IMG/VR virus record: IMGVR_UViG_3300035112_000036
Span: 1-44,403 of that record
Reading direction: 5' to 3' (one strand)
DNA length: 44,403 nt
Origin: a virus
Shown: in pieces, positions 1-44,403 of the stretch
Position numbering within the stretch: position 1 is the stretch's first letter
Layout: each line of letters starts with the position of its first letter
The notes under the pieces: model-generated
Told to the model about the DNA's origin: nothing
Seen by the model: the letters and a program-made list of their open reading frames with translations, nothing else
Database searches by the model: none
Program-made: the position numbers and the translations under genes

Positions 1-127
1 GGCCTGCGGCAGGCGGCTCCGGCCGCCCGCGTGGCGGGGGATGTCACCCCCGAGGAAGCGGCCTACCTCGCCCGCCGCGCCGAGGCTCTGCGATCGACGC
101 CGGGCGCCACAGAGGCCCCCCTGCGGC
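1..127. repeat. Terminal direct repeat, left copy
   Basis: Bases 1-127 are identical to bases 44277-44403. The repeat lies inside the large virion-protein gene and keeps its reading frame. An exact overlap of 127 bases matches a common assembler k-mer length, so I read it as the closing overlap of a circular contig rather than a physical phage end. A short direct terminal repeat in the virion is the alternative. Confidence 0.95.
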
Positions 128-3100
128 CCGGCGCCATCGCGGACGCCATGCAGCCCGAGCGCAGCATCCTCCAGGTGGGCGAGCACCCGGACGCCGCCTC
201 GGTGGACGTGGCGCTAGGCCTGCGCGCCCGGCCCCGGGACGCGGCCGACGCCGCCGCGCTCGCGCGCCAGAGCCTTGACGCCGCCCCCTCGATCCCGGCC
301 GCGCCCCACGGGGAGCCCGCACTGGACGAGCTGCTGGCCGCTCGGGAGGCGCCCCCCGCCGTCGCCGTCGCGCCCCGCGCGAAACCGCCGTCGCTGGCGG
401 AGATCTTCGGAGATCGCCAGGGATCGCCAGGGATCGCCGGTAATCTGCCGTCGGCTCAAGAAAGCGAACTGCAGGTTGCTCGAGGGATTGCGGAAAGCGT
501 TGGTCCGCGCGTCAGCGCCATTGATAATGTTGAGGCGCCGAGCCCGCCGGCAGCGGAACCATCGACACTGCCATCACCCATCCTGCGCAACCTCCTCACC
601 CACGAGGAGCTGCCGCTCGACACGCCGCGCACCGGCACCAAGAACGCCGTGACCCAGAGCGAGCGGATTGCCCGAGGACTGCCGGAGGTGGAGGATCTCG
701 CCAGGAAATCCACCGGGGACACCTGGCACGAGGCCCGTCAGGTCTTCGAGCAAGACCCCGAGGCACCCCGCCTGCTCGCCCAGCGGATCATCGAGAAGCC
801 GCGCGTGCTCACCCCCGTCGAGAACGATTTGCTCCTCCACGACCGCATGAAAATGACGCTCGACCACCGCGAGACTCTGGCGGCCGAGAGCGCGGCGCTC
901 GACGCTGGCGATGGCGAGGCGGCGGCGATGGCGAAGATGCGCCGGACTTCGATCGAGAGCGCCATGGACCTGAACGACACCGCCCTGAAGCGCGCGGGCG
1001 GCGAATGGGGCGCGGCTGGCGCGGCCCGCCAGAAGCTCATCGCAGAGGACTACAGCCCCCTCTACCTGCGCCAGCGGCTCACCGTGGCCGCCCGCGAGGC
1101 TGGGGTGCCGCCTCCGCCGGGCGCGGCCGAGCAGCTCGACAAGATCTCCACCCAGCTCGCGGAAGCCCAGCAGCAGCTCGCCGGCCACGAATCCCGGGTA
1201 TCCGAGCAGGAGGCCCAGCGCAACCTCGCCGTGGCCCGCAGCGAGACCGTCCGCGCCCAGCGGGCCGGGGTGCGGCAGGCCACCCGCCAGCAGCTCGACC
1301 AGGAGTACGAGCAGCTCGGCGCCCTCCTTGACAAGAAAGCCCGCGCGCGCCAGAGCACTACTTTCATGAGCGGCGGACTCGACCCCGAGACGGTGGGGAT
1401 CATCACGAAGATGGCGCGGAATCGGGTGCAGGCCGGCGTGAACAGCCTCCCCGACCTCGTACAGGGCATCCACGAGACGATTGCCCCTCACATCCCGGGC
1501 CTGGAGCCCTCCGAGGTACGCGACGCCATCTCCGGCTACGGTGCCGTGCGCCAGCAGGCGACGCGCTCCGAGGCCGAGGCCGCGCTGGCCCGCATTCGCC
1601 AGCAAGGTAAGCTCGTCTCGAAGATCGAGGCGCTCCAGGAGGGCGAGGCTCTTCCCGCCGGCGCCGCTCGGGCCAAGCCGGACCAGGTGACGCTTGCGCT
1701 GCGCGAGAAGCTCCGCCAGACCCAGAAGGATCTCGGCCTCGCGAAGAGCCGGCCGGAAGCCGATCGGCTCGCCGCGATCGAAAAGCGGCTCCAGCAGCGC
1801 ATCGCCGACGCCGAGCGTGGAATCGGCAACACGCGGGCGGCCAAGGTGAAGGACACCCCCCAGATTCAGGCTCTCCGCCAGCAGCTCGAGCAGACGCTCG
1901 AAGAGCACGGCCTCGCGCCGGAGGGTGGCGGCCGGCAGACGACCGACGCGCAGCGCCTCGCCGCCCTGAAGACGCGCCTCGCGAAACGGGAGGTCGAGCT
2001 GGCCGATGCAATCGCCTCGGGGTCGATCCCGAAGAAGGTCCGCCGCCCCCTCGCGCTTGACGCCGACGCCCTCGCCCTCCAGGGCCGGGTGAACAACCTG
2101 AAGCGCCAGGCGGACCTCATCATCCGCCGGCAGGAGCTCGCCGGCCGGGGGCCGCTGGAGAAGGGGCTGGACTGGACCGCCGGATGGGGACGGTTCCTGA
2201 AGCTCACCGGCACGAACACGCTGGTGAAGATCAGCGCCGCCGCGGCCGAGCGCGCCCTGATCTTCAAGCCTATAGAGGAAGTGATCGGCGCCGGCCTCTC
2301 GAAGCTGCCGGTGGTGCGCGACGTCGCGGCCCGAGCCCCGATCGAGGGTGGTGGCTCGCTGAACGCCATCGCGAAGAGCTACGCAGGTTTCTTCGGAAAG
2401 CAGGCCCGCCAGGAGTCCGTAGCATATCTGCGCGGCGGAGTGGGGCCGCTGGAGTCAGCTCTTGGAAAACCGCATCTTGAAGGGAGCGTTCCCGCCTGGA
2501 TGGAATATCCCGGCAAAGTCCACGCCGCCCTCAAGAGTCCGGCGAAGGTTGCGGCCTATCAATACGCCATGGAAAAGCAGGCGAAGCACTTTCTTTCCCT
2601 GGGGCAGGCCGAGAGGCTCACGGACCCTGTCGGCATCGCCGAAATGCAGGCCCGGGCTTGGGAATATGCGGAGAGGGACATCTTCATGGGAGACAACGCC
2701 GCCGTGCGCGGCTTCCGCAAGGCTTTTGAGCTTGAATCGGAACGTGACCCCGCTAATGTCGAGCGCGCCCTGAGGCAGGCTCGCGCCTTCGCTGAGCAAG
2801 GCAACATGTACGACGCGGTCCAGGGTTTTCGTAACGCTAAGCCGAGAGGCGACTCGGCAGCGGCGCGCGTCGGCAAGACGTTCGCCAACGTCATGGTCCC
2901 CATCGTAAAAGTGCCGACGAATTACGCTCTGGAGGCGACCGACTACCTGGCCGGACTTCCCAAAGGTATCGGGCGGCTGGCCTACGCCGTCCACAAGGGG
3001 CTCGACCGGCTCCCCGCCGAACAGGCCGAGCTCATCATGCGCCAGCTCAAGAAAGGCACGCTCGGCGCCGCGATGATCTCCCTGGGGGCGGCCGGCGTCG

Positions 3101-3624
3101 TCGAGGGGGGCGGCTACTATCAGGCCGGCGAGCACCGCGCCGAGAGCGACCTCAAGCCCGGAGAGGTCCGCGTGGCCGGGATCACCATCCCTCACCTGTT
3201 CCTGCACCACCCGGTAGTGGAGGCCCTCCAGGTGGGAGCCAGCCTGCGGCGCGCGAAGTCCGTCCCGGCGGGGGCGTGGACCGCGACAAAGGGCCTGGCC
3301 GAACAGGTGCCATTCGTCGAGACACCGCTCCAGATGAGCCGCGACCTGTGGGGCCGCACCCCCATGAAGGCGGTAGGGGAGTTCACCCGGGGCATGACGA
3401 TCCCTCCGGACGCACAACGGCTTGCGCGGGTGCTCGACCAAAAGGAAGAGCGCACCCCTGGTGAGATGTTCGCCGAGCAGCTCGGCCTTGGCGGGCTCGG
3501 CTTCGGAGAGCATCAGGTTCCCGAGATTCAAGCCGTCAAGCGTAAAAGCCACGGCGGTTTTTGGGAGCAGCTAATGCAACAGGAAGAGCTTGGGATACCG
3601 GGTCTTCGAGACAACGTGAGGTAG
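1..3624 (+). CDS. Giant internal virion / DNA-ejection protein, residues 390-1596 (C-terminal part)
   Basis: This is the continuation, in the same frame, of the gene that starts at 43110; the whole protein is 1,596 aa. Seen: low-complexity Ala/Pro-rich stretches at first, then a long Glu/Gln/Arg-rich coiled-coil stretch (about residues 750-1105), then a more globular and AT-richer part with KTFANVMVPIVKVPTNYALE (about residue 1350), a hydrophobic stretch with GTLGAAMISLGAAGVVEG (about residue 1410) and the C-terminal end IPGLRDNV. Known: large podoviral internal virion proteins (T7 gp16-like or polyvalent-domain proteins) often have such hydrophobic and 'PTN' segments and end in a PGLR motif. 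Inferred: it sits in the capsid core and forms part of the DNA-ejection conduit. No lysozyme or transglycosylase motif was recognised. It is followed 3 bp later by a membrane-anchored small protein. Confidence 0.8.
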   Translation, partial: GLRQAAPAARVAGDVTPEEAAYLARRAEALRSTPGATEAPLRPGAIADAMQPERSILQVGEHPDAASVDVALGLRARPRDAADAAALARQSLDAAPSIPAAPHGEPALDELLAAREAPPAVAVAPRAKPPSLAEIFGDRQGSPGIAGNLPSAQESELQVARGIAESVGPRVSAIDNVEAPSPPAAEPSTLPSPILRNLLTHEELPLDTPRTGTKNAVTQSERIARGLPEVEDLARKSTGDTWHEARQVFEQDPEAPRLLAQRIIEKPRVLTPVENDLLLHDRMKMTLDHRETLAAESAALDAGDGEAAAMAKMRRTSIESAMDLNDTALKRAGGEWGAAGAARQKLIAEDYSPLYLRQRLTVAAREAGVPPPPGAAEQLDKISTQLAEAQQQLAGHESRVSEQEAQRNLAVARSETVRAQRAGVRQATRQQLDQEYEQLGALLDKKARARQSTTFMSGGLDPETVGIITKMARNRVQAGVNSLPDLVQGIHETIAPHIPGLEPSEVRDAISGYGAVRQQATRSEAEAALARIRQQGKLVSKIEALQEGEALPAGAARAKPDQVTLALREKLRQTQKDLGLAKSRPEADRLAAIEKRLQQRIADAERGIGNTRAAKVKDTPQIQALRQQLEQTLEEHGLAPEGGGRQTTDAQRLAALKTRLAKREVELADAIASGSIPKKVRRPLALDADALALQGRVNNLKRQADLIIRRQELAGRGPLEKGLDWTAGWGRFLKLTGTNTLVKISAAAAERALIFKPIEEVIGAGLSKLPVVRDVAARAPIEGGGSLNAIAKSYAGFFGKQARQESVAYLRGGVGPLESALGKPHLEGSVPAWMEYPGKVHAALKSPAKVAAYQYAMEKQAKHFLSLGQAERLTDPVGIAEMQARAWEYAERDIFMGDNAAVRGFRKAFELESERDPANVERALRQARAFAEQGNMYDAVQGFRNAKPRGDSAAARVGKTFANVMVPIVKVPTNYALEATDYLAGLPKGIGRLAYAVHKGLDRLPAEQAELIMRQLKKGTLGAAMISLGAAGVVEGGGYYQAGEHRAESDLKPGEVRVAGITIPHLFLHHPVVEALQVGASLRRAKSVPAGAWTATKGLAEQVPFVETPLQMSRDLWGRTPMKAVGEFTRGMTIPPDAQRLARVLDQKEERTPGEMFAEQLGLGGLGFGEHQVPEIQAVKRKSHGGFWEQLMQQEELGIPGLRDNVR
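412..441 (+). repeat. Three tandem 10-bp units inside the virion gene
   Basis: Units GATCGCCAGG, GATCGCCAGG and GATCGCCGGT follow each other directly. Ten bases is not a multiple of three, so gain or loss of one unit would shift the frame. An AT-richer patch (about 440-560) follows at once, which suggests a recombination or slippage seam. Confidence 0.7.
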
Positions 3625-3627
3625 ATC

Positions 3628-3942
3628 GTGGCTCAGACAGATCATCCCGTGAAAGACATCGTGCTCCCGCTCGCCGTGGTGATCGGTCTCGTCGGAAACG
3701 CCTGGTGGGGTGGCGTCGGATGGGGCAAGGTGAGTCATCAGCTCGACACCCTCACCGATCAGATTCAACAGATGAGCAAGCGCACGGACGACGTCGCCCG
3801 TGACGTTGCCGATCTCAAGGCATGGCGGATCGCGAAGGAAAAGGACGACGCGGACCGCGATCGAAACTTCAAACTTTTAAGGATGTACACCAAGGGCCGG
3901 ATCGCCCGGCTCCCATATCACACTTCTGACGACGGAGAATAG
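3628..3942 (+). CDS. Small N-terminally anchored membrane protein (lysis/holin-like candidate)
   Basis: 104 aa with a GTG start, 3 bp after the giant virion gene and preceded by GTGAGG as ribosome site. Seen: one strongly hydrophobic segment (about residues 10-32, IVLPLAVVIGLVGNAWWGG), then an amphipathic coiled coil (LDTLTDQIQQMSKRTDDVARDVADL) and a charged tail. Known: many phage holin-like or lysis-accessory proteins pair one N-terminal membrane helix with a coiled coil. Inferred: a membrane protein acting late, possibly in lysis; a virion-associated role is the alternative. It is a topological mirror of the 35998 product, whose membrane helix is C-terminal. Confidence 0.75.
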   Translation: MAQTDHPVKDIVLPLAVVIGLVGNAWWGGVGWGKVSHQLDTLTDQIQQMSKRTDDVARDVADLKAWRIAKEKDDADRDRNFKLLRMYTKGRIARLPYHTSDDGE

Positions 3943-3945
3943 ATC

Positions 3946-4302
3946 ATGAGCGAAGAGGAACGGAGACGGTGTTGTTTGCTCGGTGGTTGCGGGTGCGGAC
4001 CGCCCGGAAGCGCTGCGCAACGCGAGGCATTGCAGCAGTGGCTATTAGATAAGATCATGAGGCATCTCCCCGGCATCCAGCCGGAGAGCGAGCGAGAGGC
4101 CGGAGAGCTGGTCTCCCGCTGGCTGGACGAGCTACCCTGGGGCGAAGAGCAGACCGCGACAATGACGCCGGCGATGGGCGGCTTCGCGGTCTCCGCCGGC
4201 GAAGAGATCCTGAAGGCGCGCGAGGAGGGTAAGGAGGCCGGCCGCCGCGAGGCCCTGGAAGGGATGATCGAATTCCTGAAGCACGGATTGGAGACTCCCT
4301 AG
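3946..4302 (+). CDS. Hypothetical protein with N-terminal cysteine cluster
   Basis: 118 aa, starting 3 bp after the preceding gene. Seen: an N-terminal CCLLGGCGCGPP patch with four cysteines, then helical, acidic sequence with a C-terminal amphipathic helix (KEAGRREALEGMIEFLKHG). The cysteines could bind a metal or be modified. It is the last plus-strand gene of the late array. Its stop TAG overlaps the stop of the converging minus-strand gene (CTAG at 4299-4302). No function is recognised. Confidence 0.75.
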   Translation: MSEEERRRCCLLGGCGCGPPGSAAQREALQQWLLDKIMRHLPGIQPESEREAGELVSRWLDELPWGEEQTATMTPAMGGFAVSAGEEILKAREEGKEAGRREALEGMIEFLKHGLETP

Positions 4303-4688
4303 CTCTCTGCGGGCGGCGAGGACTTCCGGAACGCCTCGCCGTCCGCAAAGCCGCGCGCGTAGGCTTTGGTGCCTCGCTCGACGGCTTCGTCTCGCTGTTC
4401 CATGCACACCTTCAAGTCGCCGTCCAGCGCCCTTACCATTGACGCAATTCGCTCTGCGGTCCTTTGCCGCGAAAGAATCAGTTTTCCAGAAGCATCATGC
4501 TCCTCCTCCAGCTCTCGTACCATCGCGGCTAGGCGCAGAACCTCACGCGCAAGCGGACCCTCGTCGCCCGCCGGGTGCGTGTGGTGGAATCCCTCGCCGG
4601 CCAGCTTCGGCACGGAATCCCGATAGGGGGAGGGACCGTCTTCTTCTACCGCGAAGAGCTTCCCGTCCTCGGCCCATTCGTGTCTCAT
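4299..4688 (-). CDS. MRHEW-type coiled-coil protein, copy 1
   Basis: 129 aa. The ATG at 4688 is chosen because AGAGGA lies upstream and because the N-terminus MRHEW then matches the protein at 41339-41725. Seen: an N-terminal Trp/acidic part, an amphipathic helix with RLAAMVRELEEEH, and further coiled coil to the end. It is the last gene of the leftward early operon and meets the late array tail to tail. Function unknown. The shared start and the shared RLA..VRELEEE helix mark it as a paralogue of the antisense gene at 41725. Confidence 0.8.
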   Translation of the reverse strand: MRHEWAEDGKLFAVEEDGPSPYRDSVPKLAGEGFHHTHPAGDEGPLAREVLRLAAMVRELEEEHDASGKLILSRQRTAERIASMVRALDGDLKVCMEQRDEAVERGTKAYARGFADGEAFRKSSPPAES

Positions 4689-4699
4689 CGCGCGTCCTC

Positions 4700-5083
4700 T
4701 CAATAGTAGATTCTAACTCCGCCCCTCATCATGCTTGGAAGATTCTCGAGGAAAGTCCTCTTGTCGTCCATGCTCCAAAACGGCCATGTTTCCAATTCAC
4801 CTGCGGTCATGTGCGGGGAGGCCCACGACGGCGGCGATAATTCGGCCGTCCGGCCGTTTCGCTTAGGCTCCTCGAAGAGTCCCGCGTAGTTGTTGGACAT
4901 CGACCAACGCGCGGCAGCCATGGCCCTCTCGGCGCCCATCTCTTCCATGCGCTCGACCAGCGCCGCCAGCCCCTCGGCCGTCTTGTAGCTCTGCTTCCGC
5001 TTCGCCTTGTAGGTCAGCCACGCGTCCACGGCCGGCCGGATGTCGTCGGGGATCGCGATCTCGAAGAGGCGGGGTTGTCTCAT
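4700..5083 (-). CDS. Replication-initiator-like protein (C-terminal-domain type)
   Basis: 127 aa. The ATG at 5083 has AAGGAT upstream and overlaps the TGA of the preceding gene (ATGA). Seen: IPDDIRPAVDAWLTYKAKRK, then GLAALVERMEEMG and SMSNNYAGLFEEPK. Known: the pattern 'W..YK...K.SYK...L..L...........I..S..NNY.GLF' is typical of the C-terminal domain of phage replication proteins that recruit host helicase. Inferred: a replication or helicase-loading accessory lacking the usual N-terminal winged helix. Confidence is moderate because only this short domain is present. Confidence 0.7.
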   Translation of the reverse strand: MRQPRLFEIAIPDDIRPAVDAWLTYKAKRKQSYKTAEGLAALVERMEEMGAERAMAAARWSMSNNYAGLFEEPKRNGRTAELSPPSWASPHMTAGELETWPFWSMDDKRTFLENLPSMMRGGVRIYY

Positions 5084-5232
5084 GGGTCGATCCTTCGCGG
5101 TCCGGCTGGCGGAGCTTCTTCGCCCCTGCATGCGGGACACGGAATAGCGAACGAGACTCCGACCGCCACGATAGGGAAAAAGACAAGTCCGGAGCCCTTA
5201 CACGACGGACAGCCGCGCTTACCTTTCAGCAA
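5080..5232 (-). CDS. 50-aa zinc-ribbon microprotein (DnaJ-like CxxCxGxG)
   Basis: Starts with TTG at 5232, five bases after an AGGAG site, and ends in a TGA that overlaps the next ATG by 4 bp. It also overlaps the end of the upstream gene. Seen: CPSCKGSG near the N-terminus, a hydrophobic segment (LVFFPIVAVGVSFAI) and CPACRG near the C-terminus. Two CxxCxG knuckles suggest one zinc site; the middle segment could cross a membrane. The coupling on both sides and the motif are the support for this short gene. Function unknown. Confidence 0.7.
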   Translation of the reverse strand: MLKGKRGCPSCKGSGLVFFPIVAVGVSFAIPCPACRGEEAPPAGPRRIDP

Positions 5233-5407
5233 GACCTCTCCTTTCCGGGACCGGCGCCGGCAGCTTCCGGCCGCAACCGGCGCGCCGTCCCTCGAAGCGC
5301 GAGACGTCCATGCAGACGTCGCCGCGCGGGTCCGGCGCGCTGCGGGTCGTGTACCAGACGATCCCGCAGACGCACCGCATCTCGTACATGGTCGGCCTGT
5401 AGCTCAC
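5219..5407 (-). CDS. 62-aa cysteine-containing microprotein
   Basis: GTG start at 5407 overlapping the upstream stop as GTGA. Seen: CVCG near residue 12, a further Cys and CGRK near the C-terminus, consistent with a small zinc ribbon. It is translationally coupled on both sides. No function is recognised. Confidence 0.65.
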   Translation of the reverse strand: MSYRPTMYEMRCVCGIVWYTTRSAPDPRGDVCMDVSRFEGRRAGCGRKLPAPVPERRGLAER

Positions 5408-5913
5408 CGACCGAAGTGCTCCCGGATGAAGGACTCCATCTTCGGCGCCTCGGCTGGGTCCGCCAACGCGTCGGTGAGGTCGGTAACCTCGCCGTAGCCC
5501 AGCGGCTCGGCCCAGTTCACCAGATCCTCGTGCGTCGGCTTCTGCACTACCTCCGTCTCGCCGAGCACCGCCTGGCGCTCGTCGTCGCGGAGCTGGCGGA
5601 CCTGCACCAGCTCGCCCGTGTCGTCGCGCCGGAGGAAGGCCGAGTCAGCGCTGTAAAGCCACGTGCAGGCCACCACCCGCTCCTCCACCCCGGTTTCCAC
5701 CACCTCACCCAGATGCACGGTGTCCGCGTGCGCGAGGTAGATGCCGGCCTTCTTCGCTTTCGATGCCTCCTTCATCGTGCTCTCCCAGGCGGCGAACGCC
5801 TCGCGCATCTCCTCCTCGCGCGCGACGCTCTCCGCGAGCTCCTGGGCCTTGGCCGCCAGCTCCTCCTCGGTCAGCTTCACCGGGAGGTGGCGCGTCTCAG
5901 TCGTCGCTCTCAT
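5404..5913 (-). CDS. Conserved phage hypothetical (RHLPVKLTEEE family)
   Basis: 169 aa. The ATG at 5913 is preceded by AGGAGG at 6 nt. An upstream in-frame ATG is less likely because it lacks such a site. Seen: RHLPVKLTEEELAAKAQELA at the N-terminus, a charged helical stretch, a beta-rich part (VEERVVACTWLYS, DDTGELVQVRQL) and an acidic tail. Known: this N-terminus and the following 'VxCxW...TGE.V..R.L...E' layout recur in many phage early proteins of unknown role. The tail beyond residue 130 seems specific to this phage. Confidence 0.75.
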   Translation of the reverse strand: MRATTETRHLPVKLTEEELAAKAQELAESVAREEEMREAFAAWESTMKEASKAKKAGIYLAHADTVHLGEVVETGVEERVVACTWLYSADSAFLRRDDTGELVQVRQLRDDERQAVLGETEVVQKPTHEDLVNWAEPLGYGEVTDLTDALADPAEAPKMESFIREHFGR

Positions 5914-6133
5914 CTTCATCCTCCTCCTCTTCCTCGTCCTCGTCGTCCATCTCGCCCACGCTGCGCGCGTTGACATATTCCTCCAGCGCATCGGCAGCCC
6001 TCACGAATTCTGTCCGCAGCCGGTGGAACTCGTCGTCTTCCACTTCGGGAAAATCCGAGCAGCTGCGGAAGGCGTACTCGAAGCCCTCAATCTCGATTCG
6101 ATCCCGGACGTCCTGTAACGTCGTGGCCGCCAT
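5897..6133 (-). CDS. Small acidic protein with Asp/Glu tail
   Basis: 78 aa. ATG at 6133 with AGAGGAG directly upstream. It overlaps the next gene by 17 bp. Seen: a helical body (EFVRAADALEEYVNARSV) and a C-terminal run of about 20 almost purely acidic residues. Acidic tails are common in DNA-mimic inhibitors and in proteins that bind basic partners, but no family is recognised. Confidence 0.7.
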   Translation of the reverse strand: MAATTLQDVRDRIEIEGFEYAFRSCSDFPEVEDDEFHRLRTEFVRAADALEEYVNARSVGEMDDEDEEEEEDEDESDD

Positions 6134-6327
6134 CTCCTCTACCTTCTCCCGGGCACGCCGGGGCTGTCGTCGTCACCATCCCGCCGAGCTCGTACACCGC
6201 CCGGAAGTGAGCGCCGTACGGCTCGCGGGTCTTCACGCACCCGCACCGCTGGCAAGTCCGCACGCGGATCGGGAGCGCCTGCCAGGGGCACCTCCCGCTC
6301 GCCCGTGATCTGCCAGCGGTGCCTCAA
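6087..6327 (-). pseudogene. Zinc-ribbon small gene with apparent +1 frame shift
   Basis: A TTG at 6327 overlaps the preceding TGA (TTGA) and reads an N-terminus like MRHRWQITGER. One base later, in the +1 frame, the sequence reads CPWQALPIRVRTCQRCGCVK, then EPYGAHFRAVYELGG and a further Cys, ending at 6087. This looks like a zinc ribbon (C..C.C...C). Without a shift, the first frame stays open to a TAG at 6139, next to the ribosome site of the 6133 gene, but with an Arg/Pro-rich, low-quality product. Either the gene is frameshifted (decay, sequence error or programmed shift) or only the first frame is real. Confidence 0.45.
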
Positions 6328-6528
6328 AAGCCAAGCTCCCGGAGCGATTTTTTGCCCGGCGCCTTCGTGTCGAGCACTGCGTCGAGCATCGCGCTGGCGT
6401 GCCATCCCGCGAGCAACTGCGCCCGCCGGAACGCCTGCGCGAGGGTGAGGCCACCGACGCCTCCGCCACCACGAATCTCCTATGGAGCCGTCGTCCAGCG
6501 TCGCGACGAAGTAGCCGGCGGTGCTCAC
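6324..6528 (-). pseudogene. Small gene with apparent +1 frame shift
   Basis: GTG at 6528 overlaps the upstream stop (GTGA) and reads MSTAGYFVATLDDGSIG. A +1 change of frame then gives GGGVGGLTLAQAFRRAQLLA and AMLDAVLDTKAPGKKSLREL, ending in TGA at 6324. The downstream segment has natural composition but no ATG, GTG or TTG of its own near the start. This is the same direction of shift as in the neighbouring gene. Function unknown. Confidence 0.45.
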
Positions 6529-7358
6529 CGATCCTCCGCCGGGATCTCCCGGGGCTCCATACCGGCTAGGCGCCGGACCGCATTTCGGAGCTCGCGCCAG
6601 AAGCGCAGGACCTCCACGGCGAAGGGTTTTAACACCGCCCACCCTAAACCGGTGTCAACCAGGTTGAGCGGTTCGAGCGTGTCGCCGAATTCAATCTGAC
6701 GCACCAGGGACCGTAGCTCGTCGGCTCTCTGGCCGGCCGGGCTCAGTTGGCGTAGGCCGGGACCCGCGGGCTGATGGACCGGCGGCGCCACAACCGGCGG
6801 AGAAGGGGGCGATGTTGCTGGCGGCGCGGGATTGCCGGGCTCAGCACCGGGTAGGCCAGCGTGGCCCGAGGCCTCCCAATCCCAAAGCGCCGGGTCCGTC
6901 CCGACGGGCAAGCCCAGGTCGAGAGGCCTGACGACCCTCTCCTGCAAGTCTCTGAGAAATTGGTAGTCCACCAGGTTTTGACCGCGGCCCCACTCCGCCG
7001 GATCGATTTTGAGCTCTTGGATGGACTTCTCTTGCGGGGACCAAACCCGTTCGTTTACGCCACCACCTTTGAGAGCGTGCCTCCGGTCGGGATTTACGAC
7101 GATCGCGGGCAGGGCTGTAAGGTCATGGACGATCGGCTGACCGGCCCCGTCGCCAAAGCGGTCCGCCATGCTGTTCGAAAGTTTCACGATGTCTGAAAAA
7201 TCGAGCGGAACCGCCGGATTAAAAGTGCCGTGAACGACCTGCCCGGGACGGTAGACCCCGGGGACTTCGTCCACGGTGTACGTGGTTCGGTCGATATTCT
7301 CGCATCCGGGGTGGCCCCGGAAACGAGCGACGACATCCGCAACCGTTGGGCCGGGCAC
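6525..7358 (-). CDS. Hypothetical two-part protein with proline-rich linker
   Basis: 277 aa, GTG start 2 bp after the stop of the preceding gene. Seen: an N-terminal globular part (about 1-165, with YTVDEVPGVYRPGQVVHG and PIVHDLTALPAIVVNP), a proline-rich linker (about 170-205) and a helical C-terminal part (about 210-277). The layout resembles the upstream gene (globular part, Pro-rich linker, hydrophobic or helical end), so the two may act together. No known fold is recognised. Confidence 0.7.
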   Translation of the reverse strand: MPGPTVADVVARFRGHPGCENIDRTTYTVDEVPGVYRPGQVVHGTFNPAVPLDFSDIVKLSNSMADRFGDGAGQPIVHDLTALPAIVVNPDRRHALKGGGVNERVWSPQEKSIQELKIDPAEWGRGQNLVDYQFLRDLQERVVRPLDLGLPVGTDPALWDWEASGHAGLPGAEPGNPAPPATSPPSPPVVAPPVHQPAGPGLRQLSPAGQRADELRSLVRQIEFGDTLEPLNLVDTGLGWAVLKPFAVEVLRFWRELRNAVRRLAGMEPREIPAEDR

Positions 7359-7360
7359 GG

Positions 7361-8173
7361 CTACTTTCCCCCTCTCAACAGAAGCGGCAGGAGGGCGAGG
7401 AGAAGCGTCTGGGTGTTGAGCTTGCCGCCCGTGGTCACCGACTGGATGATGGGCTGGAAGATGGCCGCTTCCTCAGGCGGAAGGTTCGGGAGGAGAAGCT
7501 GAAGGGCCAAGGCGATCGCGGCCGCGCGTGGGTCGCCGGGGGGAGGAGTCACGACGGCCGGGGGTGCGCTTGGAGGCGTGGGCCCCACCTGCGGGTCGAT
7601 CACCGGGGGAAGGACCGGTCCGGGCGGTGGGGTAGGCGGCGGCGGGCTGCCGGTGCTCCCAGCGCCAGGAAGCCACTGGAGAGCGCCCTCGTCCCAGAGC
7701 GCGGCCCATCCCGCGGGCGGCTTGAGGTCACCCGGGCCGCTGAAGCCCAGGAGCAGATCGAGATCCCCCACCGCAGCGAGGTCGGGAGCGGCGTGAGCAG
7801 AGAGCGGCCCCACCGCCACGGAGGCCTCTCCAGGGCCGATCGGCACCGTGATGCGCACGTCCACCGGGCTCTCGGCGACTTTGCCCATGTGGACCGGATG
7901 AACCTTCGCATGCTTCTGGCCGAAGCCGGAAAATTCCGCTATCCATTCGCGAGTGGAACCGTTGAATTTTACCTCCAATACCTCGGAGGCGGCCGGCTTG
8001 AGGTGCTGCCCGGCACGCCGTAGGTGCAGAAGCCGGACGGTCTCCGGGCCTGAACTCGGCGGCGGAATTAGCTGAAAAGCGATGGCGAGGGACGTTGTGC
8101 CGGGCGGAGGGGCGCCCACCTTGATGGCGAGCAGATCGTCCGGCGGCGAGGCGGTGAAAGCGTGAGAAGGCAT
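7361..8173 (-). CDS. Hypothetical beta-rich protein with proline-rich linker and hydrophobic C-terminus
   Basis: 270 aa. ATG at 8173 after AAAGGA. Seen: an N-terminal domain of likely beta strands (about 1-150), a linker of Pro/Gly (about 165-210, SPPPPTPPPGPVLPP) and a Leu-rich C-terminus (ALALQLLLPNLPP and LLLALLPLLLRGGK). The end could insert in or lie on a membrane. It is coupled to the next gene with similar architecture. Its place among early genes is unusual for such a surface-protein-like layout. Function unknown. Confidence 0.7.
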   Translation of the reverse strand: MPSHAFTASPPDDLLAIKVGAPPPGTTSLAIAFQLIPPPSSGPETVRLLHLRRAGQHLKPAASEVLEVKFNGSTREWIAEFSGFGQKHAKVHPVHMGKVAESPVDVRITVPIGPGEASVAVGPLSAHAAPDLAAVGDLDLLLGFSGPGDLKPPAGWAALWDEGALQWLPGAGSTGSPPPPTPPPGPVLPPVIDPQVGPTPPSAPPAVVTPPPGDPRAAAIALALQLLLPNLPPEEAAIFQPIIQSVTTGGKLNTQTLLLALLPLLLRGGK

Positions 8174-8184
8174 GGCGCGTCCTT

Positions 8185-8694
8185 TCAGTTGACGCTCGCG
8201 GGATCGTCCCCGAGCGCGGATTGCAGAGAAGCGCGGACGGACGCCACGAGCGGCGCCACTTCCGCGATGTTTCCGGTCAGGTCCAGAAGGAACAGCACAT
8301 GGATGGCGTCGGCAAGGTCCTTCTGGCCGGCGCGGCGGGCGGTGAGCTGCGCGTTGGTGAGCGCCTCGTAAACGGAGGGAAGGTCCGGCTCACGGGCGTC
8401 CTCGAACGCCACTGGATCGCGCCGCTCGAGGTCGCGGGGCGCCTCTGGCGCTGGCCGCCCCGCTGGAGCCCGATCTCCCCGCCGGAGGATGTCTCGCAGC
8501 CGCGCGCCCGCCTTGCGCAGCCAGGAGCGGCTCCGGCGCGCCGCGCGGGCCTTTCTGGCGGCTTCCCTCTCCCGCAGCTCGCCGGCTATGCAGACCAGGG
8601 CACGCGGGCCCGTCAGATCGTGGCAGCCTTCCCATCGCTTCCCCGGCACGGCGGGGTCGCCGAGGAGCGCGCCCCTGGCGCGGGAGCCGATCAC
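8185..8694 (-). CDS. Hypothetical basic/helical protein
   Basis: 169 aa. GTG at 8694 overlaps the upstream stop (GTGA), with AAGGGG before it. Seen: a short N-terminal part with WEGCHDLTGPRALVCIAG, a very Arg/Ala-rich basic helix (about 45-75), then a helical C-terminus (VYEALTNAQLTARRAGQKDL). The basic stretch would suit nucleic-acid binding. No family is recognised. Confidence 0.65.
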   Translation of the reverse strand: MIGSRARGALLGDPAVPGKRWEGCHDLTGPRALVCIAGELREREAARKARAARRSRSWLRKAGARLRDILRRGDRAPAGRPAPEAPRDLERRDPVAFEDAREPDLPSVYEALTNAQLTARRAGQKDLADAIHVLFLLDLTGNIAEVAPLVASVRASLQSALGDDPASVN

Positions 8695-9098
8695 TTCGGC
8701 CCCTTCGCGAGCTCGGCCTCTACCCGTCCGAGGTGCCCCTGGGTGTTGCATTGCCCGGAGTAACACTCTCTGAGGCGGCGGCAGAGTCCCTCCGCCGCCG
8801 CCCGGAGCCCGGGGTAGGCGTTGTAGCGGTCCACTGCGGCAGCATACGCGGCGTCCCGTTGAGCTTCATTCTCGAAAAATATCTCTGGCGGGGCGATCGC
8901 CGGGCACGACTTGGAAACCGCCAGGTCCGGGCGGATCGCCAGCCGCTCCGGCAGCTTCACCGGCTCCGGGGCGAACTCCAGGCCGAGGGCCGCCTTGATG
9001 GCTTGCCACAAAGGCTCGCAAATCGTCCCGCCGGAATTCAACCAGGCATCAGCCGTGGCCTGGCGAGCTTCCTTCTCCGTCATCTTGCTCTGCATCAT
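8691..9098 (-). CDS. Hypothetical protein downstream of the ATPase
   Basis: 135 aa. ATG at 9098 overlaps the stop of the ATPase gene (ATGA). Seen: KEARQATADAWLNSGGTICE at the start, FFENEAQRDAAYAAAVDRYN, and a Cys-containing C-terminus (CRRLRECYSGQCNTQGH). The tight coupling to the recombination ATPase suggests a shared process. No fold is recognised. Confidence 0.7.
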   Translation of the reverse strand: MMQSKMTEKEARQATADAWLNSGGTICEPLWQAIKAALGLEFAPEPVKLPERLAIRPDLAVSKSCPAIAPPEIFFENEAQRDAAYAAAVDRYNAYPGLRAAAEGLCRRLRECYSGQCNTQGHLGRVEAELAKGPK

Positions 9099-10213
9099 CC
9101 CTCCTCGGGGTCTTCGCCCGGCTTCCGCTCGTTCTTGAGCGCGGCCAGCCCGTCGATGTTCTTCCTCAGCGCCGCCAACCCGATCTCCAACTGCCCGGGC
9201 GGGAGCGCGGCGATTTCCCTCCACGCCCTGGTGCCGAAAGCACTCTGGAGGGCGCCCTTCCCGTCCTCGGTCTTGCCCTCGCTCTCGGGCCAGTGCTTCC
9301 GCAGGAGCGAGAGGATCTCTTTTCGCAGCTCCGCCGCGCGAATGGCCGCCTCGGGATCGGCCGGCGGCGGGGCCTGCGCGGACTTGCCGGCAGCGGCTTC
9401 CCCCTTCGCCCACCGGGCCAGGGCCTCGCCGGTGTCCTCGGAGAGCGCGCCGTCGCGGATCAGCGGGGCCAGGAAGGCCGGAAGCTTGACGATGAAGTCC
9501 TCTCCGATCTTCTCCGATGTCCACACCGGCACGCCGTTCGCGCGAGGCGGCAGGATGCACGTGAGGTCCAGCCCGTGGACGATCTCCAGCGGCGCCACCG
9601 GCATCCATCCGATATTGGTGATCTTGTCCTTGCCGCCGCCCTTGCCCGGCTCAACAGCCGTCTTCTCGCGGGCCCGGAAGGTGAACAGGAGCGGCACCTT
9701 GATCTGCAACAGCCCGGAGATGAGTCGCTTCCGCGCCGCTTTGGGCATCGCCCACGCCGCCCACTCGTTGCCGCCCACGTAGCCGGGCTCTCCCCGCTTC
9801 GCCGTCGCGATCGCGTCGTGCCACTCCAGGTAGCCGCCCTCCCCTTCGTGCTCGTCGCTGAGGGTGTCCACGATGATCGCCGCCGGCTGCAACGGAAGCT
9901 GCGCCTTGATCGCCGCGAGGAAGTCGTGAGACCGGAAATCCGGGGTCATCTCCACACGCAGGAAGTCGAAGGCGAGCGCCGCCGGGTTGGCAGGCTTCCC
10001 GTTCTCCGGGCTGTACTTCTTCGACCGACCCCCCTCGGTGTCGATCAGCACAACGGGGCCGGGCCGCACCTTGCGCATCCCGGTTGCCAGGCGGAGCGCG
10101 GAGACGGTCTTGCCGCCGCCCGGGGGTCCGATCAGGCCGATCAGCAGCGGTTCCTCACCGCGCACGGACTGGACGGCGGGGGCAAATTTGCGCGGCTCGG
10201 GCAGGGCTGCCAT
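9095..10213 (-). CDS. P-loop RecA/Sak4-like phage ATPase (AAA_24 type)
   Basis: 372 aa. ATG at 10213, overlapping the upstream TGA by one base. Seen: Walker A GLIGPPGGGKTVSALRLA (about 28-45), VVLIDTEGGRSKKY after it, Walker B AAIIVDTLSDE, and a conserved core with NEWAAWAMPKAARKRLISGL and VPLLFTFRAREK. The C-terminal third is a linker plus a helical domain (about 275-372). Known: phage AAA_24/Sak4 proteins are single-strand-annealing recombination ATPases of the RecA superfamily. Inferred: it works with the RecE-like nuclease encoded upstream in the same operon, for recombination-dependent replication or repair. Confidence 0.85.
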   Translation of the reverse strand: MAALPEPRKFAPAVQSVRGEEPLLIGLIGPPGGGKTVSALRLATGMRKVRPGPVVLIDTEGGRSKKYSPENGKPANPAALAFDFLRVEMTPDFRSHDFLAAIKAQLPLQPAAIIVDTLSDEHEGEGGYLEWHDAIATAKRGEPGYVGGNEWAAWAMPKAARKRLISGLLQIKVPLLFTFRAREKTAVEPGKGGGKDKITNIGWMPVAPLEIVHGLDLTCILPPRANGVPVWTSEKIGEDFIVKLPAFLAPLIRDGALSEDTGEALARWAKGEAAAGKSAQAPPPADPEAAIRAAELRKEILSLLRKHWPESEGKTEDGKGALQSAFGTRAWREIAALPPGQLEIGLAALRKNIDGLAALKNERKPGEDPEEG

Positions 10214-10395
10214 CAGGAGATCTCCACGTCGGCCAGAACCTTCTCGATCTGATCGATGATCGGCCGGAAGCCCCACCCGCCAAGATCCCGCTGTGGCGGC
10301 CCGTCCACCGTGAGCACCAGCCGCTCCGCTTTCTGGCCCTGGCCGTTGACGAAGATGGCCTCGGCGATCTTCTCGGCCACTTCTCGCCGCGTCAC
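10213..10395 (-). CDS. Hypothetical 60-aa protein
   Basis: GTG start at 10395. Its stop overlaps the ATPase start (TGATG). Seen: MTRREVAEKIAEAIFVNGQG, then a short beta/helix part ending in IDQIEKVLADVEIS. It shares the opening residues MTRRE with the 12040 gene. Function unknown. Confidence 0.65.
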   Translation of the reverse strand: MTRREVAEKIAEAIFVNGQGQKAERLVLTVDGPPQRDLGGWGFRPIIDQIEKVLADVEIS

Positions 10396-10398
10396 GGC

Positions 10399-10677
10399 TC
10401 AACCCTCCACGCCGGCGGCCATGAGGGCGAGATGGATTTCCTTCTCGGCCTCCTTGCATTCTCGGCTGATAATTTCAGCTCGTGGGCCGTAGGCGGTGAC
10501 GCGCCAGAGAGAGATCAGCTTCCACGCCTCCAAGCACGCCAACGCCAGCGTGGGTGCGGCGGCGGCCAGCTTCATCCCCTCCTCCTCTTCCAGCTCGGGA
10601 GCGTAGATGAACGGGCCGCCGCTTCCGTTGGAGCTTCGTCCTCGCCGGAGCTTCTCCAGATCCTCACGCTTGAACAT
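10399..10677 (-). CDS. Hypothetical 92-aa helical protein
   Basis: ATG at 10677 with AAGGAG upstream. It overlaps the end of the S24 gene by 14 bp. Seen: a charged N-terminus (MFKREDLEKLRRG), a helix with PTLALACLEAWKLISLWR and a last helix with ECKEAEKEIHLALMAAG. No family is recognised. Confidence 0.65.
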   Translation of the reverse strand: MFKREDLEKLRRGRSSNGSGGPFIYAPELEEEEGMKLAAAAPTLALACLEAWKLISLWRVTAYGPRAEIISRECKEAEKEIHLALMAAGVEG

Positions 10678-11035
10678 CGCCGCTCCTTCCTTGCCCTCGC
10701 GAAAACTTCCGCATCATGCCCACCACCACGCCTTGCACTTGCACCTCCCGGACGGGCACGCGGATTGGCTGCATTGCTGGGTTTGCGGGGTGAAGCCGGA
10801 CCATCGGCCCCTCGCGGTAGTAGCGCTTCAGGGTGGCATCATCGTTCACGAGGCAGACGCACATGTCACCGTCCAGCGGGTCGTGCTCCCTAAGAACGAT
10901 CACGAAGTCGCCGTCGAAGACCCCCTCCCCCGCCATGGAATCACCGACGACACGGAGAACGTAGTGTTCTCCCTTTCCTTCCATCAGGTGTCCGGGTACA
11001 GTCACCCGGCCCTCAATCCTTTCAATCGGTGGCAT
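10664..11035 (-). CDS. Stand-alone S24 (LexA/UmuD-type) peptidase domain
   Basis: 123 aa. ATG at 11035 with GGGAGG upstream, overlapping the nuclease gene by 14 bp. Seen: YVLRVVGDSMAGEGVFDGD, where the Ser of GDSM is the nucleophile, and ATLKRYYREG, where Lys is the general base, then VRLHPANP and a closing beta strand. Known: this is the C-terminal peptidase of LexA, CI and UmuD. Odd: there is no DNA-binding domain, and no clear Ala-Gly or Cys-Gly self-cleavage site at the short N-terminus. Inferred: a UmuD-like or regulatory factor that might act in trans. A split repressor working with a separate HTH protein is possible. Confidence 0.85.
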   Translation of the reverse strand: MPPIERIEGRVTVPGHLMEGKGEHYVLRVVGDSMAGEGVFDGDFVIVLREHDPLDGDMCVCLVNDDATLKRYYREGPMVRLHPANPAMQPIRVPVREVQVQGVVVGMMRKFSRGQGRSGDVQA

Positions 11036-12053
11036 CGCCGTCCTCCCCTTCTTCGGCCATCCTGTCGAGAGATCTCTGGACCGCCCACGCCTGGGGCGGC
11101 GGAGCCACCATCGCCTCCGGTCCGGGCCACTGCCCCGAGGACAGACAGCGCGCCCACCCGCGCACCGCCGAAAGCCAGCGGTCCTCACCGAGCTGCCGGT
11201 GGGCCTGGGTCAGCAGGATCGCCCCGACCGCATACGGCGGCTCGATCTCGAAGCGGATGAAGGCGAAAGACGTCCTGCCCGCCATCTCCGGATGCACGGC
11301 CTCGAGCCCCCGCTGGTAACTGGCCCCCTGCATGAGCAGAGAGCTTTCTTCGTTGTCGAGCTGGCGGCAGAACCTCTCCATGCTCGCCCGGCCGACGTAG
11401 CTCTTCGTGCTGGCCTTCAGGTCGCAGAGCAACCCACAGGACGGGAGGCACAGGTCCCAGCGGGCGCGGCAGCGAACGATTCCCGGGCAACGCGTCGGAA
11501 GGCCCTGGCGTGGGCGGCAGCGGTGGCAATCGCCGTCACCGTCCGTGTCGTGAGGGCAGACCGTCCTCTCCTCCCACAGGCAGACGAGCTCGCGGCCGAA
11601 GTCCACCCACGACACTCCGTAGGGCTCCTCGGGCGAGACGACGTCCGCCACCGCCTGGCAGATCCGCGGCCGTAGGATCTCTGCCGTCCGGCACGCCCCC
11701 TCGTAATCCTCCGCGAGCACGGGGCTCTTCCCGGCCGCCCAGGCCTCATCCCGGATCTCGCGCGCTCTAGCCGTCCTGAAGTCCTCGTACTGCGCGGGCA
11801 GCACCACCAGCTCCTCCTCGCCCTCGCCGAGGATCACCGCGTGGTGGAGGGAGCCGGCATCCAGGATCTTCGACGCCTTCGCCTCCACGCTGCCTGGGAG
11901 GCGCGGGTGCTCTGCCGCCGCGTGCATCGGCGAGGCGGTGATGAGGGTGTGCGCGATCGACCGGCTGAGGGTCGGCACATCGCCGAGAGCGTCGGCATGG
12001 TACGTCCGCGCCGGGACCCCTTCGAGGATGGTGGGCTCACTAGGCCAGTCCAT
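11022..12053 (-). CDS. RecE-like PD-(D/E)XK exonuclease with cysteine-rich insertion
   Basis: 343 aa with ATG start. Seen: an N-terminal YHADALGDVPTLSRSIAHTL, ASKILDAGSLHHAVILGEGE, SWVDFGRELVCLWEERTV, then a Cys-rich insert (CPHDTDGDGDCHRC ... CPGIVRC), followed by RARWDLCLPSCGLLCDLKAS and a Gln/Tyr helix (LLMQGASYQRGLEAV). Known: in RecE/PDDEXK_12 nucleases, 'R.D...... .DLK' carries the catalytic Asp and D-x-K and the later Gln-Tyr helix is conserved. Inferred: 5'-3' resection for the Sak4-like ATPase. The insert could hold a zinc or iron-sulphur site, and this feature is less usual. Confidence 0.8.
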   Translation of the reverse strand: MDWPSEPTILEGVPARTYHADALGDVPTLSRSIAHTLITASPMHAAAEHPRLPGSVEAKASKILDAGSLHHAVILGEGEEELVVLPAQYEDFRTARAREIRDEAWAAGKSPVLAEDYEGACRTAEILRPRICQAVADVVSPEEPYGVSWVDFGRELVCLWEERTVCPHDTDGDGDCHRCRPRQGLPTRCPGIVRCRARWDLCLPSCGLLCDLKASTKSYVGRASMERFCRQLDNEESSLLMQGASYQRGLEAVHPEMAGRTSFAFIRFEIEPPYAVGAILLTQAHRQLGEDRWLSAVRGWARCLSSGQWPGPEAMVAPPPQAWAVQRSLDRMAEEGEDGDATD

Positions 12054-12222
12054 AGAGGCCCTCCGGGTCCTTCGGAAGCGTGTCGTACCACCTGCGCTCC
12101 AGCTCTCGCTCGTAACGGTAGAGGGCCGAGTCCGCTTCGTCGCGCTGCTTCTTCAACTCCTTCCAATTGTGATCGTTGTTCCGGAAGGCTAGCCAGCGCG
12201 CATCGATCTCCCGCCGCGTCAT
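12040..12222 (-). CDS. Hypothetical 60-aa coiled-coil protein
   Basis: ATG at 12222, overlapping both neighbours. Seen: an almost wholly helical, charged chain (WKELKKQRDEADSALYRYER), with DPEGLYGLA at the end. Likely a small coiled coil. Function unknown. Confidence 0.65.
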   Translation of the reverse strand: MTRREIDARWLAFRNNDHNWKELKKQRDEADSALYRYERELERRWYDTLPKDPEGLYGLA

Positions 12223-12485
12223 ATCCCCGCCCCCTTCTTTCCGTCGAGCACCCGCCGCAAGACTCTCAACTCCGCGAGCGCCTCGCCGACGTGCTCCAAT
12301 CCGAGCTTGTTCACTTCCCGCTCAAGCTTCTGCGCTTCCGTCACCAGCCTGTCCACCACGTAGCGCTGAGGCAGCTCTGTCCGCGCGCTCACGGCCTCGA
12401 TGTACCTCCGCGCCATGGGCGAGAGGACGAGTTTCAGTTGCGGGGAGGCCTTGCGGCGCGGCTTGTTCGGTTCGAGGCTGCTCAC
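12219..12485 (-). CDS. Small helical protein, possible ribbon-helix-helix regulator
   Basis: 88 aa. GTG at 12485 overlaps the upstream TGA (GTGA). Seen: a basic start (PNKPRRKASPQ), a strand LKLVLSP, then helices (ARRYIEAVSARTELPQRYVV and DRLVTEAQKLEREV). A beta strand followed by two helices after a basic arm fits the RHH fold, but this match is loose. It would then be a DNA-binding regulator. Confidence 0.6.
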   Translation of the reverse strand: MSSLEPNKPRRKASPQLKLVLSPMARRYIEAVSARTELPQRYVVDRLVTEAQKLEREVNKLGLEHVGEALAELRVLRRVLDGKKGAGI

Positions 12486-12664
12486 TGTTCGACCTCTTCG
12501 GCAGCTCGCGCGAAGGCCTCAGCGCGACCCTCCTGTAGAGCGATCGCTTTGGCATCGGCTCCGAAGGCTTCGGGGTCGGTCGCCCACAGCCGCGCCAAAA
12601 GCTTCGCCTCCTCGGCAAGGCTGCGCAGGTAGAGACAGAGCAACCGGCGCTCGTTTTCGTTCAT
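12482..12664 (-). CDS. Hypothetical 60-aa helical protein
   Basis: The ATG at 12664 is preferred over an upstream ATG because GGAGGGG lies just before it and it overlaps the upstream stop (ATGA). Seen: MNENERRLLCLYLRSLAEEA followed by Ala/Glu-rich helices. Function unknown. Confidence 0.65.
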   Translation of the reverse strand: MNENERRLLCLYLRSLAEEAKLLARLWATDPEAFGADAKAIALQEGRAEAFARAAEEVEQ

Positions 12665-13044
12665 CGCCCCTCCCTGCACAGGTGGCAGCTCGCCACCGGC
12701 AAGAAATGCGCCGCGTGGTTGACCCACGAATCGAACGGCGCGCCAGAGAACATGGAGACGCTGCGCCGGGGATACTCGCGGAGCGCGTCGGGGGTGCCGT
12801 GCTTCAGCGCAACGCCTTCGCGAACGAGCGGTAACTGAGGGAATCGATGGGCCGCGCGCGCGCCGCCCGGCCCAACCACCAGCAGCGCCGCGACCCGGCG
12901 GCGGATCTCGGCGTCCACCTCTTGGCGCTTCTCGTTCCAGAGACGCTTCTGGTCTGGGCGGTCGGCGAGTTCATGCCGGCGCGCCTGCTCGGTTGCGAAG
13001 GCGATCTCCTCGTGCAGCTCGGTCAACCGGAGTTCCTCGTACAT
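12661..13044 (-). CDS. Hypothetical protein with N-terminal coiled coil
   Basis: 127 aa, ATG at 13044, four bases after the stop of the preceding small gene. Seen: a charged N-terminal helix (ELRLTELHEEIAFATEQARR), a middle Arg/Pro region and a C-terminal HFLPVASCHLCREG with a CxxC. No family is recognised. Confidence 0.65.
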   Translation of the reverse strand: MYEELRLTELHEEIAFATEQARRHELADRPDQKRLWNEKRQEVDAEIRRRVAALLVVGPGGARAAHRFPQLPLVREGVALKHGTPDALREYPRRSVSMFSGAPFDSWVNHAAHFLPVASCHLCREGR

Positions 13045-13047
13045 CGC

Positions 13048-13209
13048 TCAGGCCTCCCACTTGCCGCCGGGCGAATAAGGCGAGTTCGGCGGGTAGATCC
13101 CGCGAAGCTTCCGGGCATAAACGCTGTCCTTCCCGGGATTCTTCATGCGCGCTTCCTTGAGCGCCTTCTTCTTCGCTCGGACGTCTTTTCTACGCTGACT
13201 CAGTCCCAT
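13048..13209 (-). CDS. 53-aa basic microprotein
   Basis: ATG at 13209 with AGAGGTG upstream and TGA at 13048. Seen: a lysine/arginine-rich N-terminus (MGLSQRRKDVRAKKKALKEA) and a Pro/Tyr-rich tail (GIYPPNSPYSPGGKWEA). The basic helix suggests nucleic-acid contact. The gene fills the interval exactly between its neighbours. Confidence 0.65.
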   Translation of the reverse strand: MGLSQRRKDVRAKKKALKEARMKNPGKDSVYARKLRGIYPPNSPYSPGGKWEA

Positions 13210-13242
13210 GGTTCACCTCTTGCCTGGGAGCCTACTACAGGC

Positions 13243-13611
13243 CTACGCCGTAGTCAAGCCCCTCTTTCGAGCAATCTCCCGAAGTCGCGCCGTCGCCTCC
13301 GCCGGCCCGAGCAGAAGCCCGCCGTAGTGGTGAGCGGATTCGTGGCAGTGCTTGCAGACGACGTGGAGCTTGGAATCGTCCTCGCCGGCCAGCACAGCCT
13401 GCGTGTAGCTCTCGTGGTGGACCTGCGCGCAACCGGCGGCTCCACAACCGCAGCATGCGCGCCGAGCAGCCCGGAGGACACGCGAACGGATCGCCTTCCA
13501 GAGAGGACTTTCGAGGTAGGCCTGGTAACCGTAGAAGCCGAGAGCCCGCAACGCCCGGAGGCGCTGCCGGTACGCGCGCAGCGCCTCTCGGGACATGCGG
13601 GGCTTGGGCAT
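13243..13611 (-). CDS. HNH endonuclease
   Basis: 122 aa, ATG at 13611. Seen: YLESPLWKAIRSRVLRAARR, then CCGCGAAGCAQVHHESY and VVCKHCHESAHH. The CxxC pairs would hold a structural zinc; the His-His of VHH and the final His of the CKHCH..AH stretch fit the beta-beta-alpha HNH active site. Known: small free-standing HNH nucleases in phages act in packaging or as mobile endonucleases. Here it lies in the early operon rather than next to terminase, so a mobile or recombination role is more likely. Confidence 0.85.
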   Translation of the reverse strand: MPKPRMSREALRAYRQRLRALRALGFYGYQAYLESPLWKAIRSRVLRAARRACCGCGAAGCAQVHHESYTQAVLAGEDDSKLHVVCKHCHESAHHYGGLLLGPAEATARLREIARKRGLTTA

Positions 13612-13615
13612 TGGA

Positions 13616-13969
13616 TCAACCTTGAGAGCTGCCGCCGCGTTGATCGGTCTGCGGCAGCGTCGGAATGCCGCCGTCCGGGGTGAGACCGTTGCCCCTGGCC
13701 CTGCGCGCGTTCCCGATCTCTTGCGTCCGCAACGGCTCGCCGCCGAGCCCTAACGCCTCGTGGAGCGCCGCCTTCGAGCTGGCCGCTTGCTCGGCCTTCA
13801 GCTCCTCGGCGATCGACTTCAGCAGATCGGCGGTGAACAAGCTCGCCAGCCGCTCCAGGACGGTCTCGATCGTGGTCCCTGCGAAGTCGGCCATCGCGCG
13901 CACCTTCTCGCGAGAGATCGGCACGGCGTGGTTTTCCTTTGGCTTCGAGGTCGGCGTGGTGTCAGCCAT
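13616..13969 (-). CDS. Hypothetical 117-aa helical protein
   Basis: ATG at 13969, overlapping the upstream gene by 8 bp. Seen: an N-terminal disordered arm, then helices (REKVRAMADFAGTTIETVLE and LFTADLLKSIAEELKAEQAA) and a disordered Gly/Thr-rich tail. No family is recognised. Confidence 0.65.
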   Translation of the reverse strand: MADTTPTSKPKENHAVPISREKVRAMADFAGTTIETVLERLASLFTADLLKSIAEELKAEQAASSKAALHEALGLGGEPLRTQEIGNARRARGNGLTPDGGIPTLPQTDQRGGSSQG

Positions 13970-14195
13970 TGGAGCCTCCTCGCCGTTCGTCGCCGGTGCC
14001 CCCGTCCTCTGGATAGAGTTCGTCGGCTACCGCGAGCGCGGCCTTCGCGGCGTCGGGCCACTCAGCCGGCGGGAGCGAACGCGCCGCCTGGCTGAGCATC
14101 ATGTTTACCAGGTCAGCACGGCGATAATCGCTCTGGTAGTTGTCGATCGCGCACGCGGGCTGAGGAATTGGGGTGCGCTTACTGAATACTGGCAT
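13962..14195 (-). CDS. Hypothetical 77-aa protein
   Basis: ATG at 14195 after a GGGAG-like site. Seen: PACAIDNYQSDYRRADLVNM and an Ala-rich helix (PDAAKAALAVADELYPEDG). Function unknown. Confidence 0.6.
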   Translation of the reverse strand: MPVFSKRTPIPQPACAIDNYQSDYRRADLVNMMLSQAARSLPPAEWPDAAKAALAVADELYPEDGGTGDERRGGSNG

Positions 14196-14209
14196 GATGT
14201 GGGTCTCCC

Positions 14210-14485
14210 TTATAGAATCCCGAGCGCCACCAAGTACGCCCGAGCTGTGTCTTCATCGAATTCTCGCAGCTTCCCCAGCTCCATCTCGGAAAGCCGCTGC
14301 TTCGGAACGCCGATCTCCCGCGCCATCCTCGATAGAGAGCGCGGTCCCCAGGCGGCCTCCCGCTCGGCCCGCAAGAGGTCGCCGTCGATGTACTTCTCCG
14401 TCTCCTCCCCACAACGGCCGCACTGGCGAGTAAACACGTAGTCGGCCAGATCGTGCGGGCCGCGGTGACCGGGGAGGACGCTCAT
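14210..14485 (-). CDS. XRE-type helix-turn-helix protein with N-terminal CxxC
   Basis: 91 aa. The ATG at 14485 overlaps the upstream stop (ATGA). Seen: an N-terminal FTRQCGRCGEETEKYI knuckle, then GPRSLSRMAREIGVPKQRLS, EMELGKLREFDEDTARAYLV and ALGIL, which has the five-helix spacing of Cro/CI-type domains (recognition helix about VPKQRLSEMELG). Known: such proteins bind operator DNA, and the 'reversed' placing after a CxxCG pair resembles antitoxin-type regulators. Inferred: the likely repressor of the leftward promoter at 14868, which would make it self-regulating. Confidence 0.75.
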   Translation of the reverse strand: MSVLPGHRGPHDLADYVFTRQCGRCGEETEKYIDGDLLRAEREAAWGPRSLSRMAREIGVPKQRLSEMELGKLREFDEDTARAYLVALGIL

Positions 14486-14856
14486 AGGGTCGCTTCCTGG
14501 CGGCGGGCAATATCCTGCGGCGGCCAACGGCCGGCAGCAGCAAGGACACGGTAGAGCGGCAGGATGGCGCGGACGCTGTGCTTCCAACTCTTCGAACGAG
14601 TGAAGCGTGCCGCGAGCAGCTCGTCTCCAAGCGAAAGCAGTTCCTCGGGATCGTCGCACGTCGCCACGATGCTCCCGGTGGGAAGATGAGAGAGGACGTA
14701 CCCAAAAACCGGCATACCGTGAATCTCAGGGGTGCCGTCGATCTCTGGCCGATAGCTGGTGCGGCTGACCCGCTGGTGAACAGCGAAATGCTTCCGCCGG
14801 CTCGCCTCAACCGGCCCGTGGTCTTTGATCTCTACCATCTCTCGATCCCAACTCAT
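14482..14856 (-). CDS. Hypothetical protein, leader gene of the 14.9-kb leftward operon
   Basis: 124 aa. The ATG at 14856 (MSWDREM...) is chosen because a TACAAT -10 box lies exactly 6 nt upstream, which places transcription start at or next to the start codon. Seen: a domain with YVLSHLPTGSIVATCDDPEE and LLSLGDELLAARFTRSKSWK. It overlaps the HTH gene by ATGA. Function unknown. Confidence 0.7.
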   Translation of the reverse strand: MSWDREMVEIKDHGPVEASRRKHFAVHQRVSRTSYRPEIDGTPEIHGMPVFGYVLSHLPTGSIVATCDDPEELLSLGDELLAARFTRSKSWKHSVRAILPLYRVLAAAGRWPPQDIARRQEATL

Positions 14857-14862
14857 GGCGCA

Positions 14863-14888
14863 ATTGTACCTCAAAGTCCGGACAAAGG
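14863..14888 (-). promoter_or_regulatory. Leftward promoter with -10 TACAAT and operator-like TCCGGAC
   Basis: On the minus strand TACAAT (14868-14863) sits 6 nt before the ATG at 14856. No good -35 is visible. Upstream, plus-strand bases 14877-14887 read TCCGGACAAAG, which is also found in front of the 16252 gene. The 5' UTR would be zero or nearly zero. Confidence 0.65.
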
Positions 14889-14916
14889 GGAAGCCCCGGC
14901 AATCCTGCGCCGGGGC
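14883..14916 (-). terminator. Intrinsic terminator after the secreted-peptide gene
   Basis: A perfect 8-bp stem (GCCCCGGC at 14893-14900, GCCGGGGC at 14909-14916) with an 8-nt loop, followed on the minus strand by TTCCCCTTTG. It closes the one-gene unit 15147-14938 and separates it from the next leftward promoter. Confidence 0.65.
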
Positions 14917-14937
14917 GACTGTAAGGGTCGGTTGGGA

Positions 14938-15147
14938 TCAGCTGGGCGGGGGGCAGATGTAAACTGGGCACGGATCCCAAGTCGCGCAAAGAGTGTACGC
15001 GTGCTCGCAGCGGTTCCAGCAGAAGTCGTCAGTGCAGTTGTCGGTGCAGTTTTCCCAATCGGTGTTGCATTCAGCTTCGGTTTTCGCGAGCGCAGGGCGG
15101 ACTACGATCGCGAGCAAGAAGAGAAATGTAATCAGCTTGATTCTCAT
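14938..15147 (-). CDS. Secreted cysteine-rich peptide (8 Cys)
   Basis: 69 aa, ATG at 15147 with AAAGGGG upstream. Seen: a clear signal peptide (MRIKLITFLFLLAIVVRPALA, cleavage after ALA), then a mature peptide of about 48 residues with eight cysteines spaced C-x6-C-x3-C-x4-C-x3-C-x6-C-x5-C-x4-C, ending CPPPS. The twin CxxxC motifs in a symmetric order suggest a disulphide-stapled helical hairpin. Known: phages carry secreted or periplasmic small proteins for superinfection exclusion or host modification. Inferred: an accessory cargo gene; its own terminators on both sides support this. Confidence 0.75.
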   Translation of the reverse strand: MRIKLITFLFLLAIVVRPALAKTEAECNTDWENCTDNCTDDFCWNRCEHAYTLCATWDPCPVYICPPPS

Positions 15148-15191
15148 TCATAACCCCTTTGTGCATGATCGGGCATAAGCGCCCGCGTCAA

Positions 15192-15209
15192 CCCCGGGTC
15201 GCTCCGGGG
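15192..15209 (-). terminator. Hairpin after the 15612 operon
   Basis: CCCCGG (15192-15197) and CCGGGG (15204-15209) form a 6-bp stem just after the stop at 15223. There is no good U-tract, so it may be only a weak terminator. A TTGACG follows on the minus strand and could be the -35 of the secreted-peptide gene, but no convincing -10 was seen. Confidence 0.4.
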
Positions 15210-15222
15210 CTGCCGTGGAAGC

Positions 15223-15612
15223 TCATTCCGTGGCGACGCTGTACCCGACGCGCCAAGCTTCCGAGCAGGAATCCTCGTCCTCGTTCGCCGCGTCGTCTTC
15301 GCGGCCGGGCCATGCGGTGAAGCGCCCGGCCTTGTCGGTCCACGCCCAATTGTCGTAGGAGCTGGCGGCTTTCGAGAGCTGCGCGGAGGACAGCGCGGTC
15401 GCTCGAATCCAGCCGCCTCCCGCGGTGTGCTTGGCCGGCATTCGCATGGCCGCGCGACACACCTCCCAAGTCACATCGTTCGCCTTGAGGGCCTGGCGAA
15501 CATCGCGGTGATGTTGCTTCTGAAGCAGGTGGATCGGCAAGAGGGCTAACACCGCGATTCCGAGCACGAAGCCTAGTAGCGCGGCGGTGATGATCTGCTG
15601 GCGGCTAGACAT
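15223..15612 (-). CDS. Membrane-anchored hypothetical protein
   Basis: 129 aa, ATG at 15612, overlapping the upstream microgene by 8 bp. Seen: one N-terminal membrane helix (about 8-28, IITAALLGFVLGIAVLALLP), then a soluble domain with two Cys, WIRATALSSAQLSKAASSYD, and an acidic DEDSC patch. It would face the cell exterior or periplasm if inserted as N-in. It directly precedes the secreted peptide gene, so both may act at the envelope. Confidence 0.7.
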   Translation of the reverse strand: MSSRQQIITAALLGFVLGIAVLALLPIHLLQKQHHRDVRQALKANDVTWEVCRAAMRMPAKHTAGGGWIRATALSSAQLSKAASSYDNWAWTDKAGRFTAWPGREDDAANEDEDSCSEAWRVGYSVATE

Positions 15613-15715
15613 GGGCGGCCTCCGGGAGCGCAGGAACGGCCACGTGGGACAAGTCGTAATCCGGGCCGCTCACGTCCGGCACGGTCCAGCTAAAGCGGCA
15701 TTTTTGGTCGCTCAT
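15605..15715 (-). CDS. 36-aa microprotein
   Basis: ATG at 15715 with AGAGGAG upstream; TAG at 15605 overlaps the next gene. Seen: MSDQKCRFSWTVPDVSGPDY and a short Pro/Ala tail. It fills the gap between coupled genes. Function unknown; confidence is limited by length. Confidence 0.55.
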   Translation of the reverse strand: MSDQKCRFSWTVPDVSGPDYDLSHVAVPALPEAAHV

Positions 15716-15716
15716 C

Positions 15717-16070
15717 TCATTCTCCTCTCGGAACGTCCCGAAATTGACCAAGGGACACCGCCAGCGCGGCCTCTCGCAGGCAGGCGGCGCGGGCCGAGCG
15801 GCGGAGGTGCTCGTTCTGATATTCGATCATTCCGCCGGCGCCTTTGGCGACGCGCCCAAGCTCTTGCGCTTCACCCGCCTTGATGTCCTCCGCCTCCGCC
15901 AGCTTCCGCAGCCCCTCCGAGATCAGGGCCTCGCAATCGGCGAAGCCTTGGGCAAGGGTGGCGGTCTCGCGCTTGCGATTGTCAGCGTCGATTGCGGCCC
16001 TGATCTCTTCCAGGTCCGCTTCAGTGATCTCGGCGCTCACGGCCGCATGGTTCTTGATCAGGCTGCTCAT
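15717..16070 (-). CDS. Hypothetical 117-aa helical protein
   Basis: ATG at 16070 overlaps the upstream stop (ATGA). Seen: EITEADLEEIRAAIDADNRK and a long Ala/Glu-rich helical chain with two Cys. Likely coiled coil; no family is recognised. Confidence 0.65.
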   Translation of the reverse strand: MSSLIKNHAAVSAEITEADLEEIRAAIDADNRKRETATLAQGFADCEALISEGLRKLAEAEDIKAGEAQELGRVAKGAGGMIEYQNEHLRRSARAACLREAALAVSLGQFRDVPRGE

Positions 16071-16252
16071 CTCGGGCTCGTTTCCATGTCCCGGAGAGCC
16101 TCGCCGAGGGAGTAGACGGCGGTCGAGCGGGCGAGAGGCGTGACCTCGCGAGCGGAAGCTTGGGTCTCGCGCCGGTTCTGGTACGGAATCGGCTGCGACC
16201 GGAACCAGCGGTTGAACTCTTCGAACGTAGGTTTTGTGGTGGTGTTAGGCAT
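16067..16252 (-). CDS. Hypothetical 61-aa protein, first gene of the 16.25-kb operon
   Basis: ATG at 16252 with GAGAGGAG at 8 nt. Seen: MPNTTTKPTFEEFNRWFRSQ followed by PYQNRRETQASAREVTPLAR. Unlike most operon heads here it has a normal leader. Function unknown. Confidence 0.6.
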   Translation of the reverse strand: MPNTTTKPTFEEFNRWFRSQPIPYQNRRETQASAREVTPLARSTAVYSLGEALRDMETSPR

Positions 16253-16273
16253 CGGTAATCTCCTCTCTCAATA

Positions 16274-16323
16274 CCGTCATCATCCCATACCTCCGGACGA
16301 ATGTCCAGAGGTTTCCGGACAAA
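16274..16323 (-). promoter_or_regulatory. Leftward promoter region with repeated TCCGGAC operator-like motifs
   Basis: On the minus strand TGGACA, 17 nt and GATGAT form a plausible -35/-10 pair. TCCGGAC occurs at 16292-16298 and 16314-16320, with TGTCCA between them. The outer copy TTTCCGGACAAAAG resembles AAAGTCCGGACAAAGG at the 14.9-kb promoter. A shared regulator, perhaps the XRE-type protein, could bind both. Confidence 0.5.
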
Positions 16324-16357
16324 AGATGTGACAGTTTCGCCGGGAGTGCGGCGGAAG

Positions 16358-16510
16358 TCAGCGGGAGGGCTCGGGTGGCGTCTCGCGCTCCAGCCGCTTG
16401 GCCGCTGCGTCGGCGATCGCGTCCAGAGCTTCGAGGACTTCCGGGGAGGGCGGCTTGGTGAAGCTGCTCGCGTAGCTGGTGCCGCGAGCGGTGGTGCGGG
16501 CGATCCTCAC
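16358..16510 (-). CDS. 50-aa microprotein
   Basis: GTG at 16510 overlaps the upstream stop (GTGA); TGA at 16358. Seen: MRIARTTARGTSYASSFTKP and a helix with VLEALDAIADAAAKRLERET. The coupling is the main support. Function unknown. Confidence 0.6.
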   Translation of the reverse strand: MRIARTTARGTSYASSFTKPPSPEVLEALDAIADAAAKRLERETPPEPSR

Positions 16511-16722
16511 CGCGGCATCTCCAGGCGGCGGGCGAAGGCGAGAGCAGCCCTCAGGGCAGCCTGCTCGTCTTCGTGATGTGCGTGCGCCGCCGAGGTCGGC
16601 CAGGGAGCTGGCTTAAATGTCGTCTCGTCGCTCGCCGCTTCAGGGCTTGGCTGGAGCGTCGCGCGGCGGATAACGGCGCTGCGCCTCCTCCAGGGAGACT
16701 CGTTCCAGCGGCGCAAAGGCAT
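16507..16722 (-). CDS. Hypothetical small protein, start uncertain
   Basis: The certain part is the C-terminal helix (HEDEQAALRAALAFARRLEM) coupled to the next gene. The only in-frame ATG (16722) gives 71 aa but overlaps the upstream gene by 83 bp and has no clear ribosome site. The true start may be a rare codon near 16640. Confidence 0.5.
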   Translation of the reverse strand: MPLRRWNESPWRRRSAVIRRATLQPSPEAASDETTFKPAPWPTSAAHAHHEDEQAALRAALAFARRLEMPR

Positions 16723-16819
16723 AGCGGAGGGCGTCTTCGCTGTCCGGAATCGGGCCCGGTTCGCCCTTCACTTCGTCCGGGAAGTAGTCGGGCTTTTTGT
16801 GGATCGGGAATTCGCTCAT
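16640..16819 (-). CDS. 59-aa protein nested in frame at the 3' end of the HNH reading frame
   Basis: An ATG at 16819 with a near-perfect AAGGAGG site lies inside, and in frame with, the HNH endonuclease frame. Seen: MSEFPIHKKPDYFPDEVKGE, then PIPDSEDALRYAFAPLERVS and a basic Pro-rich end. The strong internal start suggests an older gene whose upstream stop codon is missing, so the nuclease now reads through it. It may be made alone and as a fusion tail. Confidence 0.65.
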   Translation of the reverse strand: MSEFPIHKKPDYFPDEVKGEPGPIPDSEDALRYAFAPLERVSLEEAQRRYPPRDAPAKP

Positions 16820-17329
16820 GCCTCTTACCTCCTTGTAGGTCCGGCATTCCAGCACCGCCAGAATAGTGCGCCGGCTGACACCATACTCCCTCGCGAGCTC
16901 GCCCGTCCGGCCGCCCTCGGCTCGCTTCGCGCGGATCTCCCGGGCCTTGGTGAGGTCGAGCTTCCAGACGCAGGTGCCGTGCCGGCGCTGATCCTCCAGG
17001 TTGACCGCTCTGGGCCCCCACGCGAGATTGTCGGCGCGGTTGTTGGTCAGCACGCCGTTGACGTGGCGGGCCTCGTACCCCGGTGGCGGCTCGCCGTGGA
17101 AGGCCAGCAGCACCAGCCGGTGGACGAGCGACGCCCGCCTCTTGCCCTGCCAGTACCAGCCCACCATTAGGTATCCGTGCGTGTTCGGCCATGGCTTCAC
17201 CGCCCGCCAGGCCCGCTCCGAGCGCTGCGCAGTTACCTCAAAAAGCTCCCCTCGGCGCGCCGAGCTCCGCACTTCGCCCTCGTCTGACACCTGGAGATAG
17301 CTCTCGGGAACGTCTCGCCACGTAGACAT
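16640..17329 (-). CDS. NUMOD4/HNH homing-type endonuclease, read-through form
   Basis: 229 aa. ATG at 17329 with TATACT exactly 6 nt upstream (leaderless). Seen: WRDVPESYLQVSDEGEVRSS (NUMOD4-like), then LVHRLVLLAFHGEPPPGYEA and RHVNGVLTNNRADNLAWGPR (HNH core: H-R-L...H...N-N...N-L.W), and a helical DNA-binding tail (KLDLTKAREIRAKRAEGG, REYGVSRRTILAVLE). Known: such nucleases are mobile and cut intronless or uninvaded alleles. The last 59 residues belong to the nested 16819 gene. Its place as first gene beside the noncoding region suggests insertion at the head of the operon. Confidence 0.85.
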   Translation of the reverse strand: MSTWRDVPESYLQVSDEGEVRSSARRGELFEVTAQRSERAWRAVKPWPNTHGYLMVGWYWQGKRRASLVHRLVLLAFHGEPPPGYEARHVNGVLTNNRADNLAWGPRAVNLEDQRRHGTCVWKLDLTKAREIRAKRAEGGRTGELAREYGVSRRTILAVLECRTYKEVRGMSEFPIHKKPDYFPDEVKGEPGPIPDSEDALRYAFAPLERVSLEEAQRRYPPRDAPAKP

Positions 17330-17341
17330 ACACCTAGTATA
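17330..17341 (-). promoter_or_regulatory. Leaderless promoter, -10 TATACT
   Basis: TATACT (17341-17336 on the minus strand) is separated by 6 nt from the ATG at 17329. A TTGACG lies about 20 nt further upstream. This would drive the HNH operon leftward out of the noncoding region. Confidence 0.65.
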
Positions 17342-17446
17342 CACCAGATGAGCCCGGGAGGCGTCAACAGCAACACCGACCAAAGCACCCGCTCGACCAA
17401 CTCCGCCACCTGAAGAGGACAGCGCGGGTTGAGGCCTGTTGTGCTG

Positions 17447-17498
17447 CGCCTGTCGCTTGTGGCGCTACGCTGGCCGTCGTCCTCTCGGGGTGACAGGC
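17447..17498. repeat. Inverted repeat CGCCTGTC / GACAGGCG
   Basis: CGCCTGTC (17447-17454) pairs with GACAGGCG (17491-17498). Flanking TTGT and ACAA extend the stem with an internal loop. An alternative stem AGAGGAC/GTCCTCT (from about 17414 to 17488) overlaps it, so two folds compete. Confidence 0.55.
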
Positions 17499-17618
17499 GA
17501 CAACTCGGTCGCGTCATCCGTCTCCGGCATGCCGATTCGCGACAGCCTTGATTTACACCGAAGCATTACCAAAAAGCACGAGTGCCGCTTAGGAACAATA
17601 TGTTAAGGCAAAAGGGTG

Positions 17619-17638
17619 TGCAGGTTGTACAACTTGCA
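17619..17638. repeat. 20-bp near-perfect palindrome in the AT-rich patch
   Basis: TGCAGGTTGTACAACTTGCA is its own reverse complement except for one pair of positions. It lies at the edge of the AT-richest part of the noncoding region. Such a site fits a dimeric initiator or repressor. Confidence 0.65.
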
Positions 17639-17686
17639 GGCGCGAGGCAAGCAGATCGTACACCGTAGGGCTGGTCGCCCCGGCGT

Positions 17687-17730
17687 GGGATGGGGTGCCA
17701 GGGGATGGGGTCGAGCGATGGGGGGGGGGG
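17687..17730 (+). other. G-quadruplex-type G-run with 11-base G homopolymer
   Basis: G-tracts of 3, 4, 4, 4 and 11 bases lie at 17687-17689, 17692-17695, 17701-17704, 17707-17710 and 17720-17730 on the plus strand, with loops of 2-9 nt. This satisfies the usual four-tract quadruplex pattern. The 11-G run is also a likely sequencing or slippage hotspot. Confidence 0.7.
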
Positions 17731-17973
17731 TAGCCTGCCGGTGGCGGGCCTTCCGGCGCGGACAGAGTCCGTTCGTGAAGCGCGTGGAGCTGCGCGCGCT
17801 CAAGCTGTGACTTAAGTAGGTGGTGCTGCTGCCGGGTGGTGGGCAGGGGTGCGAGGTGCAAAGGGCGATTCCCCGGGCGCAGGAAGCCCCCTACCCCCAC
17901 GGCTCGGCAGGAAGGCCGCTTGAACCTGGAGTTCACCAGGTGGACGGGCCTCGAGGCCCGCGTGGTCGCCTTC

Positions 17974-18472
17974 CTGCCGATGCGTCGAAGTAGGGGGACA
18001 TGCCGGGTGCAGTTTGGTGGGACGGCGCTCCCGGCCGGCGGTGCCCCGCCTGCCCCTCGCCGCGCTCGGGGGAAGGTCGTCCCCTCCAGGCAGACCTCCG
18101 AGGGTGGTGGGCGATCCGGCGCCGGAGTAGGGGTCCAGATCACACCTCGAAGACCTGCATGCAGGGGACGCCGTCCAGCACCCACCTGGCAACGCCCCGA
18201 GCCTTGAGCCGGTGCGCTGGAGTATCGACAGGGTGGACCACGCTTCTCCCCGGCGTCCCGGGTCTTTCCGCGCCAGATCCTCGGCGCCCAGCTGGACAGG
18301 TTGCGCTTCCTTCCGCTGGGGTTACCGATTCCTGCCGATGCATCAACGCACCGACCCGCTTCTCTCCCGGCGACTCGGCAGGAGACCTCGAGACCACCGC
18401 TGCCCTCGGGGGATAAGGTCCGGGCACAAGCGGTTTGTGCCGGATCTGCTCCACTCGCTGCCGATGCGTCGA
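17974..18472. repeat. Three dispersed copies of CTGCCGATGCRTCRA
   Basis: Copies at 17974-17988, 18332-18346 and 18458-18472. The first two extend leftward as TTCCTGCCGA, and each pairs with a nearby TCGGCAGGA (17904 and about 18375), so they can form hairpins. Around the first two copies the further motif CTCGGGGGA..AGGTC also recurs, which suggests diverged copies of a longer unit. Confidence 0.6.
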
Positions 18473-18754
18473 GAGAGAAGCTTGCCCGCCTCGTCCTTTG
18501 GCCCTGTCGTCCCCCGTTCACTGGAAGAGCCCGGGCTTTCCCACGGTGTCCCCGGGGCGCCGCGGCGGGCGGGGTCCCCGGCGGACGATGTTTGCGTCCT
18601 ACGCCGCGCGCTCAACACGTAGATCGGGTCGGCATGGTAGCCGTCGGGCGCGAAGCTCGCAGGTCACCGAGACATCTTCCCGCCGATCTGCCCGGTCGTC
18701 AACTGCCACCGAACGGAGGCGGGGTGCCACCGGCGGGAGGCACCACTTCCGTGG

Positions 18755-18766
18755 TAGAGTTTTCCC
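18755..18766 (+). promoter_or_regulatory. Leaderless promoter, -10 TAGAGT
   Basis: TAGAGT (18755-18760) and 6 nt precede the ATG at 18767. No clear -35 is seen. The spacing matches the other leaderless starts of this genome. Confidence 0.5.
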
Positions 18767-19105
18767 ATGGCCCGCTACTCCATCTCCCGGCTGTTCTCCC
18801 TCCTGGAGACCATCATCGCCAACCAAGAGAAAGAGAGGTCCCTCATGAGCGTCCTATCCGACGCCGTCAAAGCTCTCAAGGCCGCCAACATCGCCGAGTC
18901 CGAGGAGGTCTCGCTCGTCCTCGAAAAGATCACCTCCGACCAGGCCGACCTCAAGGCGGCCGTTGAGGACGCCCTCGCGAAGGGCGCCAGTCCCGACGAG
19001 CTTTCCGAGGTCCAGAAGGTCATCGACCAGCAGGTCGCTGACACTGAGAAGATGAAGGCCGCCCTCGCCCAGGCGCCAACGACCACGAAGAACACCGGCA
19101 GCTAA
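18767..19105 (+). CDS. Small coiled-coil protein
   Basis: 112 aa from ATG 18767 (leaderless). An inner ATG at 18845 with GAGAGG upstream could start an 86-aa form. Seen: an N-terminal helix (ISRLFSLLETIIANQEKERS), then acidic coiled coil (EEVSLVLEKITSDQADLKAA and DELSEVQKVIDQQVADTEKM) and a Thr/Pro tail. Known: similar short coiled-coil proteins occur beside lysis genes. It is followed by a hairpin and the two-helix membrane protein. Function unknown. Confidence 0.7.
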   Translation: MARYSISRLFSLLETIIANQEKERSLMSVLSDAVKALKAANIAESEEVSLVLEKITSDQADLKAAVEDALAKGASPDELSEVQKVIDQQVADTEKMKAALAQAPTTTKNTGS

Positions 19106-19111
19106 CTCCGC

Positions 19112-19137
19112 GAGGCGGGCGCCGCTCGGCCCGCCTC
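19112..19137 (+). terminator. Hairpin between two plus-strand genes
   Basis: A 9-bp perfect stem (GAGGCGGGC 19112-19120, GCCCGCCTC 19129-19137) with an 8-nt loop, followed only by TTGCATC. It may end transcription partly or protect the RNA. Confidence 0.55.
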
Positions 19138-19154
19138 TTGCATCACCCTTCGCC

Positions 19155-19316
19155 ATGGCTACCATGCTGATCCCCGTGCTCCTGGTCGTCGTCGGCGTAC
19201 TGATCTACGCCCTCGCCACTAACCCTAAGGTCGCCGAGATCGGCCGGCTGATGTGTGCTGCCGGTTTCTTCGCGTTGGCTTTCACCTTCGCGAGCAAGGG
19301 CGTCACGCTGCCGTAG
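19155..19316 (+). CDS. 53-aa two-helix membrane protein (holin candidate)
   Basis: ATG at 19155, TAG at 19314-19316. Seen: a first hydrophobic helix (MLIPVLLVVVGVLIYALAT), a short turn with NPKVAEIGRLM, and a second helix (CAAGFFALAFTFASKG). Known: the 'NPK.AEIGR...FAGL.AL' pattern occurs in small phage membrane proteins annotated as holin-like. It lies near the cell-wall hydrolase gene at 19414-19863, which supports a lysis role. Its 3' end overlaps a converging gene by 112 bp. Confidence 0.75.
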   Translation: MATMLIPVLLVVVGVLIYALATNPKVAEIGRLMCAAGFFALAFTFASKGVTLP

Positions 19317-19414
19317 CGGCGCCAGCGTTCTTCAATCAGCGCCAGCTTCTCGGGCGTCAGCTCACCTTCCAGCTCGACGTCGTCCCAGGCCAGATACTCG
19401 TAAAGCATCCCCAT
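19205..19414 (-). CDS. Hypothetical 69-aa protein overlapping the holin-like gene
   Basis: ATG at 19414 overlaps the hydrolase stop (TGATG). Seen: MGMLYEYLAWDDVELEGELT and a helix with EKLALIEERWRRYG; the C-terminal 37 residues are encoded opposite the holin-like gene. The coupling and composition of the N-terminus favour a real gene. Function unknown. Confidence 0.6.
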   Translation of the reverse strand: MGMLYEYLAWDDVELEGELTPEKLALIEERWRRYGSVTPLLAKVKANAKKPAAHISRPISATLGLVARA

Positions 19415-19863
19415 CAGGGCACTCCTTCCGCGAAAACAAACCTGTCCGCAGCGATCCCCGACGGCGTATAGAGCCGCTTCGCCTGCGCGGCCCATGGCGG
19501 TTTGCTACCCGGCGGCTTCATGCTCACGGGGCTGTAGTAGTGGAGCGTTTCTCGGGTAATTGCTGAGGTCCAGTAATCACCCGGCGCGGCATTCCCCACG
19601 AAGGCCGCGGCCCACATGAGCAGCAGCGGCACTTCCCGGCGGCTAGCCAGAGCGAACGTGTTGGAGAGCCCTCGTTTCTTCGTGAAATCGTTGAACGCGG
19701 AGAACTGCTGCGGAGCAAGAATCACGCTCTTGTACGTGTTTCCCCACCTGCCGCTGGAGAGCCGGTTTTCGATCACCTGCGCGATCGCCGGCCACTCCTC
19801 GGGCCGGTTGCTCTCGGTACAGAGGCAGAGGGCCAGCCAGTCGAGATCCGTGGGCTCGATCAC
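19414..19863 (-). CDS. SleB-like cell-wall hydrolase (endolysin candidate)
   Basis: 149 aa. GTG at 19863 after AAAGGAGG and overlapping the upstream stop (GTGA). Seen: DWLALCLCTESNRPEEWPAI with the Glu of TESNR as likely catalytic acid, then AQVIENRL, VILAPQQFSAFNDFTKKRGL and a C-terminal YYSPVSMKPPGSKPPWAA. Known: the Hydrolase_2/SleB family has 'AL.. .EA......(A)VA.VI.NR.......VIL.P.QFS' and is a lytic transglycosylase-type fold that cuts peptidoglycan. No signal peptide, so a holin is needed. The nearby 19155 product is the candidate. Confidence 0.85.
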   Translation of the reverse strand: MIEPTDLDWLALCLCTESNRPEEWPAIAQVIENRLSSGRWGNTYKSVILAPQQFSAFNDFTKKRGLSNTFALASRREVPLLLMWAAAFVGNAAPGDYWTSAITRETLHYYSPVSMKPPGSKPPWAAQAKRLYTPSGIAADRFVFAEGVP

Positions 19864-20327
19864 CGCGCACCTCCTTTCGTCCAAGGGTCGGCCAGCACCC
19901 GCCCCGGGCCCGGCGGCGGCGCGTCGGGAATCGAGCTGGCCGGCTTCGGCGCTGGCGGATCGGGCTTCCGTTGGGACGCCGCCTTCTTCGCCCTGGCCGC
20001 GTGCGCCAGCGCAACTCCCCGCCTGTTGCTTTCCCGGTAGGCCTCGGCGCTCCGATGCGGACGAAGCGGTGGGAGTGGGCTGGCGATCGGCTGGCGCTCT
20101 GTCGCCGCGGTGGGCCCCAGCCCTTCCGGCCCAGTGCAGGCCAGACACGCATTCTGCCGGCCGTCCCAGGTGAGGTTGTGTTTGCCGAATTCCTCGATCG
20201 GCTTCACCCGGCCGCAGCGGTTGCACGGCTTGACCACCGCGCCGTGGAGAGCGAAGTGCGGGACCTCCCGCTTGCCGTAGTCGCGGCCGGCGGAGTACTT
20301 CTCGACGGCGTGCTGAGTAGCGATCAT
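19860..20327 (-). CDS. Zinc-knuckle protein with endonuclease VII-like N-terminal motif
   Basis: 155 aa, ATG at 20327 overlapping the upstream stop (ATGA). Seen: PCNRCGRVKPIEEFGKHNLT, then WDGRQNACLACTG. Known: the pattern CxxCG..K....F......DGR...C..C is found in phage recombination endonuclease VII-like proteins and in related zinc ribbons. The rest is a disordered Pro/Ala/Lys-rich tail, and the catalytic HNH/His-Asn part was not seen. So a zinc-ribbon DNA-binding protein is safer than a nuclease. Confidence 0.7.
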   Translation of the reverse strand: MIATQHAVEKYSAGRDYGKREVPHFALHGAVVKPCNRCGRVKPIEEFGKHNLTWDGRQNACLACTGPEGLGPTAATERQPIASPLPPLRPHRSAEAYRESNRRGVALAHAARAKKAASQRKPDPPAPKPASSIPDAPPPGPGRVLADPWTKGGAR

Positions 20328-20521
20328 GGCAGGAGATCCTCCATCGTGAGAAGCTCGCCCTTTGCCAGCTTCAGCTCGACCGTCAGGCGGCGGACTTCTT
20401 TCCGGAGTCTCGCTACCTCCGGGTCGATCCCGCAGTCGCAGCTCGGGCAGATGCCGGGGCCGCCGCAGCTCAAGGGGTAGTTGGTGTCTCCGCACACGAC
20501 GCAGGGACCGGGGCAACTCAT
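20324..20521 (-). CDS. 65-aa cysteine-rich zinc-ribbon protein with coiled coil
   Basis: ATG at 20521 overlaps the upstream stop (ATGA). Seen: CPGPCVVCG and CGGPGICPSCDCG in the first 32 residues (eight Cys, enough for two zinc sites), then a leucine/charge coiled coil (EVARLRKEVRRLTVELKLAK). Likely a dimer that binds nucleic acid or protein. No family is recognised. Confidence 0.7.
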   Translation of the reverse strand: MSCPGPCVVCGDTNYPLSCGGPGICPSCDCGIDPEVARLRKEVRRLTVELKLAKGELLTMEDLLP

Positions 20522-20706
20522 GGCTGGGCCCCCATTCTCCGCAGAGTCGCAACAATGTCCTCCCGCTTCGTGGTTTCCGGCAGCCCCAGAAGCTTGGCCG
20601 TGGTCGGCACCATTCCCGGAACAAGGAGGCTGCGAGAGGCCCACTCGTCGGCCACGCGTTCCATGAGTTCATGGAAATCGAACCCGTCGCCTTTCTCCGG
20701 CATCAC
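20518..20706 (-). CDS. Hypothetical 62-aa helical protein
   Basis: ATG ATG at 20706/20703 overlaps the upstream stop. Seen: DFHELMERVADEWASRSLLV and a second helix pair (KLLGLPETTKREDIVATLRR). Function unknown. Confidence 0.65.
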   Translation of the reverse strand: MMPEKGDGFDFHELMERVADEWASRSLLVPGMVPTTAKLLGLPETTKREDIVATLRRMGAQP

Positions 20707-20903
20707 CGGCCTCCCTTCGAGAGCTCGTCCGCCGGCTTCTCCGGCTTCTCAGGCTTTTCCGTCTTCCCCCAGTCCCACTCGATTTCCAGGCTCCCCTTCA
20801 GGTCGAGCGCGTCGAGCACCTTCCAGAGATCACGGACGGAGTCCATTCCGGCGAGCTCCAGCCGGCGCACCCGCTGCTCGGTTAGCTTGAAGGAGCCCAT
20901 CAT
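20703..20903 (-). CDS. Hypothetical 66-aa protein with Lys-Pro-Glu repeats
   Basis: ATG at 20903 overlaps the stop of the ribbon-helix-helix gene (ATGA). Seen: FKLTEQRVRRLELAGMDSVR, DLWKVLDALDLKGSLEIEWD and a KPEKPEKP tail. Possibly a small DNA-binding or adapter protein; no family is recognised. Confidence 0.65.
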   Translation of the reverse strand: MMGSFKLTEQRVRRLELAGMDSVRDLWKVLDALDLKGSLEIEWDWGKTEKPEKPEKPADELSKGGR

Positions 20904-21061
20904 GCACCCGCCTTCAGCGCGTCCGCGCACGCCTTCCGCACCCAGCTCGACAGGCTCCGCCCCTCGGCCGCCGCCGCGACTTCCCAGGCTCGCCGCTCTT
21001 CGTCCTCGGCCATGACCCGAACGATGGAGGTCTTCTTCGTGGAACCAATTGGCTTATTCAT
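20900..21061 (-). CDS. Ribbon-helix-helix (CopG/Arc-like) DNA-binding protein
   Basis: 53 aa, leaderless ATG at 21061, TGA at 20900. Seen: STKKTSIVRVMAEDEERRAW (strand then helix A) and AAAAEGRSLSSWVRKACADA (helix B), the classic 'R+....E...W...A...G.S.S.WVR.A....L' layout of RHH/MobC-like repressors. As first gene of the leftward lysis-side operon it may control its own promoter (TTGCGG-17-TATGAT). Confidence 0.75.
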   Translation of the reverse strand: MNKPIGSTKKTSIVRVMAEDEERRAWEVAAAAEGRSLSSWVRKACADALKAGA

Positions 21062-21096
21062 GGCCTAATCATAGACCGCCACTTCGGGCGCCGCAA
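21062..21096 (-). promoter_or_regulatory. Leaderless promoter TTGCGG-17-TATGAT
   Basis: On the minus strand -35 TTGCGG (21096-21091), 17 nt, -10 TATGAT (21073-21068), 6 nt, ATG. A CTGTATA...GTACAG imperfect inverted repeat (21097-21116) directly upstream is a possible operator. Confidence 0.7.
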
Positions 21097-21156
21097 CTGT
21101 ATAAAAAATCGTACAGGTTGACCCCGGGGGGCGGGACGGCGGAGAATTCTGCTCCA

Positions 21157-21195
21157 GAAAAAAGGAAGGGCCGCCGGACGAGACCCGGGCGGCCC
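21157..21195 (-). terminator. Intrinsic terminator of the 21.6-kb leftward operon
   Basis: GGGCCGCC and GGCGGCCC (21168-21175, 21188-21195) form an 8-bp GC stem, followed on the minus strand by TTCCTTTTTTC. It stops transcription from 21627 before the next leftward promoter. Confidence 0.8.
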
Positions 21196-21292
21196 AGAAT
21201 GGACGGTAAGCCGAGGTCATGATAACGAAAGCTCTCCCCGGGTGCAACCCCCATCAGAGCTACGGCAGGACGAACCGGCGAGCGGCGGCCGG

Positions 21293-21445
21293 TCACGAGT
21301 CGTCGGTGCGCGAAATCCAGGCAACGAGCCGGTAGTCGATCCGGCGGTCACCCCCGCGTCCTGGTCCGCGCCGTAGGTCACCGACATAAGGCACTGGCGG
21401 CTCTTGAGGGTCTACGGCGGGGAGAGGGGTGTGCCCGCTCCTCAC
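21293..21445 (-). CDS. 50-aa microprotein
   Basis: GTG at 21445 overlaps the stop of the upstream gene (GTGA); TGA at 21293. Seen: a Pro/Gly/Arg-rich start (PAVDPQEPPVPYVGDLRRG) and a C-terminus DRRIDYRLVAWISRTDDS. The terminator lies about 100 bp downstream. Function unknown. Confidence 0.6.
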   Translation of the reverse strand: MRSGHTPLPAVDPQEPPVPYVGDLRRGPGRGGDRRIDYRLVAWISRTDDS

Positions 21446-21627
21446 CTTCCCTTCGGTCGGAACCCCTTCAGCGTCTCCGCCAGCCGCGCGCGGGCGCCGA
21501 GCTTCCCGCCGGCCTGAGCGGCCTGGTCGAGCTTCGCCTGGGGGATGGTCTCGCTCTCAGGGACGCCGAGCTGCCGGTGGAGCGCGCCCTTGTTCTTCGT
21601 GGCGCCTGCGATCCAGTTCTTCGCCAT
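21442..21627 (-). CDS. Hypothetical 61-aa basic protein
   Basis: ATG at 21627 with AGGAGG at 8 nt and a TACAAT box about 23 nt upstream. Seen: KNWIAGATKNKGALHRQLGV and PESETIPQAKLDQAAQAGGK, then a basic tail. Known: the string 'A.KN.G...R.LGV..G..IP..KL..A' resembles small phage and plasmid proteins of unknown function. First gene of a two-gene leftward unit. Confidence 0.7.
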   Translation of the reverse strand: MAKNWIAGATKNKGALHRQLGVPESETIPQAKLDQAAQAGGKLGARARLAETLKGFRPKGR

Positions 21628-21646
21628 GGTGGTGATCCTCCTGGGG

Positions 21647-21682
21647 TTGCATTGTACATCGTGGCGGTGCTACGATGGCGGC
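21647..21682 (+). promoter_or_regulatory. Divergent promoter pair; rightward leaderless TTGCAT-18-TACGAT
   Basis: Rightward: -35 TTGCAT (21647-21652), 18 nt, -10 TACGAT (21671-21676), GGCGGC, then ATG 21683. Leftward: a TACAAT (21656-21651 on the minus strand) lies over the rightward -35, so the two promoters would compete. The element TACGAT-GGCGGC-ATG is repeated exactly in front of the antisense gene at 41725. Confidence 0.7.
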
Positions 21683-21940
21683 ATGGAAGACATCACGATC
21701 GTCCTGGCGGAGAAACAGCCCCTCCCGGCCACCCAGGCCTATCAGGCCCGCGAGCGCATTATGGCAGAGGGCGCGACGGCCGAGCGAGCCCGCATCCGGC
21801 AGTTGGCGCTCGACGAGGGCCAGAGACACGAGGATCTGGCGGTCAAGGCGCAGAACGCCTTCGACGACCCGGAATACGAATGCGAGTGGCGAGCTTTCCG
21901 CGCTCTTCGTGAGCTCGCCGCCCTCCTGGAGGATCGCTGA
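21683..21940 (+). CDS. Hypothetical 85-aa helical protein, head of the rightward operon
   Basis: Leaderless ATG at 21683. Seen: MEDITIVLAEKQPLPATQAY, then long charged helices (RIRQLALDEGQRHEDLAVKA and ECEWRAFRALRELAALLEDR). It is coupled to the alpha-CTD-like gene by TGATG. Function unknown. Confidence 0.65.
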   Translation: MEDITIVLAEKQPLPATQAYQARERIMAEGATAERARIRQLALDEGQRHEDLAVKAQNAFDDPEYECEWRAFRALRELAALLEDR

Positions 21941-22413
21941 TGACCGAGCTGGACAAGATGATTTTGGAAACGGTCGACCTCCCCGAGGCCGCGCAGGAGG
22001 GGGTCGCCGCCGTCCTGCCCGCGGACGCGGCTCCCGGCGGAACCGTGCGGATTCAGGCGGAATTCCGCGATGGAACCCCCGTGGACCGCCTCGGGAGCAT
22101 GTCGCCCCGGGCGCGTTGGGCGCTGAAGCAGGCGAGCATCTTCACGCTGGAGGACGCGGCGTCCCGGCCGGACGAGGAGCTGCTGGCGATCCCCCACTTC
22201 GGGGAGAGCAGCCTCGTGCGCCTGCGCGCCTGGCAGGCCAACCCGGCGGACCTTCCCCCGCCGGCGGGCCGATTCCTCTCCGAGACGCGCGAGGATCGGA
22301 TCTACACGGTCTACGCGGCTCTCCGTGGCGCAGGGCACCCACCCCAGCGGGCGAGCGAGCTTGCGGTGGCCGAGGTGGACGAGCTGGCAGCGCGGCTGCG
22401 AGGTGGGGCGTGA
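21940..22413 (+). CDS. RNA polymerase alpha-CTD-like / helix-hairpin-helix protein
   Basis: 157 aa. Seen: a short acidic N-terminus, then SMSPRARWALKQASIFTLED, AASRPDEELLAIPHFGESSL and VRLRAW (about 53-102). Known: in the bacterial alpha C-terminal domain, 'S.RA.N.L....I.T..DL....E.EL...P.FG..SL.EI+' carries the DNA- and activator-binding HhH motif. The C-terminal part (RIYTVYAALRGAGHPPQRAS) is helical. Inferred: it may bind host polymerase sites or DNA to redirect transcription. A plain DNA-binding HhH role is the alternative. It opens the rightward operon, which would suit a regulator. Confidence 0.7.
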   Translation: MTELDKMILETVDLPEAAQEGVAAVLPADAAPGGTVRIQAEFRDGTPVDRLGSMSPRARWALKQASIFTLEDAASRPDEELLAIPHFGESSLVRLRAWQANPADLPPPAGRFLSETREDRIYTVYAALRGAGHPPQRASELAVAEVDELAARLRGGA

Positions 22414-22646
22414 GCGCGTCCGTCGTCTACCAGCCCGTGAAGACGCGGCGAGCCGTGAAGGGCAGCGGCTCAACGGCTTGGGAGAAAACGCGACGGATCT
22501 TCGGCGCTCATCCCCTCCTGGACGAGTCCTCCGTTCCCATGCTCCGGGCGCTCGCGATCGGAGACGAGTTCCTGGCGGCCTACTGGACCGATCTCGCCGA
22601 CCTGGTTGAGAAGCACGGCGCGATCGAGCTGGACGCGGAGTTCTGA
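22410..22646 (+). CDS. Hypothetical 78-aa protein
   Basis: GTG at 22410 overlaps the upstream stop (GTGA). Seen: a basic start (VKTRRAVKGSGSTAWEKTRR) and helices with SSVPMLRALAIGDEFLAAYW. Function unknown. Confidence 0.65.
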   Translation: MSASVVYQPVKTRRAVKGSGSTAWEKTRRIFGAHPLLDESSVPMLRALAIGDEFLAAYWTDLADLVEKHGAIELDAEF

Positions 22647-22966
22647 TGCGCGGCCGTGCCCCCTTCGAGGTCCGCCCCGGCGAGAAGCCCCCGCCGTCGA
22701 GCGACCCGCTGGCGCTGCTCAACTACGCGCTGGCGCACGGGCCGGAGGTCCAAATCATCAACTTTGCCGGGAGCGTGCTCGACGCCGGGGAGGCGATCGG
22801 CACCCTGCTCGTCGAAGCGCCCGAGGAGGTGTGCGCCAACCTTAACGGGCCCCCCGGCGAGCAGCACGCCTACATCCTCCTCGTCATCGACCGGCAGGCG
22901 GTCGACGCGATGGACGAGCCGCCGCTGCTGGTGCTGCCGCCCCTCGGGCTGGTGAGGCCGTCATGA
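22646..22966 (+). CDS. Hypothetical 106-aa protein
   Basis: ATG at 22646 overlaps the upstream stop (TGATG). Seen: PLALLNYALAHGPEVQIINF, SVLDAGEAIGTLLVEAPEEV and a beta-rich end (AYILLVIDRQAVDAM). A small alpha/beta protein. Function unknown. Confidence 0.65.
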   Translation: MRGRAPFEVRPGEKPPPSSDPLALLNYALAHGPEVQIINFAGSVLDAGEAIGTLLVEAPEEVCANLNGPPGEQHAYILLVIDRQAVDAMDEPPLLVLPPLGLVRPS

Positions 22967-23295
22967 AGATTTACGCCCAACGGATCTACCGCGAGGTCCA
23001 CCTCCTCGTCACCGAGACGACACCCGACCACCGGGTGGACCACGGGCGGTTCAGGGCCGCGCCGCCGGTCCGATTCGAGGAGAGAGAGCCGGCTGGTTTC
23101 CGGTCAGAGCCCACCGTTCGGATCGACGTCGAGGAAGCACAACACCTTTTGGATCAGCTTTGGGAAATGGGGCTCCGGCCATCCGCCGGCGTGTCCAGCA
23201 CCGGCCAGGATGCCGCCCAGAAGGAACATATCTCCGACTTGCGCGAGATCGTCCGCGCCTTTATCGCTCCCCGGCTCATCGTGGAGGAGCCCTGA
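22963..23295 (+). CDS. Conserved phage hypothetical (IDVEEAQHLLDQLWEMGLRP)
   Basis: 110 aa, ATG at 22963 overlapping the upstream stop. Seen: a beta-rich N-terminus (MKIYAQRIYREVHLLVTETT), then IDVEEAQHLLDQLWEMGLRP and GQDAAQKEHISDLREIVRAF. Known: the second half, with 'EAQ.L.D.LW..GLRP..G......A.Q.HL.D+R', recurs in many tailed phages as a short early or late-early protein of unknown function. Confidence 0.75.
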   Translation: MKIYAQRIYREVHLLVTETTPDHRVDHGRFRAAPPVRFEEREPAGFRSEPTVRIDVEEAQHLLDQLWEMGLRPSAGVSSTGQDAAQKEHISDLREIVRAFIAPRLIVEEP

Positions 23296-23537
23296 TGCCC
23301 TGGGTAGGCTATCGAGGCGTCGCCCGCAACGACAGCGGCAACCCGATCAAGGCCTCGGGGGCGGCGTCGATCGTCTCGGACGAGGCGAAGGGGCTCCGCC
23401 GGCGCGCGGCCGGGCTCAAGATCAAGGCCTCGAAGGTGAAGAGCCGCGAGGATCTCCGCGCCGAGTACCTACGGGCCGCGCAAGCCCTGGAAGACGCGGC
23501 GGCGCTACTGGACCAGCGAGTTTTCGTGGAGGGCTAG
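23295..23537 (+). CDS. Hypothetical 80-aa basic protein
   Basis: ATG at 23295 overlaps the upstream stop (TGATG). Seen: a Gly/Ala-rich start and a basic helical region (AAGLKIKASKVKSREDLRAE, then YLRAAQALEDAAALLDQ). Function unknown. Confidence 0.65.
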   Translation: MPWVGYRGVARNDSGNPIKASGAASIVSDEAKGLRRRAAGLKIKASKVKSREDLRAEYLRAAQALEDAAALLDQRVFVEG

Positions 23538-23540
23538 CCG

Positions 23541-23882
23541 ATGTTCGAGGTAGGAATCGCCGTAGCGGCCGCTGCCGGCGAGGCGCTAATCGCCCGCGAG
23601 AGAGCCCGCGCAGACCTGGCGAGGATCACGGCGGAACGAGAGCAAGAGGCCTGGGAAGACGAGCACCTGCTTCCCGCCATGCAGCCCGAGGAGCGCGCGC
23701 GCTTCCTGGCAGAGCGCCGCCGGCTGAAAGAACGGCGCGAGGACATCGCCAGAGCGGAGCGCCAGCACCGCGAGCTTCTCGCCGTCGAACGGGAGAAGGC
23801 TGCCTCCATTCGTGAGGCGGGGCGGCAGCGAAGCGACGGCTTCCTGCGCGGCCTGATCTGGGGCGAGATCCTCGGCCGCTGA
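23541..23882 (+). CDS. Hypothetical 113-aa charged helical protein
   Basis: ATG at 23541. Seen: an Ala-rich hydrophobic start (MFEVGIAVAAAAGEALIARE), then a long Arg/Glu-rich helix (RARFLAERRRLKERREDIAR) and a C-terminus FLRGLIWGEILGR. Possibly an N-terminally anchored coiled coil. It ends the first rightward operon. Confidence 0.65.
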   Translation: MFEVGIAVAAAAGEALIARERARADLARITAEREQEAWEDEHLLPAMQPEERARFLAERRRLKERREDIARAERQHRELLAVEREKAASIREAGRQRSDGFLRGLIWGEILGR

Positions 23883-23891
23883 TCCCGCCGC

Positions 23892-23927
23892 TTGACGCCT
23901 ACGCCAAATTGGCGCTACCCTCTTGGC
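23892..23927 (+). promoter_or_regulatory. Late promoter P1, TTGACG-18-TACCCT with palindromic spacer
   Basis: -35 TTGACG (23892-23897), 18 nt, -10 TACCCT (23916-23921), 6 nt, GTG start. The spacer holds CGCCAAATTGGCG (23902-23914), a 13-bp palindrome. The capsid promoter at 31750 shares TTGAC, the 18-nt spacing, CGCCAATTAGGC and TACCCTCT. Confidence 0.75.
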
Positions 23928-24446
23928 GTGTCCTCCAATTGGCACGTCTACCTGGAAGGGAAAGACGTCCGGCTCGTCCATGCGGCCGGAGACGACGAAG
24001 GACCGCTCTGGAGCGGGCTCGTCGAGATCTGGCGCGGGGCTCCCGGCGCCGACTCTCACCCCGAGCTGGAGCACGCCTTCCGGGCGATCGAGATCCGCGA
24101 GCCCCACCAGGACTTCATCCGCCACCGCTGGACCTGGGACATCCCCGACTATTGGGCAGACGCCCCCAACTTCGGCGAGCACCGCCGCTACCTGATCCTC
24201 CAGGCGACCGGCGGGGCGCTCAACTGGACGCTCGTCCTCCGCCTTCCTCCCAACACTCCGCGCTTCGTCTGGACGGCGATCTACCGCGGATTCAATGCAG
24301 AACGAAAGGAGACTCCCGTGAAAAACGCAGGGCCCGATCAGGTCGGCAAGACCCAGAGCATGAGCAAGGGCGAGGTTCCCCCGCCGAAGATGGACATCCC
24401 GGCAGCCGGTAAAGACGGCGCCGGTTCCGTGATCGCTTCCAAGTAA
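23928..24446 (+). CDS. Hypothetical Trp-rich protein, head of the packaging operon
   Basis: 172 aa from the leaderless GTG at 23928. Seen: SSNWHVYLEGKDVRLVHAAG, HRWTWDIPDYWADAPNFGEH and VLRLPPNTPRFVWTAIYRGF: a compact beta-rich domain of about 130 aa. Then a low-complexity tail of about 42 aa follows. An AAAGGAGA site precedes a GTG at 24318, in frame, so the tail may be made separately. Function unknown. Confidence 0.65.
   Translation: MSSNWHVYLEGKDVRLVHAAGDDEGPLWSGLVEIWRGAPGADSHPELEHAFRAIEIREPHQDFIRHRWTWDIPDYWADAPNFGEHRRYLILQATGGALNWTLVLRLPPNTPRFVWTAIYRGFNAERKETPVKNAGPDQVGKTQSMSKGEVPPPKMDIPAAGKDGAGSVIASK
24318..24446 (+). CDS. Possible 42-aa separate product from an internal start
   Basis: GTG at 24318 sits 5 nt after AAAGGAGA, in frame with the preceding reading frame. 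Seen: MKNAGPDQVGKTQSMSKGEV and PKMDIPAAGKDGAGSVIASK, a flexible, basic peptide. It could be a separate gene fused by loss of a stop codon, or just the tail of the longer protein. Confidence 0.45.
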   Translation: MKNAGPDQVGKTQSMSKGEVPPPKMDIPAAGKDGAGSVIASK

Positions 24447-24456
24447 GGAGCGCGCC

Positions 24457-25242
24457 ATGGCAGACTTCAGCGGTGTAGTAGGTGGCGCCGTCGCCAACGC
24501 CAACGCGCAAAAGCAAAAGCGGCCCGACGGCCAGTTTCAGCAAAACCTCCAGGGCGCGCGGGACGGCACCATTCAGGGCGCCAACGGGCGCACCCAGCAG
24601 CTCGGCGCGGCGGCCCAGCGGCGCCTCGGCGCTCAGGGACCGAACACGGCCGGCGGCGGGACGAATCCCACACCGCCCACCATGGACCCCGCCCAGAAGC
24701 CGCCCGCCTGGCAGGCCCTCCAGCAAGCCGGCATCGGCGGCCAGGGAAGCGCAGCGGCCAATCGAGCGGCTGCGGCCGGCCTCCAGCCGCAGGTGAAGCC
24801 TATGGCCCTCCCGGGCTTCATGCCGATGCCTGGCCGCATGGACACCGGGAACCTCATGATGGATGGCAACCCGATCAGCTTCCCCGGTGGACCGCCGACG
24901 GGCGGCCCCGCCACAACCGTAGACGTTCAGGGGCATGCGCCAACGTTCGGCTCCGGCGCCATGCAGGGCGTCGGCGACACGGTAGACCAGGCCCAGCAGC
25001 ACGGCGGTGCGCCTGGCGGTCCCCTCCCCGGCTTCACCGCGGCGCCGGGCACCATGGGCGCCACCGGCGACCCGCTCATGTCACTCCCCGGCCCCGCGGG
25101 CAAGTTCCCGCCGCGGCCCGGACTTCCGACGAAGCCTCTCCCTTTGCCGACGCCCGGCACGCCGCAGGTTCGGCCAGGGATCGGCGGTGGCGGTCTCAGC
25201 CCGACCGGCCCGCGCCCGCGGAACAACATGGCGAGCTACTGA
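24457..25242 (+). CDS. Gly/Pro/Gln-rich low-complexity protein
   Basis: 261 aa, ATG at 24457. Seen: almost wholly disordered sequence rich in Gly, Pro, Ala, Gln and Met (for example KPMALPGFMPMPGRMDTGNL, GGPATTVDVQGHAPTFGSGA). No domain was recognised. Being upstream of terminase and portal, it may be a virion-associated or packaging accessory. It overlaps the next gene by 1 bp. Confidence 0.65.
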   Translation: MADFSGVVGGAVANANAQKQKRPDGQFQQNLQGARDGTIQGANGRTQQLGAAAQRRLGAQGPNTAGGGTNPTPPTMDPAQKPPAWQALQQAGIGGQGSAAANRAAAAGLQPQVKPMALPGFMPMPGRMDTGNLMMDGNPISFPGGPPTGGPATTVDVQGHAPTFGSGAMQGVGDTVDQAQQHGGAPGGPLPGFTAAPGTMGATGDPLMSLPGPAGKFPPRPGLPTKPLPLPTPGTPQVRPGIGGGGLSPTGPRPRNNMASY

Positions 25243-25631
25243 TGCCGCGCGCGCGCAAGCCCAAGCCGCTCCCCGATTACCTGGAGGAGCTCATCTCGCT
25301 CCTGGAGGTGCAGGCGAAGCCCGACCACCTCGGGGCCATCCGGGAAGTTGAGGGGCGGCACGACATCCGGATCGAGCTGGCGGTAGCACTCGACGAGTAC
25401 GAGGAATTCGAGGAGCGCTATCGGAAGTGGCAGCAGCGCCTTGAGCTCGGGCTGCTCGACTCCGCAGCGAACAAGGCGCTCGACGGCCGGGGCTCGCCCA
25501 CGAATGCCCTGAAGGAGATGCGGGCGATCCGGGGCGGTCGCGGGGGGGGTGGCAGCCGCGACGACAACGGCCGGCTCGTCCTCGAAAAGCACCACGCCTC
25601 CCGCGTGGCGGCGCACCGGAGGGGCTGGTGA
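25242..25631 (+). CDS. Terminase small-subunit candidate
   Basis: 129 aa, ATG at 25242. Seen: a basic start (PRARKPKPLPDYLEELISLL), helices with GRHDIRIELAVALDEYEEFE and QRLELGLLDSAANKALDGRG, and a Gly/Arg-rich tail. Known: small terminases are short, basic, helical proteins coded just before the large subunit. Only position, size and composition support this call. Confidence 0.5.
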   Translation: MPRARKPKPLPDYLEELISLLEVQAKPDHLGAIREVEGRHDIRIELAVALDEYEEFEERYRKWQQRLELGLLDSAANKALDGRGSPTNALKEMRAIRGGRGGGGSRDDNGRLVLEKHHASRVAAHRRGW

Positions 25632-25726
25632 ATCGCACGAGCTGGACACGCGCCTGGTACGTCGGCCTCGGAGTGCTCTTCTCAGCCCTCGCCTCCGGCG
25701 CACTCGCGCACTTCCTCTCCCGGTAA
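25628..25726 (+). CDS. 32-aa single-span membrane microprotein
   Basis: GTG at 25628 overlaps the upstream stop (GTGA); TAA at 25724-25726. Seen: MNRTSWTRAWYVGLGVLFSA and LASGALAHFLSR: an Arg/Trp-containing N-terminus and one membrane helix. It is placed 6 bp before the large terminase. Function unknown. Confidence 0.55.
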   Translation: MNRTSWTRAWYVGLGVLFSALASGALAHFLSR

Positions 25727-25732
25727 GCGCCC

Positions 25733-27535
25733 ATGGACTTCCGCGAGCTCCCCGACCGCCCCGACCATCCGCGTTATGTTAAGCGGCTGCGGGACATCGA
25801 ATCCAACCTCCGCCAGCGGAAAGAGCGTTTGGTGGAGGAGGGGATGCTGATGGACCGGGCGACGGCGGAAGACGACTTCTGGTGGTTCTGCCGCCGGTTC
25901 ACCCCGTTCGAGACCTACGTCAACGAAGAGAAGGGGCACCCGCTTCTCGGTGAGCTGTGGATAGACCACCCGTTTCTTTTCTGGCTGTGCCGCCAGTTTC
26001 AAGAGCAGTACGTCGAGCCGCCGGACGGTTGGGTGTGGTTCGAGATCCACCGGAAAGGTTTTAAAACAACCCTCTTGCTCGACTCCTTCCTGTGGCTCCT
26101 CGCGCGTGACCCCACGGACACCATCGGCCTGTGGACCCACAAGGCGGAGGACATCGGCGCCGGCATGGGCCGTGGCCTGATTCACCAACTCCAGACGGAC
26201 AAGCTCCGCGACCACTGGCCGCAGTTCCGCAACCTCCGGGAAGGCCGGCAGCTCGGCTTTACCGTCGATCGTCCACCCGGGCCCCGTGATCAGTCGGTGA
26301 CCATCCTCTCGATTGCGACATCCACCGTCTCGCTTCACCCCAAGCGCTTCGCCCTGGACGACGTCGAGAGCGACAAGACCTACAACAACCCGGCGCTGAT
26401 CGCGACAGTTACCGCGAATATCTCGAAAATCGCCCTGATGCAGCACCCGGGCTCGACTTTCACGGTCTGCAATACCCCGTGGGACGAGAGCGGGCCGCTG
26501 ATGTCTCGGGCGCGCGACGCAGGTTTCGCGAAAGTCGTCTGCCAGCGAGCCATGGAGGGCGGCGACTTCGTTCCGTCCGGTACGCCGAACCTCCACACTA
26601 AGGCATTCTTTGAGCGAGTGCGGCGCGACACGAAGGACGATGCGCTTTACAGCCGGCAGATGGAATTCCGATTCGACAACGATCAGTCGGTGCAGTTTGA
26701 TCGTTCCTGGCTTGTCAACTACAGCGAGACGCCGGAGGCGATCGCGAAGGCGTCCCCATTTATCAACTTCATCGTGGACGGCGCGAAAGGAACGAAGCAC
26801 AGCGACTTCGCCGTGATCCGGGTCATTACCTGGACAGCGCACGACCGCTGGGCAAACCTGGACCTGATCCGCGAGCGCGTCGGCGTGTCGGCGATCATGC
26901 AGATCCTCCTCGGGCGAGACGAGGGGGACGCCACCTCGGGATGGATCGAGCGGTATTACTGCCCGCGCGGTGTTGGGCTCGCGGAAAAGTGGATGCGGAT
27001 CGACCCGAAGCTAACGATCTGGTTTGACGATCAAGGGAATACGGATTGGGTCGGGATCTTCAAGGAAATGATCCGTCTCCGTGGCGTGCGCTTCACCGGC
27101 AGCAAGATCCCCGACGTGAAGCCCTGGCCATCCGTCCACCGGAGCCGCGAGAGCACAAAGCTCTCGCTGATCGAGGACATGGACTCGCACTACCAGCAGG
27201 GGCACGCGGCGTACCCGGCGGCCGGCTTCGGGCACGGCTCGTTCAAAGGACTGCTCGGCGAGGACAAACGGGACACCCGGAAGCAATTCGAGGAGGACGA
27301 ATACCTCCGGAAACGCCTCGGGGACCTCCCCCCCCATGACGACATGCTCGACACCGAAGCCCAACTCGGTCTGAAGAAGATGCAGGAGGCCATGCGGCGG
27401 CCGAAGAAGGGCGTCGTCTACACGATCGGCGGGCATGAGATGGTCCGCCCTACCACGCGCAACCCCTGGGGCATCCCCGGAGGCGAGATTCCCCTGGAGA
27501 CGGGGTTGGAGGGGCGGACGTGGATGTCGATGTGA
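25733..27535 (+). CDS. terL: Terminase large subunit
   Basis: 600 aa. Seen: an ATPase domain with EIHRKGFKTTLLLDSFLW (Walker A-like, Lys of GFKTT) near residue 104, KRFALDDVESDKTYNNP (Walker B with adjacent acidic residues) and a coupling motif near FTVCNTPWDES. A nuclease domain follows with FINFIVDGAKGTKHSDFAVI (first catalytic Asp) and TIWFDDQGNTDW, then PPHDDMLDTEAQ. Known: the terminase motor translocates and cuts concatemers; the 'RK/RGxFKS/TT' deviant Walker A is common in podoviral enzymes. Role: packaging motor on the portal at 28034. Two genes lie between terL and portal: an antisense one (27538) and a Cys-rich one (27804). Confidence 0.93.
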   Translation: MDFRELPDRPDHPRYVKRLRDIESNLRQRKERLVEEGMLMDRATAEDDFWWFCRRFTPFETYVNEEKGHPLLGELWIDHPFLFWLCRQFQEQYVEPPDGWVWFEIHRKGFKTTLLLDSFLWLLARDPTDTIGLWTHKAEDIGAGMGRGLIHQLQTDKLRDHWPQFRNLREGRQLGFTVDRPPGPRDQSVTILSIATSTVSLHPKRFALDDVESDKTYNNPALIATVTANISKIALMQHPGSTFTVCNTPWDESGPLMSRARDAGFAKVVCQRAMEGGDFVPSGTPNLHTKAFFERVRRDTKDDALYSRQMEFRFDNDQSVQFDRSWLVNYSETPEAIAKASPFINFIVDGAKGTKHSDFAVIRVITWTAHDRWANLDLIRERVGVSAIMQILLGRDEGDATSGWIERYYCPRGVGLAEKWMRIDPKLTIWFDDQGNTDWVGIFKEMIRLRGVRFTGSKIPDVKPWPSVHRSRESTKLSLIEDMDSHYQQGHAAYPAAGFGHGSFKGLLGEDKRDTRKQFEEDEYLRKRLGDLPPHDDMLDTEAQLGLKKMQEAMRRPKKGVVYTIGGHEMVRPTTRNPWGIPGGEIPLETGLEGRTWMSM

Positions 27536-27537
27536 GT

Positions 27538-27774
27538 CTAACCCAGGAAGGCGATCTCGATCTCGCGCTGCCTGATCTGGTGAAGAAGGTCCGCCACGCG
27601 CCGCGCAGCTCGCGGCTGGCGTCTCGCCCGGATCTCCTCCTTGCGGATCTCCCCTTTGCACCACCTGATCTCCGATTCAAGGCGCTGGAGCGCCCGCATC
27701 TTCCTGCGGGCCTCCTCCTCTCCCGCGCACCACGCGGAGACGAAACGCTCCATGGAGTCGGTGAAGGTGCTCAT
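27538..27774 (-). CDS. Antisense gene 1: small coiled-coil protein between terL and portal
   Basis: 78 aa, ATG at 27774 with TATAAT exactly 6 nt upstream (leaderless). Seen: MSTFTDSMERFVSAWCAGEE and a basic/acidic coiled coil (LQRLESEIRWCKGEIRKEEI). Its stop is 2 bp from the terL stop. It is the only minus-strand gene in this part, so it looks like a moron or counter-transcript element. Function unknown. Confidence 0.75.
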   Translation of the reverse strand: MSTFTDSMERFVSAWCAGEEEARRKMRALQRLESEIRWCKGEIRKEEIRARRQPRAARRVADLLHQIRQREIEIAFLG

Positions 27775-27786
27775 GCCGCCATTATA
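27775..27786 (-). promoter_or_regulatory. Leaderless promoter, consensus -10 TATAAT
   Basis: TATAAT (27786-27781 on the minus strand), GGCGGC, ATG. A TTTCAC lies 17 nt upstream as possible -35. The TA..AT-GGCGGC-ATG layout is shared with 21683 and 41725. Confidence 0.7.
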
Positions 27787-27803
27787 ACACAGGGAGGGCT
27801 CTC

Positions 27804-28037
27804 GTGAAACTGCGCTACCGGCTCTTGCCCCGAACGCGGATGTTCATCGCGCACAGGCTGGCCGCGCTGCTCAATTTCCTCCGCCGGCGCCGAGAGGAAC
27901 GGTGCCGGGCCTGCCGGGAGGCCGCGTCGCGCTGCGATTGCACCGGCGGCCCGCTGGTTGGCGACCCGGAATGCACCTGTTACGAGCCCGCCTACGGACA
28001 CCAGCCGGGTTGCGCCTACTACGGACGCCGAGCATGA
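27804..28037 (+). CDS. Small basic Cys-rich protein
   Basis: 77 aa, GTG at 27804 with AGGGAGGG upstream. Seen: a basic N-terminus (MKLRYRLLPRTRMFIAHRLA), then CRACREAASRCDCTGG and CTCYEPAYGHQPGCAYYG (seven Cys, one His). It could bind two zinc ions. It overlaps the portal start (ATGA). No family is recognised. Confidence 0.65.
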   Translation: MKLRYRLLPRTRMFIAHRLAALLNFLRRRREERCRACREAASRCDCTGGPLVGDPECTCYEPAYGHQPGCAYYGRRA

Positions 28038-30352
28038 GCCTCACCGGCGAAGAAGTCCTCCGCCGCTACCGCCGGGCGAAGTCCGACGCCGAGCCCGAGC
28101 ACAAGCGGCTCGTGGAAGAGGCAGCCGAGCTGAACGCCGCCTACGGGCTCGACAGCATCCGGGGGAAGGACTTCGCGGACCTCTCGAAGGTCTGGGGGAG
28201 CAAGCCGCCAGAGGTGGGCATGCTGCTCTCGAATACGAACGTACTGTGGGGCCAGTTCATTCAGAGCCGCCGCGACCCGTCCTTCCCCGGCTTCGACCAG
28301 AGCGCCGAGGACGAGGTGGTGGGCGAGATGCTCACGGAGCTGTCCCAGGCGGCCCGCCGGTGGGCGCGCAGCGACGGCGTCGACGCCGAGGCTCTGCACG
28401 ACCTGATCCTTTCCGGTTACGCGTTCGGAGAGGACGGGCTGGACACCGACTGCCGGCCGCCGTTCCGCCCGTTCGACCGCTACATCCCCATCTCGGATAT
28501 CTGGTGGGACACCAGCGGGAACGAGGCCAACCTGCGCGACGCCGAGGAGTTCATCCGCCGGCACCGCTACTCCATTTCCGAGGCCGCCGCTCGCTACCCC
28601 GACCACGCGGACATCATCCGGGCGCTGGACAGCTCAGGCGGCTCGGGGGGGCTCAGCTCGGCGCCGGGCGACGGCGCACGGTCCCTGGGCGGGAAGAACG
28701 TCACCGTGCAGGTGAGCTCGGCGGACGGCAAAACCACCAGCGGGACGAGCTCGCGGCGGCTGCGGCAGGTTGCCGTGGACGACTTCCAGTTCCTCGAATG
28801 GGAGAACCTCATCGCCTGGACAGACGAGCAGGAGGGCGAGGTAGAGGTCCGACAGGAACAGTATGACGCCCAGATGGAACAGCGGGAGACGGAAGCCGCC
28901 GCGCAGGGCCAGCTCTTCCAGCGGCCGGCGGTGCGGACCTACGCGCAAGGGACCTGGTACCGGGCGATGATCCTGGCCGAGTCGGGCTCCGGCGAGCCGT
29001 TGGTGCTCACGCCGGCCGCGCCGATCCCCGGGAATCAGCCGCTCATCAAGTGCATGACGGGATACCCCGAGCGGTACCTGGACGGCGAGACGATGCGCAC
29101 CCGGTATTTTGCCTTCGGGCGGGTCCTGCTGGGCATCCAGCGGCTCACCAGCGTGGCGATCCGGGTGGAGATCGAGCAGGAGGCCCGCCGCAACCGCTCG
29201 GGGGGGTCGATCGACGAGGACGCCTTCGACAGCCCGCAGGCGAAAAAGGCGTGGATCGACGCGCAGGCGGTCCCGGGCGCCTGGGGGACCAACCCGCCGG
29301 GGGCCTACGACAAGATCCACCCGAACCAGCTACCGCCGAGCCCGCACGTCGGGAACATGCAGGGGCTCTTCACCTTCTTCGCGAAGGATCTGCCGGCCTA
29401 CGCGCTCGGCGTCTCGGATCTCAACCGGGGCACTTTCGACGGAGACCGCTCGGCCAAGTTCCTCGCCACCCAGGCCGACAACGCGATCACCATGCAGACG
29501 CGGCTCTCGACGGCGTTCACCGACTGGACCCACAAGGGCGCGGTGACGCAGCTCCGGCTCATGCTCGGGCCGGAGGGGCTCGACGCGGTGGACATCGATC
29601 GCCTGCTGGGCCGCCAGAAGCTCCGCGAGGGGCTCACCGGCCAACGCGACGAGCAGGGCCAGCTTCAGCCGATCCCGGAGACCGACGAGCAGGGCCAGCC
29701 CGTGCTCGACGCCAGCGGCCAGCGGGTGAACGTCACGATGGGGTCCTACCTGAAGAAGAACGTTCCCGAGGTACTCGACAATGACGTCTCCTTCGCCCTC
29801 CGGCCGAGCGCCGCGAGCGAGCGGATGGCGACGGCGATGCTCACCACCCAGCACGGCTTCTTCGACGACATCCTCAAGGTGCTCCCGCCGGGCGCCGGCA
29901 AGATCCTGATCCCCGCCATGCTCAAGGCGAGCTGGGCGCCGGGCACCATCTACGCCGAGGCCGCCGAGGAGCTGGAGAGCTACCTGAAGCAGCAGGAGGA
30001 GCAAGAGCAGCAGCAGCAGCAGGCGGCCACCGAGCAGGGATGGCTCGGCTTCCTCCAGCAGACCGCCCAGAGCGACCCCGCGAAGGCCCAGGAGCTCCTC
30101 CAGCAGGCGATGCAGGCGATGGGTGGCGGCGGGGGCGCGCAGTCGGGCCAGGGTCAGCAGCAGGGCGTCCAGGGGGCAAAGCCGCCCACCGAGTCGATCA
30201 ATTTCAAGGACGTCGGGCCGGAGGCGAAGCTTCAGATGCTCGCCCAGGCCGGAATTCAAGTCTCACCCGGGGACGTGGCCTCGCCGCTGATGCCGCCCCC
30301 GGTCGCGCCCGGCCTTTCGCCGGGGCTGCCACCTGGAGGACCGATCCAATGA
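28034..30352 (+). CDS. Portal protein
   Basis: 772 aa. The ATG at 28034 is chosen over the longer frame because it overlaps the upstream stop (ATGA). Seen: an N-terminal helical part (MSLTGEEVLRRYRRAKSDAE), ISDIWWDTSGNEANLRDAEE, a region with IPGNQPLIKCMTGYPERYLD and FGRVLLGIQRLTSVAIRVEI, and a C-terminal Gln-rich coiled coil (EQEQQQQQAATEQ) with a Gly/Gln-rich, Pro-rich end. Known: podovirus portals are 500-780 aa; the central wing/stem and C-terminal helical barrel fit. Role: dodecameric gateway for the terminase and nucleation with the scaffold encoded next. Confidence 0.85.
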   Translation: MSLTGEEVLRRYRRAKSDAEPEHKRLVEEAAELNAAYGLDSIRGKDFADLSKVWGSKPPEVGMLLSNTNVLWGQFIQSRRDPSFPGFDQSAEDEVVGEMLTELSQAARRWARSDGVDAEALHDLILSGYAFGEDGLDTDCRPPFRPFDRYIPISDIWWDTSGNEANLRDAEEFIRRHRYSISEAAARYPDHADIIRALDSSGGSGGLSSAPGDGARSLGGKNVTVQVSSADGKTTSGTSSRRLRQVAVDDFQFLEWENLIAWTDEQEGEVEVRQEQYDAQMEQRETEAAAQGQLFQRPAVRTYAQGTWYRAMILAESGSGEPLVLTPAAPIPGNQPLIKCMTGYPERYLDGETMRTRYFAFGRVLLGIQRLTSVAIRVEIEQEARRNRSGGSIDEDAFDSPQAKKAWIDAQAVPGAWGTNPPGAYDKIHPNQLPPSPHVGNMQGLFTFFAKDLPAYALGVSDLNRGTFDGDRSAKFLATQADNAITMQTRLSTAFTDWTHKGAVTQLRLMLGPEGLDAVDIDRLLGRQKLREGLTGQRDEQGQLQPIPETDEQGQPVLDASGQRVNVTMGSYLKKNVPEVLDNDVSFALRPSAASERMATAMLTTQHGFFDDILKVLPPGAGKILIPAMLKASWAPGTIYAEAAEELESYLKQQEEQEQQQQQAATEQGWLGFLQQTAQSDPAKAQELLQQAMQAMGGGGGAQSGQGQQQGVQGAKPPTESINFKDVGPEAKLQMLAQAGIQVSPGDVASPLMPPPVAPGLSPGLPPGGPIQ

Positions 30353-30546
30353 GCGTACCCGCTGCTGATACCGCATGGGCCGCCGCGAAAAAGGATTCGC
30401 CCCGGCGCGAGCCGTTCTCCGACGACGAGCTGAAAGAGCTTCGCGTCTTCTATTCGCCCCGGCACCGCGCCGTCTCGTCAAATGAAGCCGTGGTGATCTG
30501 GACGCTCCTCGACATGATCGAGGGACAGAAAGGCTGGACCGTATGA
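30349..30546 (+). CDS. Hypothetical 65-aa protein between portal and scaffold
   Basis: ATG at 30349 overlaps the portal stop (ATGA). Seen: FSDDELKELRVFYSPRHRAV and AVVIWTLLDMIEGQKGWTV. Coupled on both sides. Function unknown. Confidence 0.65.
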   Translation: MSVPAADTAWAAAKKDSPRREPFSDDELKELRVFYSPRHRAVSSNEAVVIWTLLDMIEGQKGWTV

Positions 30547-31670
30547 GCGAGCCATTCACCACCGCCGACAGTTTCGACAGCACCCCGTCCGTCCCCGCGC
30601 CGGGCCCGGACACCATCCGCACGCTCGACGCGCCGGTGCCGGCCACGCAGGAGCCCGAGGGCGAGCCGGAAGCCGCACCACAGGGCCCCTCGTGGAACGA
30701 CCGCAACGCGGCCTACCAGAAGCAGAGCGCCGCCCAACGGCGGATCAGCGGCCGGTACCACCGCGAGCTCCAGGATCTCCGCACCCGTCTCGAGGAGAGC
30801 ACCACCAAGAACAACGACCTCTTGCGGGCGGCGATCGAGGCCCTCCAGCGCCAGGGCGGCGGTCAGCAGCAAGAGGAGGCGATCCCGGACCCGCTCTCGC
30901 CGGAGTTCGGGGCGTGGCTCCGCGCCCAGATCGCGAAGGGCCACCAGGAGCAGCTCAAGCCGGTGATCGAGGGCTTCCAGCAGCAGCAGCAGCTCCTCCA
31001 GCAGCAGGAGGAGAGCCGCCAGCGCGAGGAGCTGGCCGCGGCGCAGTCGCGCGAGGAGGCCGAGTGGCTCCAGGGCGCGGCCTTCGAGTACGAGAGCCAG
31101 GCGCCGGATATCAGCTACGGCCACGAGGACAGGTTCCACACCGTGCGCGACGGCATCGTTACACCAGCCTTCCAGTCGATGGGGCATTCCCCAGAGGACG
31201 CCGCCCACCTCGCGAACAGCCTCTACAACCTGATCGCGAAGGGGGAGGCGCGGCAGGGGCGTAACCCGGTGGCGGCGATCGACGCCTTCAATTCCTCGCT
31301 GGTGATGCGGGTGACGCAGCAGCTTGCGGACGCCGGCATTCTCGAATCGCCGTGGGTCCCGGTCTCCGCCGATGGCGCCGCCAGCTACCCCCAGCAGCAG
31401 CCCGCGTACCAGCCGCAGCCGGCGGTCAACCCCCAGCAGGCCGAGATCCAGCGGCAGGAGGCCGTCCGGCGCCGCACTGCTCCCGCCGGCAGCGCCGCTC
31501 CCCGGATGGCCGCTCGGGGGTCCCAGCCGAAGAGCGAGGCCGCGCAGCTCTTCGCCGCGGGCGTCCACCTCCAGCCCGGCGGGTGGGCCAGAATCCAGCA
31601 GGCGGCCCTCCGCGAGGCCGGCGGCAACGGCCAGCAGGCCGCCATCCTCATGCAGCAATTTGCGGGGTAG
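30543..31670 (+). CDS. Capsid scaffolding-like protein
   Basis: 375 aa, ATG at 30543. Seen: a disordered acidic/Pro-rich N-terminus, helical RRISGRYHRELQDLRTRLEE, a Gln-rich coiled coil (GFQQQQQLLQQQEESRQREE), a compact middle region with GHEDRFHTVRDGIVTPAFQS and a Gln/Pro/Arg-rich tail. Known: scaffolds are Gln/Glu-rich, helical and lie between portal and capsid genes. No protease motif was seen. It is followed by a hairpin and the capsid promoter, so capsid can be made in excess. Confidence 0.75.
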   Translation: MSEPFTTADSFDSTPSVPAPGPDTIRTLDAPVPATQEPEGEPEAAPQGPSWNDRNAAYQKQSAAQRRISGRYHRELQDLRTRLEESTTKNNDLLRAAIEALQRQGGGQQQEEAIPDPLSPEFGAWLRAQIAKGHQEQLKPVIEGFQQQQQLLQQQEESRQREELAAAQSREEAEWLQGAAFEYESQAPDISYGHEDRFHTVRDGIVTPAFQSMGHSPEDAAHLANSLYNLIAKGEARQGRNPVAAIDAFNSSLVMRVTQQLADAGILESPWVPVSADGAASYPQQQPAYQPQPAVNPQQAEIQRQEAVRRRTAPAGSAAPRMAARGSQPKSEAAQLFAAGVHLQPGGWARIQQAALREAGGNGQQAAILMQQFAG

Positions 31671-31706
31671 TGGTATTATGGCCCCTGCGCTGATTTTCCT
31701 CGCTCC

Positions 31707-31737
31707 GGCCGCCGCTCTCTTGGGGAGGGCGGCGGCC
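31707..31737 (+). terminator. Hairpin terminator between scaffold and capsid
   Basis: GGCCGCCGC (31707-31715) and GCGGCGGCC (31729-31737) form a perfect 9-bp stem with a 13-nt loop. There is no T-run afterwards, so it may be only partial. The capsid promoter starts 13 bp downstream. Confidence 0.6.
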
Positions 31738-31749
31738 ACCTCTCGCCAG

Positions 31750-31779
31750 TTGACACGCCGCGCCAATTAGGCATACCCT
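31750..31779 (+). promoter_or_regulatory. Capsid promoter P2, TTGACA-18-TACCCT
   Basis: -35 TTGACA (31750-31755), 18 nt, -10 TACCCT (31774-31779). The spacer holds CGCCAATTAGGC (31761-31772), near-palindromic and like P1 at 23892. Unlike the leaderless genes, the capsid mRNA would have an untranslated leader of about 140 nt. Confidence 0.8.
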
Positions 31780-31926
31780 CTCCTCAGCCTTTTACCGAAC
31801 CGCCCGAGGCGGCCCCCTCCCCAGCGGGCCGCAGAAGTCCTCCTACCGGGCGATCTTCGAGGTACCAGGACGGCATACCTGGAATCGGGGATCGACGGCG
31901 CATCCGCGCCACCGTAGGAGGCCACC
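31780..31926 (+). other. Long 5' leader of the capsid mRNA
   Basis: About 147 nt with no frame of its own. Seen: GC-rich segments that can pair (for example GGCGGCCCCC with GCGGGCCGC), AGGTACCAGG and GGCATACCTGG, which form a short stem around 31860-31883, and a ribosome site GTAGGAGG before the TTG start. It may raise capsid expression or RNA stability. Confidence 0.45.
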
Positions 31927-33117
31927 TTGCCTCAGCAGGTCCAAAACGGGTCGTATCTGGCCCAAAAGGGATGGGGCCCCTCCGTCACTCTGTACACGGA
32001 GACCATGTGCGTGGCGACGCACCTGTACGGGACCGACGAGAACAGCCCCATCGTCATCGAGGATCGGCAGGACGCCAAGGACATCGGGCGGGCCTCCCAG
32101 ATCCAGTTCTGGTACGGGGACCGCTTCCGCGGCTCCGCGCTCGCCCCCAAGGCTCTGGGCGCAACCGCTTTCGGCAATGAGAGCGGCCCCCGGCCGATCT
32201 ACAGCCAGACCATGAACATGCAGGCCATGGAGCTGGCGAGCTGTTCCCTTCTCAATACGGAGATCGGGCAGACCTACACGAACGTCCCCCTGGAGCGGAA
32301 GGAGCTGCACGACTGCGGCGCGGAGAGCGCCGAGCTGATTTGTCGCTCCCTGTATTACCACTTGGCCGGCATTACCGCGTACAACGCGGGCGGCACGGCC
32401 GGCTGGACTCTCTCTCCCTGTGGGAACGACGTCACGGAGATGGACACGGCCCACCGCTTCTGGACGAACAGCAAGACGTCCGACGCGGCGGTGGCGGCCG
32501 ACGCCAACTCCATCCTGACAGTCGAGTACCTGGAGCTGGTGATCACGAGGCTCCAGAGCCGCGCGAACGGGGTCAACAGCCCCTTCGTCCCGGCGAAGAC
32601 CACCTGGGGCGAGTGGTTCCTCTTCGTCTGCGATGCGGAGGGGAACGAGCAGCTTACCCGCCACTCCTCGACGAACCGCTACACCTCCCTGACTCTCTCC
32701 GAGCTCAACGGCGGCGCGGCCATCGACAAGGTCGCCAGCTTCATGAAGGCGAACCAGGGCTTCCAGTCCACCCGCCAGATCTTGGTGATCGTGGACGACT
32801 ACACGCCTTTTGGGCAGTCCGGAACCACGCCGGGCGCCACCACTTCCGGCACGCAGATCGGCAACGTCCGCAGGGGGATGCTGATCGGCGCGAAGGGGAT
32901 GCACCTGAAGTGGGGAGAGGGCTTCGACGCCGGCACCGGCGGCGCCACCGGGTCGCATATCAAAGCGACCAAGCACGATGTCTACACGGCCACCGGGTGG
33001 AAGTTCTACACCCACTGGGGCGGCGTAGCGACCATCCCGACTTCCGATCCGAGCCCCCAGCGTATGGGGACCGCGACCGTCTCCTACTACGTTACCGCCA
33101 GCACGCCTATCGTGTAA
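31927..33117 (+). CDS. Major capsid protein (DUF4043/N4 gp56-like)
   Basis: 396 aa with a TTG start, GGAGG at 6 nt. Seen: VTLYTETMCVATHL, DIGRASQIQFWYGDRFRGSA, LGATAFGNESGPRPIYSQTM, NMQAMELASCSLLNTEIGQT and LICRSLYYHLAGITAYN. C-terminal half: VPAKTTWGEWFLFVCDAE, TGWKFYTHWGGVATIPTSDP. Known: this order of conserved strands is found in DUF4043-type HK97-fold capsid proteins of podoviruses. Position after scaffold and the dedicated strong promoter agree. The TTG start is odd for such a highly made protein. Confidence 0.85.
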   Translation: MPQQVQNGSYLAQKGWGPSVTLYTETMCVATHLYGTDENSPIVIEDRQDAKDIGRASQIQFWYGDRFRGSALAPKALGATAFGNESGPRPIYSQTMNMQAMELASCSLLNTEIGQTYTNVPLERKELHDCGAESAELICRSLYYHLAGITAYNAGGTAGWTLSPCGNDVTEMDTAHRFWTNSKTSDAAVAADANSILTVEYLELVITRLQSRANGVNSPFVPAKTTWGEWFLFVCDAEGNEQLTRHSSTNRYTSLTLSELNGGAAIDKVASFMKANQGFQSTRQILVIVDDYTPFGQSGTTPGATTSGTQIGNVRRGMLIGAKGMHLKWGEGFDAGTGGATGSHIKATKHDVYTATGWKFYTHWGGVATIPTSDPSPQRMGTATVSYYVTASTPIV

Positions 33118-33129
33118 GGAGACGACGCC

Positions 33130-33597
33130 ATGGCCACCACCTACACGAGCCCCTTCTACACCTCCTCTGGCGTTGTTCTCATCCCTCCGGCCTCCACAAT
33201 GATCGGCGGCCTGAAGGGCGACTCCTGCGTCTCGACGATTGCCACCACCGTCACCAACGGCCTCAACGAGCGGTACCTCATGCCGCTCCCGGCTACCGGC
33301 CTGGCAAAGCTCCTCGGCTTCCACCTGAAGAGCGACGACCTCGACGCCGGCACGCCGGCGCTGGACGCGGACATCGTCTGGCGCTACACGGTGGGCACCA
33401 CGATCACCGATGTGGTGCTCTACGATTCCTCCGTCCTCGGTCTCTTCTCGGCCGCCCTCGCGGACACCTGGATCGACCTCGCCAGGCGGCCTCTCGAGAT
33501 CGCGGACTCTGGCGTCGGCCACCTCATCTTCAAGGTGAACGTCGCCGCGGCCACGCCGGTCTCGGGCGTCCTGCGCATCCGCCCGCACTGGATCTAG
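33130..33597 (+). CDS. Head decoration/structural protein candidate
   Basis: 155 aa, ATG at 33130 with AAGGAGA upstream. Seen: beta-rich sequence (PATGLAKLLGFHLKSDDLDA, DIVWRYTVGTTITDVVLYDS) ending RIRPHWI. Its place right after the capsid gene and beta-rich nature suggest a virion surface protein. No family is recognised. Confidence 0.65.
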   Translation: MATTYTSPFYTSSGVVLIPPASTMIGGLKGDSCVSTIATTVTNGLNERYLMPLPATGLAKLLGFHLKSDDLDAGTPALDADIVWRYTVGTTITDVVLYDSSVLGLFSAALADTWIDLARRPLEIADSGVGHLIFKVNVAAATPVSGVLRIRPHWI

Positions 33598-33601
33598 ACG
33601 G

Positions 33602-34324
33602 ATGGGGACCTTCGCGTCGGTTCTGGCGGAGCTCGTTGCCGGGGTGGTGAACAGCCACCCCAGCACGCCTACCCTCATGGCCGCCGCGATGGTCCGGGAG
33701 CTCGCCAACCTCCAGCCCGAGACGATCCCCTTCATGGAGATTACCGGCACCTTCAACACCGTTGCCGGTAAGGCGGCGTACACCGCGACCGAGTGCGGGG
33801 CGCCGTCTCTCCTGCGGTTCGACCGGCTCTGGTACGACCTGGGAAACTACGCCCGGCCGCTGGTGGTCTCCGATATAAACAGCATCCGCCAGCTTCAGGA
33901 GATGCCCAGCATCGCCTACCCGCTGCGGGTCTGCTGGCAGCAGGAGAAACTCCAGTTCGGCCCGGCGCCAGTTGGCGTCTACCCGGTGAAGTGGGACGGC
34001 ATTCTGGATGCCACGAAGGACACCGCGACGGGGGCCCTCCTCACCACCAGCAGCACCACCCAGACGAACGCCTGGCTGACGGAAGGGGTGGTGCCGTACC
34101 GGCACCTCGTCTGGGCCGACTTCTTCCTCACCAGCCCCGACCAGCGCCCGGACCTCGCGGCAAGCCATAGCCAGCTCGCGGCCACCGCGCTCAACCGGCT
34201 CCGCACGTCCTACACGAAGCGCCAGGAGCTCAACGCTACGCCGCGCACCCCCAACGCCTTCGACCAGCAGATCGGCGACGCCGGCCTGCGGATCACCACC
34301 CTCTTCCCTGGGGCGCCCGTCTAA
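33602..34324 (+). CDS. Head-to-tail adaptor candidate
   Basis: 240 aa, ATG at 33602. Seen: a helical start (SHPSTPTLMAAAMVRELANL), ITGTFNTVAGKAAYTATECG, LRFDRLWYDLGNYARPLVVS, RVCWQQEKLQFGPAP and a helical end (QLAATALNRLRTSYTKRQEL). Known: podoviral adaptors such as P22 gp4 or N4-type neck proteins are about 170-240 aa, with 'FDRLW........ L......' beta strands. Called from sequence character and position. Confidence 0.6.
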   Translation: MGTFASVLAELVAGVVNSHPSTPTLMAAAMVRELANLQPETIPFMEITGTFNTVAGKAAYTATECGAPSLLRFDRLWYDLGNYARPLVVSDINSIRQLQEMPSIAYPLRVCWQQEKLQFGPAPVGVYPVKWDGILDATKDTATGALLTTSSTTQTNAWLTEGVVPYRHLVWADFFLTSPDQRPDLAASHSQLAATALNRLRTSYTKRQELNATPRTPNAFDQQIGDAGLRITTLFPGAPV

Positions 34325-34335
34325 GGAGACCACCG

Positions 34336-34674
34336 ATGCCCGTAGCCGTGTCCATGCCAGGCGCCCCCGTCGAGTTGATGCGGCGCGAGCTGCGGTTCCC
34401 CACCCAGGTATACGACATCCACCTGATCGGCGCGGCTGTGACCGTCACCGTGCCCGTCGGCGCGGCGTGGGCGCTCATCCTCCCCACCGCGACGGTCTAC
34501 GCCTGTGCCACCGGCACGGCGGTGGCGCCGTCAAGCACGGTGGTGGACGGCACCGGGAGCTTCCCGGTCTTCGCGCAGTACGGCGAGTTCTTCAACGTCA
34601 AGAGCCTCGCGACGTTCTCCCTATTCGGCACCGCCGAAGTGGCGGTCTGCTGGTACGCGGATCCAGGGGTGTGA
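34336..34674 (+). CDS. Hypothetical beta-rich structural protein
   Basis: 112 aa, ATG at 34336 after AAGGAGA. Seen: YDIHLIGAAVTVTVPVGAAW, VVDGTGSFPVFAQYGEFFNV and KSLATFSLFGTAEVAVCWYA. All-beta; likely decoration or fibre-attached. The same organisation as known phage 'YADPG'-ending small proteins; function unknown. Confidence 0.6.
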   Translation: MPVAVSMPGAPVELMRRELRFPTQVYDIHLIGAAVTVTVPVGAAWALILPTATVYACATGTAVAPSSTVVDGTGSFPVFAQYGEFFNVKSLATFSLFGTAEVAVCWYADPGV

Positions 34675-34675
34675 C

Positions 34676-34828
34676 GTGGCCTTCTTGATGTCGTTGCTCA
34701 TGGGAAATTCGCTGCCGCGCGGCACCCTGGGGGGAGGGAGCCCCGGTCCTCCCCTGCCCGGTGCCTGGCAGACCGAGGACGGCGGCTACTGGCTCACCGA
34801 AGACGGCGGGCGCTGGCTCACGGAGTAA
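34676..34828 (+). CDS. 50-aa protein with tandem EDGGxWLTE repeat
   Basis: GTG at 34676, 2 bp after the upstream stop. Seen: MAFLMSLLMGNSLPRGTLGG, a Gly/Pro-rich stretch, then EDGGYWLTEDGGRWLTE (two 8-residue units). Known: repeats such as (T)EDG...LTE occur in small phage virion proteins. Function unknown. Confidence 0.6.
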   Translation: MAFLMSLLMGNSLPRGTLGGGSPGPPLPGAWQTEDGGYWLTEDGGRWLTE

Positions 34829-34831
34829 GCC

Positions 34832-35725
34832 ATGGGGACCGACCTGAAACCAACCACAGCACCGCTGGCGACGGCCCTTGACGGGACGGAGCTGATCCCC
34901 TGCGCGCAGGGGGGGGCCAGCAAGGCGCTCACGCCGGCCCAGGTCAAGACCTACTCGGGAGCCACCGCGGGGCCCGGTAGCGCAACGGACAAGGCGCTCG
35001 TCCGGTTCAGCGGCACGACAGGGAAGCTTGTGCAGAACGGCACGCTCCTGGAGTCCGATGCCGGGGTGTTGCAGTTTGGCGGAACCTCGTCGGCTCAGCC
35101 GGCCCTCAAAAACGACAGCGGGGCGATCGGCGTCCGGACGGCCGACGACAGCGCCTATGCACCGGTCGTTGCCAGCCTCTTCGCCTGCGTCGGCTCGGGC
35201 TACAAGAGCAAGCTGGACGACTCGGCCGGCGGGATCGTCATCGCCTCGAACGGCAGCCTGATCGGCGCAAACGTCACCAGCCTTGGCGGCATTACCAGCG
35301 GTGATGTCGCCATGCTGCGCGACAGCGCGGGTGCCTGGCGCGACACCAACGGGAGCTCCGGGATCGGCGCCCGATACTGCTCCCGGCCTGTCGAGGCGAA
35401 CACCGCCGGCGTGGGCTCCCCGAACCTCCTTCTGACGACCGAGTCGCGGAAGCTGCTGACCAACGAGGGAGCCGCCGCCGAAAACTACCATACCCTCCCC
35501 AGCGCGGCGGCCGGGATGGAATTCCAGTTCTTCTGCCAGGACGCGGACGGCATCCGCATCGTCGCCAACACGGGAGACACCATCCGCATCGAGGCGAGCG
35601 TCAGCGCGGCCGCGGGGTTCATCCGCAGCACCGTCATCGGCTCGGGGATTACCCTCGTCGCCATCAACGCCACCGAGTGGGTCGCGGTGAACAAGCCGGC
35701 GGGCACCTGGACGGTCGACGTCTAG
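34832..35725 (+). CDS. Tail fibre / receptor-binding-like protein
   Basis: 297 aa, ATG at 34832. Seen: an N-terminal attachment-like part (LDGTELIPCAQGGASKALTP AQVK shortened here as LDGTELIPCAQGG), then repeating beta-strand/Gly motifs, and a C-terminal DADGIRIVANTGDTIRIEAS, FIRSTVIGSGITLVAINATE, WVAVNKPAGTWTVD. Known: this ending is common in trimeric phage fibre and collar proteins. A host-range role is inferred. Confidence 0.7.
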   Translation: MGTDLKPTTAPLATALDGTELIPCAQGGASKALTPAQVKTYSGATAGPGSATDKALVRFSGTTGKLVQNGTLLESDAGVLQFGGTSSAQPALKNDSGAIGVRTADDSAYAPVVASLFACVGSGYKSKLDDSAGGIVIASNGSLIGANVTSLGGITSGDVAMLRDSAGAWRDTNGSSGIGARYCSRPVEANTAGVGSPNLLLTTESRKLLTNEGAAAENYHTLPSAAAGMEFQFFCQDADGIRIVANTGDTIRIEASVSAAAGFIRSTVIGSGITLVAINATEWVAVNKPAGTWTVDV

Positions 35726-35748
35726 GAATGCCTTCAGGAGTCAAAGTC

Positions 35749-35991
35749 ATGGCGAACAAGGTCATCACCTACACCCAGGTCCCCATCATCCAGGAGAACG
35801 TCCGGGAGATCCACCTCGTGGCGCTGAACCCGGGCGCGACGATCTTCCAGCTCACTGCGATCTATGAGATCAAGGACTCGTTGGGCGCCTCGCACGGCAT
35901 CGGCACTTTCTCGCAGCAGGTGGCGACCGCCCCCGACCCGACGCTGATCACCGCGATCCTGGCGGCGGCCAACGCGGCGCAGGGGACGTAA
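35749..35991 (+). CDS. Hypothetical 80-aa beta-rich protein
   Basis: ATG at 35749 with AGGAG at 8 nt (an ATG at 35728 is the alternative). Seen: NKVITYTQVPIIQENVREIH, LVALNPGATIFQLTAIYEIK and a helical end (LITAILAAANAAQGT). Likely a virion accessory. Function unknown. Confidence 0.65.
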   Translation: MANKVITYTQVPIIQENVREIHLVALNPGATIFQLTAIYEIKDSLGASHGIGTFSQQVATAPDPTLITAILAAANAAQGT

Positions 35992-35997
35992 TGGCCG

Positions 35998-36420
35998 ATG
36001 AACGGTGTCAGCCTGAAGGCCTATTTCGAGCGCCTCCTGAAGGAACGGGATGCCCGCTACCGGGAGCGCTTCGAGTCGCAGGACCGGGCGACGTCGGCCG
36101 CCCTGGTAGCCACGAAGGAAGCCCTCTCCGTCGCGCTCGCGGCAACGGAAAAGAGCGGAGCTGCTGCGCTCGAAGCGAACCGGGTGCTCGCCCTCAAGGC
36201 CGAGGAATTCGCGGACCAGAAGCTACAGGCGCACAACAATATCAAGCCGTGGGTCCAAAGCCTGATCGACGGGCTGGCCGCGCGCGTGGAGGCGAACGAG
36301 CGGCGCATCGCGCGCTTCGAGAACCGCGAGGAGGGAATGACCCTCACCACGAAGCTCCTGGTTGGCGGGCTCGGGCTTTTCGCCACGCTCATCGGGATCT
36401 ACTTCGCTTTCCACAGATGA
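35998..36420 (+). CDS. Coiled-coil protein with C-terminal membrane anchor
   Basis: 140 aa, ATG at 35998. Seen: LKAYFERLLKERDARYRERF, a long coiled coil rich in Ala and Glu (LKAEEFADQKLQAHNNIKPW, VEANERRIARFENREEGM), and a C-terminal membrane helix (TTKLLVGGLGLFATLIGIYF). Known: coiled coil plus one C-terminal helix is frequent in phage lysis-accessory or antiholin proteins. It ends the capsid operon just before a strong terminator. Confidence 0.75.
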   Translation: MNGVSLKAYFERLLKERDARYRERFESQDRATSAALVATKEALSVALAATEKSGAAALEANRVLALKAEEFADQKLQAHNNIKPWVQSLIDGLAARVEANERRIARFENREEGMTLTTKLLVGGLGLFATLIGIYFAFHR

Positions 36421-36449
36421 CCTCACCGGCCCCAATCTCCCCGGTGGTA

Positions 36450-36490
36450 CGGGCGCCCGGTCGATCGCTCGCCGGGCGCCCGCCTTTTTC
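36450..36490 (+). terminator. Strong intrinsic terminator of the capsid operon
   Basis: An 11-bp perfect stem (CGGGCGCCCGG 36450-36460; CCGGGCGCCCG 36472-36482), 11-nt loop, then CCTTTTTC. It ends just before the stop of the antisense gene and could also protect it from read-through. Confidence 0.88.
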
Positions 36491-36491
36491 G

Positions 36492-36911
36492 TCAGAAGTT
36501 GCAGCCGTAGCTTTGCGTCTGACTGGTCGCCCAGAGGACAGGCGTGAGGTAGCCGGAGAAGGTCCAACAGTCGGCGTAGTGCTGGTTCAGGCAGGAAGTG
36601 GTTTTGGTGGTGGTGGTGCCTTCGGGGCCCGAGAGCGTTGCCGTGATCGTCTGCTTCGTGCAGCTTCCGAGAATGACGGTTCGGCAGTCGGTATAGATCG
36701 AGCAGTTGAAGGGGATGTAGCGGGAGAATGCGCCGTCGCTTTCCTGAACAATGCTTCCCAAGGTTACCGCTGTGATTTTATTTCCGTCCGGGTACGTGGT
36801 CTCCGCGATGGTAGCCACGCGTCCGGTGACTGCCCAGGTGTTCTGATCGGTCTGGGCTGCCGCGGCAACGGCAGACAACAGCAGGAAAATCAGGAATACG
36901 CTTTTGCTCAT
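36492..36911 (-). CDS. Antisense gene 2: secreted protein with six cysteines
   Basis: 139 aa. The ATG at 36911 has GAGGGGA upstream. Seen: a signal peptide (MSKSVFLIFLLLSAVAAAAQ, cleavage after the Ala-Ala stretch), then a beta-rich mature part (NTWAVTGRVATIAETTYPDG, ITAVTLGSIVQESDGAFSRY) with six cysteines (NCSIYTDC, SCTK, SCLN, DCW, GCNF), an even number that fits three disulphides. Known: antisense cargo genes with own promoters inside late operons are typical morons, often for surface exclusion. The local composition is AT-richer than its surroundings. Confidence 0.8.
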   Translation of the reverse strand: MSKSVFLIFLLLSAVAAAAQTDQNTWAVTGRVATIAETTYPDGNKITAVTLGSIVQESDGAFSRYIPFNCSIYTDCRTVILGSCTKQTITATLSGPEGTTTTKTTSCLNQHYADCWTFSGYLTPVLWATSQTQSYGCNF

Positions 36912-36944
36912 ATGGGTCCCCTCGGTGGAAAAGAGCCGGTCAAT

Positions 36945-36970
36945 CCGGATCTTCTTCCAGTATAGATGCG
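36945..36970 (-). promoter_or_regulatory. Promoter of the antisense secreted protein
   Basis: On the minus strand TATACT (36964-36959) lies about 48 nt before the ATG at 36911, so this unit has a normal leader and ribosome site. No good -35 is seen. It lies within 30 bp of the divergent GTG start at 36995. Confidence 0.5.
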
Positions 36971-36994
36971 GGGGCGGCAAAAAAGGGTGACAGT

Positions 36995-38554
36995 GTGCCG
37001 ACACCTTCTACGACTTTTGTCCCGTTCGATGGCTGGCAGCCCTCCGGCAGTTACTTCGGGGAGGGATGGGGCACTGCGTCCAACATATACCCGGCCTTTG
37101 GCGATCATCGCCCCTGGCCGCGCTTTGAGGTTGTCGGTGCTGGCGTGGCCGACGGTCCGATGACTGGCGGCCATGCCCATCAGTGGATGACGGGAATAGG
37201 GAGCCTGGCCTACACCCCGGATGCGCTCACCATGTTCTGCGGGAGCACGTCGAAGCTCTACTCCCTGGACGGGTTCGGAACTTTCGTGAACCTCTCCCGA
37301 GGGGCGGCCTACACTGCTCACCCCGCCGGCTGGAAATTCGACTCGGTCGGTAATGACATTTGGGCGGCAAACGGCGTAGACGTTCTCCAGCGACGCACCG
37401 ATAACACCGGCAGTTTCGCCGACGGAGTAGTGTCCACCTTCGTCCCAAAACCGCGCCATCTTGCCACCGTTCGCGAGCACCAAGTGGTCGCGAACCTTTC
37501 TAATGCAGGCCGCTTCCAAGACGAAATCGCGTGGAGCGACGCCAACGACGCCACCAACTTTGATCCGGCTGCGGCCGGCTCCTCCTCAACCAGCATTGCC
37601 GGCGCTAAGCGCCTCGTTTCCATCCCTGGACAAATCACTGCCTTGGTGGGTGGGCAGTATCTGCTAGCCTTCAAAAGGCGGTGTGTCTACTATGGGGAGT
37701 ATTCGGGACCTCCCCAGATTTTCGGCTTCGATGTGTTGAGCACCAACATTGGAACTGCGGCGCCCTCGTCAGTAATCGTCACACGGTACGGAACGTTTTT
37801 CTTCGGCCCTGACGGGTTTTATAAAATTGTCGGCCTGTCGGAGCCTCAAAAAGTGTCTCCGGCTGGAGTTGATCAGTATCTTTTTGGCGGGGTCTTGAAC
37901 GGGCAGGCAACGGTCTTTTCCGTTGGCTCGCGAGAAGATACTCAACTTTACGCTTTCGAGTTTTCGGAGCGGCCGCTAATTGGGTGGGCGCTCGGCAACT
38001 GGACAGATCCGGCAAATGCTTTCGTCATTGTTTACAACCCGGTCGCCGAGAAGTGGGGAATTGCCACTGTTGGCTACGTTTCCGGTGGGACTCTTTCTGA
38101 AGGCAACGTCGGTTCAGTGATCCACCTCCCTTTCAGCGGCACGGGATACGGCTCCATCGTCGGCATGTTGTACGACGGCGTCCGCACATACTACGCGCCG
38201 CTCTCGTCTTCGGGCATCGTCCGGAGCCCGGCCCTCTCTCTCAACTTCCGGCCCACCTTCGACGACGGTATGCCGCGCCAAGGGCAGAGCCAAATCCTCG
38301 GCGTCCTCCCCGTCTTTTCGAAGACGAGCCTTGGCGCCGCCGCCTTGACCGAGAGCGTCACCGTGGAAGCGCTGCTCGACCCCCACAACAACACCTGGAA
38401 CACGGAGACGCGGGTCTCCACCGACCGCGACACGATCACCGGCGCCTACCCCTTCCAGATCGCGGGGAGGTTCTTCCGGATCAGCATCCAATGCGCCGCC
38501 GAGGATTTCGCCAACTTCGAGGGCTGCTTTATAACGCAGACGCCCCTCACCTGA
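36995..38554 (+). CDS. Tail propeller / stabilisation protein (P22 gp10-like)
   Basis: 519 aa, GTG at 36995. Seen: repeated beta motifs, for example MTGIGSLAYTPDALTMFCGS, TSKLYSLDGFGTFVNLSRGA, WKFDSVGNDIWAANGVDVLQ, GQYLLAFKRRCVYYGEYSGP, RYGTFFFGPDGFYKIV and NPVAEKWGIATVGYVSG. Known: podoviral tail 'stabilisation' proteins show such seven-bladed propeller repeats ('G....Y.G...KLY.L......V'). The first two thirds (to about 38150) use AT-rich codons and the last third is GC-rich like its neighbours, which points to a recombination seam within the gene. Confidence 0.75.
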   Translation: MPTPSTTFVPFDGWQPSGSYFGEGWGTASNIYPAFGDHRPWPRFEVVGAGVADGPMTGGHAHQWMTGIGSLAYTPDALTMFCGSTSKLYSLDGFGTFVNLSRGAAYTAHPAGWKFDSVGNDIWAANGVDVLQRRTDNTGSFADGVVSTFVPKPRHLATVREHQVVANLSNAGRFQDEIAWSDANDATNFDPAAAGSSSTSIAGAKRLVSIPGQITALVGGQYLLAFKRRCVYYGEYSGPPQIFGFDVLSTNIGTAAPSSVIVTRYGTFFFGPDGFYKIVGLSEPQKVSPAGVDQYLFGGVLNGQATVFSVGSREDTQLYAFEFSERPLIGWALGNWTDPANAFVIVYNPVAEKWGIATVGYVSGGTLSEGNVGSVIHLPFSGTGYGSIVGMLYDGVRTYYAPLSSSGIVRSPALSLNFRPTFDDGMPRQGQSQILGVLPVFSKTSLGAAALTESVTVEALLDPHNNTWNTETRVSTDRDTITGAYPFQIAGRFFRISIQCAAEDFANFEGCFITQTPLT

Positions 38555-38560
38555 GCCGCC

Positions 38561-39136
38561 ATGAAAGCCTACAAGCTCAGCACGCCCGACCGCGACAACC
38601 TCAGCGCCGACGCCGTCTCGCTGGAGGAGAAGCGGGTTCTTGTGCGGGCGGTGGACGAGACTTACTTCACGGTGGACCTTGCCCCCGGCCTCATGATCTA
38701 CGAGGGCGGCCTGATCACCACCCCGAAGAACGGCAACATCTTCGCGGCGCGTTTCCCGGCGACGGCGGCGGGCACCAATCCGTCCGCCTACAAGACGGTC
38801 TCGGCGCGGAAGCTCTGGCCCCGGACGGTCCCCCGGCTCAAGCTCTGGTACACCTCGCCCGTGGGCTCTGTGAACACCTTCTCCGTGCGCTTCGTCCTGT
38901 GGGTGATCGGCGCGGGCGCGTTGACCTCCACCGCGGCAGTCTTCGCCACCGACATGCTCGTCCCGGGGCCGACCATCGCCAACACGGAGACGTTTGCCAC
39001 CGTCAAGGGCGGCGCGATGTTCCCCTCCTCGCCCTTCGGAGGGGCGGAGTTTCGCATCGGCCGCTTGGGCGGCGACGCCAACGCCAACGACTTGGACATC
39101 CTCCTCGCGCAGGTGGTCATGGAGGAATCGGCATGA
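38561..39136 (+). CDS. Tail-associated structural protein candidate
   Basis: 191 aa, ATG at 38561. Seen: KAYKLSTPDRDNLSADAVSL, TYFTVDLAPGLMIYEGGLIT, PRLKLWYTSPVGSVNTFSVR and FRIGRLGGDANANDLDILLA. A beta-rich protein between the propeller and cupin genes. No family is recognised beyond its likely virion role. Confidence 0.65.
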   Translation: MKAYKLSTPDRDNLSADAVSLEEKRVLVRAVDETYFTVDLAPGLMIYEGGLITTPKNGNIFAARFPATAAGTNPSAYKTVSARKLWPRTVPRLKLWYTSPVGSVNTFSVRFVLWVIGAGALTSTAAVFATDMLVPGPTIANTETFATVKGGAMFPSSPFGGAEFRIGRLGGDANANDLDILLAQVVMEESA

Positions 39137-39723
39137 TCGAAATGTCCCCGCTCATGTCCACCGCAAGCTCCTGGCCGGCAAAGCCTTACGCGGATTCCGG
39201 CGGCGTTCATGTCCCGCCGGATGTCCAACATCCCGCCGCCGTTCCACGTGAAACCCCGGAGTCCCTCGAGCGGACGATGCTGACCGACCCCGGGGCGATC
39301 CTGGAGGGCGGCCGGCTCTACGACCCGCAGGAGGTCCACACCTTCGTCACCGGGCTCTACATCCGCCAGGTCACCAACCCGGCCGGCTCGCTCACCGTCA
39401 CCATGAAGCACGCGACGGATCATCCGTTCTTCGTGCTCCGCGGCCACATTCGGGTCAAGAACCTGGACACCGGCGAGGTCAAGGACTTGCGTGGCGGCGA
39501 CTCAGGGGTTACCCTCGCAGGAACGCAGCGCGTCATTTTGGCACTGGAAGAGACCGTGTTTGCCACCGTCCACCCCAACCCCGACAACTGCACCGACCTC
39601 CGCGTGCTGGAGGAGCGGTTCATCGTGCGGCAGGAGCTTACCGGCGGGCAGACGGTCGGCGAGCTCTACCGCCAACAGCTCGCGAAGCTGCTGGAAGTGG
39701 GAGGTGTGCCATCAGTTGGATAG
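39133..39723 (+). CDS. Cupin-like virion-associated protein
   Basis: 196 aa, ATG at 39133 overlapping the upstream stop (ATGA). Seen: MLTDPGAILEGGRLYDPQEV, SLTVTMKHATDHPFFVLRGH, VKDLRGGDSGVTLAGTQRVI and ETVFATVHPNPDNCTDLRVL. Known: 'H(x)3F.L.G......G....L..G..G....G..R.......T...TVHPN' is the short cupin/RmlC-like pattern in many phage structural clusters. A metal site may be present (His pairs), but enzymatic use is not shown. Confidence 0.7.
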   Translation: MIEMSPLMSTASSWPAKPYADSGGVHVPPDVQHPAAVPRETPESLERTMLTDPGAILEGGRLYDPQEVHTFVTGLYIRQVTNPAGSLTVTMKHATDHPFFVLRGHIRVKNLDTGEVKDLRGGDSGVTLAGTQRVILALEETVFATVHPNPDNCTDLRVLEERFIVRQELTGGQTVGELYRQQLAKLLEVGGVPSVG

Positions 39724-41336
39724 CTGTCGGCGTGGTCGGCTCAGCTGCGATCGGGTATCTCTCCCAGCAGCAGACCAACAAAGCGAACGCCAATGCCGCA
39801 AAGAACAGCGGGAAGGTGGACATGACCACCACCCGCTCACCCTATGGGCCGGCCTCGCCATACCTGGACGCGGGCGCGCAGTCAGCCTATGACGCGCTCT
39901 ATGGTACCCAGAACGGGCCGGCCGTCGCCGGGAACCCCAACGGCGCGCCGCAGGGTGGCGCGCGCAGGCCTCCGCCGGCCGGCCAGCGGTACAACGCCAA
40001 GGGGCAGCTCGTGGCGGTGCGTAACCCGGCTCCAGGAGGTGGCGGGGGTGGTGTGGCCACGGGCGGCGGCTCCGGCCTCCCGTCCACGGTGGCGGGCAAG
40101 AGTGGCCAGAGCGCGGCGACCTCCGGCATCATCGGCCAAATGGAGGGGCTCCCGGGACAGAACGCGGGGATGAACAGCACGGCCGAGGAGTACACCACGA
40201 ACCTCCTCAAGGGACAGTCGAGCAACCCGCTGCTCGACCCGGCCACCGCGGCGGCCCAGAACGTCGGCGCCGATCCGCGGCTGTCCGCCTTCGAGGACTA
40301 CCTCATGGGCGGCCTCGGGGTGCCTGGCGGCTCGAAGAGCGGCGGGGGCGGCTACGGCGGAGGCGGGGGTGCCACCTACTACATCAACCCCAACACCGGC
40401 CAGCAGGTGGGCGGGTACGGCGGCGGCGGCTACGGCGCCTCGGCCACCGGCACCGACGCGGCCCTGCGCGCGCTCGTCGCCGGCAAGGACCCCGCCGGCT
40501 GGGCGGACATGCAGAAAGCGATTTCCGACCAGGTGAACGCCTCGCGGGCCGAGAGCCTGCGTAACCTGAAGGGCGCTGGCGTGGCCGGCGGCTTCTACGG
40601 GGGTAGCGGCTTCGACTCGATGGAGGCGCAGGCTGTGGCCTCGGGAGACCAGCAGCTCGCCAACCAATTGGCTGCGGCGCGGTTCGGGGCCTACCAGAAT
40701 GCCCTTCAGGAGGGGACGCAGTATGACTTGGGGATGGCCGATGTCGCCGCGCGCGACAGGGCCACCTCTGCGGGCTCTGCGGCGTCCGCCGGCGCCCTTG
40801 CCGCTCAGGAGCGCGCCCAGAACCTCGGCGCCCTGGGGAGCGCCCTCCAGCTCGGAGAGGAAGGCCGGTACGGCACGGCCACCAACCTTGGCAGCCTCGC
40901 GGACCTCTTCAGCGGGGACCAGAAGACCGCGCTCGGCGGAATCGACGCTCTGGCGGCCAGCCGCCGGGGGGACCTTTCCGCCGCCGGCCAGCTCGCCCTC
41001 GGGAGCGACCAGACGCAGAACTCGCGGGCAGCCGCGGCCATGGCCGCCAACGCCAGCCGGTACAATACAAATGCTCAAATAGGCTGGCAGAAAGAGCAGT
41101 TCTACGACCCGTTCACCCGGCTCTCGGATTACACGTCGATCCTGGGCGGGCTCTACGGCGGGTACGGCACCGAACACCAGCAGGGGATCAACCAGGGCGC
41201 CCCGGCGCCGTACAGCTCGCCGTGGGGCTCGGCGCTTCAGGCGGGGGCGATCGGCGGCCAGCTCGCGGGCGCCTACCGGCAGACCCCGGTCACCACCGGC
41301 GGCGCTGGGAGCATGACGCAGTACGGGGGCGGGTGA
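39711..41336 (+). CDS. Internal virion protein 1 (T7 gp14-position), possible ATC start
   Basis: 541 aa if begun at ATC 39711; 534 aa if at the GTG 39732. The ATC has GGGAGG 7 nt upstream and would give MSWIAVGVVGSAAIGYLSQQ, which is the usual start of such proteins. The GTG has no good site. Seen: a Gly/Ala hydrophobic N-terminus, long Gly/Ser-rich disorder (GGGGYGGGGGATYYINPNTG), Ala-rich helices (NASRAESLRNLKGAGVAGGF, AQERAQNLGALGSALQLGEE) and repeats of NASRYNTNAQIGWQKEQF. Inferred: first of three ejection proteins. Confidence 0.7.
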   Translation: MSWIAVGVVGSAAIGYLSQQQTNKANANAAKNSGKVDMTTTRSPYGPASPYLDAGAQSAYDALYGTQNGPAVAGNPNGAPQGGARRPPPAGQRYNAKGQLVAVRNPAPGGGGGGVATGGGSGLPSTVAGKSGQSAATSGIIGQMEGLPGQNAGMNSTAEEYTTNLLKGQSSNPLLDPATAAAQNVGADPRLSAFEDYLMGGLGVPGGSKSGGGGYGGGGGATYYINPNTGQQVGGYGGGGYGASATGTDAALRALVAGKDPAGWADMQKAISDQVNASRAESLRNLKGAGVAGGFYGGSGFDSMEAQAVASGDQQLANQLAAARFGAYQNALQEGTQYDLGMADVAARDRATSAGSAASAGALAAQERAQNLGALGSALQLGEEGRYGTATNLGSLADLFSGDQKTALGGIDALAASRRGDLSAAGQLALGSDQTQNSRAAAAMAANASRYNTNAQIGWQKEQFYDPFTRLSDYTSILGGLYGGYGTEHQQGINQGAPAPYSSPWGSALQAGAIGGQLAGAYRQTPVTTGGAGSMTQYGGG

Positions 41337-41338
41337 TG

Positions 41339-41725
41339 TTACGGCCAACTCGGTCCGAGCTTCGCGAGGGGATTGTCCAGCCTATCTCTCCGAGCCTGCG
41401 CCTCCCGCAACCGCCGGTTCTCTTCCTCCAGCTCGGCGATGCGGATGTTCAGCTCGCCCCAGATCCTATCAGCGAGGCGCTTCAGCAGGTCTCGGCCGTC
41501 CTCCAGGTTTTCGACTTGCCGGACCGCCTGTTCTCTCGCCCAGATGTTGAGGAAGTCGGCCAGCGAGGCGCGCTCCTCCTCCAGCTCCCGGACCCGCTCG
41601 GCGAGGCGAAAGAATTCCTGCATCGTCTCCCACCCATGCCAATCCGAGGTGGTGTACAGCGACCCCGGGCCGGTCAGCTCGACGAACTGCTGCTGCCCTT
41701 CCGAATCCGTCCATTCGTGTCTCAT
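41339..41725 (-). CDS. Antisense gene 3: MRHEW-type coiled-coil protein, copy 2
   Basis: 128 aa, ATG at 41725 with TACGAT exactly 6 nt upstream (leaderless). Its stop is 2 bp from the upstream plus-strand stop. Seen: MRHEWTDSEGQQQFVELTGP, then FFRLAERVRELEEERASLAD and INIRIAELEEENRRLREAQA, a strong coiled coil. The start and the RLA.VRELEEE stretch match the 4688 gene. Function unknown; a moron between two ejection-protein genes. Confidence 0.75.
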   Translation of the reverse strand: MRHEWTDSEGQQQFVELTGPGSLYTTSDWHGWETMQEFFRLAERVRELEEERASLADFLNIWAREQAVRQVENLEDGRDLLKRLADRIWGELNIRIAELEEENRRLREAQARRDRLDNPLAKLGPSWP

Positions 41726-41737
41726 GCCGCCATCGTA
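41726..41737 (-). promoter_or_regulatory. Leaderless promoter TACGAT-GGCGGC-ATG
   Basis: Minus-strand TACGAT (41737-41732), then GGCGGC, then ATG. It is identical in these 15 bases to the plus-strand module at 21671-21685, 20 kb away. No clear -35 is seen. Confidence 0.65.
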
Positions 41738-41754
41738 TCACGGGAGCCTGCCTG

Positions 41755-43113
41755 ATGTTCGGCTTCTACGACGATCCCGCCAGCCTCTACGGGGACCCGG
41801 CCGACGATCCCGGGATGGGGACCTTCGACTCCCTGGCGCTGCGCGGGGGACTTCCGCCGCTGGCCCAGCAGCCGCCCCTCCGGCAGCCGCCCCCGAAACG
41901 GCTCACCGCCGAAGAGCTGGCGGCCTTCCTGGACAAGGCCGGCGCGGAGCCCTCGCGGCCGGCACCGTTGACCGGCGTGTCGCAGCTCCAGGGCGATGAC
42001 CTCCGCCAAGCCCGGCTCGGCTCGCTCTGGGCTGGGCTGGGCGCTCTGGGGACCGGCATCTCCGGGCACTGGGACCGCGCCGCGGCGCAGGGCGTCCCCG
42101 CCATCCAGGAGGCGCAGGACCGGGCCGTCGCCGGCGCCAACGCCCGCCAGCAGGCCGGCTACGAGGCGTCCCTGGCCGACTTCAAGGCGAAGCAGGCGGA
42201 CCAGCAGCAGAAAGCCGTCGTCGGTGGGCTGATGGGCTTCTACGACCAGATCGCCAACGCGGAGCCGGAGGGGAGCCCCTTCGTCGCCCGCGCCGAACAG
42301 GCGGCCCGCTCGGGGGACATGGCCTCGCTGGAGAAGATGGCCCAACAGGAGCCGTTCCGGACCTACGCCCGCTCGAAGGGGGCCAACCCGGACGCGTGGG
42401 ACACCCAGCAGCAGCTCCAGGCCCAGCTCCAGGATCTCATCAAGCAGCGGAGCGTCCAGGCGCTCGCCGGCCCCGAAGCCGAGGCCGCTGCGGCGAAGGC
42501 AAAAGCCGAGCAGGACGCCCGGCTCCCCGGCGAGAAGGAGTTGAGGATGGCGCCCACCTACCAGGCACCCCCGCAGTATGAGCCGCTCTCGCGTATCGCT
42601 GCGCGGACGGAGCTGGTGCAGTCGATCGAGGACAAGCACGCCGCCCTGCGCGCCGCCGCGAGGGAGGGGACGAGCATTCCCGGGAAGCTCGGGCAGGCGC
42701 CAAGCGGGGAGTGGGGCTGGATCTCGCCGCCGACGCCGGCGAACCCCGTCCCGACCTTCACCCCGATCGACGGGCAGCCGAAGAAGGCCGGCGGGCTCCA
42801 GCACTTCCAGAAGGACGGCACGCCCTACGTGTGGAACCCCGCGAAGCCCGAGCTCGGCGCGATCGAGGTCCCCACCCACCAGGCCGGCGACAAGGGCGCG
42901 CCCACCATGCAGGACCTCACCGCGCCGCCGCCCCGCCCGGCCCCGAATCTCGGCATGGGCGGCCAGGGGCCCTCTCGGCGACCGATCCCTGGCGCTCCAG
43001 CCCCCAAGCAGTCCGCGGCCGCGCCGGCGCCGGCCGGCTCGAAGCGTCAGCCCGGGTTTAAGGTGGGCGCCCACAACACGCTCGACTCTAACGGGCAGTG
43101 GTGGCACGAATGA
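41755..43113 (+). CDS. Internal virion protein 2 (T7 gp15-position)
   Basis: 452 aa, ATG at 41755. Seen: FGFYDDPASLYGDPADDPGM at the start, helical parts with RQARLGSLWAGLGALGTGIS and GANARQQAGYEASLADFKAK, a Gln-rich stretch (DTQQQLQAQLQDLIKQRSVQ) and a Pro/Ala-rich C-terminus ending GQWWHE. It overlaps the giant gene by ATGA. Inferred: middle component of the ejection apparatus; called by position and composition, no family motif recognised. Confidence 0.7.
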   Translation: MFGFYDDPASLYGDPADDPGMGTFDSLALRGGLPPLAQQPPLRQPPPKRLTAEELAAFLDKAGAEPSRPAPLTGVSQLQGDDLRQARLGSLWAGLGALGTGISGHWDRAAAQGVPAIQEAQDRAVAGANARQQAGYEASLADFKAKQADQQQKAVVGGLMGFYDQIANAEPEGSPFVARAEQAARSGDMASLEKMAQQEPFRTYARSKGANPDAWDTQQQLQAQLQDLIKQRSVQALAGPEAEAAAAKAKAEQDARLPGEKELRMAPTYQAPPQYEPLSRIAARTELVQSIEDKHAALRAAAREGTSIPGKLGQAPSGEWGWISPPTPANPVPTFTPIDGQPKKAGGLQHFQKDGTPYVWNPAKPELGAIEVPTHQAGDKGAPTMQDLTAPPPRPAPNLGMGGQGPSRRPIPGAPAPKQSAAAPAPAGSKRQPGFKVGAHNTLDSNGQWWHE

Positions 43114-44403
43114 GCACGACCGTTTCCTTGCCGGACGGCACCAGCCTGGAATTTCCGGACGGCACCGACCCGGCGGTGATTCAACGCGCGGTTGCTGAAG
43201 CCCGGATGCATACAGCCCGGGGCGCCGCGACACCTGATTTTTCCGATGTTTCAGGCACCGCCACCAGCACAGCGGCGACCTCGAACATCCCAACTCAATC
43301 CGCAGCCCTTGATCCTCTTTACGCTCTCGACCGGTCAGGCCGGGCAGGCGCAATGCTAAAAGGGCGCGTTCCGCAAGGGTACTCCTCCCCGGATGTCCGG
43401 ATAACGACCCCGGACGAGGAATGGGACGCGGCTCTCTCAGGCAAAGCGCCTGTTACAATGTTGGGCCGCCCCCTACCGCAAAAGAGGGATTATCCCAACG
43501 TTGTGGGCGCCGAATCCGTTTCAGAAGACGACGAATCTTACCAGGCCTTCGTAAGGGATAATCCGCGCGTCGGCAGTCAGGTGTCTTTGATCGAAAATCG
43601 CCTTGGCCCTCTCCCTTCGTTCTTGCGGGCCAGCATTGCCTCCGACCTTGCCTACGGCGCGCCAATTGGTAAGGTTATTGAGAAGTTGAAATCTATCCGG
43701 AGCGGCGAGTTAGGGGATTCAACGCACGTGTCCGCTGATTCATTCCGAAACCAGCCCGACTTCTCGGACGTCACCGGCGGCGTTTCCAGCACTGCCGACG
43801 ACCTCCTGCGGAAGAAGCGTGCCCAGATGGCCCAGGCCCGGCAGATCGCCGCGGCGCAAGGACTGGTCGGGCCGGCGCCGGACGAGGGCGTAGGCGGGCG
43901 GCTGCTGGCCGTTGGGGACCGGATCGTCTCGGGGGCGGCGGAGGGGTTCGCCAGCATTCCGGAGCTCGCGGCGAAGCTCCTTCCCGACGATTCCCCGTCC
44001 GCGATGCTCCCCTCCCAGGACACGGAACGCGAGGTCCCCGGCAACCCCTACCCGACGCTCGGAAAACCCGGCGGCTTTTTTGACCTGGCGGCCGATCGCG
44101 AGAGCATCCGGCGGCAGGCAGAGGCCGCCCGCGAGCGTTTGCTGGCGTCTCGGGGTGATCCGGCCATCGTGGCCGCCGCGGACACGCTGGCTGAGGCCGG
44201 CGGCATGGCGATACCGCTGGGGGAAGGCGGCCGGGCGGCCAAGGCGGCTGAAGATGCGCAGGGGGCCGTCCGTCTCGGCCTGCGGCAGGCGGCTCCGGCC
44301 GCCCGCGTGGCGGGGGATGTCACCCCCGAGGAAGCGGCCTACCTCGCCCGCCGCGCCGAGGCTCTGCGATCGACGCCGGGCGCCACAGAGGCCCCCCTGC
44401 GGC
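43110..44403 (+). CDS. Giant internal virion / DNA-ejection protein, N-terminal part (continues at base 1)
   Basis: ATG at 43110 overlapping the upstream stop (ATGA). No stop occurs to the window end, and the frame equals that of bases 1-3624 after closing the circle at 44276. Seen: an N-terminal VSLPDGTSLEFPDGTDPAVI followed by QRAVAEAR, then PDFSDVSG, FRNQPDFSDVTGGVSSTADD, and Ala-rich helices. Known: the motif '(I/F)P(D)GT....(I)..A' is the usual start of large podoviral internal virion proteins. Bases 43190-43760 are AT-richer than the flanks, which suggests module exchange in the N-terminal third. Confidence 0.85.
   Translation, partial: MSTTVSLPDGTSLEFPDGTDPAVIQRAVAEARMHTARGAATPDFSDVSGTATSTAATSNIPTQSAALDPLYALDRSGRAGAMLKGRVPQGYSSPDVRITTPDEEWDAALSGKAPVTMLGRPLPQKRDYPNVVGAESVSEDDESYQAFVRDNPRVGSQVSLIENRLGPLPSFLRASIASDLAYGAPIGKVIEKLKSIRSGELGDSTHVSADSFRNQPDFSDVTGGVSSTADDLLRKKRAQMAQARQIAAAQGLVGPAPDEGVGGRLLAVGDRIVSGAAEGFASIPELAAKLLPDDSPSAMLPSQDTEREVPGNPYPTLGKPGGFFDLAADRESIRRQAEAARERLLASRGDPAIVAAADTLAEAGGMAIPLGEGGRAAKAAEDAQGAVRLGLRQAAPAARVAGDVTPEEAAYLARRAEALRSTPGATEAPLR
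44277..44403. repeat. Terminal direct repeat, right copy
   Basis: Identical to bases 1-127. See the left copy. Removing one copy gives a closed 44,276-bp circle with the virion gene intact. Confidence 0.95.

Follow-up and report, generated by a model that had tools for sequence, protein, structure and literature searches.

An exported eight-cysteine phage peptide with a predicted stapled alpha-hairpin fold and relatives among bacterial secreted proteins

The DNA analysed here is a 44.4-kb IMG/VR contig with 67% GC (this whole stretch of 44,403 nucleotides is called the window below), which encodes a P22-like portal, terminase, capsid, exonuclease VIII, an AAA recombination protein and an S24 (LexA-type) protein. 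In its leftward early region, on the minus strand, lies a small gene (14938-15147, read from 15147 to 14938, with an ATG start and its stop codon at 14938-14940) for a secreted peptide of 69 amino acids with eight cysteines, MRIKLITFLFLLAIVVRPALA|KTEAECNTDWENCTDNCTDDFCWNRCEHAYTLCATWDPCPVYICPPPS (signal|mature). It follows a gene (15223-15612, minus strand) whose 129-residue product has an N-terminal transmembrane segment and an extracytoplasmic domain and for which no family was found, and it precedes a gene without assignment and one for an XRE-type helix-turn-helix regulator of 91 amino acids (14210-14485, minus strand; Pfam HTH_3 and HTH_31, both at 4e-4). The minus strand also carries a recombination module with an exonuclease VIII-like gene and an AAA/Sak4-like protein (9095-12053), and an S24 peptidase of the LexA/UmuD/CI type (10664-11188, E 7e-26), which hints at a DNA-damage-linked switch, though no integrase was found within the 44.4-kb window and lysogeny of the phage is therefore unproven. 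Sites resembling TTTGTCCGGA occur on the minus strand at 14877-14886, 16292-16301 and 16314-16323, upstream of two leftward gene blocks; they may be operators of the XRE or S24 regulator encoded close by, and their count alone is not above chance. At its start, the contig encodes a 1197-residue protein (31-3624, plus strand) for which PHROG and Pfam matches were not found. Relatives of the phage itself were found neither by nucleotide search nor by tblastn with the terminase or portal.

A ribosome-binding site, AAAGGGG (15154-15160, minus strand), lies 6 nt 5' of the ATG of the peptide gene. Residues 1-21 (15085-15147) form a predicted Sec signal peptide, made up of MRIK, a 12-residue hydrophobic core and ALA|K, with a hydropathy score of 3.2 and predicted cleavage after RPALA (junction RPALA|KTEA); the inspected sequence contains neither a lipobox nor a twin-arginine motif. 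The mature domain of 48 amino acids (14941-15084) has a net charge of about -7 and the cysteine spacing C-x6-C-x3-C-x4-C-x3-C-x6-C-x5-C-x4-C. An initial annotation had read precisely this spacing, preceded by a signal peptide and within about 48 mature residues, from the DNA, and translation of the minus-strand ORF agrees with this reading. All eight cysteines are encoded by TGC, and the codon score of the ORF is about zero, as expected because it is so short and of such odd composition. Exactly one ORF in the whole window combines a hydrophobic N-terminus with at least eight cysteines in 45 amino acids, and with the palindromic arrangement described below; in an order-2 Markov simulation, none of 60 windows contained an ORF that joined such a leader to eight cysteines within 45 amino acids. 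Such an ORF is therefore not expected by chance. Its GC content of 55.7% is the lowest of the called genes (1.4th percentile of the window), partly because of the amino-acid make-up of the peptide; a base composition unlike that of the phage is also a mark of 'moron' genes.

The same annotation had described the gene as terminator-bounded and as an independent cargo unit. A hairpin does lie on each side, i.e. an upstream one with a 9-pair stem and without a U-run between gene 15223-15612 and the peptide gene (15189-15212, minus strand), and a downstream one, again with a 9-pair stem, which is followed by TTCCCCTTT and is terminator-like without being canonical (14893-14916, minus strand). The terminator scan called neither, however, and a canonical U-run is absent from both. 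Their folds have a z of about -2.5 and are equalled by 5 of 200 shuffles, but because similar hairpins occur at a background rate of about 1.4 per kb per strand in the window, the pair is only suggestive. A terminator-bounded gene is thus plausible, if weakly so, and the same weakness affects the independent unit: the low local GC is compatible with it, whereas the hairpins lack U-runs and a promoter of its own was not seen between them in a scan for sigma-70-like promoters, which may not cover those of the host.

The six inner cysteines of the mature peptide are palindromic around residue 19.5 (6+33 = 13+26 = 17+22 = 39). From the bare sequence, AlphaFold2 predicts helices at residues 3-16 and 20-34 with a mean pLDDT of 71.6; given a 17-row alignment, it places them at 3-15 and 20-35, with a loose tail from residue 36, with pLDDT values of 86, 96 and 93 for the successive blocks of ten over residues 1-30 (roughly 90 or higher for residues 10-30) and with similar confidence in all five models. 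The first of these two antiparallel helices would carry C6, C13 and C17, the second C22, C26 and C33, and the tail C39 and C44. Both runs support the disulphide-stapled helical hairpin anticipated by the initial annotation, and the predicted fold fits three cross-helix disulphides, which would be C6-C33, C13-C26 and C17-C22, plus a tail bond C39-C44. Foldseek with this model returned no significant match, as is normal for a fold of two helices, on which it says little.

When the peptide itself was the query, no usable homologue came from IMG/VR (8-mers), INPHARED (tblastn), Pfam, PHROGs, NCBIfam, PDB or PADLOC, and no model for it was found in Pfam, NCBIfam, PHROGs or PADLOC. A first degenerate scan for its cysteines was swamped by low-complexity repeats, and constraints on neighbouring codons were then added. 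When the cysteine-plus-aromatic geometry was scanned in 85,000 species genomes, most matches were out of frame, and real exported proteins came from Myxococcus, Pyxidicoccus, four Polyangium, one Syntrophaceae and Candidatus Magnetominusculus; a profile built from these proteins found many more matches in Myxococcota, the relatives outside Myxococcota coming from one Desulfobacterota-like and one Nitrospirota-like genome. With a 15-row profile at E<=1e-4, relatives with the six-cysteine core were present in 21 of 195 genomes of one Myxococcota group and in 18 of 284 of another. A search of 148 genomes from the phylum to which the Syntrophaceae genome belongs matched that genome alone.

These bacterial relatives are small secreted peptides or form the C-terminal end of larger exported proteins, and the general form of the class is C-x3-C-x6-C-x3-C-x4..6-C-x3-C-x6-C-x3-C. 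C6, C13, C17, C22, C26 and C33 are invariant in all alignment rows, and the phage peptide has both the core C-x6-C-x3-C-xn-C-x3-C-x6-C and, by sequence and hydropathy test, the export signal of the class; in alignment A2 the cysteines alone are conserved. Cysteine conservation in homologues, on which the initial annotation had let its reading stand or fall, therefore holds for the inner cysteines. The eight-cysteine hairpin peptides of Myxococcota (L250/L253, L244/L252, L240, L197) share with the phage peptide a signal peptide, the hairpin length and a C-x6-C-x3-C-x4/6-C-x3-C-x6-C core, often with an aromatic residue four positions after the outer cysteine. In contrast to the phage peptide, with its tail cysteines at spacings x5 and x4, they usually have an extra C-x3-C at each end and hence four symmetric pairs; this fourth pair is usual, not universal, in the class, and the phage peptide has T2 and D37 in its place. 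By its sequence, it appears as a variant of the class which lacks the N-terminal C-x3-C and has two tail cysteines instead.

Whether the residues between the cysteines also fit was assessed with profiles, although five alignment rows had been picked by the peptide's own geometry, from which the search began, so that this test is partly circular: in a leave-one-out profile the peptide scores 23.0 bits, a value which 5000 free shuffles (at most 14.1) do not approach and which 4 of 2000 cysteine-fixed shuffles reach, and with a profile of rows not chosen by this geometry it scores 19.5 bits, reached by 18 of 2000 shuffles. The intervening residues thus seem to fit the class profile modestly. We therefore place the peptide in this stapled-hairpin scaffold class; descent from a common ancestor is uncertain, since identity to the relatives is only 17-34% and cysteine geometry can converge.

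The class takes several other forms in bacteria. In a lipoprotein-like Polyangium family of about 250 amino acids (L184, L213, L220, L223) the stapled hairpin is a C-terminal domain; one Myxococcota genome (L253; G108:C46, about 228386-228834) carries a tandem pair of hairpin peptide genes, the loop being longer in one of them; and Myxococcota proteins of about 580-680 amino acids (L247/L292 and L266/L275) contain many repeated CxxxC hairpin units. A radical-SAM reading of the pattern (CxxxC ranthipeptides) was considered and rejected: one relative touches TIGR04117 at E 0.08, far under the cut-off, and the export signal speaks for disulphides.

In phages, the scaffold is less rare than had been supposed. 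IMG/VR was scanned twice for the general eight-cysteine form. The scan with loop 4 yielded 3 small in-frame ORFs that begin with a hydrophobic leader, and that with loop 5 yielded 9; a decoy cysteine geometry, as long and similarly constrained, had 0 matches. About ten phage contigs encode an eight-cysteine hairpin with a signal peptide or lipobox (L313, L314, L318, L327, L328/L336, L334, L341, L345, L351 and L365; L305 is doubtful); L328 and L336 encode the same peptide, L313 and L345 are contigs of over 300 kb, and L327 and L351 encode lipoprotein versions. In L334 (196-528) the peptide has two cysteine-rich blocks, the second of which is the stapled hairpin. The claim that such hairpins are rare among phage products is thus only partly borne out: they are unannotated, but some ten further contigs have the same scaffold. 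Seven phage versions gave no good match in PHROGs (best E 0.0055, to a family without known function), tblastn with sister peptides had no hits in plasmids or phages, and a literature search on phage-encoded cysteine-rich secreted peptides found no relevant papers. No other genuine viral match was found for the exact geometry of our peptide including the aromatics. The gene neighbourhoods differ: in L318 the genes directly after the peptide gene encode a repressor-like protein (phrog_8, 3e-9) and an integrase (phrog_1, 2.5e-45), and in L351 the peptide gene has a repressor-like gene on either side and a ParA gene in the vicinity; other copies are near helicase/terminase genes (L327), replication genes (L341) or membrane and tail-like genes (L328, L365).

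Our tentative explanation, which may well prove wrong as a whole, is that of an exported stapled hairpin which acts at the envelope as an accessory factor, most likely in superinfection exclusion. The Sec pathway would export the mini-protein and signal peptidase I would take off the 21 residues; in the oxidising periplasm, the helical hairpin would then be stapled by its three symmetric disulphides, the fourth probably tying the tail. The peptide would belong to a loose, unnamed class of stapled alpha-hairpins secreted by Myxococcota and some other bacteria, members of which unrelated phages may have acquired repeatedly. From its export, rigidity and acidity, the hairpin would most likely serve as an envelope binding module and not as a membrane-lytic toxin, and an acidic peptide indeed argues against a cationic toxin of this kind. 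As an accessory, 'moron'-like gene, it would most likely protect the infected or lysogenised cell from rival phages, or otherwise modify the envelope. Superinfection exclusion is, by analogy, the leading idea for this function because two sister genes are located in immunity modules (L318, L351) and because of the precedents Ltp and Glo discussed below. Against it stand the copies of L341, L327 and L328, which are in replication or tail/membrane-gene regions and not in lysogeny modules, and the fact that a function is known for none of the relatives found. More doubtful is the generalization that unrelated phages, including those with genomes of over 300 kb and prophages with the gene in an immunity module, share unrecognized exported four-disulphide alpha-hairpins which come from a large pool of bacterial secreted peptides and, in the periplasm, exclude superinfecting phages or block the envelope.

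The same hairpin could also serve the current infection instead of excluding competitors, if it were a phage copy of a secreted hairpin of a Myxococcota-like host that inhibits or competes with a host envelope protein such as a protease, hydrolase or receptor. We consider this rather unlikely, although most bacterial relatives are small secreted Myxococcota peptides or C-terminal add-on domains, as expected of a binding module, and the 67% GC of the phage fits such a host; a relative of the portal was not found in 189 Myxococcota genomes, and no target protein was recognized. An antibacterial or antagonistic peptide, freed at lysis or by lysogens in the manner of bacteriocins or plant alpha-hairpinins, is improbable: its shape is that of antimicrobial alpha-hairpinins (PMC11591084) and of the helical-hairpin animal toxin 1VIB (E 0.011), but antimicrobial peptides are typically cationic (PMC11591084), which the mature peptide is not, and no immunity gene or secretion system was recognized beside its gene.

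Cysteines lining the inner helix faces might hold Cu(I) or another metal by their thiols rather than form disulphides, as in bacterial Csp3, which binds many Cu(I) ions via cysteine thiolates (PMC5519932). With a Sec and not a twin-arginine signal, however, the peptide would meet the oxidising periplasm unfolded, and just two predicted helices with palindromic cysteines, as for cross-helix pairs, make this a quite improbable alternative. A lysis accessory, i.e. a spanin-like or lysis-timing protein, is very improbable: an inner-membrane protein with an outside domain is encoded just before the peptide, and small membrane proteins adjoin the L328 and L365 copies, yet the lysis-like gene of the window, a cell-wall hydrolase (19414-20226), is 4 kb away, the peptide has no lipobox, and other phage copies adjoin repressor or replication genes. 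That the ORF is spurious or its cysteine pattern accidental, as its near-zero codon score and the failure of the database searches to find a close homologue could be taken to mean, is extremely improbable given the ribosome-binding site, signal peptide, eight TGC codons, simulation and profile fit.

Small exported cysteine-rich phage proteins thus escape current family libraries, Pfam, NCBIfam, PHROGs and PADLOC having no model here, and a conserved cysteine geometry offers a simple search key. The peptide links phage accessory genes with many uncharacterized secreted peptides of Myxococcota. If the class acts at the envelope, a compact and stable scaffold joins the known exclusion proteins.

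The architecture itself is already known outside bacteria; a curated bacterial or phage family was not found for the peptide. Copper-storage proteins (Csp) are four-helix bundles, and their periplasmic type is exported by the twin-arginine route. Their cysteines are spaced along helices like those of the phage peptide, which differs from them in having two predicted helices and a Sec signal devoid of an RR motif. Ltp (TP-J34), an exported superinfection-exclusion lipoprotein which prevents DNA entry and whose gene is part of a lysogeny module, and Glo (Vibrio cholerae), a soluble periplasmic superinfection-exclusion protein (PMC3952083), are phage or prophage proteins whose action takes place outside the cytoplasmic membrane, where our peptide would be too, judging by its export signal; a sequence relation to them was not seen. 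Plant alpha-hairpinins have the same helix-loop-helix architecture, and C13-x3-C17-x4-C22-x3-C26 conforms to their 4C motif C-x3-C-x4-20-C-x3-C, but they are cationic plant peptides with two disulphides, and four further cysteines place the phage peptide outside the family, whose curated criteria allow at most two cysteines beyond the 4C/6C motif (PMC11591084). Among solved structures, the best sequence match, though a weak and cysteine-driven one (profile A3, E 0.011), is to a toxin of the ribbon worm Cerebratulus lacteus, neurotoxin B-IV (PDB 1VIB), a 55-residue helical hairpin with four disulphides (PMC6410017); it has similar half-patterns C-x3-C-x6-C but is an animal toxin with another loop, and the likeness would be convergent or very remote.
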